Assembly: GCF_018332715.1 (NCBI RefSeq)
Contig: NZ_BOQP01000043.1
Coordinates: forward strand, 124,001-188,000
Length of the DNA stretch: 64,000 nt
Source of the DNA: Winogradskya consettensis
GTDB lineage: Bacteria > Actinomycetota > Actinomycetes > Mycobacteriales > Micromonosporaceae
Reading direction: 5' to 3'
The position numbers were made by a program, and so were the translations under genes. Within the stretch, counting starts at the first letter, position 1, and each line of letters starts with the position of its first letter. This document shows positions 1 through 64,000 of the stretch, piece after piece. The notes under the pieces were generated by a model. The model worked only from the letters and a program-made list of their open reading frames with translations. It was not told the DNA's origin and ran no database searches.

Positions 1-778
1 GGACCTCGACGCCGTGGAAGGTCCTGGCCGCTACCGACGGGTCCAGGACCGGGCCGGCCGCCACGTTGAAGGCGCCGCGGACGTCGGAGGTGAGCACCCG
101 GGCGTACGCGTCAGCGAGATCGTCCGCGTGGACCGCCTGCATGCGCAGGCCGGGGTGGGTGGGGATGACGGGGATGCGGCCGTAGCGCAGGAGGCGGGCG
201 GGGAGCAGCGGGCCGGCGAAGTAGCGGGCGAGCTCAGCGCCGACGTCGCGCTGGAAGATCAGCCCCGGGCGCAGGCGGACGACGCGGAGGGTCGGGTGGT
301 CGGATTCGACGCGGTCGAGGAGATTCTCGACGAGGACCTTGTGCCGGCTGTACGACGATCCGGGCACTCCGGTGCGGGGGAAGGCTTCCGTCACGTACGC
401 GTTCTTGGGCCCCGGCGCGTAGACGCCCACCGACGAGGCGAAGACCAGCGTGGGGACCCCGGCGCGCAGGACCCCCTCGACGACCGCGCTGCTGCCGAGC
501 ACGTTGGCCTCGAAGAGACGGCGCTGGTCGTGGCTCGGCTGGATCTGCCACCCGAGGTGCACCACGGCGTCGGCGCCGCGGAAGATCTCGGTGAGCCGGG
601 TCTGTGCGCCCGGTGCGGCTATGTCGCAGGAATGCCATTCAACCGTGTCGTACGGCTGGGACGTCCCCGGTGGCACCCGCCGCACCACACCGGCCAGGTC
701 GATGCCGGGCTCGTTGCGCAGCCGGCGCAGCAGGGCTGTGCCGGCGTTACCGGTCGCTCCGATGATCACCACTCGCAT
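1..778 (-). CDS. NAD-dependent epimerase/dehydratase (extended SDR), C-terminus off the window
   Basis: About 259 residues are visible, and the gene runs off the left edge. It opens with the Rossmann dinucleotide-binding motif GATGNAG (residues 8-14). Further in come a VVHLGWQ segment, a SSVGVY segment around the catalytic Ser, and YSRHK, the Tyr-x-x-x-Lys pair of extended short-chain dehydrogenases. This fits a sugar-nucleotide epimerase/dehydratase or an atypical reductase; the substrate cannot be read from the sequence. The ATG at 776-778 is the natural start because it directly precedes the glycine motif. It is divergent from the molybdenum hydroxylase operon 59 bp away. Confidence 0.8.
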   Translation of the reverse strand, partial: MRVVIIGATGNAGTALLRRLRNEPGIDLAGVVRRVPPGTSQPYDTVEWHSCDIAAPGAQTRLTEIFRGADAVVHLGWQIQPSHDQRRLFEANVLGSSAVVEGVLRAGVPTLVFASSVGVYAPGPKNAYVTEAFPRTGVPGSSYSRHKVLVENLLDRVESDHPTLRVVRLRPGLIFQRDVGAELARYFAGPLLPARLLRYGRIPVIPTHPGLRMQAVHADDLADAYARVLTSDVRGAFNVAAGPVLDPSVAARTFHGVEV

Positions 779-837
779 GCTCACGCGTTACCCCCGGGTT
801 CGGGATTGAACCCTTCGGGAGGGGGTACGAATCGGGC

Positions 838-1308
838 ATGAACCTGGTCGTCAACGGGGTCGGGCAGGCGCTCGACATCGATCCGCGGACCACGCTGCTG
901 GACGCGCTCCGCGAGCATCTGCATCTGACCGGCGCCAAGAAGGGCTGCGATCACGGCCAGTGCGGCGCCTGCACGGTGCTGCTGGACGGGCGCCGCGTGA
1001 ACAGCTGCCTGGTGCTGGCGATCAGTCAGCAGGACGCGGAGGTCACCACCGTCGAGGGGCTCGCCGAGGGCGGGCAGCCGCACCCGGTGCAGCGGGCGTT
1101 CCTGGAGCACGACGGATACCAGTGCGGCTACTGCACACCGGGTCAGATCTGTTCCGCGGTCGGGATGCTCGACGAGCTGAAGCAGGGCTGGCCGAGCGCG
1201 GTCGCGGACGACGACCTGGAGGCCCAGATCCGGGAGCGGATGAGCGGGAACCTGTGCCGGTGCGGGGCGTACGCCAATATCGTTCCGGCAATCGTGGACG
1301 CGCGATGA
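838..1308 (+). CDS. Molybdenum hydroxylase, [2Fe-2S] subunit (PaoA/XdhC-like)
   Basis: This is the iron-sulfur subunit of a xanthine dehydrogenase/aldehyde oxidoreductase-family enzyme, 156 residues, the usual length. The N-terminal plant-type ferredoxin domain has Cys37, Cys42, Cys45 and Cys57. The C-terminal helical domain has QCGYC (Cys96, Cys99) and NLCRC (Cys140, Cys142). Together they bind two [2Fe-2S] clusters that pass electrons from the Mo site to FAD. There is no twin-arginine leader, unlike E. coli PaoA, so a cytoplasmic enzyme is likely. It is first of three genes; the stop overlaps the next start (ATGA). Confidence 0.93.
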   Translation: MNLVVNGVGQALDIDPRTTLLDALREHLHLTGAKKGCDHGQCGACTVLLDGRRVNSCLVLAISQQDAEVTTVEGLAEGGQPHPVQRAFLEHDGYQCGYCTPGQICSAVGMLDELKQGWPSAVADDDLEAQIRERMSGNLCRCGAYANIVPAIVDAR

Positions 1309-2282
1309 AGACCTTCGAGTACACCGCCGTCACGGATGTCCGGTCCGCGGTCGGCGCGTTCCCCGAGGGCGCCGCGTTCCTGGCCGGGGGCACGAACCTC
1401 GTCGACCTGATGAAGCTCGGCGTCGCCACCCCGGACGTGCTGGTCGACATCAACAAGCTGCCGCTGCACGAGATCGAGGAGCTGCCCGGTGGCGGGCTGC
1501 GGATCGGGGCCGGGGTGCGCAACAGCGACCTGGCCGCCCATCCGCGGGTGCGCAGCGACTTCCCTGTGCTGAGCGAGGCTCTGCTCAACGGCGCTTCCGG
1601 GCAGCTGCGCAACATGGCCACCACCGGCGGGAATCTCCTGCAGCGCACCCGGTGCCGCTACTTCACCGACATGACGAAGCCGTGCAACAAGCACGAGCCC
1701 GGGTCGGGGTGCCCGGCGCGCGAGGGTGATCACCGCAATCTGGCGATCCTCGGCGCCTCTGAGCATTGTGTCGCCACGCATCCTTCGGACATGGCCGTCG
1801 CGCTCGCCGCCCTGGACGCCGTCGTGCTCATCACCGGGCCGGACGGGGATCGGGAGGTGCCGGTGACCGAGCTGCACAGGCTGCCCGGGGACGCCCCTCA
1901 GCTCGACTCGGTGCTGCGGCACGGGGAGCTCATCACCGCCGTCGAGGTGCCGGCGTTGGCGTTCGCGCGCGTTTCCGCGTACCGGAAGGCTCGGGATCGT
2001 GCTTCTTATGCCTTTGCCGTTGGTTCGGTGGCGGCGGCGCTGGATGTCGAGGACGGCGTGGTGCGCGACGTACGGCTGGCCTTCGGGGCGGTGGCCGCCA
2101 AACCCTGGCGGGCCTACCGAGCCGAGGAAGCATTGCGCAACGGTAGGGCAACCAGGGAATCCTTCCTGGCTGCGGCCGATGCTGAGCTGACGGAGGCGGA
2201 ACCGTTGCGGGACAACGCGTACAAGGTGACGCTGATCCGCAATCTGGTGGCTTCGACGCTGGAACGGCTGGTGACGGCATGA
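1305..2282 (+). CDS. Molybdenum hydroxylase, FAD-binding subunit with PaoB-type Cys insertion
   Basis: This 325-residue FAD-binding subunit (CO dehydrogenase medium-chain family) has the nucleotide-binding segment AFLAGGTNLVDLMK near residues 24-37 and the second FAD motif ATTGGNLLQRTRC around 105-117. After it comes an insertion with Cys117, Cys127, Cys136 and Cys155 in a context (PCNKHEPGSGC) like E. coli PaoB, which carries an extra [4Fe-4S] cluster. That points to the PaoABC subgroup of aldehyde oxidoreductases rather than classical xanthine dehydrogenase. It is translationally coupled on both sides: ATG at 1305 overlaps the previous stop, and its own stop overlaps the next ATG. Confidence 0.9.
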   Translation: MKTFEYTAVTDVRSAVGAFPEGAAFLAGGTNLVDLMKLGVATPDVLVDINKLPLHEIEELPGGGLRIGAGVRNSDLAAHPRVRSDFPVLSEALLNGASGQLRNMATTGGNLLQRTRCRYFTDMTKPCNKHEPGSGCPAREGDHRNLAILGASEHCVATHPSDMAVALAALDAVVLITGPDGDREVPVTELHRLPGDAPQLDSVLRHGELITAVEVPALAFARVSAYRKARDRASYAFAVGSVAAALDVEDGVVRDVRLAFGAVAAKPWRAYRAEEALRNGRATRESFLAAADAELTEAEPLRDNAYKVTLIRNLVASTLERLVTA

Positions 2283-4333
2283 CGAGCACGGCGCACCGGG
2301 CTGTCGGGCAGCCGATCGGGCGGATCGAGGGGCCCGCGAAGGTCTCCGGCGAAGCGACCTACGCGGCGGAATATCCGGTCAAAGATGTCGTGTACGCGTG
2401 GGTCGTCCAGTCGCCCGTCGCCCGTGGCACCTTGAAGAGCGTGGGAACGGCCGACGGCACGCTGGCAGTCCTGTGGCACGGCAACGCGCCCGCGATCGAG
2501 AAGGTGGACGACCCCGAGCTCGCCGTGCTGCAGTCCGACCGGATCGGCTATCGCGGGCAGGCGATCGCGCTGGTGGTGGCCACGACGCTCGAAGCCGCGC
2601 GTCGCGCCGCCCAGGTGATCAGCCTGGAGATCGACGAGGAACCGCACGACGCGCTCCTCACCGCGGACCACCCGGGGCGCTACACCCCCGAGACGGTCAA
2701 CCCGGCCTTTCCTCCGGTGAGCCGCAAGGGTGACTTCGACGCCGCGTACGCTGCCGCGCCGGTCACCGTGGACGTGCGCTACGAGACGCCGGCGTTGCAC
2801 AACAACCCGATGGAGCCGCACGCGACGATCGCGCTGTGGGAGGGCGACGACCTCGTCCTGTACGACTCGAACCAGCACCCGCCTGGCGTCGCCGCCACGC
2901 TCGGGGAGGTCTTCGGGTTGCCGGCGGAACGCGTACACGTGATCGCGGAGCATGTCGGCGGTGGTTTCGGGTCCAAGGGCACGGCCCGGCCCAACGCCGT
3001 GCTGGCCGCGATGGCCGCGAAGGTGGTCGGCCGCCCGGTCAAGCTGGCCCTGCCGCGGCAGGCGATGTTCAGCATGGTCGGCTATCGCACCCCAACGTTG
3101 CAGCGCATCCGGCTCGGCGCCGAACGGGACGGCACGCTGACGGCGATCGGGCACGAGGCGGTGGAGCAGTCCTCCCGGATCTTCGAGTTCGCGGAGCAGA
3201 CCACGGTGGTCACCCGGCACATGTATGCGGCGGCCAACCGTTACACCGGACATGAGCTCGTACGCCTCGACATGCCGACCCCGCGCTGGATGCGCGCGCC
3301 GGGAGAGGCCCCGGGCATGGTCGGCCTGGAATGCGCGATGGACGAGCTGGCCGAGCAGCTGGGCCTCGACCCGATCGAGCTGCGTATCCGCAACGAGCCC
3401 GCGGCTGAGCCGGAGAGCGGTGTGCCGTTCAGCAGCCGGCACTATGTCGCCTGCCTGCGCGAGGGGGCCGAGCGGTTCGGCTGGGCGGGGCGTGAGCACA
3501 AGCCGCGCCTGCGCCGCGAGGGCAACTGGCTGATCGGCACCGGGATGGCGGGAGCGACCTACCCGGCGATGGTCCAGCCGTCGGTCGCCCGCGTGCGGAT
3601 CACCCCGGACGGCTCGGCCGAGGTGGCCATCGGCGCTTCCGACATAGGTACGGGCGCCCGCACGATCCTCACCCAGATCGCCGCCGACGAGCTGGACCTC
3701 CCCGTGGAACGCGTCCGGGTCCGCCTCGGTGACAGCACCCTGCCGAAGGCGTCGGTCGCCGGCGGTTCGTCGGGCAGCGCATCGTGGGGCTGGGCGGTCA
3801 CCGGCGCGTGCCGGGAGCTGCGCAGGTCCGGCAAGGACGAGGCGGTCTTCGACAGCACCGACCTGGTGAAGAAGCAGGAGACGGACGGGAAGCACGCGTA
3901 CGGCGCCCACTTCGCCGAGGTCCGGGTCGACGCCGACACGGGTGAGGTCCGGGTGACGCGGCTGTTCGGCATGTACGCCGCCGGCCGCATCCTGAACCCG
4001 CGCACCGCCCGCAGCCAGTTCATCGGCGCCATGACGATGGGCATGGGCATGGCGTTGCACGAGGAGGGCGTCCTCGACCCGGCGACCGGCGACTGGGTCA
4101 ACCACGACCTGGCCGAATATCACATCCCGGTGCACGCCGACATCGAATCCGTCGAGGCGGCGTGGCTCGACGAGCGGGACGACGACCTCAACCCGATGGG
4201 GAGCAAGGGCATCGGTGAGATCGGGATCGTGGGTTCCCCGGCGGCCATTGTCAACGCGGTCTGGCACGCGACCGGGATCCGCGTTCGCGACCTGCCCGTA
4301 CGCCTGGACAAACTACTCACTGCCGGGCTCTGA
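2279..4333 (+). CDS. Molybdenum hydroxylase, Mo-cofactor-binding catalytic subunit (PaoC-like)
   Basis: The catalytic subunit is 684 residues and oxidises an aldehyde or aromatic heterocycle at a molybdenum-cytosine or -pterin cofactor. Family marks are the N-terminal GRIEGPAKVSGEATY, the Mo-cofactor loop GGGFGSKG, and the C-terminal KGIGE with catalytic Glu647. It is somewhat shorter than E. coli PaoC (732 residues). The stretch between ACRELRR and HAYGAHFAEV looks condensed, so a deletion there is possible, although the frame is intact. It is last of the three-gene operon and is followed by a strong hairpin. No XdhC/PaoD-type maturation gene is present in the window. Confidence 0.92.
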   Translation: MTSTAHRAVGQPIGRIEGPAKVSGEATYAAEYPVKDVVYAWVVQSPVARGTLKSVGTADGTLAVLWHGNAPAIEKVDDPELAVLQSDRIGYRGQAIALVVATTLEAARRAAQVISLEIDEEPHDALLTADHPGRYTPETVNPAFPPVSRKGDFDAAYAAAPVTVDVRYETPALHNNPMEPHATIALWEGDDLVLYDSNQHPPGVAATLGEVFGLPAERVHVIAEHVGGGFGSKGTARPNAVLAAMAAKVVGRPVKLALPRQAMFSMVGYRTPTLQRIRLGAERDGTLTAIGHEAVEQSSRIFEFAEQTTVVTRHMYAAANRYTGHELVRLDMPTPRWMRAPGEAPGMVGLECAMDELAEQLGLDPIELRIRNEPAAEPESGVPFSSRHYVACLREGAERFGWAGREHKPRLRREGNWLIGTGMAGATYPAMVQPSVARVRITPDGSAEVAIGASDIGTGARTILTQIAADELDLPVERVRVRLGDSTLPKASVAGGSSGSASWGWAVTGACRELRRSGKDEAVFDSTDLVKKQETDGKHAYGAHFAEVRVDADTGEVRVTRLFGMYAAGRILNPRTARSQFIGAMTMGMGMALHEEGVLDPATGDWVNHDLAEYHIPVHADIESVEAAWLDERDDDLNPMGSKGIGEIGIVGSPAAIVNAVWHATGIRVRDLPVRLDKLLTAGL

Positions 4334-4340
4334 AAGCGTT

Positions 4341-4370
4341 TTCGGCGCCGCCCGGCCGAGCGGCGCCGAA
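4341..4370. terminator. Bidirectional hairpin between the Mo-hydroxylase operon and lsr2
   Basis: An 11-bp perfect stem (TTCGGCGCCGC / GCGGCGCCGAA) with an 8-nt loop lies in the 51-bp gap between convergent genes. AT-rich flanks (AAAGCGTT before, TTACT after) suit a terminator in both directions. Confidence 0.75.
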
Positions 4371-4384
4371 TTACTGCCGGAAAA

Positions 4385-4732
4385 TCAGCGCTTGCTGTGG
4401 TACGCCTCGACGATCGAGCTCGGGATGCGGCCGCGCTCGGAGACCTCGTAACCGTTCTTGCCGGCCCACTCACGAATGGCCTGATTCTGGTCACGGGTGG
4501 CCCGGCCCGTGCTCACCGGGGCACCACGACGGGCCGCCCGGGCCTCGACGGTGCTGCGGCCGACACGGGTCGCCACCGACAGGTACGGGTCCAGGGCCTT
4601 GCGCAGTTTGCCGGAGTTCTTCTCCGACAGGTCGATCGTGTAGTTCACCCCGTCCAGTCCGAACTCGACTGTGCGGTCGGCCTCGCCGCCGTCGAGGTCG
4701 TCGGTGAGAAGGGTGATTACCTGCTTGGCCAT
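4385..4732 (-). CDS. lsr2: Lsr2 nucleoid-associated protein / xenogeneic silencer
   Basis: Lsr2 is the actinobacterial H-NS analogue: it bridges DNA and silences AT-rich, often foreign genes. The protein is 115 residues, the normal length. The N-terminal oligomerisation region starts MAKQVITLLTDDLDG and contains VEFGLDG. The C-terminal DNA-binding domain has IREWAGKNGYEVSERGRI, whose Arg-Gly-Arg inserts into the AT minor groove. The start is supported by AGGAG 11 bp upstream and by the promoter at 4786-4814. It is transcribed alone. Confidence 0.97.
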   Translation of the reverse strand: MAKQVITLLTDDLDGGEADRTVEFGLDGVNYTIDLSEKNSGKLRKALDPYLSVATRVGRSTVEARAARRGAPVSTGRATRDQNQAIREWAGKNGYEVSERGRIPSSIVEAYHSKR

Positions 4733-4785
4733 GATGAGGTCGCTCCTATGGCGGTGCCATTGTCGTCGGATATTTCAGTGCTTTC

Positions 4786-4814
4786 ATACTGTACGTGTAC
4801 CGCGGTCGTTGCAA
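4786..4814 (-). promoter_or_regulatory. Putative sigma-70-type promoter of lsr2
   Basis: Read on the minus strand, a TTGCAA -35 box (4809-4814) and a CAGTAT -10 box (4786-4791) are separated by exactly 17 bp. The start codon lies about 54 bp downstream of the -10 box. The region up to 4954 is otherwise empty and richer in A+T than its surroundings. Confidence 0.5.
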
Positions 4815-4954
4815 ATTGTCGGGCGCGCATGTCGCGTTTCGATCCATGGTATTAGCCGCAGGCCGCGCTGCCCGGCAAAATGGGTTCGCGGCCGGGACAA
4901 TGCCCGGAAACGTACCCGCAACACAACGGGTCCTTATCAATGTGTTCTTGAGCA

Positions 4955-6586
4955 CTACCTCGACTGGCCATGCAGTGCTCCGGGTGCATGGGCGGGAACG
5001 GCGGGTGACCGTGGGGCCACGGGTGCGAGCCTTTCGTAATCGGCGCCGAGCGCCGGACGCGGATCGGCATCGCCCCTGTTGGGCCATAGGGACATCGCCC
5101 GTTCGGCGAGCGCGGTGATCGTCAGCGCCGGATTGACACCGAGATTCGCCGGGATCACCGAGCCGTCCGCGACATGCAGCCCCGGATACCCGAAAACGCG
5201 TTGATAGGCGTCGACCACGCCGGTTGCCGGGCTGTCCCCGACGGTCGCGCCGCCGAGAATGTGCGCGGTCATCGGAATGTCGAACACGTCCCCGATGGAG
5301 CCGCCCGGATGCCCGCCGATCCGGTTCGCCATCCGGCGTACGGCGTCGTGGCCGACCGGGATCCAGGTCGGATTGGCGGGGCCGTGTCCGGGGCCGGTGG
5401 TGAGGCGTCCACTGCGCTTTCTGCGTACGGTAAGAGAATTGTCCCGGGTCTGCATGACCAGCGCGATGATCGTGCGATCGCTCCAGCGCCGGTTCGACAG
5501 CGACCGGGCCAGCAGCCCGGGATGGCGCAGCGCCTGAGCGAGAAAGCGCAGCGGTCGCGGCAACCGGCCGCCGCCGTCGACCAGGAGCGTGGTCAGCAGG
5601 CCCATCGCGTTACTGCCCGGCCCGTAACGCACCGGCTCGATGTGGGTGTCGGCGTCAGGATGGAACGACGACGTGATCGCGACGCCGCGGGAGAACGGTT
5701 CCCCGGGAACCCCTTTGGTCTGCGCGCCGAGCAGAGCCTCCGAATTGGTCCGGGTCAGCGCCCCGAGCCGATCGGAAAGCGCCGGCAGAGTCCCTTTCAT
5801 GGCGTGCAGCAATCGTTGCGTGCCGAGCGCCCCGGCCGACAGCACCACCTGCTCGGCGGTGAAAACCCGGCGTGGTGTCTCCACCCGCCAGCCGCCGTGC
5901 ACCGGCCGCAGCCCGGTCACCTCGGTGTCGGGATGCACGACCGCGCCGTTCTTCTCCGCGAGGTACAGATAGTTGAGGTCGAGGCGGTTCTTGGCGCCGA
6001 CCCGGCACCCGATCATGCAGTTGCCGCACTCGGTGCACCCCGTCCGTTCCGGCCCGGCACCCCCGAAATACGGATCGGGCACGGTCCTGCCGGGCTCACC
6101 GAAGAAAACTCCCACCGGGGTACGCCGGAACGTGCCGCCCACGCCCATCTCGTCCGCGACCGCCTTGATGACCCGGTCCGACGGCGTCATGGTCGGCTGG
6201 ACGGTGACCCCGAGCATCCGCGAGGCCTGGTCGTAGTGCGGCGCCAATTCGGCGCCCCAGTCGGTGATCCCGGCCCAGCGCTCGTCGGCGAAGAATGCGG
6301 CGGGCGGCCGGTACAGCGTGTTCGCGTAGACCAGCGACCCGCCGCCGACCCCCGCGGCCGAGAGCACAACGACATCCTTGAGTAGGGTGATCCGCTGAAT
6401 GCCGCGCAGCCCCAACGCGGGTGCCCACAGGAATCCGCGCAGATCCCACGAGGTCTTCGGCAGGCTCGCCGCATCCCAGCGCCGGCCCGCCTCGAGCACG
6501 CCGACCCGGTAACCCTTCTCGGTCAGCCGCAGCGCGGTCACACTCCCACCGAACCCGCTGCCCACGACCACCACGTCGTAGTCCAT
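4955..6586 (-). CDS. GMC-family FAD oxidoreductase with ferredoxin-like Cys motif (ChoD-like)
   Basis: This 543-residue flavoprotein is probably a sterol- or alcohol-type oxidoreductase. The ADP-binding motif VVGSGFGGSV starts at residue 8, and the GMC signature AAGVGGGSLVYAN lies near 77-89. Residues 184-194 contain C-x2-C-x2-C-x3-C (CTECGNCMIGC), a [4Fe-4S] ferredoxin signature found in the mycobacterial ChoD branch of GMC enzymes. Near the C-terminus, MTAHILGGA and NPALTITALAERA supply the catalytic His and the second FAD motif. It lies 21 bp downstream of the GIY-YIG gene on the same strand. The substrate is unknown; a role in steroid metabolism is only a family inference. Confidence 0.85.
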   Translation of the reverse strand: MDYDVVVVGSGFGGSVTALRLTEKGYRVGVLEAGRRWDAASLPKTSWDLRGFLWAPALGLRGIQRITLLKDVVVLSAAGVGGGSLVYANTLYRPPAAFFADERWAGITDWGAELAPHYDQASRMLGVTVQPTMTPSDRVIKAVADEMGVGGTFRRTPVGVFFGEPGRTVPDPYFGGAGPERTGCTECGNCMIGCRVGAKNRLDLNYLYLAEKNGAVVHPDTEVTGLRPVHGGWRVETPRRVFTAEQVVLSAGALGTQRLLHAMKGTLPALSDRLGALTRTNSEALLGAQTKGVPGEPFSRGVAITSSFHPDADTHIEPVRYGPGSNAMGLLTTLLVDGGGRLPRPLRFLAQALRHPGLLARSLSNRRWSDRTIIALVMQTRDNSLTVRRKRSGRLTTGPGHGPANPTWIPVGHDAVRRMANRIGGHPGGSIGDVFDIPMTAHILGGATVGDSPATGVVDAYQRVFGYPGLHVADGSVIPANLGVNPALTITALAERAMSLWPNRGDADPRPALGADYERLAPVAPRSPAVPAHAPGALHGQSR

Positions 6587-6607
6587 CCCTGCAACCTAAA
6601 CGACCGC

Positions 6608-7606
6608 TCAGGCAACGGCCAGATCGGCGAGGTCGAAACAGTGACTGCGCCAGTGCATGGTTGGGCCCTTACGCATCAGATCCAGGTTCAGCTTCCGGGC
6701 CGCGGCGAGCACACCCCGGCTGCCGAGCAGGCGCGCAGCCGACCGGGCACCGAAGGCGGTGAGCGTGGCGACCTGCGGCCGCGTCGCGTAGTCCGCCTCG
6801 CCGGCGTCGACTCCCGGCAGGCGTGCCATCAACTGTTCCAGGCTGCCCCACTTCTCCAGCAGGGTCCCCAGATCCACGTTGAGGCAGAGCTCCGGCCGCT
6901 CCGGCTCGCCCTTCGGCGCGTAGAGGAAAAGCGTCTCGAGCGAGTTGACGGAAAGGGTGAAGAGCCGCGGGTACGACGCCGCGTTCGTCGACGGCATCGC
7001 ACTGAGCGACCAGTACGCCAACTCCGTCCGCACCGGGAAAGGCACCGCGCCGTTGACGTAGCGCCGCAGCGTCTCCTGATAAGCCGCGAACCGTGGATCG
7101 GCGCTCAGCCGCCGGAATCTCTCCGCGAACCGCTCCCGCTGCTCGGACTGCTCCACCCGCCGGTCAGCGGTCCGCACCCCGCCCCGCGGCGCCGCGAGAA
7201 ACAGCCGCTGCTCAGCCGGGCTCACCAGCAGCTCGAAATCACCGGCATCCAGCCGCCCACCCGCATGCACGACGTTCCGCAACACCACCCCGAGCGACTC
7301 CAGGCGCCTGACGGCCTCCCGCTGCACACCGTCGAGCTCGTCAGCCGCCACCCGCCGGAAAGCCAGCGACGCCAGCTCATCCCCGAACCGCAGCCGCAGC
7401 GCCCGGAACCGCGCGGCGACATCCAGCGCCTGTCCTACGTACCGGTCCCCGTTGCGGAACCCGGCCACATAGATCCCGCATCGCCCCTTCGACCTCGGCA
7501 CCAGATGCGCGATCGAATGCAACCCGGAAACATCCCACAGCTCAAAGCCGTGCGGCCTGGCCCCGGCCACCCGATCCGGCAAGCTCACAAGCGTCTGCGA
7601 CGACAT
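6608..7606 (-). CDS. GIY-YIG-domain protein of unknown function
   Basis: Residues 42-112 show the pattern of a GIY-YIG nuclease: GIY at 44-46, YVGQ at 56-59 (YVG for YIG), an Arg at 66/68, a Glu in the VQREAVRRLES helix (residue 97) and Asn111 after VVLR. All catalytic classes are therefore present. The remaining 220 residues are not recognised; they hold a helical region and a conserved-looking FTLSVNSLETLFLYAP segment. The 332-residue protein is far longer than the domain alone. It may be co-transcribed with the CHAT gene upstream (78-bp gap containing a hairpin) and with the GMC oxidoreductase downstream. The substrate could be DNA, for example in defence or repair, but this is inference. 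Confidence 0.7.
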   Translation of the reverse strand: MSSQTLVSLPDRVAGARPHGFELWDVSGLHSIAHLVPRSKGRCGIYVAGFRNGDRYVGQALDVAARFRALRLRFGDELASLAFRRVAADELDGVQREAVRRLESLGVVLRNVVHAGGRLDAGDFELLVSPAEQRLFLAAPRGGVRTADRRVEQSEQRERFAERFRRLSADPRFAAYQETLRRYVNGAVPFPVRTELAYWSLSAMPSTNAASYPRLFTLSVNSLETLFLYAPKGEPERPELCLNVDLGTLLEKWGSLEQLMARLPGVDAGEADYATRPQVATLTAFGARSAARLLGSRGVLAAARKLNLDLMRKGPTMHWRSHCFDLADLAVA

Positions 7607-7660
7607 ACCGCATGTATCGGCATCCCCCGCCCCCGCTCAAGAAATCCACCGCATCGTCAC

Positions 7661-7695
7661 CCGGCCGCTCCAGCACAACTCCACTCAGCGGCCGG
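7661..7695. terminator. Hairpin at the 3' end of the CHAT gene
   Basis: A 9-bp inverted repeat (CCGGCCGCT / AGCGGCCGG) with a 17-nt loop spans the CHAT stop codon. It could terminate or attenuate transcription into the GIY-YIG gene. There is no U-tract. Confidence 0.4.
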
Positions 7696-10600
7696 TGTGT
7701 ATGAAGGACCAAGGGAACGGGTTAGTGGGGTCACGCTCAACAAGGCTGCGTACTGCTTCGTGCAGGCAGTGGGCAGCGGCATCCGGATCCGGGCCGGCTC
7801 CCTGGTCAGATCGACTGAGATGCTCGTACCAGCCGCGGGTGACCATCACGGCGGTCGCGTCAGGCACTGGCCAGATACTGGCGATGACGTGTTCATATCC
7901 GAGGGCGTGGAAGGCAGCCGCCAGGTTGATCGATTCGTCCGGGACGTGTTCCGAGGCTGCGGCCGTTCCACAAGCCGACAGGAACGCAAGCCGACGGCTG
8001 CGGGCGGACAGCTGGCCGAGTTGGGCGACGGTGAGCACTCCGTCGTGAAGCACCAGGTGGCTGGCGGATGGATCCGCCGGCACATCGACAGCGTGACAGG
8101 CCAAGTGGACGGCCTCGCTGACGGCCAGCTTGCCGGCAACATCCGCGACCGTCGCGTTAGATCCGTTGAGCGGCAGAGCCTGCGGCAGGTGTTCGGCAGC
8201 GAACTCGGCTTCGACGAGCGCTTGCGGCAGCATGTGCGCCTGGTCAATGTGATGGCCTTGAGGCACGGCAACCACGAGACTGGGTGCCGCTAGAGGCCGA
8301 CCTCTCGCCAACCGCGACCGGGCCAGTGCATCGAGGGTAGGAGCGTAGGACGAAATCACCCGGTCGAAGACAGTGTCGCCACTCCCGTGGCGACCGGCGG
8401 CATGCAGCGGAAAGCCCGCCAGCGGTCCGGTCGGAATCCAGGTGATGCGTTCGCAACCAGGCACCCGGCCGTCGACAACGTCGAGAATCTTGCCGATCCC
8501 TGCATCCCACAGCCATTTGGCGATCTCGGTGAACTGGCGGCGGAGCTCCCGCCAGGCATCCCGCAGATGTGGTGAAGCGGTTGCCGCCAGGACCAGGTAC
8601 TGCGACATTGCCTTGCGAAATGTAGTAGTCCGATCGTGTATGTCGGTAGCATCTAGTTTCGGGCAGTACACCGCTCGTACACCGTGCATGGTGACCACCA
8701 ACGCGTCGCAGCGGTATCCGCTGACGTTGATGAAGACGACCGCTTCATGATTCAAGGACGTCGCCAGATCATCCGGTCGCGGGGGAGTAAGTAAAGATGC
8801 CAGTTCCGGGACGCCGCTGTCGCGGATCTCGCGAACCAAAGCTTCCCGTTGTCGAACGCGGGCTCGCCTAAGAGCCGATTCGCCGGGAGTCGGTAATGCC
8901 AGCCGACCTCGATCGGCGACGTCCGGTGAGCCGAACAGCTCATCGAACCGAGTCGCCATGTCGGGACGGTGCCGCTCCAGCAATCCGCGCTCGATCTGTC
9001 CGGCCAGTGCCTCCCGGAGCAGTACGCCGCGACCCTGTTCCAGGTAGTCGAGAGCACGTCGGGCGTCGCCCGGCGTGCCGCGCTGCAGGGCGCAAGCTGC
9101 GGCGTCTCGTGCCAGGTCGGAGAGCTCGGCCAAACGCTGCTCGCGGTCACGGCGGTCGAGATCGCTACCGGTCAGCCTTGGGAGAACTGCGAATCCAGCG
9201 TCAAATCCGTCGAGGGCCAAGTTCAGATCACCGTAGCGAGCGGCAAGCTTCGCCCAGGTGTAAGCAGCCCACAGCCGGTGCTGCGGCGCCCCCGAAGAAA
9301 TGGCTTCTGCGGCGCGCAATCGATCAATCGCGTCGACGATGACTGGCGACTCAGGAGAATCCGCAGTGGTGAACAACGCCGACGCCAGGTTGGACAGGTA
9401 GACCACTCGGCTGGGATGGTCGGAAGGAAGCAGTTCGACCGCTTCCCGCAGGGCGGTCAGGGCTTCCTGCAGCGTCGGCGGCATGCCGTCGAAACCGTAG
9501 CGGTCCAGGAGCCCGCTGCCGAGATTGTTCAGGTAGCGGGCTGTGGTCAGCGGCTCGTCAACGACCAGAAGCAGAGCCTCCCGCCACTGTGCTATTGCCT
9601 CGTTCAGTAGACCGAGCCGAACGCCGGTGTTGAGGGCCGGCTCCTCGGAGCGCAGGCGAAGGACTTCGCCCAGGGCCGACCGGGCCGCATTTGAAATGTA
9701 TGCATCATGACCGGAGACAATGGCTTCCCGGGACAACTGTTCGGCCTTGACAAGATCGGCATTCTGCCTGAGCAGCTCGTACCGGGCCACGTAGGCGACA
9801 GCACCGTTCAGCAACCGTCCCGGGCGGGAGGGATCGCCTGCTGCGGAGATCCCCAAGACGGATTCGAACATTCGTATTGCACGGTCCAGCGATTCCTGAT
9901 CAGCTAGGCGGTGGTGGTGGGCGAGGTCGGCCGCACCGAGGTTCGCCATCGCATGCTGGACGACGGTCGTTCTTCGGCTGCCTGCGATCGCTACCGCATG
10001 TGCCAGCAAGTCGACCGCCTGATCAAGCAAAAAGGTATCGCCGGTGCGTTCGTATGCCTCGATCAGAGCCGCGCCATGGGTATTGAAATCCATCACTGCG
10101 GCGTCACCGGTGCCAGCCGTGCTTTTATCCGGCTCGCTGGCGCGGAACATCGCAAGTGCACGCTGCAGCGTTTCCGATTCCCCCGTGTGCTGGTAGCGCA
10201 CTGCAAGCAGAGTACCCAGGGCTCGTCCAGCCCGACTGCGCCCGCCGGAAACAGTATCGTCCGCGGCCTCCAGCAGCGCGATCGCCTCATCAAGGGTGGC
10301 GAGAGTGCTGGTTCTCCGGTAGTCGGTCAGGAGTGCCAGAGCCAGATCAACGGTCGCCTGGAGACGCTCGTGGTCGCCGCTGCGCCGCTCGCATTCCCTG
10401 TACAGCTGGACTGCCTCGGCCAGGGCCGCCACATCACCCGTCTGATCGTGACGCTGCATCAACAGCAGCGCTAGCTGGCCCTGCCGAGCTGCCATGTCGA
10501 CGTGCGACACCGGCTCGATTGCCACGGCCCTGCGCATCAAACTCTCGGCTTCGTCCAGCGCGGCATGGCCCACGTCGTGCTGAGCCAGCATTCCGAGCGA

Positions 10601-11167
10601 TACCGCCAGATTGTTCAACAGCCGAGCGATGACATAGGAAGGATCGGTATTGCGCAGCAACGCAATCACAGCTCGGGACAGGCCAACCGATTCGCGCAGA
10701 GAATTCTCATCGCCTGTCTGCTGGTAGATCTCCATCAGGCAGTTAGCAAGGGTGTCGAGTCCGGCTCGCCGGTCGTCACCGGGCACCTCGGCCGCGCGCC
10801 GAGCCACTGTCACCGCCTCGAGTAACGACTCCAGGGCGCCGGTGCGTCGTCCGACGTTGAGCAGCAGAGAAGCCAGGTTGACCAGAGCCGGCCCACTCGG
10901 CGTGGTCGCGCCGGCAACGGCTGCACGCAATGCCGTCGCGGCTTCGTCCTGCAGAGCGCCCCTGCCTGAAAGGACGTAAGCCTCAATCAGAACCGCGCCA
11001 AGATTCGACAGGTAGGGCCGCGCCACCTCGGGATCCGGCTCCGCAGTGGTGACGTGGCGCAGCAGATCCACTGCCTGCCACAGTGGCGCTTCGTCGCGGG
11101 TCGCACGGTATTGCTCGTACAGGTCGGCAGCGGCATCGCTCAATCGCTCGAGCGGATCGCCGGTCAC
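7685..11167 (-). CDS. TPR-repeat CHAT-domain protein (caspase-like protease fold)
   Basis: This is a 1160-residue protein. Residues about 1-800 are made of helical TPR-like repeats in which units such as LLNNLAVSL, YLSNLGAVL and YLNNLGSGL recur. The C-terminal third is a CHAT (caspase HetF-associated with TPRs) domain, with the catalytic His in HLACHA (His1025) and Cys in FLSACGTA (Cys1066). CHAT proteins are caspase-like proteases, in several systems effectors of phage-triggered or regulated cell death (TPR-CHAT/Csx29, gasdermin-activating proteases). It starts with GTG overlapping the stop of the DUF6338 gene (GTGA), so the two are coupled. Base counts in six 60-base lines averaged about 63% G+C, below the window. 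The substrate is unknown. Confidence 0.85.
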   Translation of the reverse strand: MTGDPLERLSDAAADLYEQYRATRDEAPLWQAVDLLRHVTTAEPDPEVARPYLSNLGAVLIEAYVLSGRGALQDEAATALRAAVAGATTPSGPALVNLASLLLNVGRRTGALESLLEAVTVARRAAEVPGDDRRAGLDTLANCLMEIYQQTGDENSLRESVGLSRAVIALLRNTDPSYVIARLLNNLAVSLGMLAQHDVGHAALDEAESLMRRAVAIEPVSHVDMAARQGQLALLLMQRHDQTGDVAALAEAVQLYRECERRSGDHERLQATVDLALALLTDYRRTSTLATLDEAIALLEAADDTVSGGRSRAGRALGTLLAVRYQHTGESETLQRALAMFRASEPDKSTAGTGDAAVMDFNTHGAALIEAYERTGDTFLLDQAVDLLAHAVAIAGSRRTTVVQHAMANLGAADLAHHHRLADQESLDRAIRMFESVLGISAAGDPSRPGRLLNGAVAYVARYELLRQNADLVKAEQLSREAIVSGHDAYISNAARSALGEVLRLRSEEPALNTGVRLGLLNEAIAQWREALLLVVDEPLTTARYLNNLGSGLLDRYGFDGMPPTLQEALTALREAVELLPSDHPSRVVYLSNLASALFTTADSPESPVIVDAIDRLRAAEAISSGAPQHRLWAAYTWAKLAARYGDLNLALDGFDAGFAVLPRLTGSDLDRRDREQRLAELSDLARDAAACALQRGTPGDARRALDYLEQGRGVLLREALAGQIERGLLERHRPDMATRFDELFGSPDVADRGRLALPTPGESALRRARVRQREALVREIRDSGVPELASLLTPPRPDDLATSLNHEAVVFINVSGYRCDALVVTMHGVRAVYCPKLDATDIHDRTTTFRKAMSQYLVLAATASPHLRDAWRELRRQFTEIAKWLWDAGIGKILDVVDGRVPGCERITWIPTGPLAGFPLHAAGRHGSGDTVFDRVISSYAPTLDALARSRLARGRPLAAPSLVVAVPQGHHIDQAHMLPQALVEAEFAAEHLPQALPLNGSNATVADVAGKLAVSEAVHLACHAVDVPADPSASHLVLHDGVLTVAQLGQLSARSRRLAFLSACGTAAASEHVPDESINLAAAFHALGYEHVIASIWPVPDATAVMVTRGWYEHLSRSDQGAGPDPDAAAHCLHEAVRSLVERDPTNPFPWSFIHTGR

Positions 11168-11928
11168 GGTGCAACGACCTCAGCCGGGTCGGCCGATTGG
11201 CTCACCGCAGCCGGGGACGGCCGCGGTTCACGTGCGCGATAACTGACCAGAAGGCTGCTCATCTGCCGGGCACTGAGGACGACCATACCGACACCGTCGA
11301 GGACCTCGACAGTGTCGGTGCCCGGCGCCCGGTAACCGATCGGCGCCCGAAGGGTGAGTTCCCGGTCCGGGCCGTCGCCACCCGCTTGCGAGAAGGAGTG
11401 CAGCCAGCCGGAGTAGAAGGAGCCATCAGTCAGCACCGCGCCAAGGTGACACCGGGCTACCTCCGGTGGGTACTCGGTGAATGCCAACCACCACGCGGAC
11501 ATTGCCGACGGGTGCGGCCGTGTTTTGACCATTCGGCCGAGGTGGGATGTCCGGGCCAACCGGCGGCGCAACCGCGGGGCCGCCATCACAGCGGCGACCA
11601 GGAGGGCGAACACGAGCAACCCCAGACCCCAAGCGATGAGCAAGCGGTAGTGCTCGGACGCGTATTGTGCAGGGGTTTTGATCATGTCCCCGATGACTGG
11701 TGTGTCACCCGGAAGCAGGACCCTCGCCAGAAGGAAGACCAGCAGGGCGATCGCATCGGCCGTCAAACTGACGGAGACGATGCCGACTACCTCGCGCAGC
11801 GGTGTGAGCTGGCGTTCCGGACGGACCCTGGCCTGGATGGACGAGTAGAGAAAGCCAGGCCATAGCAGCACTACGAACAACAGCAAACCGAGAAAAGTGA
11901 CCGGCACACTCAAGGGCGCGACCTCCAC
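11164..11928 (-). CDS. DUF6338-type membrane protein coupled to the CHAT gene
   Basis: About 254 residues with three hydrophobic segments: residues about 9-28 (FLGLLLFVVLLWPGFLYSS), about 50-72, and about 92-115. A cytoplasmic C-terminal domain of about 130 residues follows, containing GAVLTDGSFYSGWLHSF. The layout matches the DUF6338 family of actinobacterial membrane proteins with no known function. The GTG at 11928 has no ribosome-binding site. A GGAGG 8 bp upstream of a TTG at 11913 suggests the real start may be five codons in. The stop overlaps the CHAT start, so a membrane sensor or anchor for the CHAT protein is a reasonable inference. Confidence 0.7.
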   Translation of the reverse strand: MEVAPLSVPVTFLGLLLFVVLLWPGFLYSSIQARVRPERQLTPLREVVGIVSVSLTADAIALLVFLLARVLLPGDTPVIGDMIKTPAQYASEHYRLLIAWGLGLLVFALLVAAVMAAPRLRRRLARTSHLGRMVKTRPHPSAMSAWWLAFTEYPPEVARCHLGAVLTDGSFYSGWLHSFSQAGGDGPDRELTLRAPIGYRAPGTDTVEVLDGVGMVVLSARQMSSLLVSYRAREPRPSPAAVSQSADPAEVVAP

Positions 11929-11998
11929 GGCGAGATATTGTCAACGACAGTAGGCATTTGCGTCATATCAGCAACACGGAGCGCAGAAGGCGGTCGCG

Positions 11999-12151
11999 AT
12001 GACCAAGGGCGACGAGACCGATGACCGGGTGCCGTCCGACGAGGACCCGCCAGACATTTTTCGCGGTCAAGTGCTACTCGATCAGGACGAGAAGCCGCCA
12101 CTGACCACAGGCGAGGCGCCGCCCCCAGCACCGCCCAAAAAGTCCTCCTGA
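11999..12151 (+). CDS. Small acidic Pro-rich ORF divergent from the DUF6338-CHAT pair
   Basis: This is a 50-codon ORF. It starts with ATG preceded by AGAAGG and begins MTKGDETDDRVPSDEDPPD. The N-terminal half is strongly acidic, the middle is FRGQVLLDQDEK, and the tail is Pro-rich, ending PPKKSS. It is too short for most gene-calling cut-offs and no family is recognised. It starts 70 bp from the divergent DUF6338 gene. It could be a real accessory small protein or a chance ORF; codon third positions are mostly G or C, but that is weak evidence here. Confidence 0.4.
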   Translation: MTKGDETDDRVPSDEDPPDIFRGQVLLDQDEKPPLTTGEAPPPAPPKKSS

Positions 12152-12200
12152 GGTCGTATCAGAGAACACGGGACCCGGACTGCGACATCTCCAGGCCGGG

Positions 12201-15200
12201 TCAGGCCGCCACGGGGATGGGGTTGCGGAGCCAGGAGAGGGCTTCAGTGGCTTCCATGGGTTCGGAGTAGAAGTAGCCCTGACCGAGGGGGCAGCCCAGA
12301 CGGGTGAGGATGCGTTTGTGCCGGGCGTCCTCGATGCCCTCGGCGACGACGGTCAGGCCGAGGGACTGGGCGAGGCTGACGATGCCGCTGACGAGGGCGA
12401 GCTGCTGGGTGTCGCCGAGCATGTCGTCGATGAACATCTTGTCGATCTTCAGGACGTCGATGGGGCGCTGGCGCAGGTAGCCGAGGGAGCTGTAGCCCGT
12501 ACCGAAATCGTCGATGGCGATCTTGACGCCCAGCTCGCGGAGGGTGGCCAGGTCGGTCCAGATCTTCTCGTCGTCACCCATGAGCAGGGTCTCGGTGATC
12601 TCGAGCATCAGGGCGTGCGGGGGGACGCCCGCGAATTCGAGCGACGTGCGCACCTGGTCGACGAAGCCCTGCTGGCGGAACTGCCGGACGGAGACGTTCA
12701 CGCTGACGTACGGGCGGCGCACGCGGGGCAGGATCCGCCACCACTGGGCGACCGTGTGCAGGGCCTGGTCGAGGACCCAGCGGCCCATCGGGACGATCAG
12801 GCCGCTCTCCTCGGCGACCTCGATGAACTGGTCGGGGGCGATGATGCCGCGGGTCGGGTGGTGCCAGCGGACGAGGGCCTCGAAGCCGACCACGTCGTCG
12901 CCGGCCAGTTTGACGATAGGCTGGTAGTGCAGGATGAAATGGCCCTCGTTGACCGCGTGGTCCAGGGCGGAACGCAGCTCGAGGCGTTCGACCATCGCGC
13001 TGTGCAGGTGGTTCTGGTATCGGCGCCAGCGGTTCTTTCCGGCCCCCTTGGCGACGTAGAGCGCGAGGTCGGCCTGGCGCAGCAGTTCGTCGGCGTTGTC
13101 CGCCTCGGGGGTGGTGGTGATGCCGACGCTCGCGTTGGCCTGCAGGGTCGCGCCGTCGACGATGATCGGTTCGGCCAGGGCGGCGAGGATGCGGGTCGCG
13201 GTCTCCTCGACAGCGCCCGGGTCCTGGACGTTCTCGACGAGCGCGGCGAACTCGTCACCGCCGAGCCGGGCCGCGGTGTCGTCGGCGCGCAGGGCCGCGG
13301 AGATGCGTTCGGCGACCGCGATGAGCAGCTGGTCGCCGACGGCGTGGCCGAGGGTGTCGTTGACGATCTTGAAATCGTCGAGGTCGATGAAGAGGACACC
13401 GACGACCGAGCCGTCCCGGGCGCCGCGGGCCAGGGCGTGCTGGAGGCGGTCGGCGAAGAGGGTGCGGTTGGCCAGACCGGTGAGCGAGTCGTGGAACGCC
13501 TGGTGGATCAGTTCGCGTTCCAGGCGGCGGCGCTCGGTGACGTCGCGCAGGGTCACGACCATGCCGGCGACGGTCGGGTCGGTACGCAGGTCACGGCAGT
13601 GCATTTCGAGCAGGACCTCGGTACGCCGCCGGCCCAGCGCCCGGAAGTCGAGCCCCTCGGCCGGGGAGTCGCCGACGCGTACGGTCGCGAGCACCTCGTC
13701 GAGCCGCTGCCGGTCGCCGGGGTGGATGAGCTCGGGCAGGAGCAGGCCCGCCGGGTCGGTGCCGAGCACGTGGACGGCGGACGGGCTCGCGTACCGGACC
13801 TTGTTCTCGTCGTCGACGATGAGGATGACGTCGGACGTGTTCATCACGAGGGTCCGGAAGTACGCCTCGCTGTTGCGCCGGATGACCTCCTGGCTGAGCA
13901 CGATCCGTTCCAGCGCGAGGGCGACCTGGGTGGCGAGCACCTCGAGCGCCTGCTGCAGGTCGAGCAGCGCCCAGGTGGGGGCGCCGACGTGCAGGACACC
14001 GACGAGCGGGTCACCACCGGGGCGGTCGGCGAGCACCAGGGGGCAGCGCAGCACCATGGCGAACTGGTTGAGCCGCGTCGCCACCGCCCAGTCGACGTCA
14101 CGGACAGCCACGAGCCGGGCCGCGGTGCCGGCCATCCGGTCGGCGGCGTTCTGCACGGCGGCTTCCTGCGAGACCTGGGCGTCGGGGCCCGTGAACGCCA
14201 TCGCGAGGACCACCCGGTGCGGGGTCTCCGCGGGCAGCAGTGCGGCGACGGATCGGCGTACGGCGTCGGCCACCTCGTCCGAGTCGGCGGCCGAGACCAG
14301 CGCCGCGGAGGCCTCACGCAGGCCCCGCTCGCGGGTGACGGCGAGCCGGTTGCTCGCCATCACGCCGGCCATCCGGGCCAGCACGAGCAGGAACGTCAGC
14401 GCGCTCAGCGCCGCGATGACGTAGATGTCGGGTACTTCGCCGTTGAGGCCCACCTGGAAGACCAGCACGGCCGGGGCGACCAGGGAGGCGAGGGTGAGCA
14501 GGGCGAGCCGCACCCGGCCGAGCTCACTCGGGCCGACCAGCGTCGGGCGGGTCATCGCCGTCATCGTGGGGTCGAGCGCGGCGAGGCCCAGTGCGGCGTA
14601 GAACGGGATGCGCCCGAAGCTGGCGAGGAACGTGGGTGTGCTGTGCGAGGCGACCACGCTGTTGACCATGTCCGCGGCGAGCATGGCGAGGATGCCGGCG
14701 GCGAGCCAGGCCGCGGCGAACGGTGGCCGGCCGGACGCGATGAGCAGCCGGGCGAGCACGGCCAGGCAGACCAGGTCGCAGATCGGGAACACGATCGCCA
14801 GCCAGATGTCGCCGGTCGACATGCCGGGGTCGCGGATGTGCGGGCCGATCACGAACGTCCAGGCGAGCAGGGCCACGCCGGAGGTCAGGGTGAGCGCGTC
14901 GAGCAGCCCGCCGCGGTCCCGGCGCCCGCTGGTGCGGTGCCGCGCGAAGAGGGCCAGCGCGGCGGCCAGCATCGGGTAGACCGCGATCAGCAGCACCGTG
15001 GCGATCACGGTCAGTGCGGGAACCGAGTCGCTCTCCGCGTTGTAGCTGATCGCGCCGACCGAGGAGACCACGACGGTCGCGGCGAGCAGCTGCCACGGGC
15101 CACGGCGGTCCGGGGTGTAGCGGCGCAGGGCGAGGATGATGACGGCGAGCGCGGACCCGCCGGCGAGCACGCGGACGGGCATCTGCAGGGCGTCCACCGA

Positions 15201-15266
15201 CGCGAAGAGGATGCCGAGAACGACCATCCAGCCCCCGAAAAGGGCAGCAACCAGCCGTGTCGGCAT
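12201..15266 (-). CDS. Membrane GGDEF-EAL protein (cyclic-di-GMP synthase/phosphodiesterase)
   Basis: This 1021-residue signalling protein has, in order: about eight membrane helices (residues 1-305), a degenerate GAF-like region (about 320-455), a PAS domain (about 463-580), a GGDEF domain with intact RLGGDEF (669-673), and an EAL domain with intact GFEALVRW (796-798), DDFGTGYSSL and VVAEGIE. Both catalytic signatures look functional, so it may make or degrade cyclic-di-GMP depending on input to the membrane or PAS/GAF part. In actinomycetes this messenger controls development. It is transcribed alone, divergent from the methyltransferase gene. Confidence 0.93.
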   Translation of the reverse strand: MPTRLVAALFGGWMVVLGILFASVDALQMPVRVLAGGSALAVIILALRRYTPDRRGPWQLLAATVVVSSVGAISYNAESDSVPALTVIATVLLIAVYPMLAAALALFARHRTSGRRDRGGLLDALTLTSGVALLAWTFVIGPHIRDPGMSTGDIWLAIVFPICDLVCLAVLARLLIASGRPPFAAAWLAAGILAMLAADMVNSVVASHSTPTFLASFGRIPFYAALGLAALDPTMTAMTRPTLVGPSELGRVRLALLTLASLVAPAVLVFQVGLNGEVPDIYVIAALSALTFLLVLARMAGVMASNRLAVTRERGLREASAALVSAADSDEVADAVRRSVAALLPAETPHRVVLAMAFTGPDAQVSQEAAVQNAADRMAGTAARLVAVRDVDWAVATRLNQFAMVLRCPLVLADRPGGDPLVGVLHVGAPTWALLDLQQALEVLATQVALALERIVLSQEVIRRNSEAYFRTLVMNTSDVILIVDDENKVRYASPSAVHVLGTDPAGLLLPELIHPGDRQRLDEVLATVRVGDSPAEGLDFRALGRRRTEVLLEMHCRDLRTDPTVAGMVVTLRDVTERRRLERELIHQAFHDSLTGLANRTLFADRLQHALARGARDGSVVGVLFIDLDDFKIVNDTLGHAVGDQLLIAVAERISAALRADDTAARLGGDEFAALVENVQDPGAVEETATRILAALAEPIIVDGATLQANASVGITTTPEADNADELLRQADLALYVAKGAGKNRWRRYQNHLHSAMVERLELRSALDHAVNEGHFILHYQPIVKLAGDDVVGFEALVRWHHPTRGIIAPDQFIEVAEESGLIVPMGRWVLDQALHTVAQWWRILPRVRRPYVSVNVSVRQFRQQGFVDQVRTSLEFAGVPPHALMLEITETLLMGDDEKIWTDLATLRELGVKIAIDDFGTGYSSLGYLRQRPIDVLKIDKMFIDDMLGDTQQLALVSGIVSLAQSLGLTVVAEGIEDARHKRILTRLGCPLGQGYFYSEPMEATEALSWLRNPIPVAA

Positions 15267-15344
15267 GGTGCCCCCTTTCCGGGCTCGTGCAGGCGACGCC
15301 CCCCTGATCGGTTACTTGCCGGGTCAACTGAGCAGAATCGCACT

Positions 15345-15998
15345 GTGTCCGACACTGCAACCGACTTCGTCCGCGCGAACACCCGCGTCGCGCCCGTACC
15401 CTTCCTCCCCGAACTGGTACTGCACCAGGCCGAGGAGCCGATCGAGCTCTGGGAGCGCACCGAGGCGGCCGGTGGTGAGCAGCCGCCGCCGTTCTGGGCC
15501 TTCGCCTGGGCGGGCGGTCAGGCGCTCGCCCGCTGCGTGCTCGACGAGCCGGAGCTGGTGGCCGGTCGTGACGTGCTCGACCTGGCGACCGGCAGCGGTC
15601 TGGTCGCGGTCGCGGCGGCCAAGGCCGGGGCGCGGTCCGTGCTCGCCAACGACATCGACCCGTTCTCGCTGGCTGCCACCCGGGCCAACGCCGAGGCCAA
15701 CGACGTCAAGATCCAGCTCTACGAGGGAGACCTTCTTTCCGAGGGGTACGCCGAAGCCGGCGTGATCCTGGCCGGAGATGTCTTCTACAGCCGCGAGATG
15801 GCCGCTCAGGTGCTGCCGTTCCTGCGACAGGCAGCGGGCCGGGGCGCGTTGGTGCTGGTCGGCGATCCGGGCCGGGCGTACCTGCCGGGCGAGGGGATGG
15901 TGCTGCGGCACACGTACGACGTACCCGTGGTCGAGGCACTGGAAAGCGTTCCCATGCGCCGCACGAGCGTGTGGCAGGTGGTTTTTACATACCGGTAA
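15345..15998 (+). CDS. Class I SAM-dependent methyltransferase (ETFB/lysine methyltransferase-like)
   Basis: A 217-residue Rossmann methyltransferase with SAM motif I DLATGSGLVAVAAA, acidic motif II in LANDIDPFS, and the post-motif region VILAGDVFYSREMA. The N-terminal WERTEAAGGEQPPPFWAFAW is typical of the METTL20/ETFB-lysine or PrmA-like protein methyltransferases, often annotated as ribosomal L11 methyltransferase-like. The GTG at 15345 is the first start after the divergent promoter region and gives the family N-terminus. The protein target is unknown. Confidence 0.8.
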   Translation: MSDTATDFVRANTRVAPVPFLPELVLHQAEEPIELWERTEAAGGEQPPPFWAFAWAGGQALARCVLDEPELVAGRDVLDLATGSGLVAVAAAKAGARSVLANDIDPFSLAATRANAEANDVKIQLYEGDLLSEGYAEAGVILAGDVFYSREMAAQVLPFLRQAAGRGALVLVGDPGRAYLPGEGMVLRHTYDVPVVEALESVPMRRTSVWQVVFTYR

Positions 15999-16003
15999 CC
16001 GCA

Positions 16004-16040
16004 GATTGTTCAACAACTCTTGTGTAATCGTTGAACAATC
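16004..16040. promoter_or_regulatory. Inverted-repeat operator in front of the pxp operon
   Basis: A perfect 11-bp inverted repeat (GATTGTTCAAC, 15-nt spacer, GTTGAACAATC) sits 53 bp before the transporter start. Each arm is part of a TTGTTCAAC-type half-palindrome, so it reads as two operator copies facing each other. The probable ligand is the GntR-family regulator encoded last in this cluster (19609-20250). Confidence 0.65.
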
Positions 16041-16092
16041 CCTAGCGTCAGACGTGCGCCTCCCATCGAACGTTCACGATTCAGGAGAGCCC

Positions 16093-17343
16093 ATGTCGAA
16101 GACCGAGACCACTCAGCCGACAGCTGCCCGGAGCCGCCGTACCGCCCTGATCGGGGCAATTTTCCTGATGGCCACCAGCGCCATCGGCCCCGGTTTCATC
16201 ACCCAGACCACCACGTTCACCGCGAAGCTGGGCGCGGCGTTCGCCTTCGGCATCCTGATGTCGATCCTCGTGGACTTCGTCGTCCAGATGAACATCTGGC
16301 GGATCATCTCGGTCAGCGGGAAACGGGCCCACGAGATCGCCAACGCGGTGGTCCCGGGCGCCGGCTACCTGCTGGCCGCGCTGGTCATCATCGGCGGCCT
16401 GGTCTTCAACATCGGTAACGTCGCCGGCTCGGGGCTCGGCCTCAACGCCGCGCTCGGGCTCAACCCCAAGCTCGGCGGGCTGATCAGCGCGGTCCTCGCC
16501 ATCTCGATCTTCGTCATCAAACGGGCCGGGCTGGCGATGGACCGGCTGCTGATCGTGCTCGGCCTGCTGATGATCGCGCTCACGCTCTACGTCGCGATCG
16601 TGTCGGGGCCGCCGGTCGGTGACGCGCTCACCCAGACGGTCCTGCCCGACGACATCGACTTCGCCGCGATCACCACGATCATCGGCGGCACGGTCGGCGG
16701 CTACATCACCTACTCCGGCGCACACCGGCTGCTCGACAGCGGCACCACGGGTCCTGAGCACATCCGCGAGGTCACCCGGGGCGCGCTGACCGGCATCGCG
16801 GTCACCGGGTTGATGCGGTATCTGCTCTTCCTCGCCATCCTGGGCGTGGTCGCGGGCGGCGTCGTGCTCGACACCAGCGGCAACTCCACGGCGCAGGCGT
16901 TCGAGTCTGCGGCGGGTGAGTTCGGGATGCGGGCGTTCGGGGTGGTGCTCTGGGCCGCTGCGATCACGTCGGTCATCGGGGCCGCGTACACCTCGGTCTC
17001 ATTCTTGCTGTGTTTCTGGCCTCGCTTCGCTCGGCGGGCCGTTCGCTCAGAGGATCGGTTCATGTCCTGGGCAACCGTTGGGTTTATCGCCTTGTCTACG
17101 GTCATCTATCTGCTGATCGGGACCGCGCCGTCGGCTCTGCTGGTCTTCGCGGGGGGCTTCAACGGCCTCATCCTGCCGATCGGGTTCACCATCTTGCTGT
17201 ACGCCGCCTGGCGCAGGCGGGAGCTGCTGCGGGGGTACAAGTATCCGGTGTGGTTGCTGGTGCTGGGTGGGGTCGTGGCGGCGTTGACCTGGTATATGGG
17301 CGTTGTTTCGGCGCGGACGATCTTCGACTATCTGGCGGGGTGA
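16093..17343 (+). CDS. NRAMP-related membrane transporter of the 5-oxoprolinase operon (YcsG-like)
   Basis: A 416-residue protein with about eleven hydrophobic helices, related to the NRAMP superfamily and to B. subtilis YcsG, which sits in an equivalent ycsF-kipI-kipA cluster. The first helix has [11 protein letters not shown], but the metal-binding DPGN motif of true NRAMP metal importers is missing, so the substrate is probably not a divalent metal. Uptake of 5-oxoproline or a related compound is the natural inference from context. AGGAG sits 5 bp before ATG. pxpA follows after 4 bp. Confidence 0.8.
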
Positions 17344-17347
17344 CGGG

Positions 17348-18109
17348 GTGGATCTCAACAGTGATCTGGGTGAGGGGTTCGGGGCCTGGACGCTCGGGGA
17401 CGACGAAGCGATGCTCGACGTCGTCAGTAGTGCCAACGTCGCCTGTGGATTTCATGCCGGTGATCCGCGGAGTCTGCTGGCCACCTGTGAACGGGCGGTC
17501 GAGCGGGGTGTGGTGATCGGTGCTCAGGTCGGGTACCGGGACCTGGCCGGGTTCGGGCGGCGGTTCATCGACTACGAGACCGATGACCTCGTCGCCGATC
17601 TGATCTATCAGCTCGGGGCGCTCGACGGGCTGGCCCGGGCGGCCGGTGACCGGGTGCTCTACGTCAAGCCGCACGGCGCGCTCTACAACACGATCGTGCA
17701 CCATGAGCAGCAGGCGGCGGCCGTCGTCGACGCTGTCCGGCGCTACGACCCGGATCTGCCGGTGCTCGGGCTGCCCGGCTCGGTGTTCCTGGAGCTGGCC
17801 GAGGACGCGGGACTGCGCACCGTGCGTGAGGCGTTCGCCGACCGGGGTTACCACGCGGACGGCACGCTCGTCCCGCGGCGGCTGCCCGGGGCGCTGCTGC
17901 ACGACCCCGACGAGGTCGCCGAGCGGATGCTGAGGCTGGTCACCGAGCACACCCTGGTGGCCGTCGACGGGTCCGTCATCAAGATCGAGGCGGACTCGCT
18001 CTGTGTGCACGGCGACTCGCCCGGGGCAGTGGCCATGGCGCGCGCTGTCGCTGAGAAATTGGCTGCTTCGGGCGTATCTATCAATGCTTTTGCGGGAAGC
18101 GGACAGTGA
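17348..18109 (+). CDS. pxpA: 5-oxoprolinase subunit PxpA (LamB/YcsF family)
   Basis: PxpA with PxpBC hydrolyses 5-oxoproline (pyroglutamate) to glutamate using ATP, removing a spontaneous damage product of glutamine and glutamate. The 253-residue protein has the LamB/YcsF signatures [11 protein letters not shown] at the N-terminus, [11 protein letters not shown] and [12 protein letters not shown] at 17348 lies directly before the conserved DLNSD motif. The stop overlaps the GTG of pxpB (GTGA). Confidence 0.95.
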
Positions 18110-18717
18110 CCAGATTTCTCAGCTGTGGGCGGGAGGCCTTGCTTGTCGAGGTTGATGATCTCGACGCGGCGCTCGGGTTGTACGCGGCGTTGCGCGAGGC
18201 GCGGCTGCCGGGGGTGATCGATCTCGTCCCGGCGGCCCGGACCGTGCTCATCCGGCTCGATCCCGCGATCACCTCACCCGCCGAGGTGCGGGAGGCGGCC
18301 TCGGCGCTGCCACTCAGAGGACCAAGCCGCGGGTACGCGGGAAGTGTCGAGATCCCCGTCACCTACAACGGCCCCGACCTGCCCGACGTGGCCGCCCACC
18401 TCGGTGTCACGCCCGCCGAGGTGATCAAGCTGCACACGTCCGCCCAATGGACAGTGGCATTCTCGGGCTTCGCACCCGGCTTCGGCTACCTCACCGGGCC
18501 GGATCTCGACGTGCCCCGGCGCGACTCGCCGCGGACCCGGATCCCGGCCGGCTCGGTGGGCCTCGCCGGGCGCTTCTCCGGCGTCTACCCGCACGACAGC
18601 CCGGGAGGCTGGCAGTTGATCGGCACCACGACCATCCGCATGTGGGACCTCGACCGGCCGGAGCCGGCACTGCTCGTCCCGGGCGTGCAGGTGACCTTCA
18701 CGGCGGTGGAGTCGTGA
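18106..18717 (+). CDS. pxpB: 5-oxoprolinase subunit PxpB (KipI family)
   Basis: A 203-residue KipI/AHS1-type subunit, which forms the 5-oxoprolinase core with PxpC. Typical segments are [14 protein letters not shown] and [20 protein letters not shown], with [11 protein letters not shown] near the C-terminus. In B. subtilis the homologue KipI inhibits the sporulation kinase KinA, but the metabolic role is the ancestral one. GTG start within the pxpA stop; its own stop overlaps the start of pxpC. Confidence 0.95.
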
Positions 18718-19574
18718 GCATGCGGATCGTGCGGACCGGGCCGCTGACGGTAATCAAGGACGAGGGGCGGTTCGGGCACACCCATCTGGGGGTGGCGCCT
18801 TCCGGGGCTGTCGACCGGGGGGCGTACGCACGGGCGAATGCGCTGGTCAGTAACCCGCCGGGGGCCGCGGTGCTGGAGTGCACGCTCGGTGGGCTGCGGG
18901 TGAGCTTCGATTCGCCCGCGATGATCGTCCTGACCGGGACGGACGCGGTGCTCACCGTGGACGGCGTCAGGGCCTCGCCGGAGGAGATCGTGTCTGTCGC
19001 CGCCGGGGCGGTCGTCTCGGTCGGCATGCCCAAGCGGGGGCTGCGAAGCTACCTCGCCGTGCGGGGTGGCTTCGACGTGCCGCCCGTGCTGGGGTCACGG
19101 TCGACGGATCGGCTCGCCGGAATCGGGTTCGCGGTGAGCGTCGACGCTGTCCTACCCATCGGCTCACCGGGTTCTGATCACGAGCCGGACACCGCCTCGC
19201 TCGACTCCTCGTTGTCGCGGCTTTCCGAGGGGCCGCTCGAGGTTGATCTCGGGCCGCGGGATGACTGGTTCACGGCCGAGGCGATCGAGGCGTTCCTGAG
19301 CAGCGAGTTCGTGATCACCCCGGCGAGCGACTCGGTCGGCCTGCGTCTCGACGGTCCCGCCCTGACCCGCGCGATCACCGACGAGCTGCCCAGCGAAGGC
19401 GTCGTACGCGGCTCGGTGCAGGTCCCGCCGGACGGCAGACCGATCATCTTCCAGGCGGACCACCCGGTGACCGGCGGCTACCCGGTCATCGCCGTACTCA
19501 CCCCGGAATCCGCCGACCGCGCTGCCCAGGCCCGGCCCGGCGCCCGCGTCCGATTCGTCCGCGCTCCCGCCTGA
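18714..19574 (+). CDS. pxpC: 5-oxoprolinase subunit PxpC (KipA family)
   Basis: A 286-residue KipA/AHS2-type subunit, with GPLTVIKDEGRFGHTHLGV at the N-terminus, APSGAVDRGAY, and the C-terminal FQADHPVTGGYPVIAVL typical of carboxylase-like AHS2 domains. GTG at 18714 overlaps the pxpB stop. The ATG two codons later (18720) would give the usual MRIVRTGPL start, so either is possible. It is the last catalytic gene of the operon. Confidence 0.94.
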   Translation: MSMRIVRTGPLTVIKDEGRFGHTHLGVAPSGAVDRGAYARANALVSNPPGAAVLECTLGGLRVSFDSPAMIVLTGTDAVLTVDGVRASPEEIVSVAAGAVVSVGMPKRGLRSYLAVRGGFDVPPVLGSRSTDRLAGIGFAVSVDAVLPIGSPGSDHEPDTASLDSSLSRLSEGPLEVDLGPRDDWFTAEAIEAFLSSEFVITPASDSVGLRLDGPALTRAITDELPSEGVVRGSVQVPPDGRPIIFQADHPVTGGYPVIAVLTPESADRAAQARPGARVRFVRAPA

Positions 19575-19608
19575 CCCGCCCGCGGGCCGGACTGGTTGAC
19601 TGGGGTGC

Positions 19609-20250
19609 GTGACGACCGTGGAGAAGCCGGGGTCCGCCGCACGGGCCGTGGAGCAGCTGCGCAACGCGATGATCAACGGCGAGCTGGCGCCCGGCACGCG
19701 GCTCTCGGAGACCTCGCTGACCGGCCCCCTGAAGGTTTCCCGCAACACACTCCGCGAGGCCTTCTCCACGCTGATCGAGGAGGGGCTGCTAGTCCGGCAG
19801 CCGCATCGCGGGGTGTTCGTGGCGTCGCTGAGCCCGGCGCAGATCGCGGACATCTATCGCGTACGGGTGCTGCTGGAATGTTCTGCCCTCAGCCAGGCAC
19901 CCACCGACCCGCCGCGGGCAGCGGGCCTGCGCACCGCGGTCGACGACGCAGGCCGGGCGGCATCCGCGGGTGACTGGCGCGCCGTGGGCACGGCCAACAT
20001 GCACTTCCACGAGCAGATCGTCGCGCTGGCCGGCAGCCCCCGCCTCGACTCCTGGATGCGCCAGCTGACCGCCGAGCTACGGCTCGCCTTCGTCGCCGCA
20101 CCGGACCCGGAAGCGCTCCACCGCCCGTTCGTCGCAATGAACGACGCCATCACCAGCACGTACGAGGCCGGCGACGCGAACCGGGCCGCCGACATGCTCC
20201 GCGACTACCTGCTGACCTCCGAACGCGTTGTCCTCGGGAACCTTCCCTAG
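19609..20250 (+). CDS. GntR-family (FCD) transcriptional regulator
   Basis: A 213-residue regulator. The N-terminal winged helix (about residues 8-72) includes GTRLSETSLTGPLKVSRNTLREAFSTL with the usual Arg-rich recognition helix. The C-terminal FCD ligand domain is all-helical with the metal-ligand pattern FHEQIVAL. It follows pxpC by 34 bp on the same strand, so it most likely senses 5-oxoproline or a related acid and acts on the inverted repeat at 16004-16040. GTG start. Confidence 0.88.
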   Translation: MTTVEKPGSAARAVEQLRNAMINGELAPGTRLSETSLTGPLKVSRNTLREAFSTLIEEGLLVRQPHRGVFVASLSPAQIADIYRVRVLLECSALSQAPTDPPRAAGLRTAVDDAGRAASAGDWRAVGTANMHFHEQIVALAGSPRLDSWMRQLTAELRLAFVAAPDPEALHRPFVAMNDAITSTYEAGDANRAADMLRDYLLTSERVVLGNLP

Positions 20251-20261
20251 GTGTCCTGTCC

Positions 20262-20652
20262 CGTGAGGCTGGGAACGCGGGCGGCGGGTGCGGTGGGTCA
20301 GCTTCGCGAGTTGGTAGCGGGTCAGGACGCGGTGGACGGTGGCAGGGGGGTCAACCCGAGCAGGGACGCAATGCGTGCGGGACCGCGATGGGCCGGCCGT
20401 CACCGCACCGACGGCGAAGCAGGTATGACCGATCCATCCTCGCGCCCACTGCACAGCCCGGCCCGGACTCCGACCCGCCCCGAACACCGGATCGTCAAGG
20501 TCCGGGTCCTGCGCCGGGTGAGGTAGCTGCGCTGTGGTGACCGATACCTGGAAACGATCCGCGGCCCGGTGTAACGGCCGGCCCCGCTCGACGGCACCCC
20601 TGAGCCGGCCGCAGCCCGCCGGTATCGGACACGGGACATTACGGTGGGTCAT
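20262..20652 (-). pseudogene. IS481-type transposase remnant with an inverted internal segment
   Basis: On the minus strand the remnant starts MTHRNVP at 20652 and continues to the helix-turn-helix RAADRFQVSVTTAQ (to about 20527). Farther on come GPARIASLLGLTP (about 20395-20350) and, after a frame change, ATVHRVLTRYQLAKLTH. These are N-terminal landmarks of IS481-family transposases. The piece that belongs between them, GEAGMTDPSSRP followed by RTPTRPEHRIVKVRVLRR, lies in the opposite orientation (plus strand, 20398-20520). The DDE catalytic domain is gone. The copy is dead and has suffered a small inversion and at least one indel. Confidence 0.75.
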
Positions 20653-21092
20653 GAGGGCGCCCGGGCAGGTCGGTGGGACGTCGCAATCCACATCGAGCCC
20701 GAGGGCCTCACCTCGTTCCGTGCCAACCCGCAAGATCATCCGTGTGGAGTGCGCTGTCACCAATGTCCGTCGGCAGTTCACTGATGGCACGAAGTTGCGC
20801 GGAAACCCGCGATGGCGAAACCTTCTGCGGCGTTGGTTGTCAAGCGTGGGCCGATCACGTCTGGCCAGAGAACATACGGTTCTGTGCTCAGAAACGATTG
20901 CCCAGACCTGACCAACAACACCGCATGAAATTGCGGCATCCCGGCACCCAGCGCAACATCTAGCCCAGCCACCCAGCCACCCAGTTGCCCCAGCGGCCCA
21001 GCGGCCCAGCCGCCCAGCCGCCGCCGGTGTCCCGGAGGTCGGTATGGGTGACCTCGGCCGGAGCGCACGCCGGTGGTGGTGAGGTGGCCTTG
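20653..21092. other. Gene-free stretch beside the IS481 remnant with a low-complexity CCCAGC run
   Basis: No credible gene is seen here. At about 20960-21020 there is a low-complexity run of CCCAGC(C/G)-type units (CAGCCACC, CAGCGGCC, CAGCCGCC) of 7 to 10 bp each. The rest has mixed composition, lower in G+C than the neighbouring genes, and is probably decayed mobile DNA. Confidence 0.4.
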
Positions 21093-21821
21093 TCAGACCG
21101 GGAGCAGGTCGCGCAGGCCGAACCCGTCGTCGACGATGGCGTCCGGTTCGGGGTGGTCGGCGGGGATCTCCTTGGCGGTGCGGGGTGAGCGGAAGAGGAT
21201 GGCGGCGCCCGCTCCCGCGCGGCGGGCGCAGGCGATGTCGCGGCGGTAGCTGTCGCCGACGTACCAGCAGGCTTCGGTCGGGACGGAGAGAGTGCGGACC
21301 GCGTGCCAGATCATCTCGGGGTTGGGTTTGCGGACGCCGGCCTCGTCGCTGTAGATCTGCGTGGTGAAGAGGCTGCCGACGCCGGCGTTGGCGAGGAAGT
21401 CGCGGTGGGCGGCGCCGCAGAGGGTGTTGCTCACGACCGCCAGGGGCAGGCCGATCGCCCGGGCCGCGTGTAACGCCTCGGGGATGCCGGGGCGCAGCGC
21501 CCACGTCGAGCGCCAGGTCCAGTCGTAGCTCAGCCGGGTGGCGTTGAGCCGGACGGCTTCCTGCGCGGCGAGCGGCCATGACGGTGTGACGAAGCGGGAC
21601 CAGACCTCCTCATGGCCGAGCTCTGCCGGCTCGTCGAGGTCGCGCCAGGCAGCGTACGCGTCGGAGCCCGCCGTCAGCGCCCGGCTGATCTCACCCGGGG
21701 TGAGCCTGCCCTCGGTCAGGTTGTAGAGCCGCAGCACCAGCTCCGGCGGGGCGGCACCCGGTGACGGCGAGTCGGCCAGCACCCCACCGAAGTCGAGCAG
21801 CAACGCGGCGGGCGTGATCAC
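21093..21821 (-). CDS. HAD-superfamily hydrolase
   Basis: A 242-residue haloacid-dehalogenase-type phosphatase. Motif I is LLLDFGGVLAD (nucleophile Asp10), motif II is the Ser in LAVVSNT, motif III is the Lys in GVRKPNPE, and motif IV is WYVGDSYRRD. The cap is inserted after motif I (subfamily I), as in phosphoglycolate-phosphatase-like and YihX-like enzymes. Its start overlaps the stop of the sugar kinase (ATGA), so a role on a sugar phosphate is plausible. Confidence 0.88.
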   Translation of the reverse strand: MITPAALLLDFGGVLADSPSPGAAPPELVLRLYNLTEGRLTPGEISRALTAGSDAYAAWRDLDEPAELGHEEVWSRFVTPSWPLAAQEAVRLNATRLSYDWTWRSTWALRPGIPEALHAARAIGLPLAVVSNTLCGAAHRDFLANAGVGSLFTTQIYSDEAGVRKPNPEMIWHAVRTLSVPTEACWYVGDSYRRDIACARRAGAGAAILFRSPRTAKEIPADHPEPDAIVDDGFGLRDLLPV

Positions 21822-22570
21822 TTGGCGTTGAGGGTCCAGGCCCGGACGCCGCCGACGATGCCGGCGGTGTTCGGGACGACCACGACGTCGTCACCCATCC
21901 GGGCGAGCTGGGCCGGGGTGATCAGCCGGGAGTTGCCGCCGCCGAGATACACGCGGTCCCAGAGGAAGACCGGGCGCAGTCCCTCGATCACGTTGCGGAC
22001 CCGGCGGGACCAGAGCGCGTCACCCAGCCGGCGCCGCTCGTGCTCGCCGATGTAGGTGTCGTAGCTCATCCCCCAGCGGACCGGCGCCTGCGACATCTCC
22101 AGGTGCGGTGCCAGCTGACCGCCGTCGAACAACGCGCAGCCCAGGCCCGTGCCCAGCGTCAGGACCAGCTCGCAGCCGGTGCCGGCGACCACCCCGGCGC
22201 CGTGCACCTCGGCGTCGTTGAGGACCAGGGTGGGCAGGCCGAAAGCCTCGGCCAGGGCGGTGCGCGCGTCGAAGCCGAACCACGCTTCCTGCAGGTCAGG
22301 ATCGATTTTGGTACGCGGCCCGCTGCGCGTGATGTAGTGCGGGGTCGCCACCACCACCCCGTGCCGCAGCATCCCCGGCATGCCCACGGTCACCCGGTCG
22401 GCAGTGGGGAGCTGCTCCCCGAGCGCGAGGAGCGTCTTGACAAAAAGATCGGGATGCAACGGGTACGGCGTAGGCACGCGTAGCGGCTGCGCGCGCATCG
22501 TGCCGGCGTCATCCAGAACCGAGCCTTTGATGCCGCCGCCACCGCAGTCGATCGTCAACGTGAAAGCCAC
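21818..22570 (-). CDS. ROK-family sugar kinase, polyphosphate-glucokinase-like
   Basis: A 250-residue kinase. The N-terminal phosphate loop is TIDCGGGGIKGSVLD, the catalytic Asp is in LVLNDAEVHG, GTGLGCALF follows, and the C-terminal NTAGIVGG resembles mycobacterial polyphosphate glucokinase, as does the RVPTPYPLHP segment. It probably phosphorylates glucose from polyphosphate or ATP. GTG at 22570 is chosen because it sits just before the phosphate loop; the upstream open frame overlaps the glycosylase gene and is not needed. The HAD gene is coupled downstream. Confidence 0.85.
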   Translation of the reverse strand: MAFTLTIDCGGGGIKGSVLDDAGTMRAQPLRVPTPYPLHPDLFVKTLLALGEQLPTADRVTVGMPGMLRHGVVVATPHYITRSGPRTKIDPDLQEAWFGFDARTALAEAFGLPTLVLNDAEVHGAGVVAGTGCELVLTLGTGLGCALFDGGQLAPHLEMSQAPVRWGMSYDTYIGEHERRRLGDALWSRRVRNVIEGLRPVFLWDRVYLGGGNSRLITPAQLARMGDDVVVVPNTAGIVGGVRAWTLNAK

Positions 22571-22592
22571 GCCTAGCAGTCTGCCTTTTTTC

Positions 22593-23507
22593 TCAGAAGC
22601 GGGCAAAGCTCCGGATGGGCATCCGCGGACCGAATTTAGGTGCCATGATGCCGCCGGCGGCGAGCAGCTCGCAGACCCGGCCACGATGCCCGGCGAACGG
22701 CGCCAGCAGCTCGAGCATCCGCGCGTCGGTGCCGCGGGCCTCCCCCGCCAGCGCCCACGCCACCGTGTTGGGGATGTGAAAATCGCCGACGCTGACGGCG
22801 TCCGCGTCGCCGTAGGCCGTGCGGACCGTCTCGGCCGCCGTCCAGGGGCCGATCCCGGGGATGGCGACGAGTCTGCGGGTCGCCTCGGCGCTGTCGGTGC
22901 AGCGTTCCAGCCGGGCCGCCTCGGCAGCGCAACGCAGCAGGGCCTGGGTGCGGCGCTGCTCGACGCCGAACGGGTGGAAGACCCAGTAGGCGGTGGCCGC
23001 GACCGCCGCGGGGTCCGGCGGGAGCAGCAGCCCGCCCGGGCCGGGTGCGGGCTCGCCGAAATGCTTGACCATGGCCCGGTAGGCGCGGTGCGCCTCGATG
23101 CCGGTGACCTTCTGCTCCAGCACCGCCCGGATCAGCCGGGGAAACACCTGGAACGTCGCCGGGAACCGCAGCCCGGAGAACGTGCGGGCCAGCCTGGCGA
23201 CCAGCGGATGGGCGGCGGCCAGCCCGGGGAAGTCACCCAGGTCGTCCCGGAGCCCGGCGATCGCGTCGGCGTGTTCGGCCAGCCAGTCGGCGCCGGGGCC
23301 GTGCGTGGTCGCGGTCAGCTCCGCGCCCGCTCTGCTGAGGTGCAGAGATCCAGGGCCCTGTGGGGTACGCGCGGAGAGCCGGAATTCGCCGTCGGCCAGC
23401 TTCCCGCAGGGGTCGTACGACACGACGAGCAGCGTTCGCAGGGTTCGGGTGAAGTGGTAGTGCTCCGGCGCTCTCAGCCGCCTGACCACCGTCTTCACCT
23501 GCGCCAC
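22593..23507 (-). CDS. DNA-3-methyladenine glycosylase family (AlkA-like, HhH-GPD)
   Basis: A 304-residue base-excision-repair glycosylase. Residues about 125-290 form the HhH-GPD domain. The hairpin-helix-hairpin is LVAIPGIGPWTAAETV and the catalytic Asp is in SVGDFHIPN. The upstream EQKVTGIEAHRAYRAMV helix is typical of the AlkA/3-methyladenine glycosylase II group. It removes alkylated purines from DNA. It starts two cotranscribed sugar-metabolism genes (22-bp gap), which seems unrelated to repair. Confidence 0.88.
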   Translation of the reverse strand: MAQVKTVVRRLRAPEHYHFTRTLRTLLVVSYDPCGKLADGEFRLSARTPQGPGSLHLSRAGAELTATTHGPGADWLAEHADAIAGLRDDLGDFPGLAAAHPLVARLARTFSGLRFPATFQVFPRLIRAVLEQKVTGIEAHRAYRAMVKHFGEPAPGPGGLLLPPDPAAVAATAYWVFHPFGVEQRRTQALLRCAAEAARLERCTDSAEATRRLVAIPGIGPWTAAETVRTAYGDADAVSVGDFHIPNTVAWALAGEARGTDARMLELLAPFAGHRGRVCELLAAGGIMAPKFGPRMPIRSFARF

Positions 23508-23530
23508 TATACGACCGGGACGCGGAAATG

Positions 23531-23568
23531 CCGATGGCCCTGACCGCGCTCCCGGTCAGGGCCATCGG
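23531..23568. terminator. Perfect 16-bp hairpin in a gene-free gap
   Basis: CCGATGGCCCTGACCG pairs perfectly with its reverse complement across a 6-nt loop. It sits 23 bp before the glycosylase start and about 250 bp beyond the stop of the secreted-protein gene, so it most likely stops read-through from that gene (a GC hairpin without a U-tract). The remaining 23569-23818 holds no gene that I can support. Confidence 0.6.
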
Positions 23569-23818
23569 GGTGGGTGGACACGGACACCCGAGTCGGTCCG
23601 CGCATCACCCAGTGTTGGAGCTGGAATCTCGATCCGAGCCGGTCCCGCGCCTCCTTTCGTCAGCCGTTTCCGCACTCGGATCGCCTGCCGCTGGTGCCGT
23701 CCTCAGGGGGATGGACGACGCCCGGTTCCCGATGGGGGGTCCCCGCCGGGGCTGCGCCATGTCAGAACTGGCGCGCCCCGAGGGGGTCGGTTACCCGGAT
23801 AGCGGAAGGGCTCCGTAC

Positions 23819-24916
23819 TCAGTTGTTGTTGTTCCCGCCGTCAGCGTTGTCGCCGCCGCCGTTGCCGCCGACCTGGACCCGGGCGGAGTCGAAGGCCGGG
23901 GTCTCGTTGGCGCGCTGCATCATCGGGATACGGTGCGAGCCGTCACCGGCCCACGAGGAGCACTGGAAGGTGCCCTCGGTCGGCAGGCCGGGAACCTGGA
24001 TGTTCACCACGTCGGGGGCGGCACCACCCTTGCTGTCCTCGGTGGCGACGAAGAACGCGGGCACGGGCTCCGGGTCCGGAGCCTCGTCGGTGCTGTCCAG
24101 CACGCGGCAGGCGGTGTGGAAGTGACCGCGGACGAGACCGTTCTGCAGCACCGACGACTCGACGTAGTAGCCACCCTGGCCGGCCGCGAGGAAGCGGTCA
24201 CGGATCAGGTTGCGGGTGCTCACCTTGATGGTGAACGCCTGACCGACGGCGACGTTGGTCGGAATCTCGGTGATCAGCAGCGACGGGTTGTTCGCGGCGA
24301 CGCCGACCTCACCGAACTCGGTGGAGACACAGCGGTTGCCGTCCTGGAAACCGGTGTGCGCGTCGAGGTTGCTCGTGTCGCAGCTGTTGGTCAGGATGCC
24401 GAGGCCGGCACCGGGCGGCGGGGTGGCCGGGGTGGTCGGGGCCGTGGTCGCGCCACCGCCGTTGTTGCCACCGCCGTTGTTGTTGCCGCCACCGTTGTTG
24501 CCGCCACCGGCTGCCGTGCTGCCGGAGGGGGCGGGGCTCGCAGCGCCGCCGTTGTTGCCGCCGTTGTTGCCGCCCGTGTTGCCGTTCATCCAGTCGCGGC
24601 AACGCTTGCGCAGCGTCTCGGTGGTGGGCACGTCGCCCGCACCATCGTCGGCGTGCTGGGTCACCTTGCCGTTTCCGGTGGTGTACGTGCCGGTCTTCGT
24701 CTCCGTCGACAGCTTCGACTTCTTCGGCGCCTGAATGTTGTTACAGGCGGCGAGAGCGCGCTGCTGGTTACGGCTCTTGGTGCTCGCGTCCGACACCTGC
24801 GTGACGGTGACGATGCTGCCGAAAGCAACCACGGTGGCAACGGCGGCGATGATCCGGCGCCGACCGGTGAACCATGCGGGGAACCTGGATTCGCTCCGGT
24901 AGTGCGACCTTCGCAT
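23819..24916 (-). CDS. Secreted or membrane-anchored Gly/Asn-rich protein of unknown function
   Basis: About 365 residues. An Arg-rich N-terminus is followed by one hydrophobic segment (RIIAAVATVVAFGSIVTVT), a signal anchor or uncleaved signal. A Cys-containing region follows, then a low-complexity linker (about residues 115-170) of GGNNGG repeats. A C-terminal domain with four Cys (SCDTS, RCVST, ACRVL, QCSSW) contains GHFHTACRVL and ends in another Gly/Asn-rich tail. The ATG at 24916 has GAAAGG 8 bp upstream and is preferred to the GTG three codons earlier. No known family is recognised. It is downstream of the DUF4142 gene on the same strand. Confidence 0.8.
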   Translation of the reverse strand: MRRSHYRSESRFPAWFTGRRRIIAAVATVVAFGSIVTVTQVSDASTKSRNQQRALAACNNIQAPKKSKLSTETKTGTYTTGNGKVTQHADDGAGDVPTTETLRKRCRDWMNGNTGGNNGGNNGGAASPAPSGSTAAGGGNNGGGNNNGGGNNGGGATTAPTTPATPPPGAGLGILTNSCDTSNLDAHTGFQDGNRCVSTEFGEVGVAANNPSLLITEIPTNVAVGQAFTIKVSTRNLIRDRFLAAGQGGYYVESSVLQNGLVRGHFHTACRVLDSTDEAPDPEPVPAFFVATEDSKGGAAPDVVNIQVPGLPTEGTFQCSSWAGDGSHRIPMMQRANETPAFDSARVQVGGNGGGDNADGGNNNN

Positions 24917-25034
24917 TGCTGACACCTTTCTGTGTCCACAGGTGGCGGACGGTGGAGCCGCCGGGGGTTATGCCTTTGACCAGGTCTGTGTTGACCGGAT
25001 CGGGAACTGCGACTTGCTCGTTGCTCCAGCTGCT

Positions 25035-25823
25035 CTAGCTGCCGCGCCGGAAGATGCGCATCGTGGTCACTACGCCGGCCACGAGAGCTCCGGCGAGGAC
25101 AAGGAGAATGACCGAGGTGCTCACTCCGGGTACGCCGCCCGAGCTGCTCGCCGCCGCCAGCATCGCGTTGTCGACCGGGACCGGGCCCTTGCCCGTGACG
25201 GCCGGGGCGGCCGCCGTCGGCAGTGCGCCGTAGTCGACGATCCCGCTGCTCTCCAGCAGCGTCATGTGCGTCATGACGAACTGGTTGGCCTGCTGCGCCA
25301 GCTTGCGGACCGAGTCGTTGCGGGTACTTGCCCGGATCGTTCCGATGGCAGGGAAGATCTTGCCGTGAGCAGCGCGCAGCCGATCGACGTAGATCTGGTC
25401 GAACTGCTTGCTGGTCTTCGCCGCTGCCATCTCGTCGAGCCAGCCCTGCTGGTCATTGTTCGGCACGTTCGGAAGCTCGATCCCGAGCTTCTTGGCGACC
25501 GCGATGTCGAACTTGTCGAGAATCACGTGCTGTTCGGAGATCGACTTGCTGAACTTCCGGAGATTCTCGTCGTCCGACTTCTCCTGGGCCATGTTCCCGG
25601 CGGGGATCTCCCAGAGCCCGGCGAGCCGGACCTTGATGACGAAGTCCTTGTCGGCCGCGGAGACCGTTCCCGCACCGTCGTCGGTCAGCCCGGTGTTGGG
25701 CGGGACCGGGACACCGTCGGCAGCCCGGGCGACGCCGGCGGGAGCCAGCACGAACGCCAGGGCCATTGCCAGTACGCCCACAGACGAGCGGCGAAGCCGG
25801 CGTGAGGAGCGGGCGGCAATCAT
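25035..25823 (-). CDS. DUF4142-family exported protein with C-terminal membrane anchor
   Basis: A 262-residue protein. It has a signal peptide with Ala-rich cleavage region (VLAPAGVARAAD), a helical DUF4142 domain (ferritin-like, with KDFVIKVRLAGLWEIPAGNMA and LDKFDIAVAKKLG), a flexible linker, and a C-terminal hydrophobic helix followed by FRRGS. It is therefore probably tethered outside the cell. GGAGG lies 8 bp before ATG. DUF4142 proteins are common in actinobacterial envelopes but their activity is unknown. Confidence 0.85.
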   Translation of the reverse strand: MIAARSSRRLRRSSVGVLAMALAFVLAPAGVARAADGVPVPPNTGLTDDGAGTVSAADKDFVIKVRLAGLWEIPAGNMAQEKSDDENLRKFSKSISEQHVILDKFDIAVAKKLGIELPNVPNNDQQGWLDEMAAAKTSKQFDQIYVDRLRAAHGKIFPAIGTIRASTRNDSVRKLAQQANQFVMTHMTLLESSGIVDYGALPTAAAPAVTGKGPVPVDNAMLAAASSSGGVPGVSTSVILLVLAGALVAGVVTTMRIFRRGS

Positions 25824-25991
25824 CTTTTACACCTCCGACAACGGATGGGGAAACGATTCCGGCGAACGTGCGGAACGCTGGAAACGCTAGGAGCAATCAG
25901 TGCTGTGTCGCAATGGAACAAGGCTGGTGCCGAGCCGATTTAAAGAAGACTTATGAGCGCTGATTCGATGCACTCACGAGTGCGCGAGCAC

Positions 25992-26717
25992 TCAGTAGCT
26001 GTAGTCGGACCCGCTGTCAGAACCGGCGTCACCGCTGGTGTCCGCGGCCTCTTCCTTCGGCGGCGCAACGGCCTTCGAGACGGCCGGCAGACAGGTCAGG
26101 TTCTTCTTGCCTTCGGGGGTGATGACGAACCAGGCGGCCGCGACGTTCTGGCCCTTCCACTGGCCCGGCTCCTTGTCACCGATGTAGGTGTAGAGGGGCC
26201 AGTTGTCCAGGGTCAGCTGCAGCGTGCCGTCCTCGCGCTCGACGGTGCCGACGAGCTTCGCGTCCACACCCTCCAGTTTGGGCGTCTCGCCCTTGTTGAT
26301 CACGGCGGCCGGCCACACCTTTTCGCAGTCACCCTTGCAATTGGAGACCGCCTCGGGCTTCGCCTTGTCCTTGTCGAAGCGGTAGAGAACGAAGCCGTCC
26401 TGGTTCTGGACCGTCTCGCCCATCCGCTTGACCGACGTGGCCTTGAGCGTGGAGGTGACCTCGTCGTCGCTGAGCTCGGGGGCGCCGGACTCGTCCGCGC
26501 CTTCCTCCGTCTCCGCACCGGGTGAGGCGGTGGCGCCGGGGGTGGCCCCCTCGGTCGCGCCGGGGGTGGCAGCCACGGCGTTCGCCGCGGGCTCCGCGCC
26601 ATAGTCAGCGGCGGCGGTGTCCCCGCCGCCATATCCGGCCGGGGCACAACCGGGCAGCGCGAACGCCGCCGCGATCGCAGCGCTGACGACGATCAACTTT
26701 CGCTTCACCGGTACCAC
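25992..26717 (-). CDS. SCO0930-like lipoprotein
   Basis: A 241-residue lipoprotein. The signal peptide ends in the lipobox LPGC (Cys24). A Pro/Ala/Thr-rich linker with repeated PGATEGATPGATASPGA follows. Two copies of the secreted-repeat domain are then visible, marked by LYRFDKDK plus CEKVWPAAV and by LYTYIGDKEPGQWKGQNV plus WFVITPEGK. In such proteins a Cys/Trp-containing repeat is thought to sit at the cell surface, perhaps in redox chemistry. GTG start with GGAGGG 6 bp upstream. It lies beside the ECF sigma pair, probably as a target gene. Confidence 0.88.
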   Translation of the reverse strand: MVPVKRKLIVVSAAIAAAFALPGCAPAGYGGGDTAAADYGAEPAANAVAATPGATEGATPGATASPGAETEEGADESGAPELSDDEVTSTLKATSVKRMGETVQNQDGFVLYRFDKDKAKPEAVSNCKGDCEKVWPAAVINKGETPKLEGVDAKLVGTVEREDGTLQLTLDNWPLYTYIGDKEPGQWKGQNVAAAWFVITPEGKKNLTCLPAVSKAVAPPKEEAADTSGDAGSDSGSDYSY

Positions 26718-26921
26718 GAGAGCCCTCCACTGTGATCATTCATCTCCGTGTCCGCGCTGTAGTACGGCGCCGGTGCCGCCATGGTTGAAGAAATCCACCG
26801 ATCAATTTCCCAGTTTTTTCTTTGAACCCTTCGCCGCCGCGATCCGTAATTGATTGGACTTCCACAGCTTTCGTCGCGGGCTGTAATTGCCTGATTTCGC
26901 TGCGTCCCATTCGGGGGAACA

Positions 26922-26955
26922 CAAAAGCCCGGCCACCTTTTCGGGTGACCGGGCC
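26922..26955 (-). terminator. Rho-independent terminator of the sigma/anti-sigma operon
   Basis: Read on the minus strand, GCCCGGTCACCC and GGTGGCCGGGC form a stem with a GAAAA loop and one mismatch, followed at once by CTTTTGTG. It lies 33 bp beyond the stop of the anti-sigma gene. Confidence 0.8.
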
Positions 26956-26987
26956 TGTTGCAGTGCTGGGCTTGTTTCAGTGCTGGA

Positions 26988-27764
26988 TCAGGGAACGCGG
27001 ACCAGTGTCTCCGCATCGCCCTTCGAGTCGACTTCCTGCACCTGGACATGCGCGATGTCGCTCTTCGGCAGAGCCGTGGCAGCCTGCAGGAGCAGGGGCT
27101 CCTTCTGCGCGGCGGTGCCCCAGCCCTTCTCCCCCACGGTCCAGGTGGAGAGGACCTCGGTGGTGCCGTCCTGGCGCACGGCGACGAGCCGGCACGCCTT
27201 CGGCCCGGAGATGTTGGCGACCGCGAAGGAGACCTGGGTGCCCCAGTCCTTCTCCTCATACGCCACCTGGAGCTTCACGCCGGTGCGGGGATCCTGGCCA
27301 CCGACCAGTTCACCCTTGAGGTCCGGGCCACCGACACCGATGCCGTCTCCGGGATCGGGCAGCGGGTCCAGCGTCTTGCTCGACCCCTCCGCCACCGTCG
27401 TACCGCTCGACTTCTCGGGGGCGAACCACTGGCCACCGGCGAAGAGCGCGCCGACCGACAGCATCGCGAAGACGACAACCGCGGCGGCCAGCGTGTAGAG
27501 CCGCCGGCTGTTCGCCCTGCGCCGCTCCGTGCGGACCTCGCCGATCATCTGCTTGAGGACCAGGCCGTCCTTGCGCGACTGCTCGGTGGCCACCAGTGCG
27601 TCGGCGTCGACATCGCTGAGGATGTCCACCACCGGCAGCAGCGACTCCAGCTCGATCGCACAGGCCGGGCAGTCGATCAGATGATCCTCGAACCGTTCCG
27701 CGTCACGCTCGTCGAGCACGCCCAAGGCGTACGCGGCGACGTCGAAGTGCTGTTCCTGCGTCAT
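26988..27764 (-). CDS. Membrane-spanning anti-sigma factor (zinc-type, RslA/RskA-like)
   Basis: 258 residues. An N-terminal zinc anti-sigma domain carries HLIDCPACAIE (His-x3-Cys-x2-Cys), then a linker, one membrane helix (LYTLAAAVVVFAMLSVGALFA, residues about 89-109), and an extracytoplasmic domain of about 145 residues resembling RskA-type anti-sigma factors. It should hold the partner sigma factor at the membrane until an envelope signal arrives. Its ATG overlaps the stop of the sigma gene by one base (TAATG). Confidence 0.9.
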   Translation of the reverse strand: MTQEQHFDVAAYALGVLDERDAERFEDHLIDCPACAIELESLLPVVDILSDVDADALVATEQSRKDGLVLKQMIGEVRTERRRANSRRLYTLAAAVVVFAMLSVGALFAGGQWFAPEKSSGTTVAEGSSKTLDPLPDPGDGIGVGGPDLKGELVGGQDPRTGVKLQVAYEEKDWGTQVSFAVANISGPKACRLVAVRQDGTTEVLSTWTVGEKGWGTAAQKEPLLLQAATALPKSDIAHVQVQEVDSKGDAETLVRVP

Positions 27765-28441
27765 TACTCGGTCACCCCCCGCTGCTGCAGAGCCGTACGC
27801 AGGGCCCGCAGGGCGTAGTACACCCGCGACTTGGCCGTGCCGAGAGGCAGGCCGAGCACATCCGCGGCCTCCGGGACCGTCTTGCCCCGGAAGTACGTTT
27901 CAACAAGGATCTCGCGGTGCGACTGGCTGAGCGTCTTGAGCGCGTCGGTCACCGTCATCAACTGCAGCACCCGGTCGGTGTCGTCGGCCGTGCTGGGGAA
28001 ACTCTCCAGCTCGCGGTCGTACGTCTCCGGCGGGCGGGCACTGACGCTGCGGTGGTCGTCGATCGCGATCCGCCGGGCCACCGTCACCAGCCAGGGCCGC
28101 AGCGACTGCTGCCCCTGGGCGCCGAGCCGGTGGGCATTGCGCCACGCCCGCAGCAGCGTCTCCTGAACGATGTCCTCGGCCCGCTGCCTGTCCCCGCCGG
28201 TGAGGCGCAGAACAAACATCAACAGCGGTCCCGCGTGCTCCTCGTAGAGCATCCGGACAAGCGTGTCCTCGTGACTCGCGGTCGCGGACCCGGCCTCATG
28301 GCGGGCCTGCCGCGGCATCACGCCGTCATCATTGCCAGCACTACGGCCTCCGTCGAGAGCCTGCCACCGGCCTCCGGAACGCTGCTGTGTCATGACGCCC
28401 ACCCGTTCCGGCGCGAGCCGCTCCATGACCGTCGCATGCAT
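27764..28441 (-). CDS. ECF RNA polymerase sigma factor (SigL/SigK-like)
   Basis: A 225-residue sigma factor. An N-terminal extension of about 58 residues precedes region 2 (LYEEHAGPLLMFVLRLTGG, then AEDIVQETLLRAWRN), and region 4 has LSQSHREILVETYF and AADVLGLPLGTAKSRVYYALRAL. The closest well-known relatives are the SigK/SigL group that work with membrane anti-sigma factors. A GGAGG 5 bp before the ATG at 28441 supports the long N-terminus. Likely targets are the neighbouring secreted proteins and itself. Confidence 0.92.
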   Translation of the reverse strand: MHATVMERLAPERVGVMTQQRSGGRWQALDGGRSAGNDDGVMPRQARHEAGSATASHEDTLVRMLYEEHAGPLLMFVLRLTGGDRQRAEDIVQETLLRAWRNAHRLGAQGQQSLRPWLVTVARRIAIDDHRSVSARPPETYDRELESFPSTADDTDRVLQLMTVTDALKTLSQSHREILVETYFRGKTVPEAADVLGLPLGTAKSRVYYALRALRTALQQRGVTE

Positions 28442-29379
28442 CGATTCCTCCTGCCGGTGCTTTCCCCGTCGCCCCTAGTACGGGCCAGCGGGCCCGCCGG
28501 GATCAAAGCGATCGGGAAAATTTCCGGGCAGTGCGGAGGCGCGGGAGCATGGACGCGCAGTCGCAAGAGATTCCTCCGGTTCAAAGCGCGTATGGGCACG
28601 ACCGGTCAACCCGCCGAACACGGGCTGTCCAGGACGCGCAACAGGGGGCGCTACATCCATGGGAGCCGATACGACCCCCGGGGCACGCGAATAATACTCA
28701 GCGAAACGGCTGCAACGACAGACGCGCAGTGCGCATCCCACACGCTCGGACGATGCCGCATCAGCAGCCCGTTACGCACTCTTTACAGTGCGTCGCAAAA
28801 GCCCCTCCGGCGTCATCACTGAGTAATCCAAAAGCCACCCTGAGCAGGTCCCCCCACCCACCGCCAAAAGGTGCGAAAGCCACAATCCCCGAGATGATCC
28901 GTTTCGGAGAGTCACCACCATCCGATCCGCTAACCCCCGCACCGCGCAATCTGGATAGTCATCAACACAAGCAGCCCAGCGCGGTCATCCCGGGCGCGCC
29001 GCGCCTTCCGATCGATCCCACGGCGCGCCGCACCACCCCCCTGTAAGCCCCACCGGGCACGCCGCGCGGCCCAATCCGACCGCACCGTCACCCGATCCGG
29101 ATCAGCGAGCGCGCCGCACCACTCAGCCCGGGCATGACAAGGGCACCACGCCACCCAATCCGGTCATAACGGGGAGGTCCACAGCCCCAATTCGGGCATG
29201 AGGGGGAGGCCTCACAGCGGCGATCCGGGCATGAGGGGGACGCCTCACAGCCCCGATCCGGGCACAGCCAGAGCCACCGCGCCGCCCATCCAGACTCAGC
29301 CAGGGCACCGCACCACCCAAGTGCAGACACGGCCAGGGGACCGCGCCGCCCCATCCAGGCACGGCGGGGCGGTGCGCCG
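28442..29379. other. 938-bp gap between the ECF sigma gene and tetR
   Basis: I see no gene on either strand. It holds the sigma gene's control region at its left end and the 33-bp repeats at 29162-29265. The part around 28800-29000 is lower in G+C. Short open frames here lack ribosome-binding sites and recognisable protein features. Confidence 0.5.
29162..29265. repeat. Three 33-bp GC-rich tandem repeats
   Basis: Units begin at 29162 (32 bp, diverged), 29194 (33 bp) and 29227 (33 bp), with a truncated fourth. The two best copies differ at only a few positions and share GGGCATGAGGGGGA. They do not code for anything visible. The GGGGGAGGCCTC core also occurs in the repeats at 55052-55184. Confidence 0.7.
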
Positions 29380-30081
29380 TTATCGAGCGAGTTGCTGGAG
29401 CCAGTCGCGCAGGAGGGCTGCCTCGGTCGGGCGGAGGGGAAGGGCCGGGTCGCCCGCGGCGGCAAGGGCCGCGTCGAGGGCAAGGGCTCGCGCGGCGACG
29501 GTGGCGTCCACGATCGGGGACGGGTCGGTGATGAGGGAGTCGATGAGAGTGTCGCGCATCCGGATGGAGACGTCCGGGTCACGCTCGCCGGCCGGGGCAC
29601 CGATCAGGGACAGCGTCACGCCGATGACGGCCGCCTGGGAGAGGCTCGCGGCCAGCGGGACCGGGACCCGGAGCCGGCCCGCGTCGGCGATCCGGCCGAT
29701 GAACCTCAGGAGGAGGCGGTTGGCCTCCTCGCCGGCGGGCGGGCGGCGACCGGGCCGGTCGGTGCCGAACATCAGCAGGTAGAACGCCGGGTGGCGCAGC
29801 CCGAAATCGACGTGGCTGTCCCAGCCGCGGCGCATGTCGTCAACCGGATCGCCGCTGGGCGCCAGCGTGCTCTTCTCGGCCAGGTAGAGGTCGAAGGCGT
29901 GGATCGCCAGGGCCGCCAGCAGCCCGTCCTTGTCGCCGAACAGCTGGTAGAGCGACGCGGCCCGGATGCCGGCCGCGGCGGCGACCGAGCGGGTCGAGAC
30001 CGCCTGGGCCCCCTCCCGCTCCAGGATCCCGGCCGCCACCTCGAGGATCTGCCGCCGGGTACGGGTCTTCGCGTCATCCAC
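29380..30081 (-). CDS. TetR-family repressor
   Basis: 233 residues. The N-terminal TetR helix-turn-helix is SVAAAAGIRAASLYQLFGDKDGL (split here as SVAAAAGIRAAS and LYQLFGDKDGL), and the C-terminal ligand-binding and dimerisation domain is all-helical. It is divergent from the aldo/keto reductase gene with inverted repeats between them, so it most likely represses that gene and itself. The inducer is unknown. Confidence 0.9.
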   Translation of the reverse strand: MDDAKTRTRRQILEVAAGILEREGAQAVSTRSVAAAAGIRAASLYQLFGDKDGLLAALAIHAFDLYLAEKSTLAPSGDPVDDMRRGWDSHVDFGLRHPAFYLLMFGTDRPGRRPPAGEEANRLLLRFIGRIADAGRLRVPVPLAASLSQAAVIGVTLSLIGAPAGERDPDVSIRMRDTLIDSLITDPSPIVDATVAARALALDAALAAAGDPALPLRPTEAALLRDWLQQLAR

Positions 30082-30091
30082 GTTGCAATGC

Positions 30092-30131
30092 TACGCCAGT
30101 TGGCGTATCACTGACTCAGACAGTGATACGC
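30092..30131. promoter_or_regulatory. TetR operator region between tetR and the aldo/keto reductase
   Basis: Two overlapping palindromes lie in the 87-bp divergent gap. TACGCCAG-TTGGCGTA (30092-30107) is palindromic except at its centre. GCGTATCACTG / CAGTGATACGC (30103-30113 and 30121-30131) is a perfect 11-bp inverted repeat with a 7-bp spacer. A half-site-like CACTGATACG follows at about 30144. Confidence 0.7.
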
Positions 30132-30168
30132 GATTCGGCGTGGCACTGATACGAGCAGGGAGTGAACG

Positions 30169-31071
30169 ATGAACCGAGTCGGATACGGCGCCATGCAGCT
30201 CGCCGGCCCCAACGTCCTGGGCCTGCCGGAGGACCCCGGTTCGGCGCGGCGGGTGCTGCGCCTGGCGGTCGAGCTGGGAGTCACGTTCTTCGACACCGCG
30301 AACGCCTACGGGCCCCGGACCGTGAACCAGCTGATCGGGGAGGCTCTGCGCCCCTTCCCCGAGGACGTCATCATCGGCAACAAGGTCGGCGCGGGCCGCG
30401 GCCCCGGCGGATCGTGGATCGTCACCGATCACCCGGACACGATCCGGCAGCAGGTCCACGAGTCCCTGACCGATCTGGGTACGGACGTGAGCGACCTGAC
30501 CTACCTGCGGCTGAGCGGCGACTACGGCGGCCTCGAAAGCGACGTGCCGCTGGAGGAGTCACTCGGCGTCCTCGTCGAGCTGCGCGACCAGGGCCTCATC
30601 CGCCGGATCGGACTGTCCGGCGCGTCCCCGGAGATGCTCGCCCGAGCGCAGAAGCTGACCCCGATCGCCGCAGTGCAGAACCGCTTCAACCTGCTCGACC
30701 GCAGCGGCGTCCAGGTCCTCGCCGACTGCGAGGCCCAGGACATCATGTTCGTGCCGTACTACCCGCTGGCCTCCGGTCAGCTCACCGATCACGCCGCGCT
30801 GACCGCCCCCGCCCAGCGCCTCGGCGCGACACCGGCCCAGATCGCCCTGGCCTGGCTCCTGCGCCGCTCCCCCGCCATCGTCCTCATCCCCGGCACAGCC
30901 GACCCGGCCCACCTGCGCGCCAACCTCACCGCAGCCGACATCGCCGCCGACCTGACCGACGCCGAGGTCACCCAGCTGACCGCCATCGCCGACGAATCCC
31001 AGGCCGCCCTCGACCGCCCCGACCAGTCCACCCTCACCATCCTCCGGACAGCCACCCTCGGCACGAGCTGA
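30169..31071 (+). CDS. Aldo/keto reductase with a replaced catalytic His
   Basis: A 300-residue (beta/alpha)8 NADPH-dependent oxidoreductase. Asp42 and Tyr47 (DTANAYGP) and Lys72 (GNKVG) of the catalytic tetrad are present. The position normally held by His (DLxxLH) reads DLTYLR, so Arg114 replaces it. Cofactor residues near the C-terminus (IPGTADPAHLRAN) are conserved. It was probably regulated by the divergent TetR. It may reduce a pyridoxal-like or quinone-like aldehyde; the substrate is unknown. Confidence 0.87.
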   Translation: MNRVGYGAMQLAGPNVLGLPEDPGSARRVLRLAVELGVTFFDTANAYGPRTVNQLIGEALRPFPEDVIIGNKVGAGRGPGGSWIVTDHPDTIRQQVHESLTDLGTDVSDLTYLRLSGDYGGLESDVPLEESLGVLVELRDQGLIRRIGLSGASPEMLARAQKLTPIAAVQNRFNLLDRSGVQVLADCEAQDIMFVPYYPLASGQLTDHAALTAPAQRLGATPAQIALAWLLRRSPAIVLIPGTADPAHLRANLTAADIAADLTDAEVTQLTAIADESQAALDRPDQSTLTILRTATLGTS

Positions 31072-31108
31072 CCAGAGGGCGAGGAAAGGCAGCGGCCGAC
31101 GGCCCAGA

Positions 31109-31139
31109 CCGCTTGCCCAGAGCTACCAAAGGCAAGCGG
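31109..31139. terminator. Hairpin between convergent aldo/keto reductase and nurA genes
   Basis: A 9-bp stem (CCGCTTGCC / GGCAAGCGG) with a 13-nt loop lies in the gap between two convergent genes. It probably acts as a terminator, with no U-tract. Confidence 0.5.
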
Positions 31140-31177
31140 CTAGCGACGGCGCTACCAAAGCGGTGACAAGCCGGGCG

Positions 31178-32140
31178 CTATCGGAGGCGCGAGGTGGCTG
31201 TTGTGAGGGCTCGGTGGAGGACGCGGGAGTCGCCGAGCATGCCGCGGAGGCGGCGTTCGAGGCCGGCGATGGGGACGAGGTTCTGCGGGGCGCGGGGGTC
31301 CTTGTAGGCCGAGGAGGCGAAGCGGGGCAGGGTGGCTGCCGAGAGCTCTGCCAGCTCGATGGCCTGGTCCGGGGTGAGGTCCGGGGAGCATTCGATGCGG
31401 ACGATGCCGGCCCAGGGTGCGCCCGAGGCTCCGGGGAGGCGGAGGTACCAGGACCAGCCGCCCCAGACCGTGCCCATGCCGAAGACCGGGGTGCGCTGGG
31501 CCGGTTTGAGGGAGGTGACGACCGTGGTCAGGGCCGCCGAGAGGTACTGCTTCTGCTGGGTCTTGATGTAGCCGATCGTGCGGGGCAGCTGGCGCCGGTT
31601 GCGCAGCGGGCCGTCGACCACCAGGAGGTCCGCGCCGTCGGAGCCGTGGTTGCGGGCTTCGCTGGAGATGTCGATCTCCAGGGCGGTCAGCGGGGGCTGG
31701 ACGGCCGCGGGGAGTTTGCTGGCCTCGCCCGTGCCGCTGACGCGGTGGACCTCGTAGCGGACCGAGCCCGCGGTGACGTCCTCCGCTGAGGGGCTGGCGG
31801 TGAAGAGGCCGCGGGCGACGCGGGCGCCGGCCAGCTCGGCGCGGCCGTTGTGGAGGTCGCAGCGGACCACGCCGGCGGCGTAGGAGGCGGCCAGGCCCGC
31901 GTAGGACTGGCCGTCCTCCTCGGCTGTCCAGAGGCCCGCGTCGTTGCGGCGCACACCGTCGACCAGGAAGACGACGTCCGGGGGTTTCAGGCGGGCCGGG
32001 ACGTCGACGGGGGCCCACTGGTCGGCGGGGACCTCGACGTCGGTGTTGACCTGGGCGCTGCTGGGTGAGCCGGGGCCGTCCGCTGCGTCGCCGCCTTCGA
32101 AGGAGGCTCCGTAGGACGGGTCCCACGCGTCGACGAACAT
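31178..32140 (-). CDS. nurA: NurA-domain 5'-3' nuclease
   Basis: A 320-residue protein matching NurA nucleases. The first acidic motif is VVFLVDGVRR (Asp about 61) and the second is LLVVDGPL (Asp about 176). Next comes IGYIKTQQKQYL, where the family has its Lys motif. The C-terminal VRIECSPD and AYKDPRAPQNLVPI segments fit the last conserved part. NurA partners HerA in resecting DNA ends. It is the last gene of the herA-sbcD-sbcC-nurA operon. The ATG at 32140 is 5 bp past the sbcC stop; an upstream TTG (32149) overlapping that stop is the alternative. Family assignment is by motif only. Confidence 0.75.
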   Translation of the reverse strand: MFVDAWDPSYGASFEGGDAADGPGSPSSAQVNTDVEVPADQWAPVDVPARLKPPDVVFLVDGVRRNDAGLWTAEEDGQSYAGLAASYAAGVVRCDLHNGRAELAGARVARGLFTASPSAEDVTAGSVRYEVHRVSGTGEASKLPAAVQPPLTALEIDISSEARNHGSDGADLLVVDGPLRNRRQLPRTIGYIKTQQKQYLSAALTTVVTSLKPAQRTPVFGMGTVWGGWSWYLRLPGASGAPWAGIVRIECSPDLTPDQAIELAELSAATLPRFASSAYKDPRAPQNLVPIAGLERRLRGMLGDSRVLHRALTTATSRLR

Positions 32141-32145
32141 TCTGG

Positions 32146-34635
32146 TCAAAGGCCAAGCCTCTCCACGTGTGCCGTACGGGCGTCCTTGTGCACCTCGAAG
32201 CGGACCGGGACCCGTTCCGCGAGGGCGTGCACGTGGGTGACCACGCCGACCATGCGGTCACCGCGGGCCGCCAGGTTCTCCAGGGTGGCCGCGACCACGT
32301 CGAGCGTGGCGGCGTCCAGGGTGCCGAAGCCCTCGTCCAGCACGATCGACTCCAGGCTGGCCGCCGTGGTCGACATGCCGGCGAGCTGCTCGGAGAGGGC
32401 CAGGGCGAGCGCGAGGGAGGCCTGGAACGTCTCGCCGCCGGACAGCGTGCGCACGGCCCGGCGCAGGCCCGCGTCGTGATGGTCGACGACGTAGAACTCG
32501 CCCTTGTCGTGCATGAGGTCGTACTGGCCACCGGTGAGCTCGCGCAGGATCCGCGAGGCGCCGTCGACGAGCAGGTCCAGCGCTTCTTCGAGCAGCCAGC
32601 GCTCGAAGTTGTTGGCGCGCAGGTGACCGGCGAGGGCCTTGGCGACCCGGTTGTCGCGGACCAGACCGGCGCGCTGCTCGGCGTAGGCCTGGGCTTCCTC
32701 GCGCCGGTCGCTGAGCCGCTGCCACGCGGCTTCTGCCCGCTCCGCCGCAACCGCCGCTGCCCGGATCAGGTCCGCGTCGGCGCCACCGGCGGGCGCCGGG
32801 AGCTCCGCGTCGGTGAAGAGGGCGACCACCTCGGTGCGGGCGCGCCGGGTCTCGGCGTTGGCTGCCTCGACCGCGGTGGCGGCCTCGCCCCGGGCCACCT
32901 CGCGCTCCTTGGCGGACTGCCGGGCCCACTCGACCAGCGTCGCCCAGGCGGCGGCCAGGTCGTCGCGGTCGGCCGGCGGGGGCGCGAACCGGGCGACCGC
33001 GTCGCGGACCGCGTCGAAGGACCGCCAGGCCGTGCGCTGCTGCTCCTCGGCTGCGGCGACCGCGGCCTGGGCGCGGCGCTGGGCCTCCCGGGTCGTACGC
33101 ACGTCCGCGCCGGCGTTGTCGAGCTTGCGCTGGAGCTTGGTCAGCTCCGCGAGCCGGGTCTTGAGCGCGTCCTGGCCCGGCGAGTCGGCCAGCGCGACCT
33201 TGACCTCGGCGAGGCGCGACTTGTGATGCTCGAACTGGGCGCGCTTGCGGTCGAGGCCGCGCTCCAGCTCGCGGGCCACGGCGTCGCGCTGTTTCCAGGC
33301 GTTGGCGGCGACGTCGGAGGCCGATCGGGCGGCCTTGCCCTGCTGCTCGGCGGTCTGGACCGCGGAACCGGCCGGCATCGGCGGCACGGTGGTCACCTGC
33401 TGCTCGCAGACCGGGCATTCATGGCCGGCGGTGAGGTGGGCGCGCAGCGCGGCGGCCCGGTCGAGCGCCTGCGCCTCGGCGTAGTCGAGGCGCGCCTGCT
33501 CCAGCAGCTGCTCGGCGCCGAGCTTGGCGTGGTGGGCCAGCTCGGCGGAGGCCACGGCGTCCTTGCACTCGACCTCGGCGACGGAGACCTGCCCCGCGAA
33601 CCATTCGGCCTGGTCGGTGAGGCGGTCGAACTCGATGTGCCGGTCGAGCATCAGCCCGAGCGAGCCCGCGTCACCCGCGGCCGCGAGCTCACCGCGTACT
33701 TTCTCCTCGAGCTCTTCGGCCGACCGCACGCCGGCGACCGCCTTCTCGGCAGCAACCCGCGCCTCGGCTGCGGCTCGTGAGATCTGTGCGCTTCCTTCCG
33801 GGGTACGCACGCGGCCCAGGAGAGCGAGCTCCTGAGCGACGGCATCCCGGGCGGCCGCGAGCTCGGCCTCCCGATCGCGGACCGCCTTGAGCCGCGGCAC
33901 GGCCTGCTCCACCGCGGCGGTCAGCTCCCGCATGGCGGCCAGCCTCGTCGCAGCCACCTCGACTGCCTCGTCGTCGGCGTCGGCGAGGTTGGCGAGCGCC
34001 CCGTCGACGACCTGCAGCTGCGCCTCGGCCTTGCTCGCCCGCGCCGTCGACCGCGCCTGCACCTCCTCGTAGACGTGCAGCCCGAGGAGGTTGACCAGGA
34101 TCTGCTGGCGAGTGGCCGGCTTGGCGTGCAGGAAGTCGGCGAACTGGCCCTGCGGGAGCACCACGCAGCTGGTGAACTGCTCGTAGGGCAGGCCGACCGC
34201 CTCGACGACGGCGGAGTCCATCTCGGCGGGGGTGCCGGCCAGCACGTCGCCGAGGTCGTCCAGGCTCATCCCGGTGTCGAGCCGGGTCACGTCGAAGCCG
34301 GGCGGCATCAGCTGCAGGCCGGCGCCGGCGGTCTTGACGTTGCCCCGGCCGTCGCGGCGCACCACCCGGGTGGCGACGTAACGCGAGCCGGCGGACTCGA
34401 AGACGAGCCGGACCCGCGCCTCGGTGGACGAGGGCGCGAGTGCGTTGACGATCCCCCGGCTGCCGCCCCAGCGCGGGACGGTGCCGTAGAGGGCGAAGAT
34501 GATCGCGTCGAGCACGGTCGACTTGCCCGAGCCGGTCGGCCCGACCAGCGCGAAGTAGTCGGCGTCGGTGAAGTCGACGGTGGTCTCGTCCCGGAAGACG
34601 GTGAACCCGGCCATGTCGAGCCGCAAAGGCCTCAT
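32146..34635 (-). CDS. sbcC: SbcC/Rad50-type ATPase
   Basis: An 829-residue SMC-like ATPase that with SbcD opens and trims DNA ends and hairpins. Walker A is GPTGSGKST (32-40). The long coiled coils meet at a zinc hook Cys407-Pro-Val-Cys410. The ABC signature is TLSGGETFQASLALALALSEQ (broken after SGGETFQAS) and Walker B is SIVLDEGFGTLDA. It is shorter than E. coli SbcC (1048), from shorter coiled coils, as is common in actinobacteria. Its ATG overlaps the sbcD stop (ATGA). Confidence 0.95.
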   Translation of the reverse strand: MRPLRLDMAGFTVFRDETTVDFTDADYFALVGPTGSGKSTVLDAIIFALYGTVPRWGGSRGIVNALAPSSTEARVRLVFESAGSRYVATRVVRRDGRGNVKTAGAGLQLMPPGFDVTRLDTGMSLDDLGDVLAGTPAEMDSAVVEAVGLPYEQFTSCVVLPQGQFADFLHAKPATRQQILVNLLGLHVYEEVQARSTARASKAEAQLQVVDGALANLADADDEAVEVAATRLAAMRELTAAVEQAVPRLKAVRDREAELAAARDAVAQELALLGRVRTPEGSAQISRAAAEARVAAEKAVAGVRSAEELEEKVRGELAAAGDAGSLGLMLDRHIEFDRLTDQAEWFAGQVSVAEVECKDAVASAELAHHAKLGAEQLLEQARLDYAEAQALDRAAALRAHLTAGHECPVCEQQVTTVPPMPAGSAVQTAEQQGKAARSASDVAANAWKQRDAVARELERGLDRKRAQFEHHKSRLAEVKVALADSPGQDALKTRLAELTKLQRKLDNAGADVRTTREAQRRAQAAVAAAEEQQRTAWRSFDAVRDAVARFAPPPADRDDLAAAWATLVEWARQSAKEREVARGEAATAVEAANAETRRARTEVVALFTDAELPAPAGGADADLIRAAAVAAERAEAAWQRLSDRREEAQAYAEQRAGLVRDNRVAKALAGHLRANNFERWLLEEALDLLVDGASRILRELTGGQYDLMHDKGEFYVVDHHDAGLRRAVRTLSGGETFQASLALALALSEQLAGMSTTAASLESIVLDEGFGTLDAATLDVVAATLENLAARGDRMVGVVTHVHALAERVPVRFEVHKDARTAHVERLGL

Positions 34636-35783
34636 TTGGTGCTGCTCACCTCGTCGTAGAGCTCGTCGAAGAGTTCCCGGACGCCTTCCTCGGCGGTGCC
34701 CTTGTTGTCGAGGTAGTCGCCGAAGAGCTCACGGGGGGACCGCCCGGCGCGCTGGGCCATCCGCTCGCCGGACTTGTCGGGGATCATGTCGGGATCGATC
34801 CGCACCTCGAGCGCGTTGGGCAGCAACTCCTGCACGTCCTCGCGCAGGCCGACCCGGGGCGTCTCACGGACGAAGACACGGAGCCAGGCATCCGGAAGGT
34901 TCACCGTGGCGAGCTGTTCGATGGTGCCGCGCACCGTGCGGAGCGACTTTGCCGAGGTGATGGGCACGTCGCGGGTCTGGGCCGCCTTGTCGACGCCGAC
35001 GTCCACGATCGCCACGGAGCAGACGTTCTCCTCCTCGCCGAAGTCGATCGCGAGCGGGCTGCCGCTGTAACGCACCGGGCCCGGGCCGATGACCCGCTGG
35101 GAACGGTGCAGGTGACCGAGGGCGACATAGTGCGCGTTCTGCGGGAAGACGGTCGGCGGGACGGCGTACCCCATGATGGTGTGCGCCTCGCGCTCGCCGC
35201 CGCCCGCGCTGGCCCCGACCACGGTCAGGTGGGCCGTGAGCAGGTTGACCACGCCGGGCTCGGAGAAGCCCTCGCTCAGCCGCGCGATCAGGCGCGCGAT
35301 GTGATCCGCATACGTCTGGTTGGCCTCGGCGGCGGTCAGGTCGTACATCTCGACGGCGCGGATCGCGTACCGCTGGGAGAGGAACGGCAGGGCAGCGAGC
35401 TGCCACTTCTCGCCGCCCTCGGTCTCGCCCTTGAGGATCAGGTCCTCGGGCTTGTCGCGGACGGAACCGCGCAGCTCGATGCCGGCAGCGTCGGCCCAGG
35501 GCCGCAGCGCGTCGAGGGCCTGGCCGTTGTCGTGGTTGCCGCCGATGGCCACGACCCGGGCCCCGGTCTGGCGCAGCGCCGACAGCGCCCGGGTGACCAC
35601 GCGGGTCGCGTCGGGCGAGGGCGCGGCGGTGTCGTAGAGGTCACCGGCCACGATGACGAGGTCGGGCCGCTCGGCGCGGGCGACGTCGACGACCTGGCCC
35701 AGGACCCGGATGTGTTCCTCGTGCCGGGTGCGTCCCTTGAGGACCTTCCCGACGTGCCAGTCGGAGGTGTGCAGGATGCGCAT
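34632..35783 (-). CDS. sbcD: SbcD/Mre11-type nuclease
   Basis: A 383-residue metallophosphoesterase. All phosphodiesterase motifs are visible: HTSDWHVGK, VAGDLYD, AIGGNHDN, LTAHLTV and ALGHLHRSQ. It is the nuclease partner of SbcC (Mre11 to Rad50) for double-strand-break and hairpin processing. It begins 9 bp after the herA stop and ends overlapping sbcC, so all four genes should be one transcript. Confidence 0.95.
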   Translation of the reverse strand: MRILHTSDWHVGKVLKGRTRHEEHIRVLGQVVDVARAERPDLVIVAGDLYDTAAPSPDATRVVTRALSALRQTGARVVAIGGNHDNGQALDALRPWADAAGIELRGSVRDKPEDLILKGETEGGEKWQLAALPFLSQRYAIRAVEMYDLTAAEANQTYADHIARLIARLSEGFSEPGVVNLLTAHLTVVGASAGGGEREAHTIMGYAVPPTVFPQNAHYVALGHLHRSQRVIGPGPVRYSGSPLAIDFGEEENVCSVAIVDVGVDKAAQTRDVPITSAKSLRTVRGTIEQLATVNLPDAWLRVFVRETPRVGLREDVQELLPNALEVRIDPDMIPDKSGERMAQRAGRSPRELFGDYLDNKGTAEEGVRELFDELYDEVSSTK

Positions 35784-35792
35784 CGCAGAACC

Positions 35793-37553
35793 TTAGAACG
35801 GAATGTCGTCGTCCGAGGAGCCGCTGCGGCCGCCCACGACCGCGAACGGGTCGACGCCCTGCACGATCGAGCGCATCGTTTCGGCCGGCGGCGGCCCGGA
35901 CTCGGACTTTCGGGTGGCCCAGGCCGGGAACGGGAATTCCACGCACAGCGGCACCGGGATGTCGGGCTGGTTGACGAACATCGTGCCGGGCCGGGCCAGC
36001 AGGGCGCGCTGGCGCATCGCCGGTGGCAGGAAGCCGTATTCGGGGCGGGAGGCCTCCGCCGGGTCGAGCCGGCCCACCACGCGGATCGCCGAGTTGGTGA
36101 CGATGCGGCGCTCGACCTCGCTGGCGGTCTGCTGGGCGCCGATCAGGATCACGCCGAGGGAGCGGCCCCGCTCGGCGATGTCGAGCAGCACCTCCTTGAT
36201 CGGCGAGGAGCCCTCGCGAGGGGCGTACTTGTTGAGCTCGTCGAGCACCACGAAGAGCAGCGGGCGACCGGTGCCCGCCTTCTCCTTGTCCTCGAATTCC
36301 GTCTTGAGGGTGACACCGACCACGAAGCGCTGCGCCCGGTCGGGCAGGTTGTGCAGGTCGACGACGGTGACCTGGGCGCTCTCCGCGGTCTTGATCTGGT
36401 GCGGGCGGCGGGCGGCGAGGTCACCGCGGATCAGCCGGGAGAGGTCGCGCTTGCTGCCGATCAGCCGGCGCGCGAACGCGTTGACCGTGCCCATGTTGAC
36501 CGCGCTGCCGGCCCAGGTGGAGCGGGTCTCGTCGTCGGTGAGCTGATCGACGATGTGGTCGACCATGTCGCCGTAGGACCCGAGACGGCGCCCGTCGATG
36601 CTGATGCCGCCCTCGGCGGGGACCGCGTGCCGGGCCAGGTGGGCGGTGACGGAGTGGACGACCATCGTGTACTGCTGGCGCTCGTCGTCGGCGTCCGCGA
36701 AGACATACGGCAGCAGCCGCTTCTCGCAGAACTCCTCGATCGTCCAGTAGAAGCTGTCGACCCCGGTCAGCCGGCTCGCGACGTCGGGCGCACCCGAGGA
36801 GTCGTTGGCCCGCGGCGGCGCATAGACCCGGACGTCCGGGAAGGGCGTCGCAGGCAGATCGAGCAGTTTGTACGCGGCCCGCGTCCGATCGTCGAGTTTG
36901 GTGTTGGGGTGATCGAGGAAGAGCAGGTCCTCGCCCTTGACGTTGAAGATCAGCGCCCGCGCGTTGGTGCCGTCGGCGCCGAGCTGCCCGGAACGGAACA
37001 CCGAGTAGAGCAGGAACGTCGCGAAGCTCGTCTTGGTCGCCACCCCGGAGATGCCGGAGATCGACACGTGCGCGCCGCGGGTGCCGTCGAGGAAGTCGGC
37101 GTTGAGGAAGACGGGCACGCCGTCGCGGCCGGTGCCCATCGGCACCCGGCGCTCCATCCGGTCGAAGTGCAGCGCGGCGTCGCGGGCCGCACCGGTCGCG
37201 CGGTGCACCACGGCGCCCGGGGCCGGCGGCACGTAGAGCTCCGGGTCGACGCGGGTGGTGGTGATCTCGGCTGCCTCCTGCACCAGCGCGGGCAGGGTGC
37301 CCTCGGCGATGGCGAACACGTCCGAGTCGAACTGGGCGCCCTCGTGGCGGGCCCGGACCTGGGTGACCACGCCGGCGATCGTCACCGGCTCGCGGTCGGG
37401 CAGGTCACGCTTGGTCACGACCACGTCGTCGAGCTGCAGGTAGCTGCCAGGTGTCACGGCCGTCCAGAACTGCAACGGGGTCGCGTCGGCGGTGCCCAGG
37501 ACGCGGCCCACGGGGTCATTTGCCAGTTCAACTTCGTCAGACACGCCGATCAT
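35793..37553 (-). CDS. herA: HerA-like DNA translocase with an SSB-like C-terminal tip
   Basis: A 586-residue FtsK/HerA-superfamily ATPase. The N-terminal HAS-barrel-like region begins VELANDPVGRVLG. Walker A is SGISGVATKTSFA (Lys174) and Walker B is LLFVVLDELNKYAP (Asp438-Glu439). Then come ERGRSLGVILIGAQQ and ERRIVTNSAIRVVGR, where HerA places its sensor and arginine finger. HerA hexamers pump DNA through while NurA cuts. The protein ends GRSGSSDDDIPF: the last six residues equal the protein-interaction tip of E. coli SSB. ATG at 37553 is chosen over an open extension upstream that runs through the DnaA-box region. Confidence 0.85.
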   Translation of the reverse strand: MIGVSDEVELANDPVGRVLGTADATPLQFWTAVTPGSYLQLDDVVVTKRDLPDREPVTIAGVVTQVRARHEGAQFDSDVFAIAEGTLPALVQEAAEITTTRVDPELYVPPAPGAVVHRATGAARDAALHFDRMERRVPMGTGRDGVPVFLNADFLDGTRGAHVSISGISGVATKTSFATFLLYSVFRSGQLGADGTNARALIFNVKGEDLLFLDHPNTKLDDRTRAAYKLLDLPATPFPDVRVYAPPRANDSSGAPDVASRLTGVDSFYWTIEEFCEKRLLPYVFADADDERQQYTMVVHSVTAHLARHAVPAEGGISIDGRRLGSYGDMVDHIVDQLTDDETRSTWAGSAVNMGTVNAFARRLIGSKRDLSRLIRGDLAARRPHQIKTAESAQVTVVDLHNLPDRAQRFVVGVTLKTEFEDKEKAGTGRPLLFVVLDELNKYAPREGSSPIKEVLLDIAERGRSLGVILIGAQQTASEVERRIVTNSAIRVVGRLDPAEASRPEYGFLPPAMRQRALLARPGTMFVNQPDIPVPLCVEFPFPAWATRKSESGPPPAETMRSIVQGVDPFAVVGGRSGSSDDDIPF

Positions 37554-37604
37554 GTTGCACCAGGGGTCTGACAAGTTGACGGACGGCACGTCGGTTGGCA
37601 TGCG

Positions 37605-37645
37605 TTGTCCACAAGTTATGGGGGTCATCCACAGACTTATCCACA
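37605..37645. promoter_or_regulatory. Cluster of three DnaA-box-like 9-mers upstream of herA
   Basis: TTGTCCACA (37605-37613), TCATCCACA (37625-37633) and TTATCCACA (37637-37645) lie in the same orientation within 41 bp. The first and third match the actinobacterial and E. coli DnaA-box consensus respectively. The 96-bp gap lies between the ribD-like stop and the herA start. Confidence 0.65.
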
Positions 37646-37649
37646 ACTT

Positions 37650-38417
37650 CTAGCGGCTCCGGGCGTACCGAAGAAAAAGATAGTCGTCCTCGGAGAGCGA
37701 GCTGAGCAGTGACATCTTGCGCGGCGGGCCGTCTTCTCCCGTTGCTATGCGGCCTGCGCTGCCGCCGGCGAGCATCGGAGCGATTGTCAGGCAGAGCTCG
37801 TCGACCAGGTCCTCCGCGAGAAGGGCCCCGAACAGGTGCGGCCCGCCCTCGCACAGAATCTGCGTGGCCCCACGTTTGTGCAGCTCGGCGATCATCCCGG
37901 CGAGATCGGTCAGCACGATGATCTCGGCGGCCTCGGCGAGGCCCGGCGGTGGCTCGGCGCCCGCGCGGGTGAAAACGAGGGGGCGGACCGGCGCGTCGGC
38001 GAAGACCAACTGCTTCGGATCGAGATCGAGGCTGCCCGAGACGATCACCATGAGGGGGAACTCGGGCAGACCTTGGCCCTTGCGCCAGGTACGGCTGTGC
38101 TCGTTCAGGCGCAGCCCGTCGTAGTTCTCCGCGCGCACCGTGCCGGCCGCGACGACCAGCGCGTCGCAGACCATCCGCAGCGTGTCGAAGATCTTCTTGT
38201 CCCCCGGGCCACCCAGCGCGCCGGACTTGCCGTCGACCGTCGCCGCCCCGTCCACGCTGCTGATGAAGTTGACCCGCAGTGTCGGGGACGCCATCCGTGG
38301 GTAGCGGTCCGCGAGGTGATCAGGGATCATGGCGAGGCCGGTCCGGTGCTGACAGTCGCACCAGGAACCACCCCGGCAGTCCTCGTGCCGCAGCTCCCGG
38401 CAGGCAGGACAGATCAT
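37650..38417 (-). CDS. RibD-C-type (dihydrofolate-reductase-fold) reductase with Cys-rich N-terminus
   Basis: A 255-residue pyrimidine-reductase-family protein. The RibD C-terminal domain starts at LRVNFISSVDGAATVDGKSG and includes DALVVAAGTVRAENY, ILCEGGPHLFGALL and ELCLTIAPMLAGG. It resembles the riboflavin-pathway reductase and is widespread in actinobacteria outside riboflavin operons, where the substrate is unknown. The first 28 residues contain CPAC, then C, then WCDC, a possible zinc site. A start at Met30 would omit it. Confidence 0.85.
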   Translation of the reverse strand: MICPACRELRHEDCRGGSWCDCQHRTGLAMIPDHLADRYPRMASPTLRVNFISSVDGAATVDGKSGALGGPGDKKIFDTLRMVCDALVVAAGTVRAENYDGLRLNEHSRTWRKGQGLPEFPLMVIVSGSLDLDPKQLVFADAPVRPLVFTRAGAEPPPGLAEAAEIIVLTDLAGMIAELHKRGATQILCEGGPHLFGALLAEDLVDELCLTIAPMLAGGSAGRIATGEDGPPRKMSLLSSLSEDDYLFLRYARSR

Positions 38418-38487
38418 GGACCAACCCTATTCGGTACGTACGCGGACCGGGCAGACACACGACGTTCGGCTGGAGAATAATGCGCCC

Positions 38488-39504
38488 ATGACCAGGCAGC
38501 CTGTCCGCTCCGCGGGACGCCCGACGCTCGACGCCGTCGCGGCTCGAGCCGGGGTGGGCCGGGGCACAGCCTCCCGCGTCCTCAACGGCTCTTCGCAGGT
38601 CAGCCCGCAGGCGAAGGCCGCTGTGGAGGCCGCCATCGTGGAGCTGGGCTACGTGCCCAACCGCGCCGCCCGCTCCCTCGTGACCCAGCGCACCGACTCG
38701 GTGGCGCTCGTCGTCTCGGAGTCTCAGGAGCGGCTCTTCGGCGAGCCCTTCTTCGCCGGCGTGCTCCGTGGCATCAACTCCGCCCTGATGGAGACGCCAT
38801 TGCAGCTGTGGCTCGCGATGGCCGCCTCGCCCGAGCAGCGTGAACGTGTCGTGAATCACTTGACGGGTCACCACGTGGACGGCGTACTGCTGCTGTCGCT
38901 GCACGACGAGGACCCGCTGCCGGGGATCCTGCGCGACCGCGGCATGCCCTTCGTGCTCGGCGGGCGGCCCGTGGACCCGCACCCCGAGGACTTCTTCGTC
39001 GACGTCGACAACGTCTCCGGCGCCCGCCAGGCGGTCGAGTTTCTGCAGGCGAACGGCGCCTCGCGGATCGCCACGGTGGCCGGTCCGCAGGACATGGAGG
39101 TCGGCCGGGGCAGGCTCGCCGGATACCGCGCGGCCGTGCGCGGCGGCGAGCTGATCGAGGTCGGCGACTTCAGCGAGGAGGGCGGCGCGAGCGCGATGCG
39201 GGCCCTGCTCGATCGCGAGCCGGGCCTCGACGCGGTCTTCGCCGCCTCCGACCTCATGGCCAGCGGTGCCATGCGCGCTCTGCGTGACGCCGGCCGGCTG
39301 GTGCCGCAGGACGTGCAGGTCGTCGGTTTCGAGGACGCGCCCGTCGCCCGCCAGACCCAGCCCCCGCTCACCACGGTGCACCAGCCCGTCGAGGACATGG
39401 GCCGGCGCATGGCAGAGCTCCTGGTCAGCCGCATCCGCCGCGAGCCGGTGGAGAATTCTCACGTTCTGCTCGACACCCACCTGGTGCGTCGCGGCACTGC
39501 CTGA
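38488..39504 (+). CDS. LacI-family transcriptional regulator
   Basis: A 338-residue regulator. The N-terminal LacI helix-turn-helix is TLDAVAARAGVGRGTASRVLNG, written here in pieces TLDAVAARAGVGR and GTASRVLNG, with hinge helix NRAARSLV. The periplasmic-binding-like effector domain contains FFAGVLRGI, HHVDGVLLLS and DAVFAASDLMASGAM. The ATG at 38488 gives the normal N-terminus. No sugar operon is adjacent, so its targets lie elsewhere. Confidence 0.92.
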   Translation: MTRQPVRSAGRPTLDAVAARAGVGRGTASRVLNGSSQVSPQAKAAVEAAIVELGYVPNRAARSLVTQRTDSVALVVSESQERLFGEPFFAGVLRGINSALMETPLQLWLAMAASPEQRERVVNHLTGHHVDGVLLLSLHDEDPLPGILRDRGMPFVLGGRPVDPHPEDFFVDVDNVSGARQAVEFLQANGASRIATVAGPQDMEVGRGRLAGYRAAVRGGELIEVGDFSEEGGASAMRALLDREPGLDAVFAASDLMASGAMRALRDAGRLVPQDVQVVGFEDAPVARQTQPPLTTVHQPVEDMGRRMAELLVSRIRREPVENSHVLLDTHLVRRGTA

Positions 39505-39513
39505 CTGTCTTAG

Positions 39514-39530
39514 GCTGAATGTGATTCAGC
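39514..39530. promoter_or_regulatory. Short palindrome after lacI and before the ACT gene
   Basis: GCTGAAT-GTG-ATTCAGC is a perfect 7-bp inverted repeat with a 3-nt centre. It could be an operator for the ACT gene or a short terminator of the lacI gene. Confidence 0.4.
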
Positions 39531-39651
39531 GCATATCTATGCGTCTTGACGGCCGAGACATGGCGGCGCAACCGGCGCGAAATGCCACCCCGGCAAGCTG
39601 GGCGCATCTCGGACGGCACCGCCGTGCCGTCTTCCAGACGGGAGGAGCTGC

Positions 39652-40410
39652 ATGTTGCTGCGGGTACGGGTCACTCTGCCGGACCGTCCTGGCGCGCTCG
39701 GCCAGGTGGCGCGCACGCTTGGCGTCGCCGGAGCCGACATCGTCCAGGTCGTGGTGCTGGAGCGGCTCGGCGGCCGGGCCGTCGACGACTTCACCGTCGT
39801 CTGGCCGGGGGCGTCCCGCGTCGAGCGGCTCCTCGCCGGCCTCGCGGCGATCCCCGGCGTCCAGGTCGACGGCGTCTGGAAGGCGATCGGCGCCCCGGTC
39901 TCCGGCGGCCACGACGCCGAACTGCTCGCCCAGGTCGCCGCGAACCCCGCGGACGGCCTGGCCACCCTGATCGACGCCGTCCCGGGTCTGCTGGCAGCCG
40001 ACTGGGCCGCGGCCGCCGTGGTCCCGGCCGACTGGGCCGCACGCTCCGCCGCGCCCCGGCCGCCCGCCGACGAGCCGTCGCTGCGGATGCACATGGACAG
40101 CGAGCCCGCGGTGGCGTATGCGAGCTGGCGCGCCCCGTCCCCGCTGCACCTGCCCGAGGTCACCCCGCTGCGCGCCCGCCCGATGCTCGGCCCCGACACC
40201 ACCAAGTACGCCGTGGCGCCGTTCGGCCGGGCCGGCCTGGTCCTGGTGCTCGCCCGCTCGGACGACGACGGACTGCCCGCCGCGGCGTTCCACATCACCG
40301 AGGTCGACCGGGTCGCGCAGCTGGTCCGTGCCGCCGCCGTGATCCTCGGCGACCGCCTCGACCGGGCCGGTGTGCCTCCGGTCGCATCGGCTGTGATTGA
40401 CCCCTCATAG
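39652..40410 (+). CDS. Stand-alone ACT-domain protein
   Basis: 252 residues. Residues about 1-75 form an ACT amino-acid-binding domain (RVRVTLPDRPGALGQVARTLG, given as RVRVTLPDRPGAL and GQVARTLG). The rest is unassigned and contains a VAPFGRAGLVLVLARSDD strand pattern that could be a second, diverged regulatory domain. The N-terminus resembles that of the ACT-GNAT protein encoded next, including AVDDF at the same place. GGGAGGAG lies 5 bp before ATG. It may sense an amino acid for the neighbouring acetyltransferase, which is inference. Confidence 0.7.
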   Translation: MLLRVRVTLPDRPGALGQVARTLGVAGADIVQVVVLERLGGRAVDDFTVVWPGASRVERLLAGLAAIPGVQVDGVWKAIGAPVSGGHDAELLAQVAANPADGLATLIDAVPGLLAADWAAAAVVPADWAARSAAPRPPADEPSLRMHMDSEPAVAYASWRAPSPLHLPEVTPLRARPMLGPDTTKYAVAPFGRAGLVLVLARSDDDGLPAAAFHITEVDRVAQLVRAAAVILGDRLDRAGVPPVASAVIDPS

Positions 40411-40504
40411 TTCCCGCAGCTCAGGCAATGTGCAGGTAACACCGGCGAGAGACGCTTAAGTTCGATTCAAGGGAGCGTCTCGATCCGGAGGGGAGTGCCC
40501 ACGC

Positions 40505-41572
40505 ATGGCGTTGTGGCGGATCAGGGCAACAGTCGATGACCGGCCGGGCTACCTGTCGGTGCTGACAGCGAGCCTCGCCCTGCGATCGGTCAACATCCTT
40601 GCCGTCCAGGTGCACACCACCGAGGAGGGTGCCGTCGACGACTTCCTCGTCGACGCCCCCGACACCATGTCGGAGCACGAGCTGCAGGCCGCCATCGCCC
40701 GCGGCCGCGGCCGCGAGGCCTTCGTCACCCGCGCCGAGGCCCAGGGCCTGGCCGACCAGCCCACGCGCGCACTCGCGCTGGCCGGCCGCCTGGTCCACGA
40801 CCCGGATTCGCTCGGCGAGACCCTGGTCGCCCTGCTCGACGCGGCCGAGGTCCGCTGGCGCCCGGCCGGCACGGTGGTGCTGCACGGCTACGACGAGCAG
40901 CACATGACGCTGATCGACCCGGCCGGCGGCACCTACGAGGTCATCCGCCCGGCCCCCGCCTTCACCCCGGCCGAATACGCCCGCGCCCAGGCCCTGGTCG
41001 AGGTCGGCAGCGCGGTCCTGCGCCGCGGCGCCGAGCAGGCCACCCTGCTGCTCCCCGACGGCAGCGAGCTCCTCATCCGCGAGGCCACCGCCGACGACCT
41101 CGACGGCGTCCGCCGCCTCCACGCCGACAGCTCCGACCAGTCCCGCCAGCGCCGCTACCTCACCGGCCTCACGGTCCCGGCCGACGCCCGCCTGCGCCGC
41201 CTCCTCGAGCCCGCCACCGGCCTCACCCTGCTGGCCATGCACCTCGACCCGGCCACCGGCGAGGAACGAGTCGCCGCCATGGCCAACCTCCTCACCGAAG
41301 GCGACCTCGGCGAGACAGCCCTCCTCGTCGGCGACGACTGGCAACGCCGCGGCATCGGCACGGCCCTGCTCCGCCGCGTCCTGGCCTGGGCCCGCCGCGC
41401 CGACCTCGAAGCCATCGTCGCCCACATCGCCGCCGACAACGTCGCCGCCCTACGCACCCTGCGCCGCTTCGGCGCCGCCCAGGGCGACCGCGACGGCAAC
41501 CTGCTGAGCGTCACCCTCCCCGTCACCGAACGCCACCCGGCGACCAGAACAACCCGCGCCACGTCCGGCTGA
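40505..41572 (+). CDS. ACT-GNAT protein lysine acetyltransferase
   Basis: 355 residues. An N-terminal ACT domain (about 1-75, with RATVDDRPGYLSVLTASLA and AVDDFLVD) is joined to a C-terminal GNAT domain (about 190-335) whose acetyl-CoA motif A is WQRRGIGTALLRRVL. This architecture is known from Micromonospora, where the enzyme acetylates proteins such as acetyl-CoA synthetase and is controlled allosterically by amino acids (Cys and Arg). It probably links amino-acid status to protein acetylation. The 94-bp gap before it contains GGAGGGG close to the ATG. Confidence 0.88.
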   Translation: MALWRIRATVDDRPGYLSVLTASLALRSVNILAVQVHTTEEGAVDDFLVDAPDTMSEHELQAAIARGRGREAFVTRAEAQGLADQPTRALALAGRLVHDPDSLGETLVALLDAAEVRWRPAGTVVLHGYDEQHMTLIDPAGGTYEVIRPAPAFTPAEYARAQALVEVGSAVLRRGAEQATLLLPDGSELLIREATADDLDGVRRLHADSSDQSRQRRYLTGLTVPADARLRRLLEPATGLTLLAMHLDPATGEERVAAMANLLTEGDLGETALLVGDDWQRRGIGTALLRRVLAWARRADLEAIVAHIAADNVAALRTLRRFGAAQGDRDGNLLSVTLPVTERHPATRTTRATSG

Positions 41573-41585
41573 CGACCACAAACTT

Positions 41586-41712
41586 CCGCCGCCTCCTTGG
41601 GCGGCGGTGACAGACTGCCGTCGCTCTGAGGGCGACGGCGACACGCTCCTGCCACCTTCGGGTGACGGGTGAGAGCGGCGACGGTGGACCCCGCCCGGGT
41701 CCACCGTCGCCG
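41586..41712. repeat. Array of four consecutive hairpins
   Basis: Four inverted repeats follow one another: CCGCCGCC/GGCGGCGG (41586-41607), GCCGTCGC/GCGACGGC (41617-41639), a short CACC/GGTG with a TTCG loop (about 41653-41664), and a perfect 16-bp stem beginning CGGCGACGGTGGACCC with a 5-nt loop (41676-41712). The second and fourth share the GCGACGG core. They separate the ACT-GNAT gene from the DUF2716 remnant. Confidence 0.65.
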
Positions 41713-42040
41713 ATGGGTATCCGGCCCATTCGCCGCAGTGCGCCGGGCCATCATCGAACCCACGCCCTCGGTCACGATCGATCTCAGCCCGCTCTTCACC
41801 AACCCGGGCCCGAGGTTCGCCGCCGGGCACTCAGCGGTCAACGCCATCGCCCTCTACGCGATGACCCAGACCTTCCCACCCAGCGAGCGCCTGCTCGTCC
41901 TGGACTGAGAGGGCACGTTCGGCCATCCCTGGGAGCAGACGCTGTGCGTTTTCGGCGCGCGGCTGATGCCCGTCCTGGTGCCGATGCTGACCGGTTGGCT
42001 GCCGGTCAGACGGGTGAATGACCATCCGGCGGCAGGCTGA
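41669..42040 (+). pseudogene. DUF2716 family remnant
   Basis: Translation from about 41700 reads IIEPTPSVTIDLSPLF, RFAAGHSAVNAIALYAM, and SERLLVLD before a TGA at 41906. The same frame then continues EGTFGHPWEQTLCVFG and LTGWLPVRRVNDH to a stop at 42040. These are the N- and C-terminal landmarks of DUF2716 proteins, but the middle of the domain is missing and a stop lies at the join. The gene is therefore dead through an internal deletion. Its end overlaps the convergent GNAT gene by 35 bp. Confidence 0.6.
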
Positions 42041-42563
42041 CGAATTCGGTGGCGAGCAGGTCCATCAGCAGGCCGTCGTGCCAGGTGCCGTCGGCGGACC
42101 GTTCGTACTGGCGCATGATGCCGACCGGCCGGAAGCCGACCTTGGTGTAACACCGGATCGCGGCAGCGTTGTCCGCCGCCGGGTCGATCACCAGACGATG
42201 AAAACCTTCAACCTCTGTCAGGTACGCCGTGAGCGCCCGCACCGCATCCGTGCCGACCCCACGACCGTGCACACCGGGGTCCACAAAGATGTCGATGCTC
42301 GCGTGCCGGTATTCCGGATCCTCCTCGGCGGACCACTGGATCGCGCCGACCACCCGCTCGCCGAGCAGGATGGTCAGGAGCTGCAGCCCGGCGTCCCCGA
42401 TCGCGGCGTGGATCTCCGGCGCGGTGTCATCGTCGCCACGCCACCGGGCGCGGACCTCGGGGGTAGCGCGGATGGCGGCGAGAGCCGGGACGTCGCTCTG
42501 CGTAGCGGGACGCAGCATTACCTGGGCTCCGCGCAGCAGCCCGGTCGGTGAGATTTCCGGCAT
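42006..42563 (-). CDS. GNAT acetyltransferase, AAC(6')-like
   Basis: A 185-residue single-domain GNAT. The N-terminal VMLRPATQSDVPALAAI opens the fold. The acetyl-CoA loop is DPGVHGRGVGTDAVRAL, and motif B has VIDPAADNAAAIRCYTKVGF. This pattern is shared by aminoglycoside 6'-N-acetyltransferases and many chromosomal GNATs of other function, so resistance is possible but unproven. It is transcribed alone. Confidence 0.85.
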   Translation of the reverse strand: MPEISPTGLLRGAQVMLRPATQSDVPALAAIRATPEVRARWRGDDDTAPEIHAAIGDAGLQLLTILLGERVVGAIQWSAEEDPEYRHASIDIFVDPGVHGRGVGTDAVRALTAYLTEVEGFHRLVIDPAADNAAAIRCYTKVGFRPVGIMRQYERSADGTWHDGLLMDLLATEFVSLPPDGHSPV

Positions 42564-42655
42564 GTCGCTCCATCGTGGTCGCGCCCCGGCGAGGTCGATC
42601 CGGGCGCCGAGGGGCAGCGCCGCCGTACCCGTACCCTACTCATCGGGGAGTGGTA

Positions 42656-42671
42656 GTTTCGCCCGCGAAAC
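42656..42671. promoter_or_regulatory. 16-bp palindrome upstream of bioD
   Basis: GTTTCGC-CC-GCGAAAC is a perfect inverted repeat with 7-bp arms. It lies in the 264-bp divergent gap between the GNAT and bioD genes. It could be an operator for either gene. Confidence 0.45.
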
Positions 42672-42827
42672 GGTTCGGTGTCTTGATTGCGAGGGTGCGG
42701 TGACGGGCTGGCACGCGACGCCCGGGCCCCACGCCCGCAACCGGCCGGACCATCCCCAACTCTCGAGCCCGGGCACCCCGGCCCGCGGCCTCGGGCGCGC
42801 CTCGAACGTGATCGTGGAGTACGCACC

Positions 42828-44267
42828 GTGACAACCGACCGGACCACCCCCGCCCGGCCCGACGTCTGGTTCCAACCAGAAGCCCAGCCCGACCCCACCT
42901 TCCAGCTCCTCTCCCCACCTCCCCGCCCGAAAGCCGATACCGCGCCACCCCGGACCGATATCGCCCCGCCCAGGACCGGCACCGCCCTGCCCAGGACCGG
43001 CACCGCCCTGCCCAGGACCGGCACCGCACCGCTTCGGGCCGGAACCGCGCGGGCCAGGGCCGAAGCCGCCTGGTCCCGAGCTGACACCGACTGGCCGCGA
43101 CCGGAACCCCGCCCGCACTCCCACGCACAGACCCCGGCGTGGTCGCTGGGCGAACCGGAGCCAGACCCGGTGGAAGAACCCACACCCTCCGGCCCGGGCG
43201 GCCCCATCCCGGTCTCCCCCTCGCCGGACGAACCTTGGCCGGCCAACCCCAACCCGACGCCGAGCGAACCTTGGCGGACCGACCCCAACCCGACGCCGAA
43301 CGAACCAGACCCTGCACCCAGCGAGCCCGGCTCCATGCCCGACAAGCCCGGCTCCACACCGGCCGAGATGCCCGGCAAGCCCGGCGCAACACCGGGCGAG
43401 ACGCCCGACAGGCCCGGCGCAACACCGGCCGAGATGCCCGACAGGCCCGGCTCCACAGCGGCTGAGACGACTGGCAAGCCCGCGTCGGCGGCAGAAGCTG
43501 GAGCCACCCCGGCGGCGCGTCCGACGGCCCGGCCCGCGGAAGCCGGGGAGTGGCGCGGGATCGTGCTGATCACCGGGACCGATGTCGAGGTCGGCAAGTC
43601 GGTGGTGACGTCGGCCATCGTGGTGGCGGCGCAGGCGGCCGGGCTGCGGGTGGCGGTGGTCAAGCCGGGTCAGACGGGTACGGCTCAGGGCGGCCTCACC
43701 GATACCGAGCTGATCACCCGGCTGGCGGCTCCGCACACCTGCCGGACGATGGCGTCCTATCCGGAGTCGCTGGCGCCGTTGACCGCGGCGCGGATCGCCG
43801 GGGTGGAGCCGTTGGAGCTCTACGAGGTGGTTGACGCCGTCCGGGCCGAGGCGGAGAAGCACGACCTGGTGCTGGTCGAGGGGGCCGGCGGGTTGCTGGT
43901 GCCGATGGGCGTACGGCCGTCGGGTGATGCCTGGACGATGGCGGATCTCGCGACGAGCCTGGGGGCGCCGACGATCGTGGTGACCCACGCCGGGCAGGGG
44001 ACGTTGAATCACACCGCGCTGACCCTGGAGGCGCTGGCCCGCCGGGGTGTCGCGACGAAGGTGGTGCTCGGGGCGTGGCCGGCCGAGCCGCAGCTCGTGC
44101 ACTGGGCGAACCTGACCGAGCTGGTGCCGAATCTGATCGGGGCGCTGCCCGCTGATGCCGGCCGGATGGATCCGGGGGTATTTCACCGGTCGGCGCCGGG
44201 GTGGCTCACGCCCGCGCTCTACGGCGTACTGGATGATTGGCGGGTCTGGGCCGAAGAGGCCGGCTGA
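42828..44267 (+). CDS. bioD: Dethiobiotin synthetase with a long repetitive N-terminal extension
   Basis: BioD closes the ureido ring of dethiobiotin in biotin synthesis. The BioD core is residues about 243-479: phosphate loop ITGTDVEVGKSVV, then VVKPGQTGTAQGG, VLVEGAGGLLVPMG and VVTHAGQGTLNH. The 240 residues before it are Pro-rich and disordered, with RTGTALP units repeated three times and 11-residue units such as RPGATPAEMPD repeated four times. GTG at 42828 opens the frame. A GTG at 43563 with GGGGAG 12 bp upstream would give a normal-sized BioD, and may be the true start. No other bio genes are nearby. Confidence 0.85.
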   Translation: MTTDRTTPARPDVWFQPEAQPDPTFQLLSPPPRPKADTAPPRTDIAPPRTGTALPRTGTALPRTGTAPLRAGTARARAEAAWSRADTDWPRPEPRPHSHAQTPAWSLGEPEPDPVEEPTPSGPGGPIPVSPSPDEPWPANPNPTPSEPWRTDPNPTPNEPDPAPSEPGSMPDKPGSTPAEMPGKPGATPGETPDRPGATPAEMPDRPGSTAAETTGKPASAAEAGATPAARPTARPAEAGEWRGIVLITGTDVEVGKSVVTSAIVVAAQAAGLRVAVVKPGQTGTAQGGLTDTELITRLAAPHTCRTMASYPESLAPLTAARIAGVEPLELYEVVDAVRAEAEKHDLVLVEGAGGLLVPMGVRPSGDAWTMADLATSLGAPTIVVTHAGQGTLNHTALTLEALARRGVATKVVLGAWPAEPQLVHWANLTELVPNLIGALPADAGRMDPGVFHRSAPGWLTPALYGVLDDWRVWAEEAG

Positions 44268-44288
44268 CATCACGGAGCGAGGCTGGGC

Positions 44289-45575
44289 GTGGATGGCATA
44301 GGCGGGCAAATTGTGCTCGTGCTGGTCCTGGTGCTGGTGAACGCGGCCTTTTCCGGCAGTGAGATGGCGCTGGTCTCGTTGCGGGACAGCCAGGTGCACA
44401 AGCTGGAGCGCAGCACGAGGGCGGGTCCGGTGCTGGGCCGGCTGACGAGGGACCCGAACAGGTTTCTCGCCACGATCCAGATCGGCATCACGCTGGCCGG
44501 GTTCCTGGCTTCCGCCGCGGCCGCCGTGTCGTTGTCGAAGCCGCTGGTCGAGCCGCTCGGGTTTCTGGGGGCAGCCGCGGAGCCGGTCTCGATCGTGCTG
44601 GTGACGATCGCGCTGACGTTCATCACGCTGGTGATCGGTGAGCTGGCGCCGAAACGGATCGCCATGCAGCGTACGGAGGGATGGGCCCTGCTCGTGGCCC
44701 GCCCGCTGGACCTGCTCTCGACTATCTCGCGCCCGGCGATCTGGCTGTTGAGCAAGTCCACCGACATGGTGGTGCGGCTCGCCGGGGTGGATCCGAAAGC
44801 ACAGCGTGAGGAGGTCTCCACCGAGGAGATCCGCGACATGGTCGCCGCGCAGCAGGACTTCTCGGCGGAGCAGCGCACCATCATCTCCGGGGCATTCGAG
44901 ATCGCCGACCGGATCCTGCGGGAGATCCTGGTGCCGCGCCGGGACGTGTTGACGCTGGCGACGGGGTTGCCGGCGAGCGAGGCACTGACCCAGCTGATCG
45001 CGGGCGGCCACTCACGGGCGCCGGTTGTCGGGCCGGCCGGGCTGGACGACGTGGTCGGCGTGGTCCATCTGCGGGAGCTGGTCAACGCGCAGGGACCGGT
45101 GGACGGGTTCGCCCGGCCGGGGTTGTTCCTGCCCGAGACGCTGCGGGTCTCCGACGCGATGCGCCAGCTGCGGCTGGAACGCGCGCAGCTGGCCCTGGTC
45201 GTGGATGAGCGCGGCGCGATCGACGGCATCGTCACGATGGAGGATCTGGTCGAGGAGATCGTCGGGGAGATCTACGACGAGACCGACCGGGACGTGCAGT
45301 CCGTGGTGCACGAGCCGGACGGCGCGCTGCTGATGCCGGGTTCGTTCCCGATCCATGACCTGCCGGACATCGGGTTCGACGGCAACGGGCACGACGACGG
45401 CGACTACACCACGATCGCCGGGAAGGTGCTGGCGTCGCTGGGGCACATCCCGACGGCTCCGGGTGAGGTGGTGACGCTGCCGGAGTTCACCGCGGAGGTG
45501 GTCGAGGTGACCGGCCGGGCGATCACACGGGTACGGCTACGGGCGCTGGCCGGCGAGCGGGAACCCTCGGAATGA
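44289..45575 (+). CDS. CNNM/CorC-type membrane protein (DUF21-CBS-CorC)
   Basis: 428 residues. An N-terminal DUF21 membrane domain with three or four helices (IVLVLVLVLVNAAFSGSEMA at the start, GELAPKRIAMQR near 113-124) is followed by a CBS pair (about 195-320, with DDVVGVVHLRELV and LVVDERGAIDGIVTMEDL) and a C-terminal CorC/HlyC domain. Such proteins are linked to Mg2+/Co2+ efflux or divalent-cation homeostasis and are often mislabelled hemolysins. GTG start 21 bp after bioD. Confidence 0.92.
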   Translation: MDGIGGQIVLVLVLVLVNAAFSGSEMALVSLRDSQVHKLERSTRAGPVLGRLTRDPNRFLATIQIGITLAGFLASAAAAVSLSKPLVEPLGFLGAAAEPVSIVLVTIALTFITLVIGELAPKRIAMQRTEGWALLVARPLDLLSTISRPAIWLLSKSTDMVVRLAGVDPKAQREEVSTEEIRDMVAAQQDFSAEQRTIISGAFEIADRILREILVPRRDVLTLATGLPASEALTQLIAGGHSRAPVVGPAGLDDVVGVVHLRELVNAQGPVDGFARPGLFLPETLRVSDAMRQLRLERAQLALVVDERGAIDGIVTMEDLVEEIVGEIYDETDRDVQSVVHEPDGALLMPGSFPIHDLPDIGFDGNGHDDGDYTTIAGKVLASLGHIPTAPGEVVTLPEFTAEVVEVTGRAITRVRLRALAGEREPSE

Positions 45576-45675
45576 GCACAGCTTGTGCGACATTCCCGCG
45601 CCGGGACACCCCCGGAGCGAGATTGGCGCGTCGCACCATTGCGGAGACCCCCGGAAGTTTCACTAGGGTCTAAAT

Positions 45676-46254
45676 ATGACCAACAGCAACCCGGTGTCCG
45701 GCGGGGCCTACGAGTACCTCGACAACGTCAGCCCCGAGGAGCGGCGGCGCCTGGACGCCGTGCGGCGCTACCGGCTGGTGGACCAGCCCGGCGAGGACGC
45801 GTACGACCGGATCGCCTTCGTCGCCGGCGCCATCTTCGACACTCCCATCTCCACCGTGTCGCTGGTCGAACAGGACCGGGTCTGGCTGGCCGCGTGTCAG
45901 GGGCTCGACGGCATCCGCCAGGTCGGCAAGGAGCCCGGGTTGTGCGCGTCGGTGATCGCCCAGGACGACGTCTACGTGATCAACAACGCGGCGGTGGACC
46001 CGCGCACGCTGGAGCATCCCCTGGTCCGCGGCGAGCTGGGCCTGCGCTTCTACGCCGCCGCCCCGATCCGCACGCACGACGGCTATCGGCTCGGCACGGT
46101 CAACGTGATCGACAACAAGCCCCGCGAGGCGACGAAGCGCCAGCTCACCGCCCTGGAGCATCTCGCATCGATGGTCTCCGACGAGCTGGAGCTGCGGCTG
46201 ATGGTCATTCGCAGCGCCGCCGCCGAGCAGCGCATGCGTGAGAGCGTCAACTAA
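45676..46254 (+). CDS. GAF-domain protein
   Basis: 192 residues, nearly all one GAF domain (about 25-180): LVDQPGEDAYDRIAFVAGAIF, given as LVDQPGEDAY and DRIAFVAGAIF, then SLVEQDRVWLAACQG, GLCASVIAQDD and GLRFYAAAPIRTHDG. No output domain is present, so it is probably a small-molecule or redox sensor acting through a partner. It lies 18 bp before the diacylglycerol-kinase-like gene. Confidence 0.87.
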   Translation: MTNSNPVSGGAYEYLDNVSPEERRRLDAVRRYRLVDQPGEDAYDRIAFVAGAIFDTPISTVSLVEQDRVWLAACQGLDGIRQVGKEPGLCASVIAQDDVYVINNAAVDPRTLEHPLVRGELGLRFYAAAPIRTHDGYRLGTVNVIDNKPREATKRQLTALEHLASMVSDELELRLMVIRSAAAEQRMRESVN

Positions 46255-46272
46255 CGGGTAAGTCGGCGTCCC

Positions 46273-47187
46273 ATGCGGACCCCCCGGAAAGTGGCTGTGA
46301 TCGCCCATCAGCGCAAGACCCTCGGCGGCGGCCTCGACGAGCTGCGCCGGCTCATCACTGACCAGGGCGTCGAGGACCTGTTCTGGTACGAGGTGCCGAA
46401 GAGCAAGTACGCCCCGAAGCAGGTGCGCAAGGCGATCAAGAAGGAGCCCGACCTGCTGATCGTGTGGGGCGGGGACGGGATGGTCCAGCGCAGCCTCGAC
46501 GCGATCGCGGGCGCCAAGGCGAAGATCCCGGTCGGCATCATCCCCGCCGGCACCGCGAATTTGCTCGCCACCAACCTGCACGTGCCGGCGGATCTGCCGG
46601 GTGCGGTCGACAACGCGTTCCACGGCGAGCGGCACAAGCTCGACCTGGGTGTTCTCAACGGCGAGCACTTCGCGGTGATGGCGGGCATCGGCTTCGACGG
46701 GGCCATGATCCACGACGCGGACGGGAAGCTGAAGGACCGGATGGGCAAGCTGGCGTACGTCTGGACCGGCCTGCGCAACGTCAACGGCGAGTCCCCGCGG
46801 GCGAAGATCAAGGTGGACGGCACCGCCTGGTTCGACGAGGAGGCCAGCTGCGTGCTGGTCGGCAACGTGGGCACGGTGACCGGCGGCATCCACGCTTTCG
46901 ACGACGCTAAGCCGGACGACGGCTGGCTGGACGTCGGGGTGGCGACCGCGCGGGGTGCCGCTCAGTGGGCGCGCACGATGGGGCAGATGGCGGTCGGGCG
47001 CTCGGACGAGTCGCCGTTCGTGCACATGACGCGGGCCCGGAGGATCGACGTCAAACTGCGGGAGCCGCTGACGTACGAGCTGGACGGCGGCGCCCGTGAC
47101 GCGGTGAAGAAAATCCGGGTCTCCGTGGCTCCCGGGGCGGTAAAAGTTTGTGTGCCCCGCCAGCGTACGGGCGATAAGTCCTCTTAA
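46273..47187 (+). CDS. Diacylglycerol/sphingosine kinase-family lipid kinase
   Basis: 304 residues of the DagK/YegS catalytic family. The nucleotide motif is LLIVWGGDGMVQRSLDA (GGDGM about 66-70), followed by GIIPAGTANLLATNL and VMAGIGFDGAMI. The C-terminal YELDGG segment closes the fold. It should phosphorylate diacylglycerol or a related lipid for phospholipid recycling. It probably shares a transcript with the GAF gene. Confidence 0.92.
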   Translation: MRTPRKVAVIAHQRKTLGGGLDELRRLITDQGVEDLFWYEVPKSKYAPKQVRKAIKKEPDLLIVWGGDGMVQRSLDAIAGAKAKIPVGIIPAGTANLLATNLHVPADLPGAVDNAFHGERHKLDLGVLNGEHFAVMAGIGFDGAMIHDADGKLKDRMGKLAYVWTGLRNVNGESPRAKIKVDGTAWFDEEASCVLVGNVGTVTGGIHAFDDAKPDDGWLDVGVATARGAAQWARTMGQMAVGRSDESPFVHMTRARRIDVKLREPLTYELDGGARDAVKKIRVSVAPGAVKVCVPRQRTGDKSS

Positions 47188-47276
47188 ATGCACTTAAATC
47201 ACCTGGTCAGCTGGCGTACCGGGCCTCCACACTGAGAGCGTCCGGCACACCGCTCCGCATCTCCAGGGGGTTCGCA

Positions 47277-47495
47277 ATGCCGTACCACCAGAATGCCGCA
47301 GTGAGCGCCACGGTTCTGACCGCGGCCGCAGTGATCGTGATCGGCTATCGGGTGAGTCGCACCCACGCAGGCGCAACGAGGCGCAGCGTGCACGCGAAGC
47401 ACAAGATCTACCTGGGCCACGTCCGGCCGATGCTGCTCGGCGGGCTCTTCTTCCTCGCCATCTTCGTAGTGGCCGCCCTGGACGCCGCGAGCTAG
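47277..47495 (+). CDS. Small membrane protein of unknown function
   Basis: 72 residues with two hydrophobic helices (VSATVLTAAAVIVIGY and PMLLGGLFFLAIFVVAALDA) joined by a basic loop (RRSVHAKHK). AGGGGG precedes ATG by 6 bp. There is no family I recognise. Codon third positions are mostly G or C, which supports coding. Confidence 0.6.
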   Translation: MPYHQNAAVSATVLTAAAVIVIGYRVSRTHAGATRRSVHAKHKIYLGHVRPMLLGGLFFLAIFVVAALDAAS

Positions 47496-47520
47496 GGCCG
47501 GTCAGACACAGGCCCGAGCT

Positions 47521-48312
47521 TCAAGGCCGCCACACCACCGCTTCAACTGCACCTCGCCGTTCGGCAAAGAGGCCGGACGGCGAGGCCTGCCGCAGGATGC
47601 CACGCAGCTCGGCCTCGAAGTCGCCGAGCCGCTCGGCGAACAGATGCGGCGCCGACGAGGACAGCGAGAAGACCGACGAGACGATGTCGTCAGCGGTCCG
47701 GTTGAACACGTCGCCACCGGTGATCGGCAACCGCGCGGGCCCCCGGTAACCAGCAGCCCGCATGATCTCTTCCTCGCCGCCCGGGGTTCCGTCCGGCAGC
47801 AGACCCCGCCCGGCCCGGCGCACCGGCCCGAGATACGCCGCGACCAGCGCGTCCATCCGGTCCCAGGGCACTGCGGAGCCCGGCAGCCCGCGATGGGTGG
47901 CGGCGGAGACGTGCACCCAGGCGCCGCCCGGCTCGATCATCGGGCGGACCCGCCTGGCCACCAGCTCGCGGTCCATCCAATGGAACGACTGGGCGAAGGT
48001 GACCACCCGGAACGTTCCCAGATCGGCCGGCAACTCCTCCGCGTGCAGGCGACGCCAGGAGATTGCGGGCGCCGCGGCACGAGCCACCCCGATCATGTCG
48101 GCGTCGGCGTCGATTCCTGTCGCCTCCGCGAACAGCGGCGCCAGCAGGGTGGTCAGGGGCCCGGGGCCGCAGCCGACGTCGAGCAGCCGGCCGCTCCCGT
48201 CCAGCCCCAGCTCGCCCCGGAGGGCGTCGGCCAGGGCGGACGGGTACGGCATGCGGCCGCTCGGGTAGTGCACCGCGCTTCCGGCGTAGAGCAGTTCATC
48301 GAAAGGCGGCAT
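47521..48312 (-). CDS. Class I SAM-dependent methyltransferase
   Basis: 263 residues. Motif I is LLDVGCGPGPLTTLLA, the acidic motif II is ATGIDADADMI, and FRVVTFAQSFHWMDR is the post-I signature common in UbiE/small-molecule methyltransferases. The substrate is unknown. It is transcribed 10 bp after the metallo-beta-lactamase-fold gene on the same strand. Confidence 0.87.
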   Translation of the reverse strand: MPPFDELLYAGSAVHYPSGRMPYPSALADALRGELGLDGSGRLLDVGCGPGPLTTLLAPLFAEATGIDADADMIGVARAAAPAISWRRLHAEELPADLGTFRVVTFAQSFHWMDRELVARRVRPMIEPGGAWVHVSAATHRGLPGSAVPWDRMDALVAAYLGPVRRAGRGLLPDGTPGGEEEIMRAAGYRGPARLPITGGDVFNRTADDIVSSVFSLSSSAPHLFAERLGDFEAELRGILRQASPSGLFAERRGAVEAVVWRP

Positions 48313-48322
48313 ACCGCTAAAC

Positions 48323-49447
48323 CTAGAGCTGCTGCCACCAGCCGTCGACCGCTGGCGGGTTGTCGACGTCGACGCGTTCCCCCGGGCGCGGGATCGCGAG
48401 GTTGACGCCGCGCGCCTTCGCCTCGGCCCAGGCGCGGTCGGCCGGCTCGGGCCAGTCGTGCAGGGCGAGGTTGAAGGTCGCCCAGTGCACCGGGATCATC
48501 AGGCCACCCTGGACGTCGACGTGGGTCGCGACGCCGTCCTCGGGCTGCATGTGGATGTCGGGCCACGCGTCGCCGTACGCCCCGACCTGCACCAGGGTCA
48601 CGTCGAACGGGCCGTGCTGCTCGCCGATCTCGGCGAAGCCCGGGAAGTAGCCGGTGTCACCGGAGTAGAAGGCGCTGCGGTTCGGGCCCTTGATCACCCA
48701 GGACGCCCACAGCGTCTCGTCGCGGGTGAAGCCGCGGCCGGAGAAGTGCCGGGCTGCCGTTGCGATGAACTCGATGCCGGCGACGGTGGCGCGCTCGTCC
48801 CAGTCCAGCTCGATGATCCGGGTGGCGGGCACGCCCCAGCGCTCCAGGTGCGCACCGATGCCCAGCGGCACCAGGAACGGCGCGGCCTGCAGGTCGACCA
48901 GGTTGCGGATGCTCTCCATGTCGAGGTGGTCGTAGTGGTCGTGGGAGATCACCACGGCGTCGATCGGGGGCAGCTCCCGCAGCGCGACCGGCGGCTCGTG
49001 CAGGCGCTTGGGGCCCTGCAGGCGCGACGGCGAGCAGCGCTCACTCCACACCGGGTCGATCAGGACGCGGCGACCCTCGATCTCGATCAGTGCGGACGAG
49101 TGGCCGTACCAGGTGACGTAGAGGCCGTCGCCACCTGTCTCCGGGGTGATCACCGGGATCGGGGAGCCGGGGTGGCGCCGGTCGCGGTTCGTCAGGGTCG
49201 CGGCGAGCACCCGCGACATCGATGCCGGCGCCATCTCGGTCGCGGGCAGCGTGTTGCGGAACTTGCCCTCGGAGAACTGCGGGGAGCTGCGGTAACGCTC
49301 GCCACGCTGTCCGTCGGCACGCTTGCCGATCTTGCGGGAGCCCATCTGGAGCGGGATGTCGTGGGCGGCCCACACCGCCGCGGCGCCCAGCGCGAGGGCG
49401 ACCCATCCACCTGCCCGCCGCCGACGGCCGTTTGCCTCTTTCGTCAT
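48323..49447 (-). CDS. Metallo-beta-lactamase-fold hydrolase (NAPE-PLD-like) with N-terminal anchor
   Basis: 374 residues. A hydrophobic N-terminal segment (GGWVALALGAAAVWAAHDIPL) anchors or exports it. The fold has YVTWYGHSSALIEI, the metal motif SHDHYDHLD (His-x-His-x-Asp-His), GDTGYF, and a late MIPVHWATF. This matches the bacterial N-acylphosphatidylethanolamine-phospholipase D-like group. The ATG at 49447 has GGAGGAA 6 bp upstream. The following methyltransferase gene is likely cotranscribed. Confidence 0.88.
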   Translation of the reverse strand: MTKEANGRRRRAGGWVALALGAAAVWAAHDIPLQMGSRKIGKRADGQRGERYRSSPQFSEGKFRNTLPATEMAPASMSRVLAATLTNRDRRHPGSPIPVITPETGGDGLYVTWYGHSSALIEIEGRRVLIDPVWSERCSPSRLQGPKRLHEPPVALRELPPIDAVVISHDHYDHLDMESIRNLVDLQAAPFLVPLGIGAHLERWGVPATRIIELDWDERATVAGIEFIATAARHFSGRGFTRDETLWASWVIKGPNRSAFYSGDTGYFPGFAEIGEQHGPFDVTLVQVGAYGDAWPDIHMQPEDGVATHVDVQGGLMIPVHWATFNLALHDWPEPADRAWAEAKARGVNLAIPRPGERVDVDNPPAVDGWWQQL

Positions 49448-49565
49448 GCGCGGTTCCTCCGTGTCAATTCTGTCCCGGGTTTCAAGTCTGTCCGCCCCGG
49501 CGGCACTGCGCCACCGCGCTGCTGTGGGACATCTCAGCAACGGGAGGTATGTCACACTGCGCCCC

Positions 49566-50144
49566 GTGACTGTCGACACCCTTCAGACCCAGCAGCAACT
49601 CATCGTGCGCCAGCGTGTGCGCCTGATGGTCAACCAATATGAGGTCCACGCCGTCGCTCCGGACGGTTCGGAGGCCGGCATCCTGGCCTTCGCCCAGCAG
49701 AAGCGGATGGCCTTCAAGGAGCAGGTCACCCTCTACACCGACGACAAGAAGACCACTCCCGTCCTGGGCTTCAAGGCACGCCAGGTCATGGATCTGGGTG
49801 CGACCTACGACGTCACCGACGCCGCGGGGACACCTATCGGTCTGTTCCGCAAGAACTTCAAGGAATCGCTGCTGCGCTCCACGTGGCACCTGGAGCAGCC
49901 CGGGCATGGCGAGATGGTCGGCCGGGAGACGAACCTCACGGTCGCGATCCTGCGCCGTTTTGTCGACTCGCTGTCGTGGCTGCCGTACCACTTCGACTTC
50001 CTGCTGGGTGACCGCCCGGCGTTCAGCGTGGTCAAGAAGTGGGGCCTGCGCGACCGTTACGTCGTGACCATCCACGACCCCGCGCTGGACCGCCGGCTGG
50101 TCGCCGCGATGGCCGTCGCCCTGGACGCTCTCCAGTCTCGATGA
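49566..50144 (+). CDS. LURP-one/scramblase-like protein
   Basis: 192 residues with the tubby-like beta-barrel pattern of LURP-one-related and phospholipid-scramblase-like proteins: QLIVRQRVRLMVNQYEV, LAFAQQKRMAFKEQVTLYTD (20 residues) and PVLGFKARQVMDLGATYDV, then DFLLGDRPAFSV and VTIHDPALDRRLVAAMAVA. The function in bacteria is unknown. GTG at 49566 gives the family N-terminus. It is divergent from the metallo-beta-lactamase-fold gene. Confidence 0.78.
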   Translation: MTVDTLQTQQQLIVRQRVRLMVNQYEVHAVAPDGSEAGILAFAQQKRMAFKEQVTLYTDDKKTTPVLGFKARQVMDLGATYDVTDAAGTPIGLFRKNFKESLLRSTWHLEQPGHGEMVGRETNLTVAILRRFVDSLSWLPYHFDFLLGDRPAFSVVKKWGLRDRYVVTIHDPALDRRLVAAMAVALDALQSR

Positions 50145-50178
50145 CCTCCCGCTGAGTTCATGTAATAGCGTCGGGCGC

Positions 50179-51663
50179 ATGGATGATCCGCGCGCCCGGC
50201 GCCTCTTCGGTGATGGTCTCGTCGCCCCCGGCGACCTCGCCACCAGCCCGTTCCGCGTCGACCGGGACCGGATCGTGAGCTCGCCGTTCTTCGCCCGGCT
50301 CGGCGGGGTCACCCAGGTGATCAGCCCCGGCGGCGCCGGACTGCTGGTGCACAACCGCCTCACCCACAGTCTCAAGGTCGCGTCGGTCGCGCGGGCGATC
50401 GCGGAAAACCTGCTGCGCCGGTACGCCGACGAGCTCGAAAAGCTCGGCGGCTGCGACCCGGACGTCGTGGAGGCCGCCGCGCTCGCGCACGACCTGGGCC
50501 ACCCGCCGTTCGGCCATCTCGGCGAGCGGGTGCTGGACAACCTGGCCCGCCAGCGGCTGCGGCTGCGCGACGGGTTCGAGGGCAACGCCCAGTCGTATCG
50601 CATCGTGACCAGCACGGAGATCCGCGGCCAGGCCACCATCGGGCTCAATCTCACTGCCGCCACCCGCGCCGCGATCCTCAAATACCCCTGGACCAGGCGT
50701 ACGCACCCCGCGCCGCACCCGCGCCTCATGGACCCGCCGCCGCGGGGAGCCGCCGCGCCGGCCGACGATCCGGACGGCGGTTCGCTGAAGTTCGGCGCGT
50801 ACACGACCGAGGTCGGCGACATGGTCGAGGCCCGGCTCCCGTTCGGCGGCAGGGTCGCGGACTGGCAGCAGACCCCCGAGGCCTCGGTGATGGACACGGC
50901 CGACGACATCGCGTACGCGATCCACGACCTCGAGGACGTGCACCGGGTCGGCGTCCTGCAGCAGGGCGCGGTCGCCGCCGAGCTGATGGCCTGGCAGCGC
51001 ACCTCCTACTCGGGCCTCGCCGACGAGGACCTCGACCAGCGCCGCTCCGGCACGGCGATCGAGATGCTCCGCCGCCAGCTGCACCGCAAGGACGGGTGGG
51101 TGGCCGATGACGATGCCTTCGCGGCGGCAATCGAGCAGGTACGAGCTGAGCTCGTCGACGGTCTCCTCAGCGCACCCTTCGACGGCTCGTTCGAGGCGGA
51201 ATCCCAGGTCGCGGCGTTCTCGGCGACGTGGACGAAGCGGCTGGTCGACTCGATCGAGGTGACCGGGACGCCGGCGGTGCGCTCGGGTCACGTGCTGCTC
51301 GCCCCGGCGCAGTGGCACGAGGTGCAGGTGCTCAAGTTCGTGCAGAACCGCTTCGTGCTGGCCCGCCCCGACCTGGCGCTGCACCAGCGTGGTCAGGCGC
51401 GGCTGCTCGCGTCGCTGGTTGAGGCGTTGCTGGCGTGGCTCGCCGACCCTGACGAGGTCGAGCGGCTCCCACGGCGCATCCGGGACCTCGTGGAGCTGGC
51501 CGAGGACGAGCTGCCCGAGGGGACACCGGACCGGATCTCGCGGGCTCGCGGGCGAGCGGTGATCGATTACGTGGCAGCGCTGACGGACAGCCAGGCGGTG
51601 GCGTTGATGGAGGCGCTCTCCGGGCGTACCCGTCAGCTCTGGACCGATGCTTTTGTGCTCTGA
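50179..51663 (+). CDS. dGTPase-like HD-domain phosphohydrolase
   Basis: 494 residues of the deoxynucleotide triphosphohydrolase family (Dgt). The metal ligands are His in NRLTHSLKVASVAR and His-Asp in AALAHDLGHPPFGHLGE, with a late Asp in SVMDTADDIAYAIHDLED. It hydrolyses dNTPs, typically dGTP, to nucleoside and triphosphate and so trims dNTP pools. Some relatives starve phages of dNTPs. The neighbours give no defence context. Confidence 0.92.
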   Translation: MDDPRARRLFGDGLVAPGDLATSPFRVDRDRIVSSPFFARLGGVTQVISPGGAGLLVHNRLTHSLKVASVARAIAENLLRRYADELEKLGGCDPDVVEAAALAHDLGHPPFGHLGERVLDNLARQRLRLRDGFEGNAQSYRIVTSTEIRGQATIGLNLTAATRAAILKYPWTRRTHPAPHPRLMDPPPRGAAAPADDPDGGSLKFGAYTTEVGDMVEARLPFGGRVADWQQTPEASVMDTADDIAYAIHDLEDVHRVGVLQQGAVAAELMAWQRTSYSGLADEDLDQRRSGTAIEMLRRQLHRKDGWVADDDAFAAAIEQVRAELVDGLLSAPFDGSFEAESQVAAFSATWTKRLVDSIEVTGTPAVRSGHVLLAPAQWHEVQVLKFVQNRFVLARPDLALHQRGQARLLASLVEALLAWLADPDEVERLPRRIRDLVELAEDELPEGTPDRISRARGRAVIDYVAALTDSQAVALMEALSGRTRQLWTDAFVL

Positions 51664-51676
51664 GCGGATGTGGTGG

Positions 51677-51692
51677 TGCAACGCCTGCAACG
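51677..51692. promoter_or_regulatory. Direct repeat upstream of the RHH-like gene
   Basis: TGCAACG occurs twice (51677-51683 and 51686-51692) 42 bp before the next start codon, followed by GTAAGCATGTAATC. The spacing of 9 bp suits a dimeric ribbon-helix-helix protein, possibly the product of the next gene. Confidence 0.35.
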
Positions 51693-51733
51693 GTGTAAGC
51701 ATGTAATCAGCTACAGCACCGGGAGGTACAACC

Positions 51734-52279
51734 ATGCGTTTCCGCCCACCGTCCGGAACCCGGACCGAACCGCCACCCGCCGATGACGCCGCCGCCTGGA
51801 TCACCGGCGCCGCCCCCGACGGGTGGTTCACCGAGCCCGCCGAGGTCATCGTCGACCGCGACGAGATCCTGATCTGGGGCCGCGTGCCCACCCCCGAGCT
51901 CGGCGCCGACGCCACCGACGCCGACAAGGCGGCCGCCCAGGCCGGCCGGATCCACCAGTTCCGCGAGGACACCCGCGAGGACCGGATCAAGGTCGCGCTC
52001 CAGGTCGAGCACCGCTACCAGCGCAAGGTGAGCTGGGGTGTGCGCTGCGGCGACAGCCAGGAGCTCTTCACGCACCTGTCGGCGCCGGTGATGACCCGCC
52101 TGCGCCAGCCGGAGCGGCAGGTGCTCGACACGCTGGTCGACGCCGGGGTGGCCCGCAGCCGCTCCGAGGCCCTGGCCTGGTGTGTCCGCCTCGTCGGCGA
52201 GCACACCGACGAGTGGCTCACGGAGCTGCGGGACGCCATGACCAAGGTCGAGGATCTGCGCCGAAAGGGTCCTCAGTAG
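51734..52279 (+). CDS. Protein with ribbon-helix-helix-like C-terminus, unknown function
   Basis: 181 residues. The N-terminal half has EVIVDRDEILIWGRVPTPEL, and KVSWGVRCGDSQELF is conserved-looking. The C-terminus, VLDTLVDAGVARSRSEALAWCVRLV, has the shape of a ribbon-helix-helix dimerisation motif (given as VLDTLVDAGVARSRSEALA and WCVRLV). It could be DNA-binding and self-regulating. GGGAGG lies 6 bp before ATG. The HipA-like gene follows after 10 bp. Confidence 0.7.
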   Translation: MRFRPPSGTRTEPPPADDAAAWITGAAPDGWFTEPAEVIVDRDEILIWGRVPTPELGADATDADKAAAQAGRIHQFREDTREDRIKVALQVEHRYQRKVSWGVRCGDSQELFTHLSAPVMTRLRQPERQVLDTLVDAGVARSRSEALAWCVRLVGEHTDEWLTELRDAMTKVEDLRRKGPQ

Positions 52280-52289
52280 GGTTGTCCCC

Positions 52290-53036
52290 GTGCTACCCGA
52301 TGTCGTTGCCACCCGCTATGTCACGCCCCTGCGCGAGGGCGGGTCGCTGCCCGGCATCGTCGAAGCGGAGAACCTCGGCACCTACGTCGTGAAGTTCCGC
52401 GGCGCGGGCCAGGGCCCCAAAGCCCTGGTCGCCGAGGTCATCTCCGGGGAGCTGGCCCGCCGTCTCGGCCTGCCCGTCCCCGAGCTCGTCGTCGTCGAGC
52501 TCGACCCGGTCGTCGCCCGGGCCGAGCCCGACGAGGAGGTCCAGGAGCTGATCAAGGCCAGCGCCGGCGCCAACCTCGGCATGGACTACCTGCCGGGCTC
52601 CCTCGGGTACGACCCGGTCGCGCACCCGGTCGACGCCGAGCTGGCCTCCCGGGTGCTGGTCTTCGACGCCTTCGTCGAGAACGTCGACCGTAGCTGGCGA
52701 AACCCTAACCTGCTCATCTGGCACGGCGACCTCTGGCTCATCGACCACGGCGCCACGCTGTACTTCCACCACAACTGGCCCCGCGCCGCGGCTGTCGTCC
52801 ACCGGCCCTACAAGTGGGACGACCATGTGCTCAAGCCGTACGCGACGGCCCTGCCCTCAGCTCGTGATTTTGTCGTCCCGCAGCTGACCGGGGAAGTGCT
52901 CGACGACGTGCTCGCCCTGGTGCCTGACGAGTGGCTGGCCGAGTTCGACTTCGACTCCCCGTCCGCGGCCCGTTCGGCCTACCGGGAACACCTTCTCGCC
53001 CGCGCCGCCGCCCCCGACGCCTGGGTGCCCGCGTGA
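52290..53036 (+). CDS. HipA-like kinase-fold protein
   Basis: 248 residues. The fold resembles HipA-family Ser/Thr kinases without the HipA N-subdomain: TYVVKFRGAG supplies the ATP-binding Lys, LVFDAFVENVDRSWRNPNLL the catalytic loop (Asp and Asn), and LWLIDHGATLYF the Asp of the metal motif. This two-gene arrangement with DUF3037 is common in actinobacteria. No HipB-like antitoxin is present, so a classical toxin-antitoxin role is not supported. GTG start; its stop overlaps the DUF3037 start. Confidence 0.8.
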   Translation: MLPDVVATRYVTPLREGGSLPGIVEAENLGTYVVKFRGAGQGPKALVAEVISGELARRLGLPVPELVVVELDPVVARAEPDEEVQELIKASAGANLGMDYLPGSLGYDPVAHPVDAELASRVLVFDAFVENVDRSWRNPNLLIWHGDLWLIDHGATLYFHHNWPRAAAVVHRPYKWDDHVLKPYATALPSARDFVVPQLTGEVLDDVLALVPDEWLAEFDFDSPSAARSAYREHLLARAAAPDAWVPA

Positions 53037-53410
53037 AGGCCCCCTACGAGTACGCGATCATCCGCGCCGTCCCCCGCGTCGAGCGCGGCGAACTGATCAA
53101 CGTCGGCGTCGTCCTCTACAGCCACCGCCTCGACTTCCTCGCCGCCCGCACCCACCTGCACGAGCCCCGCCTGCTCGCCCTCGACCCCAACGCCGACCTG
53201 GACAGCATCCGGGCAGCGCTCAACTCCTGGGAGATCACCTGCGCGGGCGGCACCGACAGCGGCGCAGCCCGCCAGATGAAACAGGGCGAACGCTTCCGCT
53301 GGATGGTCGCCCCCCGCAGCACCATCCTGCAGGCCGGCCCGGTCCACATGGGCCTCGCCGAAAACCCCGCCGCGGAGCTCGACCGCCTGGTCGAGCTCCT
53401 CGTCCGCTAA
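53033..53410 (+). CDS. DUF3037 family protein
   Basis: 125 residues, the usual size. YEYAIIRAVPRVERGELINVGV (given as YEYAIIRAVPRVERG and ELINVGV) is the family signature, and RFRWMVAPRSTILQ, VHMGL and LDRLVELLV follow. The function is unknown. It overlaps the HipA-like gene by 4 bp (GTGA), so the products are probably made in fixed ratio and may interact. Confidence 0.85.
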   Translation: MKAPYEYAIIRAVPRVERGELINVGVVLYSHRLDFLAARTHLHEPRLLALDPNADLDSIRAALNSWEITCAGGTDSGAARQMKQGERFRWMVAPRSTILQAGPVHMGLAENPAAELDRLVELLVR

Positions 53411-53412
53411 CC

Positions 53413-53480
53413 GCGCCTCCCCCGCGAGCGCGCCTCCCCCACGAGCGCGCCTCCCCCACGAGCGCGCCTCCCCCACGAGC
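53413..53480. repeat. Four 17-bp tandem repeats and a degenerate tail
   Basis: The unit GCGCCTCCCCCACGAGC is repeated exactly every 17 bp at 53413, 53430, 53447 and 53464, with one variant base in the first. Diverged GCGCCTCC units continue to about 53575. The array lies 3 bp beyond the DUF3037 stop in an otherwise gene-free gap (53411-53806), whose right part holds nothing I recognise. Confidence 0.85.
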
Positions 53481-53806
53481 GCGCCTCCAGCGGGTGCGGC
53501 TCTCCGCAGGCGCCTCCCGCAATCGCGCTTCCACTGGCGCGCCTCCCGCGAGTGGGGTCCTCCGCAAGGCGCGCTTGCGCGACCGCAGCAACTCACTTTG
53601 GGCAGCCGCGTAGCGACGCGGTGTGAGGCCAGAAAGCCTTATATGTCTTGGGCGGAGACGTAAAAATGCGCGTTTGACAGGAGTCACCGCACAAAGCTGC
53701 GCGGCGCTGGCGGGCAGCGCAATATTCAATACCGCGCGGGGAGGCCACTCGTGGCAGCCTCACCCTGCGCCTCGTCCGCGATCACGCCCCGCTGTGGAAC
53801 GCGCCC

Positions 53807-54910
53807 TCAGTACAGCTCTTTCAACATCCCGTTCTCGTACGCCTTGATCTCGTCGAAGCGGCCGTCGCGCACCTTGTTGGACCACTCGGGGTCGGCGATC
53901 AGTGAACGCCCGATGGCGACCAGGTCGAACTCGTCGCGCTCGAGCCGCTCCAGCAGCGGCTGGATCTCGGTGCGGGAGGGCTGGCCATGGCCGGCGAGCG
54001 AGTCGGTGAAAACGACGTCGAGGCCGACCGAGCCGACCGTGATCACGGGGTGGCCGGTGAGCTTCTTGATCCAGCCGGCGAGGTTGAGCTCCGAGCCCTC
54101 GAACTCGGGCTGCCAGAACCGGCGCTGCGAGGCGTGGAACGCGTCAGCGCCCGCCTCGATCAACGGGGTGAGCACCCGCTCGAGCGTCTCCGGGTCCTCG
54201 GCGAGCTGGGCGTCGTAGGCCCCGCTCTTCCACTGCGACATCCGGAAGACGATCGGGAAGTCCGGCCCGACGGCTGCCCGCACGGCGGCGGTCACCTCGG
54301 CCGCGAACTTGGCCCGCGAGACGGGGTCGCCGCCGTACTCGTCCGTGCGGCGGTTGGTGCGCTCCCACAGGAACTGGTCGATCAGGTAGCCGTGCGCGCC
54401 GTGCAGCTCGACGCCGTCGAAGCCGGCCGCCCGTGCAGCCTTGGCCGCGCCGGCGAAGGCGCCGATGATGTCGTCGACGTCGGAGAGGCTGAGCACGGCA
54501 TCGGGCCCGGGCAGCTCGGCGCCGTCCAGGTCGAGCCCCGACGGACCGGTCACCGGCGCCTCCGGGACGGGCCCGCGACCCGCCTTGCGCGTGGCGCCGA
54601 CGTGCCAGAGCTGCGGCATGATGCGACCACCCGCGGCGTGCACCCCGTCGACCACCCGCTTCCACCCGGCCAGTGCGTCCTCGCCGTAGAAACGCGGCAC
54701 TCTCGTGCTGGTGCCGGCCGACGGGTGCTCGACGTAGGTGCCCTCGGTGACGATCAGCCCGACCCCACCCGCGGCCCGCCGGGTGTAGTAGTCGACGACG
54801 TCCTGACCGGGCACCCCGCCCGGCGAGAACTGCCGCGTCATCGGAGCCATGACGATCCGGTTGGCGAGGGCCAGGCCGGCCAGGTCATACGGGCGGAAGA
54901 GCGGGTTCAC
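53807..54910 (-). CDS. Old Yellow Enzyme-family NADH:flavin oxidoreductase
   Basis: 367 residues, FMN-dependent. IVMAPMTRQFSPGGVP is the first signature, QLWHVG follows, GVELHGAHGYLIDQFL carries the His pair that binds the substrate carbonyl, TNRRTDEYGG follows, and VAIGRSLIADPEW is near the end. It reduces activated alkenes, nitro compounds or nitrate esters. It is divergent from a tetR gene across a palindrome, so it is probably induced by a toxic electrophile. Confidence 0.92.
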   Translation of the reverse strand: MNPLFRPYDLAGLALANRIVMAPMTRQFSPGGVPGQDVVDYYTRRAAGGVGLIVTEGTYVEHPSAGTSTRVPRFYGEDALAGWKRVVDGVHAAGGRIMPQLWHVGATRKAGRGPVPEAPVTGPSGLDLDGAELPGPDAVLSLSDVDDIIGAFAGAAKAARAAGFDGVELHGAHGYLIDQFLWERTNRRTDEYGGDPVSRAKFAAEVTAAVRAAVGPDFPIVFRMSQWKSGAYDAQLAEDPETLERVLTPLIEAGADAFHASQRRFWQPEFEGSELNLAGWIKKLTGHPVITVGSVGLDVVFTDSLAGHGQPSRTEIQPLLERLERDEFDLVAIGRSLIADPEWSNKVRDGRFDEIKAYENGMLKELY

Positions 54911-54939
54911 GGGCGATCCCTTTCACGGCATAACGGAAG

Positions 54940-54955
54940 CGGAGCACGTGCTCCG
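54940..54955. promoter_or_regulatory. Perfect 16-bp palindrome, probable TetR operator
   Basis: CGGAGCACGTGCTCCG is a perfect palindrome 30 bp upstream of the Old Yellow Enzyme start and in front of the divergent tetR. A half-site-like AGCACG recurs at 54965. It is the natural operator for the adjacent regulator. Confidence 0.7.
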
Positions 54956-55051
54956 AAAAAACGTAGCACGCACCCGGCCCGCCGGATATGTGGCGATAGA
55001 CTCGCCCCCATGACCGCCCAGGCCGACGCACCCACCTCGGCCTCACCGCGG

Positions 55052-55184
55052 CCCGCCGATGCCCCTGCCGAGGTCTCGACGCGACCCGCCGATGCCCCTG
55101 CCGAGGTCTCGACGCGACCCGCCGGCGCCCCGGCCGAGGTCTCGACGCGACCTGCCGATGCCCCGGGGGGAGGCCTCGATGCGG
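55052..55184. repeat. Four 33-bp tandem repeats, the last with a one-base insertion
   Basis: Units start at 55052, 55085, 55118 and 55151. The first three are 33 bp and nearly identical (encoding RPADAPAEVST-type 11-residue units in the frame of the ATG at 55010). The fourth is 34 bp because of a G6 run at 55165-55170, and this shifts the frame. A partial fifth unit follows inside the tetR gene. Confidence 0.85.
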
Positions 55185-55799
55185 CCCGTCGATGCCCCGA
55201 GCGGGGTTTCGCCGCGAGGTGAGGTGCGGCCGTTGCGGCGGGATGCGGTTCGCAACCGGGCGGCGATCGTCGAGGCGGCCCGGGGTGCGCTCGACGAGCA
55301 CGGGGGCACGGTCGACGTCCGCGAGATCGCCCGCCGGGCCGGAGTGGGCATGGGCACGCTCTACCGCCACTTCCCGGCGAAGGAAGACCTGATCGCCGAG
55401 GTGCTGCACGAGCAGTTCACCATCTGGTCAGCCACGATCCGCACCGCCGCGGCCACCGCCGACCCGTGGACAGCGCTCACCGACTTCTTCGACCAGGCCC
55501 TCCGTGGCTGCGCGAAACAGCACGCCATCATGGATTCCGTCGCCGCCGGCTGGTCGCGCCCATCGGCCGAGGCGGTGGTGCTCGGCGAAATCATCGACGA
55601 ACTCCTCGCCCGCGCCGCCGGCCTGCTGCGCCCCGGCGTCACCCGCGACGACCTGCTCCTGATGCTCCAATCCCTCAGCTGCGCCGTCCGCGTCACCCAG
55701 CAGAGCGGCCGCCCCCGCGATCGCACCGCCTGGAACCGCCTGGTCCGCATCTCCCTGGACGGCCTCCGCGCCACCCACTCCGACCCCCTGCCGCAGTAG
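55179..55799 (+). CDS. TetR-family repressor downstream of a frameshifted repeat leader
   Basis: 206 residues from ATG 55179. The TetR helix-turn-helix is REIARRAGVGMGTLYRHFPAKEDLI (REIARRAGVGMG then TLYRHFPAKEDLI), and the helical ligand domain follows. The start has GGGGAGG 5 bp upstream, formed by the G run of the last 33-bp repeat. Another plausible start, ATG 55010, opens a repeat-encoded leader that runs out of frame with tetR. Without one inserted base the two would be one longer protein. It probably controls the divergent Old Yellow Enzyme gene. Confidence 0.8.
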   Translation: MRPVDAPSGVSPRGEVRPLRRDAVRNRAAIVEAARGALDEHGGTVDVREIARRAGVGMGTLYRHFPAKEDLIAEVLHEQFTIWSATIRTAAATADPWTALTDFFDQALRGCAKQHAIMDSVAAGWSRPSAEAVVLGEIIDELLARAAGLLRPGVTRDDLLLMLQSLSCAVRVTQQSGRPRDRTAWNRLVRISLDGLRATHSDPLPQ

Positions 55800-55931
55800 C
55801 ACAGGAATCCGGCCGGCGTTGTCCCGAACCCTGCCTGAGCTGGGAAATCAGCGTTGGCGGGCAGCGGGAATAGTCGGCCAGGGCCAATCGGTAAGGTTTG
55901 TTCACTGTAACGATTGCCATGCGCCCGGTGA

Positions 55932-55948
55932 CTGTTGATCATCAACAG
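55932..55948. promoter_or_regulatory. 17-bp palindrome before the secreted-protein gene
   Basis: CTGTTGAT-C-ATCAACAG is a perfect 8-bp inverted repeat around one base, 49 bp before the next start codon. It could be an operator or a leader hairpin. Confidence 0.45.
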
Positions 55949-55996
55949 CGATCACGGGGCTTTCCTGCCTCTCATGACAGGACTGGAGCACTACAC

Positions 55997-56602
55997 ATGC
56001 AGCTCAACCACCGCCGCAGCGCCTTCGGGCTCGCGGCCGTCTTCCTCTCGGTTGCCGGCAGCGCCATCGCGGCCGCTCCCGCCCAGGCTTCCGACCTCTC
56101 CCCGCAGGCTGTTGTCATCTGCGAGCCGAACACCACGGACCTCAAAATCACGAGCAAGTCGTCGACCCGGACGATCACGCACGCCCAGTACTTCTCGATT
56201 CCCGCCGGCGGTTCCGGCTCGCAGACCAAGTCCGTCAGCAAGGTGGCCACCATCAAGGCGTCGGTCAGCTACAGCTCGACCACGACGGTCAGCGCGAACG
56301 CCGTGATGGGTGAGTTCAGCGAGGCGGTCGGCGTCGAGCTGGCCCTCTCCGGTGAGGCCACCAAGAGCAGCACCGAGTCGGTCACGGTGACCGTCAGTGC
56401 CGGCAAGTACGCGTTCTTCCACGGCGAGAAGAAGTTCAACGGCGGCTGGACCGGCAACAAGTGCAACAGCAACGGCACGGTCATCACGCCCGTCAAGGGA
56501 ACCGCGATCTCGTTCGCCGTCCCCGCCGAGGGCGCTGCCTCCTGCTCGACGACCTACGCTTCGAGCACGTTCGAGTACAAGGCAAAGGCCATCGCTTGTT
56601 AA
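55997..56602 (+). CDS. Secreted protein of unknown function
   Basis: 201 residues. It has a signal peptide (LNHRRSAFGLAAVFLSVAG, then AAAPAQASD as cleavage region). The mature part is rich in Ser, Thr and Lys in alternating beta-strand-like pattern (VSYSSTTTVSANAVMGEF, SSTESVTVTVSAGKYAFF) with four Cys (ICEP, NKCNS, SCST, terminal AC) that could form two disulfides. The look is of a small extracellular beta protein. GGAG is 9 bp before ATG. No family is recognised. Confidence 0.78.
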   Translation: MQLNHRRSAFGLAAVFLSVAGSAIAAAPAQASDLSPQAVVICEPNTTDLKITSKSSTRTITHAQYFSIPAGGSGSQTKSVSKVATIKASVSYSSTTTVSANAVMGEFSEAVGVELALSGEATKSSTESVTVTVSAGKYAFFHGEKKFNGGWTGNKCNSNGTVITPVKGTAISFAVPAEGAASCSTTYASSTFEYKAKAIAC

Positions 56603-57327
56603 AGGACACTCTCGCCCGCGGGCTGCTGGTCGCCGGGCTGCTGACAGGTTTGACGGCCTGCACCAGCGACTCGGATCCGATCGCGGACAAGCCGACGGCG
56701 GCATCGTCAGCTTCGACGGGAGGATCGGCGGCCGGCGGCAAGGCCACCTGCCGCACTGATCTCGACGAGCCGAAAACGGGGCTGTTGACGGTCGAGCAGA
56801 TCTGGCCGACCACCACCAGCATCGTCAACGGCTACGCCGCCGCGTCCTACGACGCCGCCGCCTGCGCGGCGCTGGGCCCGCCGCTGACCACCCCGCAGCC
56901 GGTCGACTGCACCGGCTCGTTCCCCTGGATCTCCGCCAAACCGGAGCAGTCCGACGCCATCTTCGGTACGACGGGCGTCGAGCGCTCCTACACGGCCACG
57001 GTCCGCGGTTCGGACGCCAAACCGGCCGGCCAGGTCGTCACCCCCCTGGAGGTCCGCGAACTCGCGCTGACCCTCGAGGGCAACAACCAGGCGGCCAAGC
57101 ACCCGGTCGTCCAGGCCGCCGCCCAATGCGCCAAGCCGGTGCGGGGCCTTCCGTTCACGGCCTACCGCACCGAGATCGACAGCCAGGACATCAACACCCC
57201 CATCACGGCATTCCTGGCCGTCACGAGCGACAAGCTCATCTGGCTGGAATTCGACGAGCAGGGCTGGACGGAATCCGCCTACACGCGGGTCCTCGAACTG
57301 GCCGTCGCCGACGCCGCCAAACTGTAG
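56596..57327 (+). CDS. Lipoprotein of unknown function with TTG start
   Basis: 243 residues. The signal sequence ends in a lipobox LTAC (Cys about 22), followed by a Ser/Thr/Gly-rich linker. The mature domain has WPTTTSIVNGYAAASY, CTGSFPWIS and QCAKPVRGLPFTAY, with Cys spaced for two disulfides. No other start gives the signal peptide, so TTG at 56596 is inferred. It overlaps the previous gene by 7 bp, which implies coupling. The second codon is TTA, the rare leucine codon read by the bldA tRNA. Confidence 0.68.
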   Translation: MLKDTLARGLLVAGLLTGLTACTSDSDPIADKPTAASSASTGGSAAGGKATCRTDLDEPKTGLLTVEQIWPTTTSIVNGYAAASYDAAACAALGPPLTTPQPVDCTGSFPWISAKPEQSDAIFGTTGVERSYTATVRGSDAKPAGQVVTPLEVRELALTLEGNNQAAKHPVVQAAAQCAKPVRGLPFTAYRTEIDSQDINTPITAFLAVTSDKLIWLEFDEQGWTESAYTRVLELAVADAAKL

Positions 57328-57460
57328 AAAGGCGCCGCCCGTCACCGCACGCAGGTGGCGGGCGGCCCGCCGGCCCACCCTGCCGGCGAAAGACGCCGGC
57401 GGTCGAGGAAGGCCAGGCCAGCAAAGCCGGGCGAGAAGAGCCGGGCCAGCAAAGCCACCA

Positions 57461-58327
57461 TCAACGTGCGAGGACCAGCTCGGCCGCCTCCTCGGTCCGG
57501 GGCGAGTAGCTGGTGACCGTCGGGCCGGGGTGGAGCCGGGGGTCGTTGCGGTAGCGGTGCTCGAGACGCTGTTCGGCCGAGGCATCCCCCGCGTCGGCGG
57601 CGGTCACCAGGGCCGCGACCTCGTCGATCAGGGTGAGGTCGCCGTCCAGCTCCAGGGACTGCACGCCGAACGTGTCCCACAGCAGCAACTCGTCGCCATA
57701 GCGGTGGGCGATCTCGTTGAGCACATAGTTGCGGACGAACCAGGCACCCCGTAACGGGTTCTCCGCGCCGCCCACCCCGCACTTGTTCACGTCGATGTCG
57801 CCCCGGCGGTATGCCGTCCAGACCTGCGAGGCCGGCCTGAGGCCACCGGGTCCGAGCGGCACGTCGAGCGGATCGACCGGCATCCCCCACTCCGGATCGA
57901 ACTCGACGTCCACGGCGTGCCAGCGGGTGCCGTCCCACCACTCGGTGATCACATGGTCGCTGTGGAAGCCGGGCTCGAGATAGTCGGCAAAGCCCACCCG
58001 GCTGCGGGCGGGGACGCCGTGCACGCGTAGGGCGGCGACGCTGAGCAGGGTGAAGTCGCGGCAACAGCCGGCGATGCGGTCCTGCTCGGGGCGGGGTGCG
58101 AGCAGGGAGCCGGGGAACCGCTCCTGGTCGTGGGCGAGGAGCCGGTCGACCCAGCGGCTGTCGATCTCCCGGAGCCGCTCGTCGGAGAACGCGATCTCGG
58201 ACGCCCGATAGTGCACGACGAGGTTGCGGATCGCGGCGGCCAGGGACGGCACGTCGGACGGCAGCTCGGCGAGCAGGGCGGTGAACTCGCGCGGGTCGGA
58301 GTAGGCGGTCTGGCGGGTGTAGTCCAT
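57461..58327 (-). CDS. Transglutaminase-like domain protein
   Basis: 288 residues. The core has IAGCCRDFTLLSVAALRVHGVPARSR with catalytic Cys (IAGCCRDFTL, then LRVHGVPARSR), then FHSDHVITEWWDGTRWHAVDVEF with catalytic His and Asp (DHVITEWWD, RWHAVDVEF). This is the bacterial transglutaminase/protease-like fold. The C-terminal NPLRGAWFVRNYVLNEIAHR is shared by uncharacterised relatives. It is coupled to the MerR-family gene upstream; the start codon overlaps its stop. Confidence 0.87.
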   Translation of the reverse strand: MDYTRQTAYSDPREFTALLAELPSDVPSLAAAIRNLVVHYRASEIAFSDERLREIDSRWVDRLLAHDQERFPGSLLAPRPEQDRIAGCCRDFTLLSVAALRVHGVPARSRVGFADYLEPGFHSDHVITEWWDGTRWHAVDVEFDPEWGMPVDPLDVPLGPGGLRPASQVWTAYRRGDIDVNKCGVGGAENPLRGAWFVRNYVLNEIAHRYGDELLLWDTFGVQSLELDGDLTLIDEVAALVTAADAGDASAEQRLEHRYRNDPRLHPGPTVTSYSPRTEEAAELVLAR

Positions 58328-59181
58328 CAGGGCACCTCGATCGGCTGGGCGACGTGGACGAAGGGATCCGTGCCGGCGATCTCGTGCCAGGCACCGAGGT
58401 AGATCTCGCGAGGCGGTGCACTCGCCTCCACGACGAACGACTCGACCGCCGCGTAGGCCCGCATGATCCGCGGGTAGAAGCAGTCGTCCCGGGCGACCGT
58501 CGCATACGCCTGCGTGTGGGCCGGTTCGATCCGGATCACCACGTCGTCGGCGGGCTCGGCCGTGCCCCGGAACGGCACACAGATCTCGACCGGTGCAGCG
58601 GTCTCCGGGGTGACGAAGCTGTGGTAGATCACCCAGTGCTCGGTCGTTGTTGCGGCACCCGCGGCGTCGAGCACCGCGCGGACCTCGGCCTCGCCCCGCT
58701 CGATCGTCTCCATCAGGCCCGCCTGGTCGGTCTCGTAGCGCACCGAGGCCAGCTTCACGGCGGTGACCTCGCGGAGGCGGACCGGATAGCCCGGCTCCAC
58801 CTGGTCAGTGGCGAGCAGCGGATCCGTGGCGAGCTGGTCCGTGGCGAGCAGCTGTGCCCGGAGCCACCCGACACTGCTGCGGCGGGCCGCGATCGCCTGC
58901 TCCTGTGCCGCCCACCAGCGGTCGAGGCGGTCGGCGGCTTCCGTGGGCGTGCCGACGAGCACCTCCGCCACGATGGACAGGGGCATGTCGTTGCGGCGTA
59001 ACAGGCTGATGCGGCGGGCCCGGTCGAGCTGGCTCAACGCGTACCGTCGATAGCCGGTTTGGGGGTCGATCTCAGCCGGCGGCAACAGTCCGGAGGCCTC
59101 GTAGAGACGCAGTGCCTTGACGGAGAGCCCAGCCCGCCGGCCGAACTCCGAGATCGTCAACCCCCGCAGGTCGCTGGTCAT
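58327..59181 (-). CDS. MerR-family regulator with GyrI-like effector domain
   Basis: 284 residues. The N-terminal MerR helix-turn-helix is ISEFGRRAGLSVKALRLYEASGLL (ISEFGRRAGLSVKALRLYE), with wing TGYRRYALSQL, then a dimerisation helix. A short internal repeat (LLATDQ-LATDP-LLATDQ) precedes a GyrI/BmrR-like ligand domain of about 150 residues. It should sense a small hydrophobic or cationic compound. The transglutaminase-like gene is its partner in the operon. Confidence 0.88.
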   Translation of the reverse strand: MTSDLRGLTISEFGRRAGLSVKALRLYEASGLLPPAEIDPQTGYRRYALSQLDRARRISLLRRNDMPLSIVAEVLVGTPTEAADRLDRWWAAQEQAIAARRSSVGWLRAQLLATDQLATDPLLATDQVEPGYPVRLREVTAVKLASVRYETDQAGLMETIERGEAEVRAVLDAAGAATTTEHWVIYHSFVTPETAAPVEICVPFRGTAEPADDVVIRIEPAHTQAYATVARDDCFYPRIMRAYAAVESFVVEASAPPREIYLGAWHEIAGTDPFVHVAQPIEVP

Positions 59182-59212
59182 GAACCGAGTCTTAACCCTC
59201 CCCCAAGGGAAG

Positions 59213-59276
59213 AGTCAAGCCCGGAAAAGAGAGGAGTCAAGCCCAGGAAAGGGAGGAGTCAGGCCCGGAAAACGCG
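59213..59276. repeat. Three 22-bp direct repeats at the SDR stop codon
   Basis: Three copies of a GGAGTCAAGCCCGGAAAA-like unit of about 22 bp run from 59213 to the end of the SDR gene, and the last copy contains its stop codon. Copies differ at a few bases. They fill most of the gap to the merR gene. Confidence 0.6.
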
Positions 59277-60194
59277 GCGGCCCAGAAGAACTACGGCCGA
59301 GGCGCCGACGGCAGCGGCCGCGCCCACCGCGACCCGGCCGAGGCGCAGGGGGCCGCCTTCGGTGCGGGTGGCCGGGCCCAGGACGTTGCCCGCGGTCGGG
59401 GGTGTGGTGCGGCGGGACAGGGCGACCCGGGTCATCAGGGGCCCGACCAGCCTGTCGTAGACCGGCGGGAGGGCGGTGAAGCCGAATTCGATGAGCCTGT
59501 TCGTGGCGCCGACGGAGATGGAGCGCCGTGGGCGGTCGGCGAGGCTGACGATGGCGGCGCCCATGCGGGTGGCGGTGTCGACGGGCGGGGGCGGGCGGCC
59601 CACGAAGCCCGCGTAGTTGGCCGCGCTGGTGTAGATGGGTGTGTCGACGCTGCCCGGGGCCAGCTGGCAGACGTGGATGTCCGGGGCGTCCATCGTTTCC
59701 TGGTGCAGGGTGCGGGCCAGGCCGCGCTGGCCCCATTTCGACGTCACGTAGGCGGACATGTTGGGGACGGTCACGTGGCCGAGCAGCGAGCCCGTCAGGA
59801 TGAGGGTGCCGCGGCCCTGGGCGCGGAAGATGCGCAGGGCGGCCCGGGCGACGTTGGCCGAGCCGAGCAGGTCGGTGGTCACGGTCCGGTCGAAGACGTG
59901 CGGTGGGAGGTCTTCGAAGCGTCCGTACGCCATGACGGCCGCGGTGTCGACCCAGACGTCGATCCGGCCGAACTGGTCGACCGCCGCGTCGGCGAGGTCC
60001 TCGACCTCCGCGCGCACGGCTATGTCCGTGGGCACGACCAGCGCCGCGCCGCCGCAGGCAGCCGCAACTTTCTCCAGGTCGGCGAGGCCGCGCGCGGCGA
60101 GCACCACCTTGTCACCGCGGGCAGCGAACGCCAGCGCGGCGGCCCGGCCGATCCCGCTCGAACCACCGGTCAGAACCACCACACGTGACGTCAT
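59259..60194 (-). CDS. Short-chain dehydrogenase/reductase with C-terminal membrane helix
   Basis: 311 residues. The N-terminal cofactor motif is TGGSSGIGRAAAL, the catalytic Ser is in TLILTGSLLG, and YVTSK is the Tyr-x3-Lys pair. The usual Asn-Asn-Ala-Gly is changed to VDTAAVMAYG. A C-terminal hydrophobic helix (VAVGAAAAVGASAVVLLG) ends in RRVFRA. Such membrane-tethered SDRs are common in actinobacteria, with unknown substrates. It is divergent from ligC. Confidence 0.88.
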   Translation of the reverse strand: MTSRVVVLTGGSSGIGRAAALAFAARGDKVVLAARGLADLEKVAAACGGAALVVPTDIAVRAEVEDLADAAVDQFGRIDVWVDTAAVMAYGRFEDLPPHVFDRTVTTDLLGSANVARAALRIFRAQGRGTLILTGSLLGHVTVPNMSAYVTSKWGQRGLARTLHQETMDAPDIHVCQLAPGSVDTPIYTSAANYAGFVGRPPPPVDTATRMGAAIVSLADRPRRSISVGATNRLIEFGFTALPPVYDRLVGPLMTRVALSRRTTPPTAGNVLGPATRTEGGPLRLGRVAVGAAAAVGASAVVLLGRRVFRA

Positions 60195-60264
60195 GGACCA
60201 CGGTTACCCGGCGTGGTGGCCGATGAACGCTTTCTTTTCGAGAACAAAAAGGGAGACTGTCGGC

Positions 60265-61332
60265 ATGGACCTGCCGATCAACCCGCCTGTCAAGCCGATG
60301 CTCGCGAAGCCGGTCACCGACATCCCGGCGGGGCAGCTCTACGAGCCGAAATGGGACGGTTTCCGGTCGATCATCTTCCGCGACGGCGACGAGGTGGAGA
60401 TCGGAAGCCGCAACGAGAAGCCGATGACCCGGTATTTCCCCGAGGTCGTCCAGGCCGTGCTGGCGAACTTCCCGGAGCGGGCGGTGATCGACGGCGAGGT
60501 GATCGTGGCCGACACCGAGCGCAACATGCTCGACTTCGAGGCGCTGCAGCAGCGGATCCATCCCGCGGCGAGCCGGGTCAAGCTGCTGTCGGAGCAGACG
60601 CCCGCCGGGTTCGTCGCCTTCGATCTGCTGGCGCTCGGCGACGAGGACCTGACCACGCGGCCGTTCGCCGAGCGGCGGGCCCGGCTGGAGGCGGCGCTGG
60701 CCGACGCGAAACCGCCGGTCTACGTCACGCCCGCTACCGATGATCTGGCGACCGCGCGGCGGTGGTTCGAGGAGTTCGAGGGTGCCGGGCTGGACGGGCT
60801 GATCGCCAAGGGCAAGGATCTCGGCTACGAGCCGGACAAGCGGGTCATGGCCAAGATCAAGCACAAACGTACGGCGGACTGCGTGGTCGCCGGATACCGC
60901 GTGCACAAGTCGGCGGAGAACCGGATCGGGTCGCTGCTGCTCGGGCTCTACGACGAGCGCGATGTGCTGGTCTCGGTCGGGGTGATCGGCGCCTTCCCGA
61001 TGAAGGTACGCGAGGAGCTGTTCGAGGAGCTCCAGCACCTGGTCACGCCGTTCGAGGGGCACCCGTGGAACTGGGCGGCGCACGAGTCGGGTGAGCGTAC
61101 GCCGCGCAAGAATGAAGTGAGCCGGTGGAACAACGGCAAAGACCTCTCCTTCACGCCGTTACGCCCGGAACGGGTGGTGGAGGTGCGCTACGACTACATG
61201 GAGGGCCTCCGGTTCCGGCACACCGCCCAGTTCGAGCGCTGGCGGCCCGATCGCGAGCCGGCCTCCTGCACGTACGAGCAGCTCGAACGTCCGGTGCGGT
61301 TCCAGCTGGCGGACGTTCTGACAAGCCGATGA
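60265..61332 (+). CDS. ligC: ATP-dependent DNA ligase LigC
   Basis: 355 residues, the size of mycobacterial LigC. The adenylation motif I is YEPKWDGFRS (Lys about 28), motif III is AFDLLAL, motif IV is AGLDGLIAKGKDL, motif V is MAKIKHKRTADCV, and the OB-fold follows. LigC works in base-excision repair and as a backup end-joining ligase. The gene at the right edge of the window resembles the LigD polymerase domain, as in mycobacteria where ligC neighbours such a gene. GGGAG lies 10 bp before ATG. Confidence 0.93.
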   Translation: MDLPINPPVKPMLAKPVTDIPAGQLYEPKWDGFRSIIFRDGDEVEIGSRNEKPMTRYFPEVVQAVLANFPERAVIDGEVIVADTERNMLDFEALQQRIHPAASRVKLLSEQTPAGFVAFDLLALGDEDLTTRPFAERRARLEAALADAKPPVYVTPATDDLATARRWFEEFEGAGLDGLIAKGKDLGYEPDKRVMAKIKHKRTADCVVAGYRVHKSAENRIGSLLLGLYDERDVLVSVGVIGAFPMKVREELFEELQHLVTPFEGHPWNWAAHESGERTPRKNEVSRWNNGKDLSFTPLRPERVVEVRYDYMEGLRFRHTAQFERWRPDREPASCTYEQLERPVRFQLADVLTSR

Positions 61333-61393
61333 CCGGGCTTGCGGCGACCACCGCGTAGCCTCGTGAGCGGACACCGCCGAGATGCGAGGAAAA

Positions 61394-62962
61394 ATGCCGC
61401 GTACCCCCCGCCTGGTTCTGGCTGCCCTGGCCGCCGCGGTCATCGCGACTGCCGGCTGCACGCTGCCGGTCTTCGCGCCCGAGGATGACAGTGCCGCCCC
61501 CGCCACCCCCGGAGGCAGCGCGCCCGCCGCGGTGCCCGGCACGCAGGCCCAGTGGACCTCGTGCCCCGAGGTGCCGCAGGAGCTCGTCGGCCGCGGTGCC
61601 AGCGGCATGACGTACGACTGCGCCTCGGTCGCCGTTCCCCAGGACTGGAACAACCCGCAGAGCGGGAAGACGTACGACGTCGCCATGATCCGGATTCGGT
61701 CCGACACGCAGACCGCCCGCGTCGGGTCACTGCTGATCAACCCCGGTGGCCCCGGCGGTTCCGGCATCGACACGGCCGTCTACCTGTCGTACGGCCAGAC
61801 CCTCGGCGGCCTGCCCACCGAGATCACGGACAAGTTCGACATCATCGGTTTCGACCCGCGCGGCGTCGGGCGCTCCAGCCCGGTCAAGTGCATCAGCGAC
61901 GCCGATCAGGACGCCTCGTTCGCGATGGAGCCCGACCCGAAGTCGGCCGCGGCTTTCCAGCAGGCCGTCGATCTGAACAAGAAGATCGGCGCCGCCTGCG
62001 GTCAGAAGTACGGCGACCAGCTCGCGAATTTCAGCACCGAACAGGCCGCGCACGACATGGACGCACTGCGCACCGCCGTCGGCGACGCGAAGATGACCTA
62101 TCTCGGCTTCTCGTACGGCACGCTGCTCGGCGCGACCTACGCCCAGCTCTACCCCGACAAGATCCGCGCCCTGGTGCTGGACGGCGCGATCGACCCGGAG
62201 CAGGACGGGATCGCCTCCGCCGAGACCCAGGCCAAGGGCTTCGAGCGGGCGTTCACCAACTTCACCGCGTGGTGCAAGGCCAACGCGGCGCGCTGCCCGA
62301 TCTCGGCCGACCCGCGTAAGGCGGTCACCGACGCGCTGGCCAAGGCGCAGGCGTCACCACTCACGGGCAGCGACGGCCGCAAGGCCACCTCGGGCTGGGT
62401 GTTCCTGTCGGTGATCTCGTCGCTCTACACCGAGACCGGCTGGCTCCAGCTCGCCCGCGCGATCGAGAGCCTGCAGGGCGGCGACCCGGACGGCGTCTTC
62501 GACCTCGCCGATCAATATGCGGACCGCAAGACGAACGGCAGCTACTCCAACCTGTTCGACGCCAACTACGCGGTGAACTGCGCGGACACCTCCGAGAACC
62601 TCACCGTCGACAAGATCCGCCAGCTGCAGGGCGAGTGGCGTACGAAATATCCGCTCTTCGGCGCGTCCATGGCGATCGGCATGATGGGCTGCGCGTTCTG
62701 GCCCGGCAAGCACGACCCCTACCCGACGGGTGCAGCCAACGGCGCCCCGCCGATCGTGGTCGTGGGCACCACCGGCGACCCGGCAACGCCCTACGAGAAC
62801 ACCGCCCATCTGGCCTCGATGCTGGGCACCGGGCACGTGCTGACCTGGGAGGGCGAGGGCCACACCGCGTACCCGAGCACCAAGTGCATCGTCCAGGCGG
62901 TCGATAGCTACCTCATCGATCTCCAGGTGCCGCAGGAGGGTCTGCGCTGCCCGGCGAAGTGA
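61394..62962 (+). CDS. Secreted alpha/beta-hydrolase peptidase lipoprotein (tripeptidyl aminopeptidase type)
   Basis: About 522 residues. The signal peptide ends in lipobox TAGC, then an Ala/Pro linker. The hydrolase fold has LLINPGGPGGSG (oxyanion region), GFDPRGVG, the nucleophile in YLGFSYGTLLG and the His in GEGHTAYP. It resembles Streptomyces SlpD/Tap proteases that remove tripeptides from secreted proteins. The ATG at 61394 follows GAGGA and gives a standard signal peptide; the ATG at 61382 is the alternative. It is convergent with and overlaps the channel gene by 50 bp. Confidence 0.9.
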   Translation: MPRTPRLVLAALAAAVIATAGCTLPVFAPEDDSAAPATPGGSAPAAVPGTQAQWTSCPEVPQELVGRGASGMTYDCASVAVPQDWNNPQSGKTYDVAMIRIRSDTQTARVGSLLINPGGPGGSGIDTAVYLSYGQTLGGLPTEITDKFDIIGFDPRGVGRSSPVKCISDADQDASFAMEPDPKSAAAFQQAVDLNKKIGAACGQKYGDQLANFSTEQAAHDMDALRTAVGDAKMTYLGFSYGTLLGATYAQLYPDKIRALVLDGAIDPEQDGIASAETQAKGFERAFTNFTAWCKANAARCPISADPRKAVTDALAKAQASPLTGSDGRKATSGWVFLSVISSLYTETGWLQLARAIESLQGGDPDGVFDLADQYADRKTNGSYSNLFDANYAVNCADTSENLTVDKIRQLQGEWRTKYPLFGASMAIGMMGCAFWPGKHDPYPTGAANGAPPIVVVGTTGDPATPYENTAHLASMLGTGHVLTWEGEGHTAYPSTKCIVQAVDSYLIDLQVPQEGLRCPAK

Positions 62963-63371
62963 TCCCCTCGCGCTCCGCCAGCTCCTCCAGCAGCTGACGG
63001 ACCCGGCGCAGGTTGTTCTTCAGCTCCTCCTGCTCGTCGTGCTGGAACGCGTCCGTATCGACGATGAGCTTGCTGGCGAAGTGCGCAGTGATCAGCGGCA
63101 CCACGATGAGCACCATGATCGAGATGAGCAGGGCCGCCATCACGCGGCCCTGCCACGTCTCCGGCGATATGTCGCCGTAACCGACCGTCGAGGCGGTGAC
63201 GACGGCCCACCACATCGCGTCGCCGAACGAGGCGTCGTCCTCGAAGAAGTGGTACAGAACACCACAGATCATGATGAGCAGCAGGTACGACAGGATCAGC
63301 GTCCTAGGCGAGTTCGCCAGCCAGACCAGTCCCCGGTAGACGCCGCGGAACGGCGCGAGCACTATCCGCAT
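62913..63371 (-). CDS. Two-helix potassium channel
   Basis: 152 residues. Two membrane helices (about 24-43 and 78-98) flank a pore with WWAVVTASTVGYGDISP, the K+ selectivity filter TVGYGD at 62-67. The C-terminus is a charged helix (EELKNNLRRVRQLLEELAE) likely to form a coiled coil that holds the tetramer. There is no RCK domain. The ATG at 63371 gives the family N-terminus. It is likely a small constitutive or voltage-independent channel. Confidence 0.9.
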   Translation of the reverse strand: MRIVLAPFRGVYRGLVWLANSPRTLILSYLLLIMICGVLYHFFEDDASFGDAMWWAVVTASTVGYGDISPETWQGRVMAALLISIMVLIVVPLITAHFASKLIVDTDAFQHDEQEELKNNLRRVRQLLEELAEREGITSPGSADPPAAPGDR

Positions 63372-63414
63372 GGGGTCATCGTGCACCGGGCAGGGGCTCT
63401 GGGATCCTGGCCTT

Positions 63415-63870
63415 GTGGATGAACTGACCTTCCGGACGGCTACCCGAGCAGACCTCCCGGCCATCTTGACGCTGCTGGCCGACGATGTGATCGGCAGCGC
63501 CCGGGAAACCGAGCAGAGCGACGCGGCCTACTGGGCGGCGTTCGAGGCGATCGACGCCGACCCGCGCAACGACCTGATCGTGGTGGAGTCCGGCGGCGAG
63601 ATCGTGGGCACCTGCCAGCTGACGTTCACCCCGTCGCTGAGCCGCCGCGGCGCCGAGCGGATGACGATCGAGTCCGTCCGGGTCCGCGGCGACCAGCGCG
63701 GGCGGGGCGTGGGCCGGGCGATGATGCGGTGGTCGCTCGATCGCGGCCGGGAGCGCGGTTGCGGCATAGCCCAGCTGACCACCGACAAGCTCCGCACGGA
63801 CGCGCACCGTTTCTACGCCGGGCTGGGCTTCCGGGCGACCCACGAAGGCTTCAAAATCAGTCTTTCCTGA
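63415..63870 (+). CDS. GNAT-family acetyltransferase
   Basis: 151 residues. The N-terminal LTFRTATRADLPAILTLLAD opens the fold, IVGTCQLTFTPSLSRRGAER follows, and the acetyl-CoA motif A is VRGDQRGRGVGRAMMRW. KLRTDAHRFYAGLGF is motif B. It resembles small-amine or amino-acid N-acetyltransferases; the substrate is unknown. GTG start; its 3' end overlaps the next, convergent gene by 14 bp. Confidence 0.88.
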   Translation: MDELTFRTATRADLPAILTLLADDVIGSARETEQSDAAYWAAFEAIDADPRNDLIVVESGGEIVGTCQLTFTPSLSRRGAERMTIESVRVRGDQRGRGVGRAMMRWSLDRGRERGCGIAQLTTDKLRTDAHRFYAGLGFRATHEGFKISLS

Positions 63871-64000
63871 GATCCCGGTCCTTGGAGGGCTGGACGCGTT
63901 TCGGCTCGCCGGGCATCTTGGGGTGGTCGGGCGGGTAGGGCAGGTCACCCTGGCCCGCCGCCGCGTCACGGTCGGACCACTCCAGCAGTGGCGTGATGTC
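63857..64000 (-). CDS. C-terminal end of a LigD-polymerase-domain-like gene (partial)
   Basis: Only the last 47 residues are in the window. They read ITPLLEWSDRDAAAGQGDLP, then YPPDHPKMPGEPKRVQPSKD, a tail I recall from actinobacterial LigD primase-polymerase (PolD/Rv3730c-type) proteins. Those proteins add ribonucleotides at breaks during non-homologous end joining. The nearby ligC gene fits the mycobacterial Rv3730c-Rv3731 pairing. The assignment rests on memory of this short tail. Confidence 0.6.
   Translation of the reverse strand, partial: DITPLLEWSDRDAAAGQGDLPYPPDHPKMPGEPKRVQPSKDRDLRKD

Follow-up and report, generated by a model that had tools for sequence, protein, structure and literature searches.

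The question raised by this locus is why a translocase of the HerA family should end in the SSB-Ct, generally regarded as a recruiting signal that belongs to SSB itself. The protein is encoded on the minus strand of the window (the whole stretch of 64,000 nucleotides of Winogradskya consettensis DNA that was analysed), among the following genes and features:

37650..38417, minus strand: pyrimidine reductase with a RibD_C domain, upstream neighbour of herA (PF01872, 8.7e-32)
35793..37553, minus strand: herA, HerA-family translocase, 586 aa (phmmer to D. radiodurans HerA 7f6d_B)
35835..35852, minus strand: DPFAVV, second conserved short motif, of the [DN]P[FW] type (sequence comparison across HerAs)
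35814..35834, minus strand: variable Gly/Ser linker GGRSGSS (3-8 aa and varying in sequence in 80 Micromonosporaceae loci)
35796..35813, minus strand: codons of the tip DDDIPF (direct reading and conservation), with the stop TAA at 35793-35795
34632..35783, minus strand: sbcD, 383 aa (TIGR00619, 3.1e-52)
32146..34635, minus strand: sbcC, 829 aa (TIGR00618, 6.7e-73, below the model cut-off; PF13558, 1.1e-10)
31178..32149, minus strand: nurA, 323 aa (phmmer to D. radiodurans NurA 7f6d_H, E 1e-20)

Among PDB chains the 586-aa protein matches Deinococcus radiodurans HerA (7f6d_B; phmmer, E 1.9e-149), in an alignment that covers residues 12-308 and 346-552, and thus nearly the whole length; the ATPase-motif stretches GVATKTS and LDELNKYAPREG are common to both. 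The ATG at position 37553 was taken as the start; upstream of it the frame stays open. No Pfam or NCBIfam model matches the protein at E 0.001, and the HerA/mad8 models of PADLOC match it weakly; Pfam gives no SSB domain (PF00436) in it, the SSB domains of this genome lying at three other places. By these comparisons the protein is a HerA motor, not an SSB. The names HerA, SbcC, SbcD and NurA, which the original prediction had given to the operon genes, are likewise borne out by phmmer and by TIGR and Pfam models, the nurA product itself having no Pfam match. The order herA-sbcD-sbcC-nurA, all on one strand, is found in 68 of 80 Micromonosporaceae loci; 66 of these show the full order ribD_C-herA-sbcD-sbcC-nurA, two more hold the four repair genes without ribD_C, and in the remaining 12 the sequence stretch ends at most 18 bases past the last gene found. 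The pyrimidine reductase gene is syntenic with herA, yet is not thought to be part of the mechanism. With nurA in the same operon, this is a NurA-associated HerA; its neighbours, over the synteny seen in Micromonosporaceae, are nurA and sbcCD, and no defence effector of the kind that marks a HerA anti-phage system is among them. In the plasmid herA-sbcD-sbcC operons of Streptomyces (L178) and Candidatus Chlorohelix (L181), a gene for an ImmA/IrrE metallopeptidase is adjoining or one gene away.

Read directly, the minus-strand frame ends in ...GVDPFAVVGGRSGSSDDDIPF, followed by the stop TAA at 35795-35793, which confirms that the C-terminus is DDDIPF, the C-terminal hexapeptide of E. coli SSB, called SSB-Ct (PMC5872125, in excerpt). 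The tail had been placed at 35793-35828, a span that fits RSGSSDDDIPF and the stop but falls short of the first G of GRSGSSDDDIPF, which begins at 35831. A Gly/Ser linker, described as flexible, does precede the tip (GGRSGSS). As the AlphaFold model of HerA (24 Micromonosporaceae rows) has a mean pLDDT of 37.6, it is solely by its composition and variability that this linker is judged to be disordered or flexible, as it probably is.

Conservation of the tail was followed in the best 80 of 175 loci found, all from Micromonosporaceae. The protein ends in DDDIPF in 78 of them, in DDEIPF in one and in GDEIPF in one; Ile-Pro-Phe is invariant at the exact C-terminus in all 80, where the final Phe is followed by TAG in 49, TAA in 21 and TGA in 10. 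Because three different stop codons follow the same Phe, the C-terminal place itself has been kept. Linker length is 3-8 residues among these loci, and at locus L101 the linker is about 12 residues longer than in the window, the end still being DDDIPF. Per codon pair, the six tip codons at the end of the gene show 0.012 nonsynonymous and 0.102 synonymous differences, the linker (compared between pairs of equal length only) 0.368 and 0.220, the 11 codons that follow FPFPAWATR 0.319 and 0.255, and the final 109 codons of the core 0.026 and 0.235. The low nonsynonymous value of the tip against the high one of the linker, together with the same Phe before three stops, places both the tip sequence and its C-terminal position under selection and leaves the linker far freer: purifying selection acts on the tip at the exact C-terminus. 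The window HerA thus has the two marks of an SSB-Ct, acidic residues followed by x-Pro-Phe as the last residues, and a free C-terminus that is under selection.

The original prediction was to fall if the tail were not conserved in close orthologues; HerA is present in each of the 36 genus-sample genomes, the window's own among them, every tail reading DD[DE]IPF, and the conservation extends to other families. In a sample of 394 genomes from the class Actinomycetes, 21 have a HerA match that reaches E 1e-20, of which 18 belong to families other than Micromonosporaceae; three relatives at the level of the order and two plasmid-collection records bring the HerAs from other families to 23. An acidic end with Pro-Phe is present in 22 of the 23 (for example DDDPPPF, DEVPPF, EEDIPPF, DDAPF, DPLPF and DDQPPF), behind linkers very different in sequence and length, and each of the 22 has an acidic residue at -6 to -3; the sole exception is the HerA copy of a Streptomyces plasmid, which ends in DEPPY. 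In the phylum sample, where 91 of 396 genomes have a HerA match, 68 matches outside the class were read, 61 of them at 40% identity or more; the seven below 40% (L245-L251), none of which ends in Pro-Phe, were left out. The Pro-Phe end has a patchy distribution among the 61: it occurs in 11 (families f68, f91, f99 and f121), of which seven have at least two acidic residues close to the end and four have fewer. It is absent from two cyanobacterial plasmid HerAs and one from Chloroflexota (L180-L182). Since just 11 of the 61 carry it, HerA works without a tip. Some lineages of Actinomycetota have lost it or never had it, and among the HerAs examined it is seen within parts of this one phylum. 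On a tree of 86 HerA cores, built by a quick method, with the root not placed and 20 of 83 inner branches drawn open, the Pro-Phe state needs as few as two changes; here, as in the SSB comparison below, the window's own genome is represented by Winogradskya humida (L004), whose HerA is identical.

The [DN]P[FW] motif upstream of the tip is distributed more widely, being present in 22 of the 23 HerAs of other Actinomycetes families and in 48 of the 61 outside the class, 37 of which have no Pro-Phe tip. In tipped HerAs its first residue lies 9-29 residues from the end, in most cases 13-17; in 36 of the 37 tipless ones the protein ends 3-8 residues past it. As far as an unrooted tree allows, DPF is probably the more ancient of the two elements, the tip having been added later and lost again in places. 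In each of the 26 genomes read from the class Actinomycetes, the main SSB has DPW upstream of its tip (loci L001, L148-L167, L311-L313, L315 and L319), within the last 45 residues in all save genomes G371 and G331; within the same distance of the end, the first SSB listed has DPW in none of 60 other genomes. An origin of the HerA DPF as a copy of the SSB tail is weakened by this absence, and also by the 48 HerAs outside the class that have DPF, 37 of them tipless; it is kept as a possibility for the class Actinomycetes only. Beside the tip, DPF may form a second docking site.

The recurrence of such ends was gauged with a degenerate DNA pattern for [DE][DE]xPF-stop, the reversed pattern serving as control. 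The window's own 10.6-Mb genome has the pattern at five places (two SSBs, HerA, one with TGG in place of a stop, and one 51-aa frame opposite another gene, which we take to be rho) and the control also at five; 12 genomes of the Actinoplanes group (own included) have 64 pattern sites against 62 for the control, so that number alone says nothing. A true stop is present at 35 of the 64, comprising 12 HerAs, 17 ends in DEPPF and six others that occur once each (DDPPF, EEPPF, EDLPF, DEAPF, DEKPF and DEGPF). Of the 17 DEPPF loci, 15 encode an SSB, with every one of the 12 genomes represented, and two encode something else. The HerA site is found in 12 of 12 genomes and the SSB site in 12 of 12; because the eight other true-stop sites are each found in one genome, HerA and SSB alone recur with [DE][DE]xPF ends in this sample. 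The case for the tip thus rests on which genes recur and on conservation, not on the pattern count.

Isolated SSB-like ends were encountered in a few other proteins. The two non-SSB loci ending in DEPPF are a 351-aa frame without Pfam or PADLOC match (L359:1504-2556, genome G002), which ends in LADEPPF, and a 110-aa frame (L368, genome G004), which ends in GEDEPPF. A Shedu nuclease (L333:277-1515, genome G003; SduA_C PF14082, 1.4e-18; PADLOC SduA, 1.7e-79) ends in EEDPWPEPASYRDPWDDPPF, with DPW and acidic-PPF as in actinomycete SSB tails; its 98% near-twin (L361, genome G027) also has such an end, which is absent from five more distant Shedu relatives examined.

The two tip-bearing SSBs of the organism itself end in DDEPPF, the third SSB-domain protein having no tip, so that the HerA tip is identical to that of E. 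coli SSB and not to the local one. The tail of the main SSB was compared with that of HerA in 83 HerA-bearing Actinomycetota genomes, leaving out G516 (SSB fragment), G605 (SSB cut by the contig end) and G660 (only short SSB paralogs); in G632, the SSB ending in GSF (L327) was chosen by hand as the main one, a second there ending in DDLPF (L282). Both proteins end in Pro-Phe in 36 genomes, SSB but not HerA in 17, neither in 30, and HerA but not SSB in none; thus, of the 53 genomes with Pro-Phe on the main SSB 36 have the HerA tip, and of the 30 without it none does. The association has a Fisher p of 1.2e-10 over rows related by descent; behind it stand two changes in HerA and five in SSB on the tree, and an independent-pairs test yields 1-3 pairs, most of them without contrast. 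This co-occurrence fits a shared receptor, although it is no proof of one, with few evolutionary changes to draw on. The residue before Pro-Phe (I, P, L, A, V or M in HerA; P or V in SSB) shows no strict match by eye. The SSB tip is generally regarded as near universal; the 30 of 83 main SSBs without Pro-Phe end in GGF, GSF, ETPLDA, PTGA, EVHAA and similar sequences (L254-L256, L258, L260, L261, L283-L292, L294, L295, L298-L306, L308, L309 and L327).

The HerA end is very probably a functional motif of the SSB-Ct type, predicted here. It is likely that the tail is a bona fide short linear motif of this type that docks on SSB-interacting proteins at resected ends; the docking itself we infer. 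Given the strict conservation of the tail, the motor may well recruit SSB-binding repair enzymes with it, or compete for them. HerA of D. radiodurans being reported to form a stable hexamer with a disordered C-terminal stretch of 14 residues (excerpt of PMC9960219), one ring could display up to six such tips around the motor. Their terminal Pro-Phe would insert into the pocket that SSB-interacting proteins use for SSB, and the tips would bring the partner to DNA ends on which HerA-NurA-SbcCD is at work, ahead of or during the coating of the fresh single strand by SSB; alternatively, the motor could displace SSB from a shared partner. The best guess for the partner is RecO, which is present in the own genome. 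RecJ, also considered, was set aside, since its model TIGR00644 has no match there. We lean slightly towards the wider reading that actinobacterial HerA has acquired the recruiting code of SSB and calls the SSB interactome to the DNA end before SSB arrives, or competes with SSB for it. If this is true, a resection motor with an SSB-Ct links the processing of DNA ends to recombination with no need of SSB as intermediary, and the tip could account for the coupling of HerA-NurA-SbcCD to recombination in these bacteria. A systematic search for non-SSB proteins that end in SSB tips is suggested by the same considerations.

Four other readings have to be weighed against a motif that docks on SSB-interacting proteins. 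The tip could bind SbcD, SbcC or NurA, encoded in the same operon, or else a pocket that has nothing to do with SSB, its likeness to SSB being convergent; the conserved gene order in 68 of 80 loci and the binding of archaeal Mre11 to HerA (PMC2288612, in excerpt) agree with this, but herA, sbcD and sbcC are also grouped where HerA is tipless (L180, L181) and SSBs and HerA are the only proteins of the genus sample in which the tip recurs, which makes this reading unlikely. Distinctly improbable is a tail that acts on HerA itself, as a DNA mimic at the pore that keeps the ring switched off and gives way only to DNA or a partner: the acidic residue at -6 to -3 in all 22 PF-ending HerAs of other Actinomycetes families would suit such a role, which leaves unexplained both the likeness to SSB tips and the C-terminal Ile-Pro-Phe, invariant in 80 of 80 loci ahead of three stop codons. 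By analogy with mycobacterial SSB, whose C-terminus activates ClpX in a manner that depends on the Phe (PMC7847540, in excerpt), the tip might engage ClpX and so serve chaperone or proteolytic control rather than recombination; the case is one of analogy only, and we hold it to be highly improbable. A tip that is chance or inherited sequence without function would suit its confinement, among the HerAs read, to parts of one phylum and the lineages that lost or never had it, yet deserves next to no credence, being contradicted by conservation (0.012 nonsynonymous change in the tip against 0.368 in the adjoining linker).

The docking motif preferred here can be set beside several known systems. 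Among the titles and abstract openings listed, mostly of open-access papers and with bioRxiv preprints excluded, none describes an SSB-like tip on HerA or mimicry of the SSB-Ct. The HerA-NurA of Deinococcus (7f6d) belongs to the same families (HerA, E 1.9e-149; NurA, E 1e-20); the accessible part of its description (PMC9960219) mentions no SSB-like tip, and the alignments reach residues 601-607 of 618. RecJ of D. radiodurans binds the SSB-Ct through its C-terminal domain (PMC4846377) and also binds HerA (PMC4663267), findings that the excerpts of these two papers do not connect through a HerA tip; RecJ is thus a HerA partner in Deinococcus, whereas the RecJ model finds no counterpart in the genome to which the window belongs. 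The archaeal herA-mre11-rad50-nurA operon links the same four gene families (excerpt of PMC2288612), a likeness of gene content. HerA-type ATPases are likewise common to anti-phage systems such as HerA-DUF4297 (excerpt of PMC12198126), from which the window HerA differs in having NurA, with SbcCD, as its partner, in a locus that is syntenic across Micromonosporaceae. With the SSB-Ct, finally, the HerA tail has in common acidic residues, a hydrophobic residue and Pro-Phe at the C-terminus after a Gly/Ser-rich linker; SSB carries them behind an OB-fold SSB domain, in place of which the window protein has a HerA motor.
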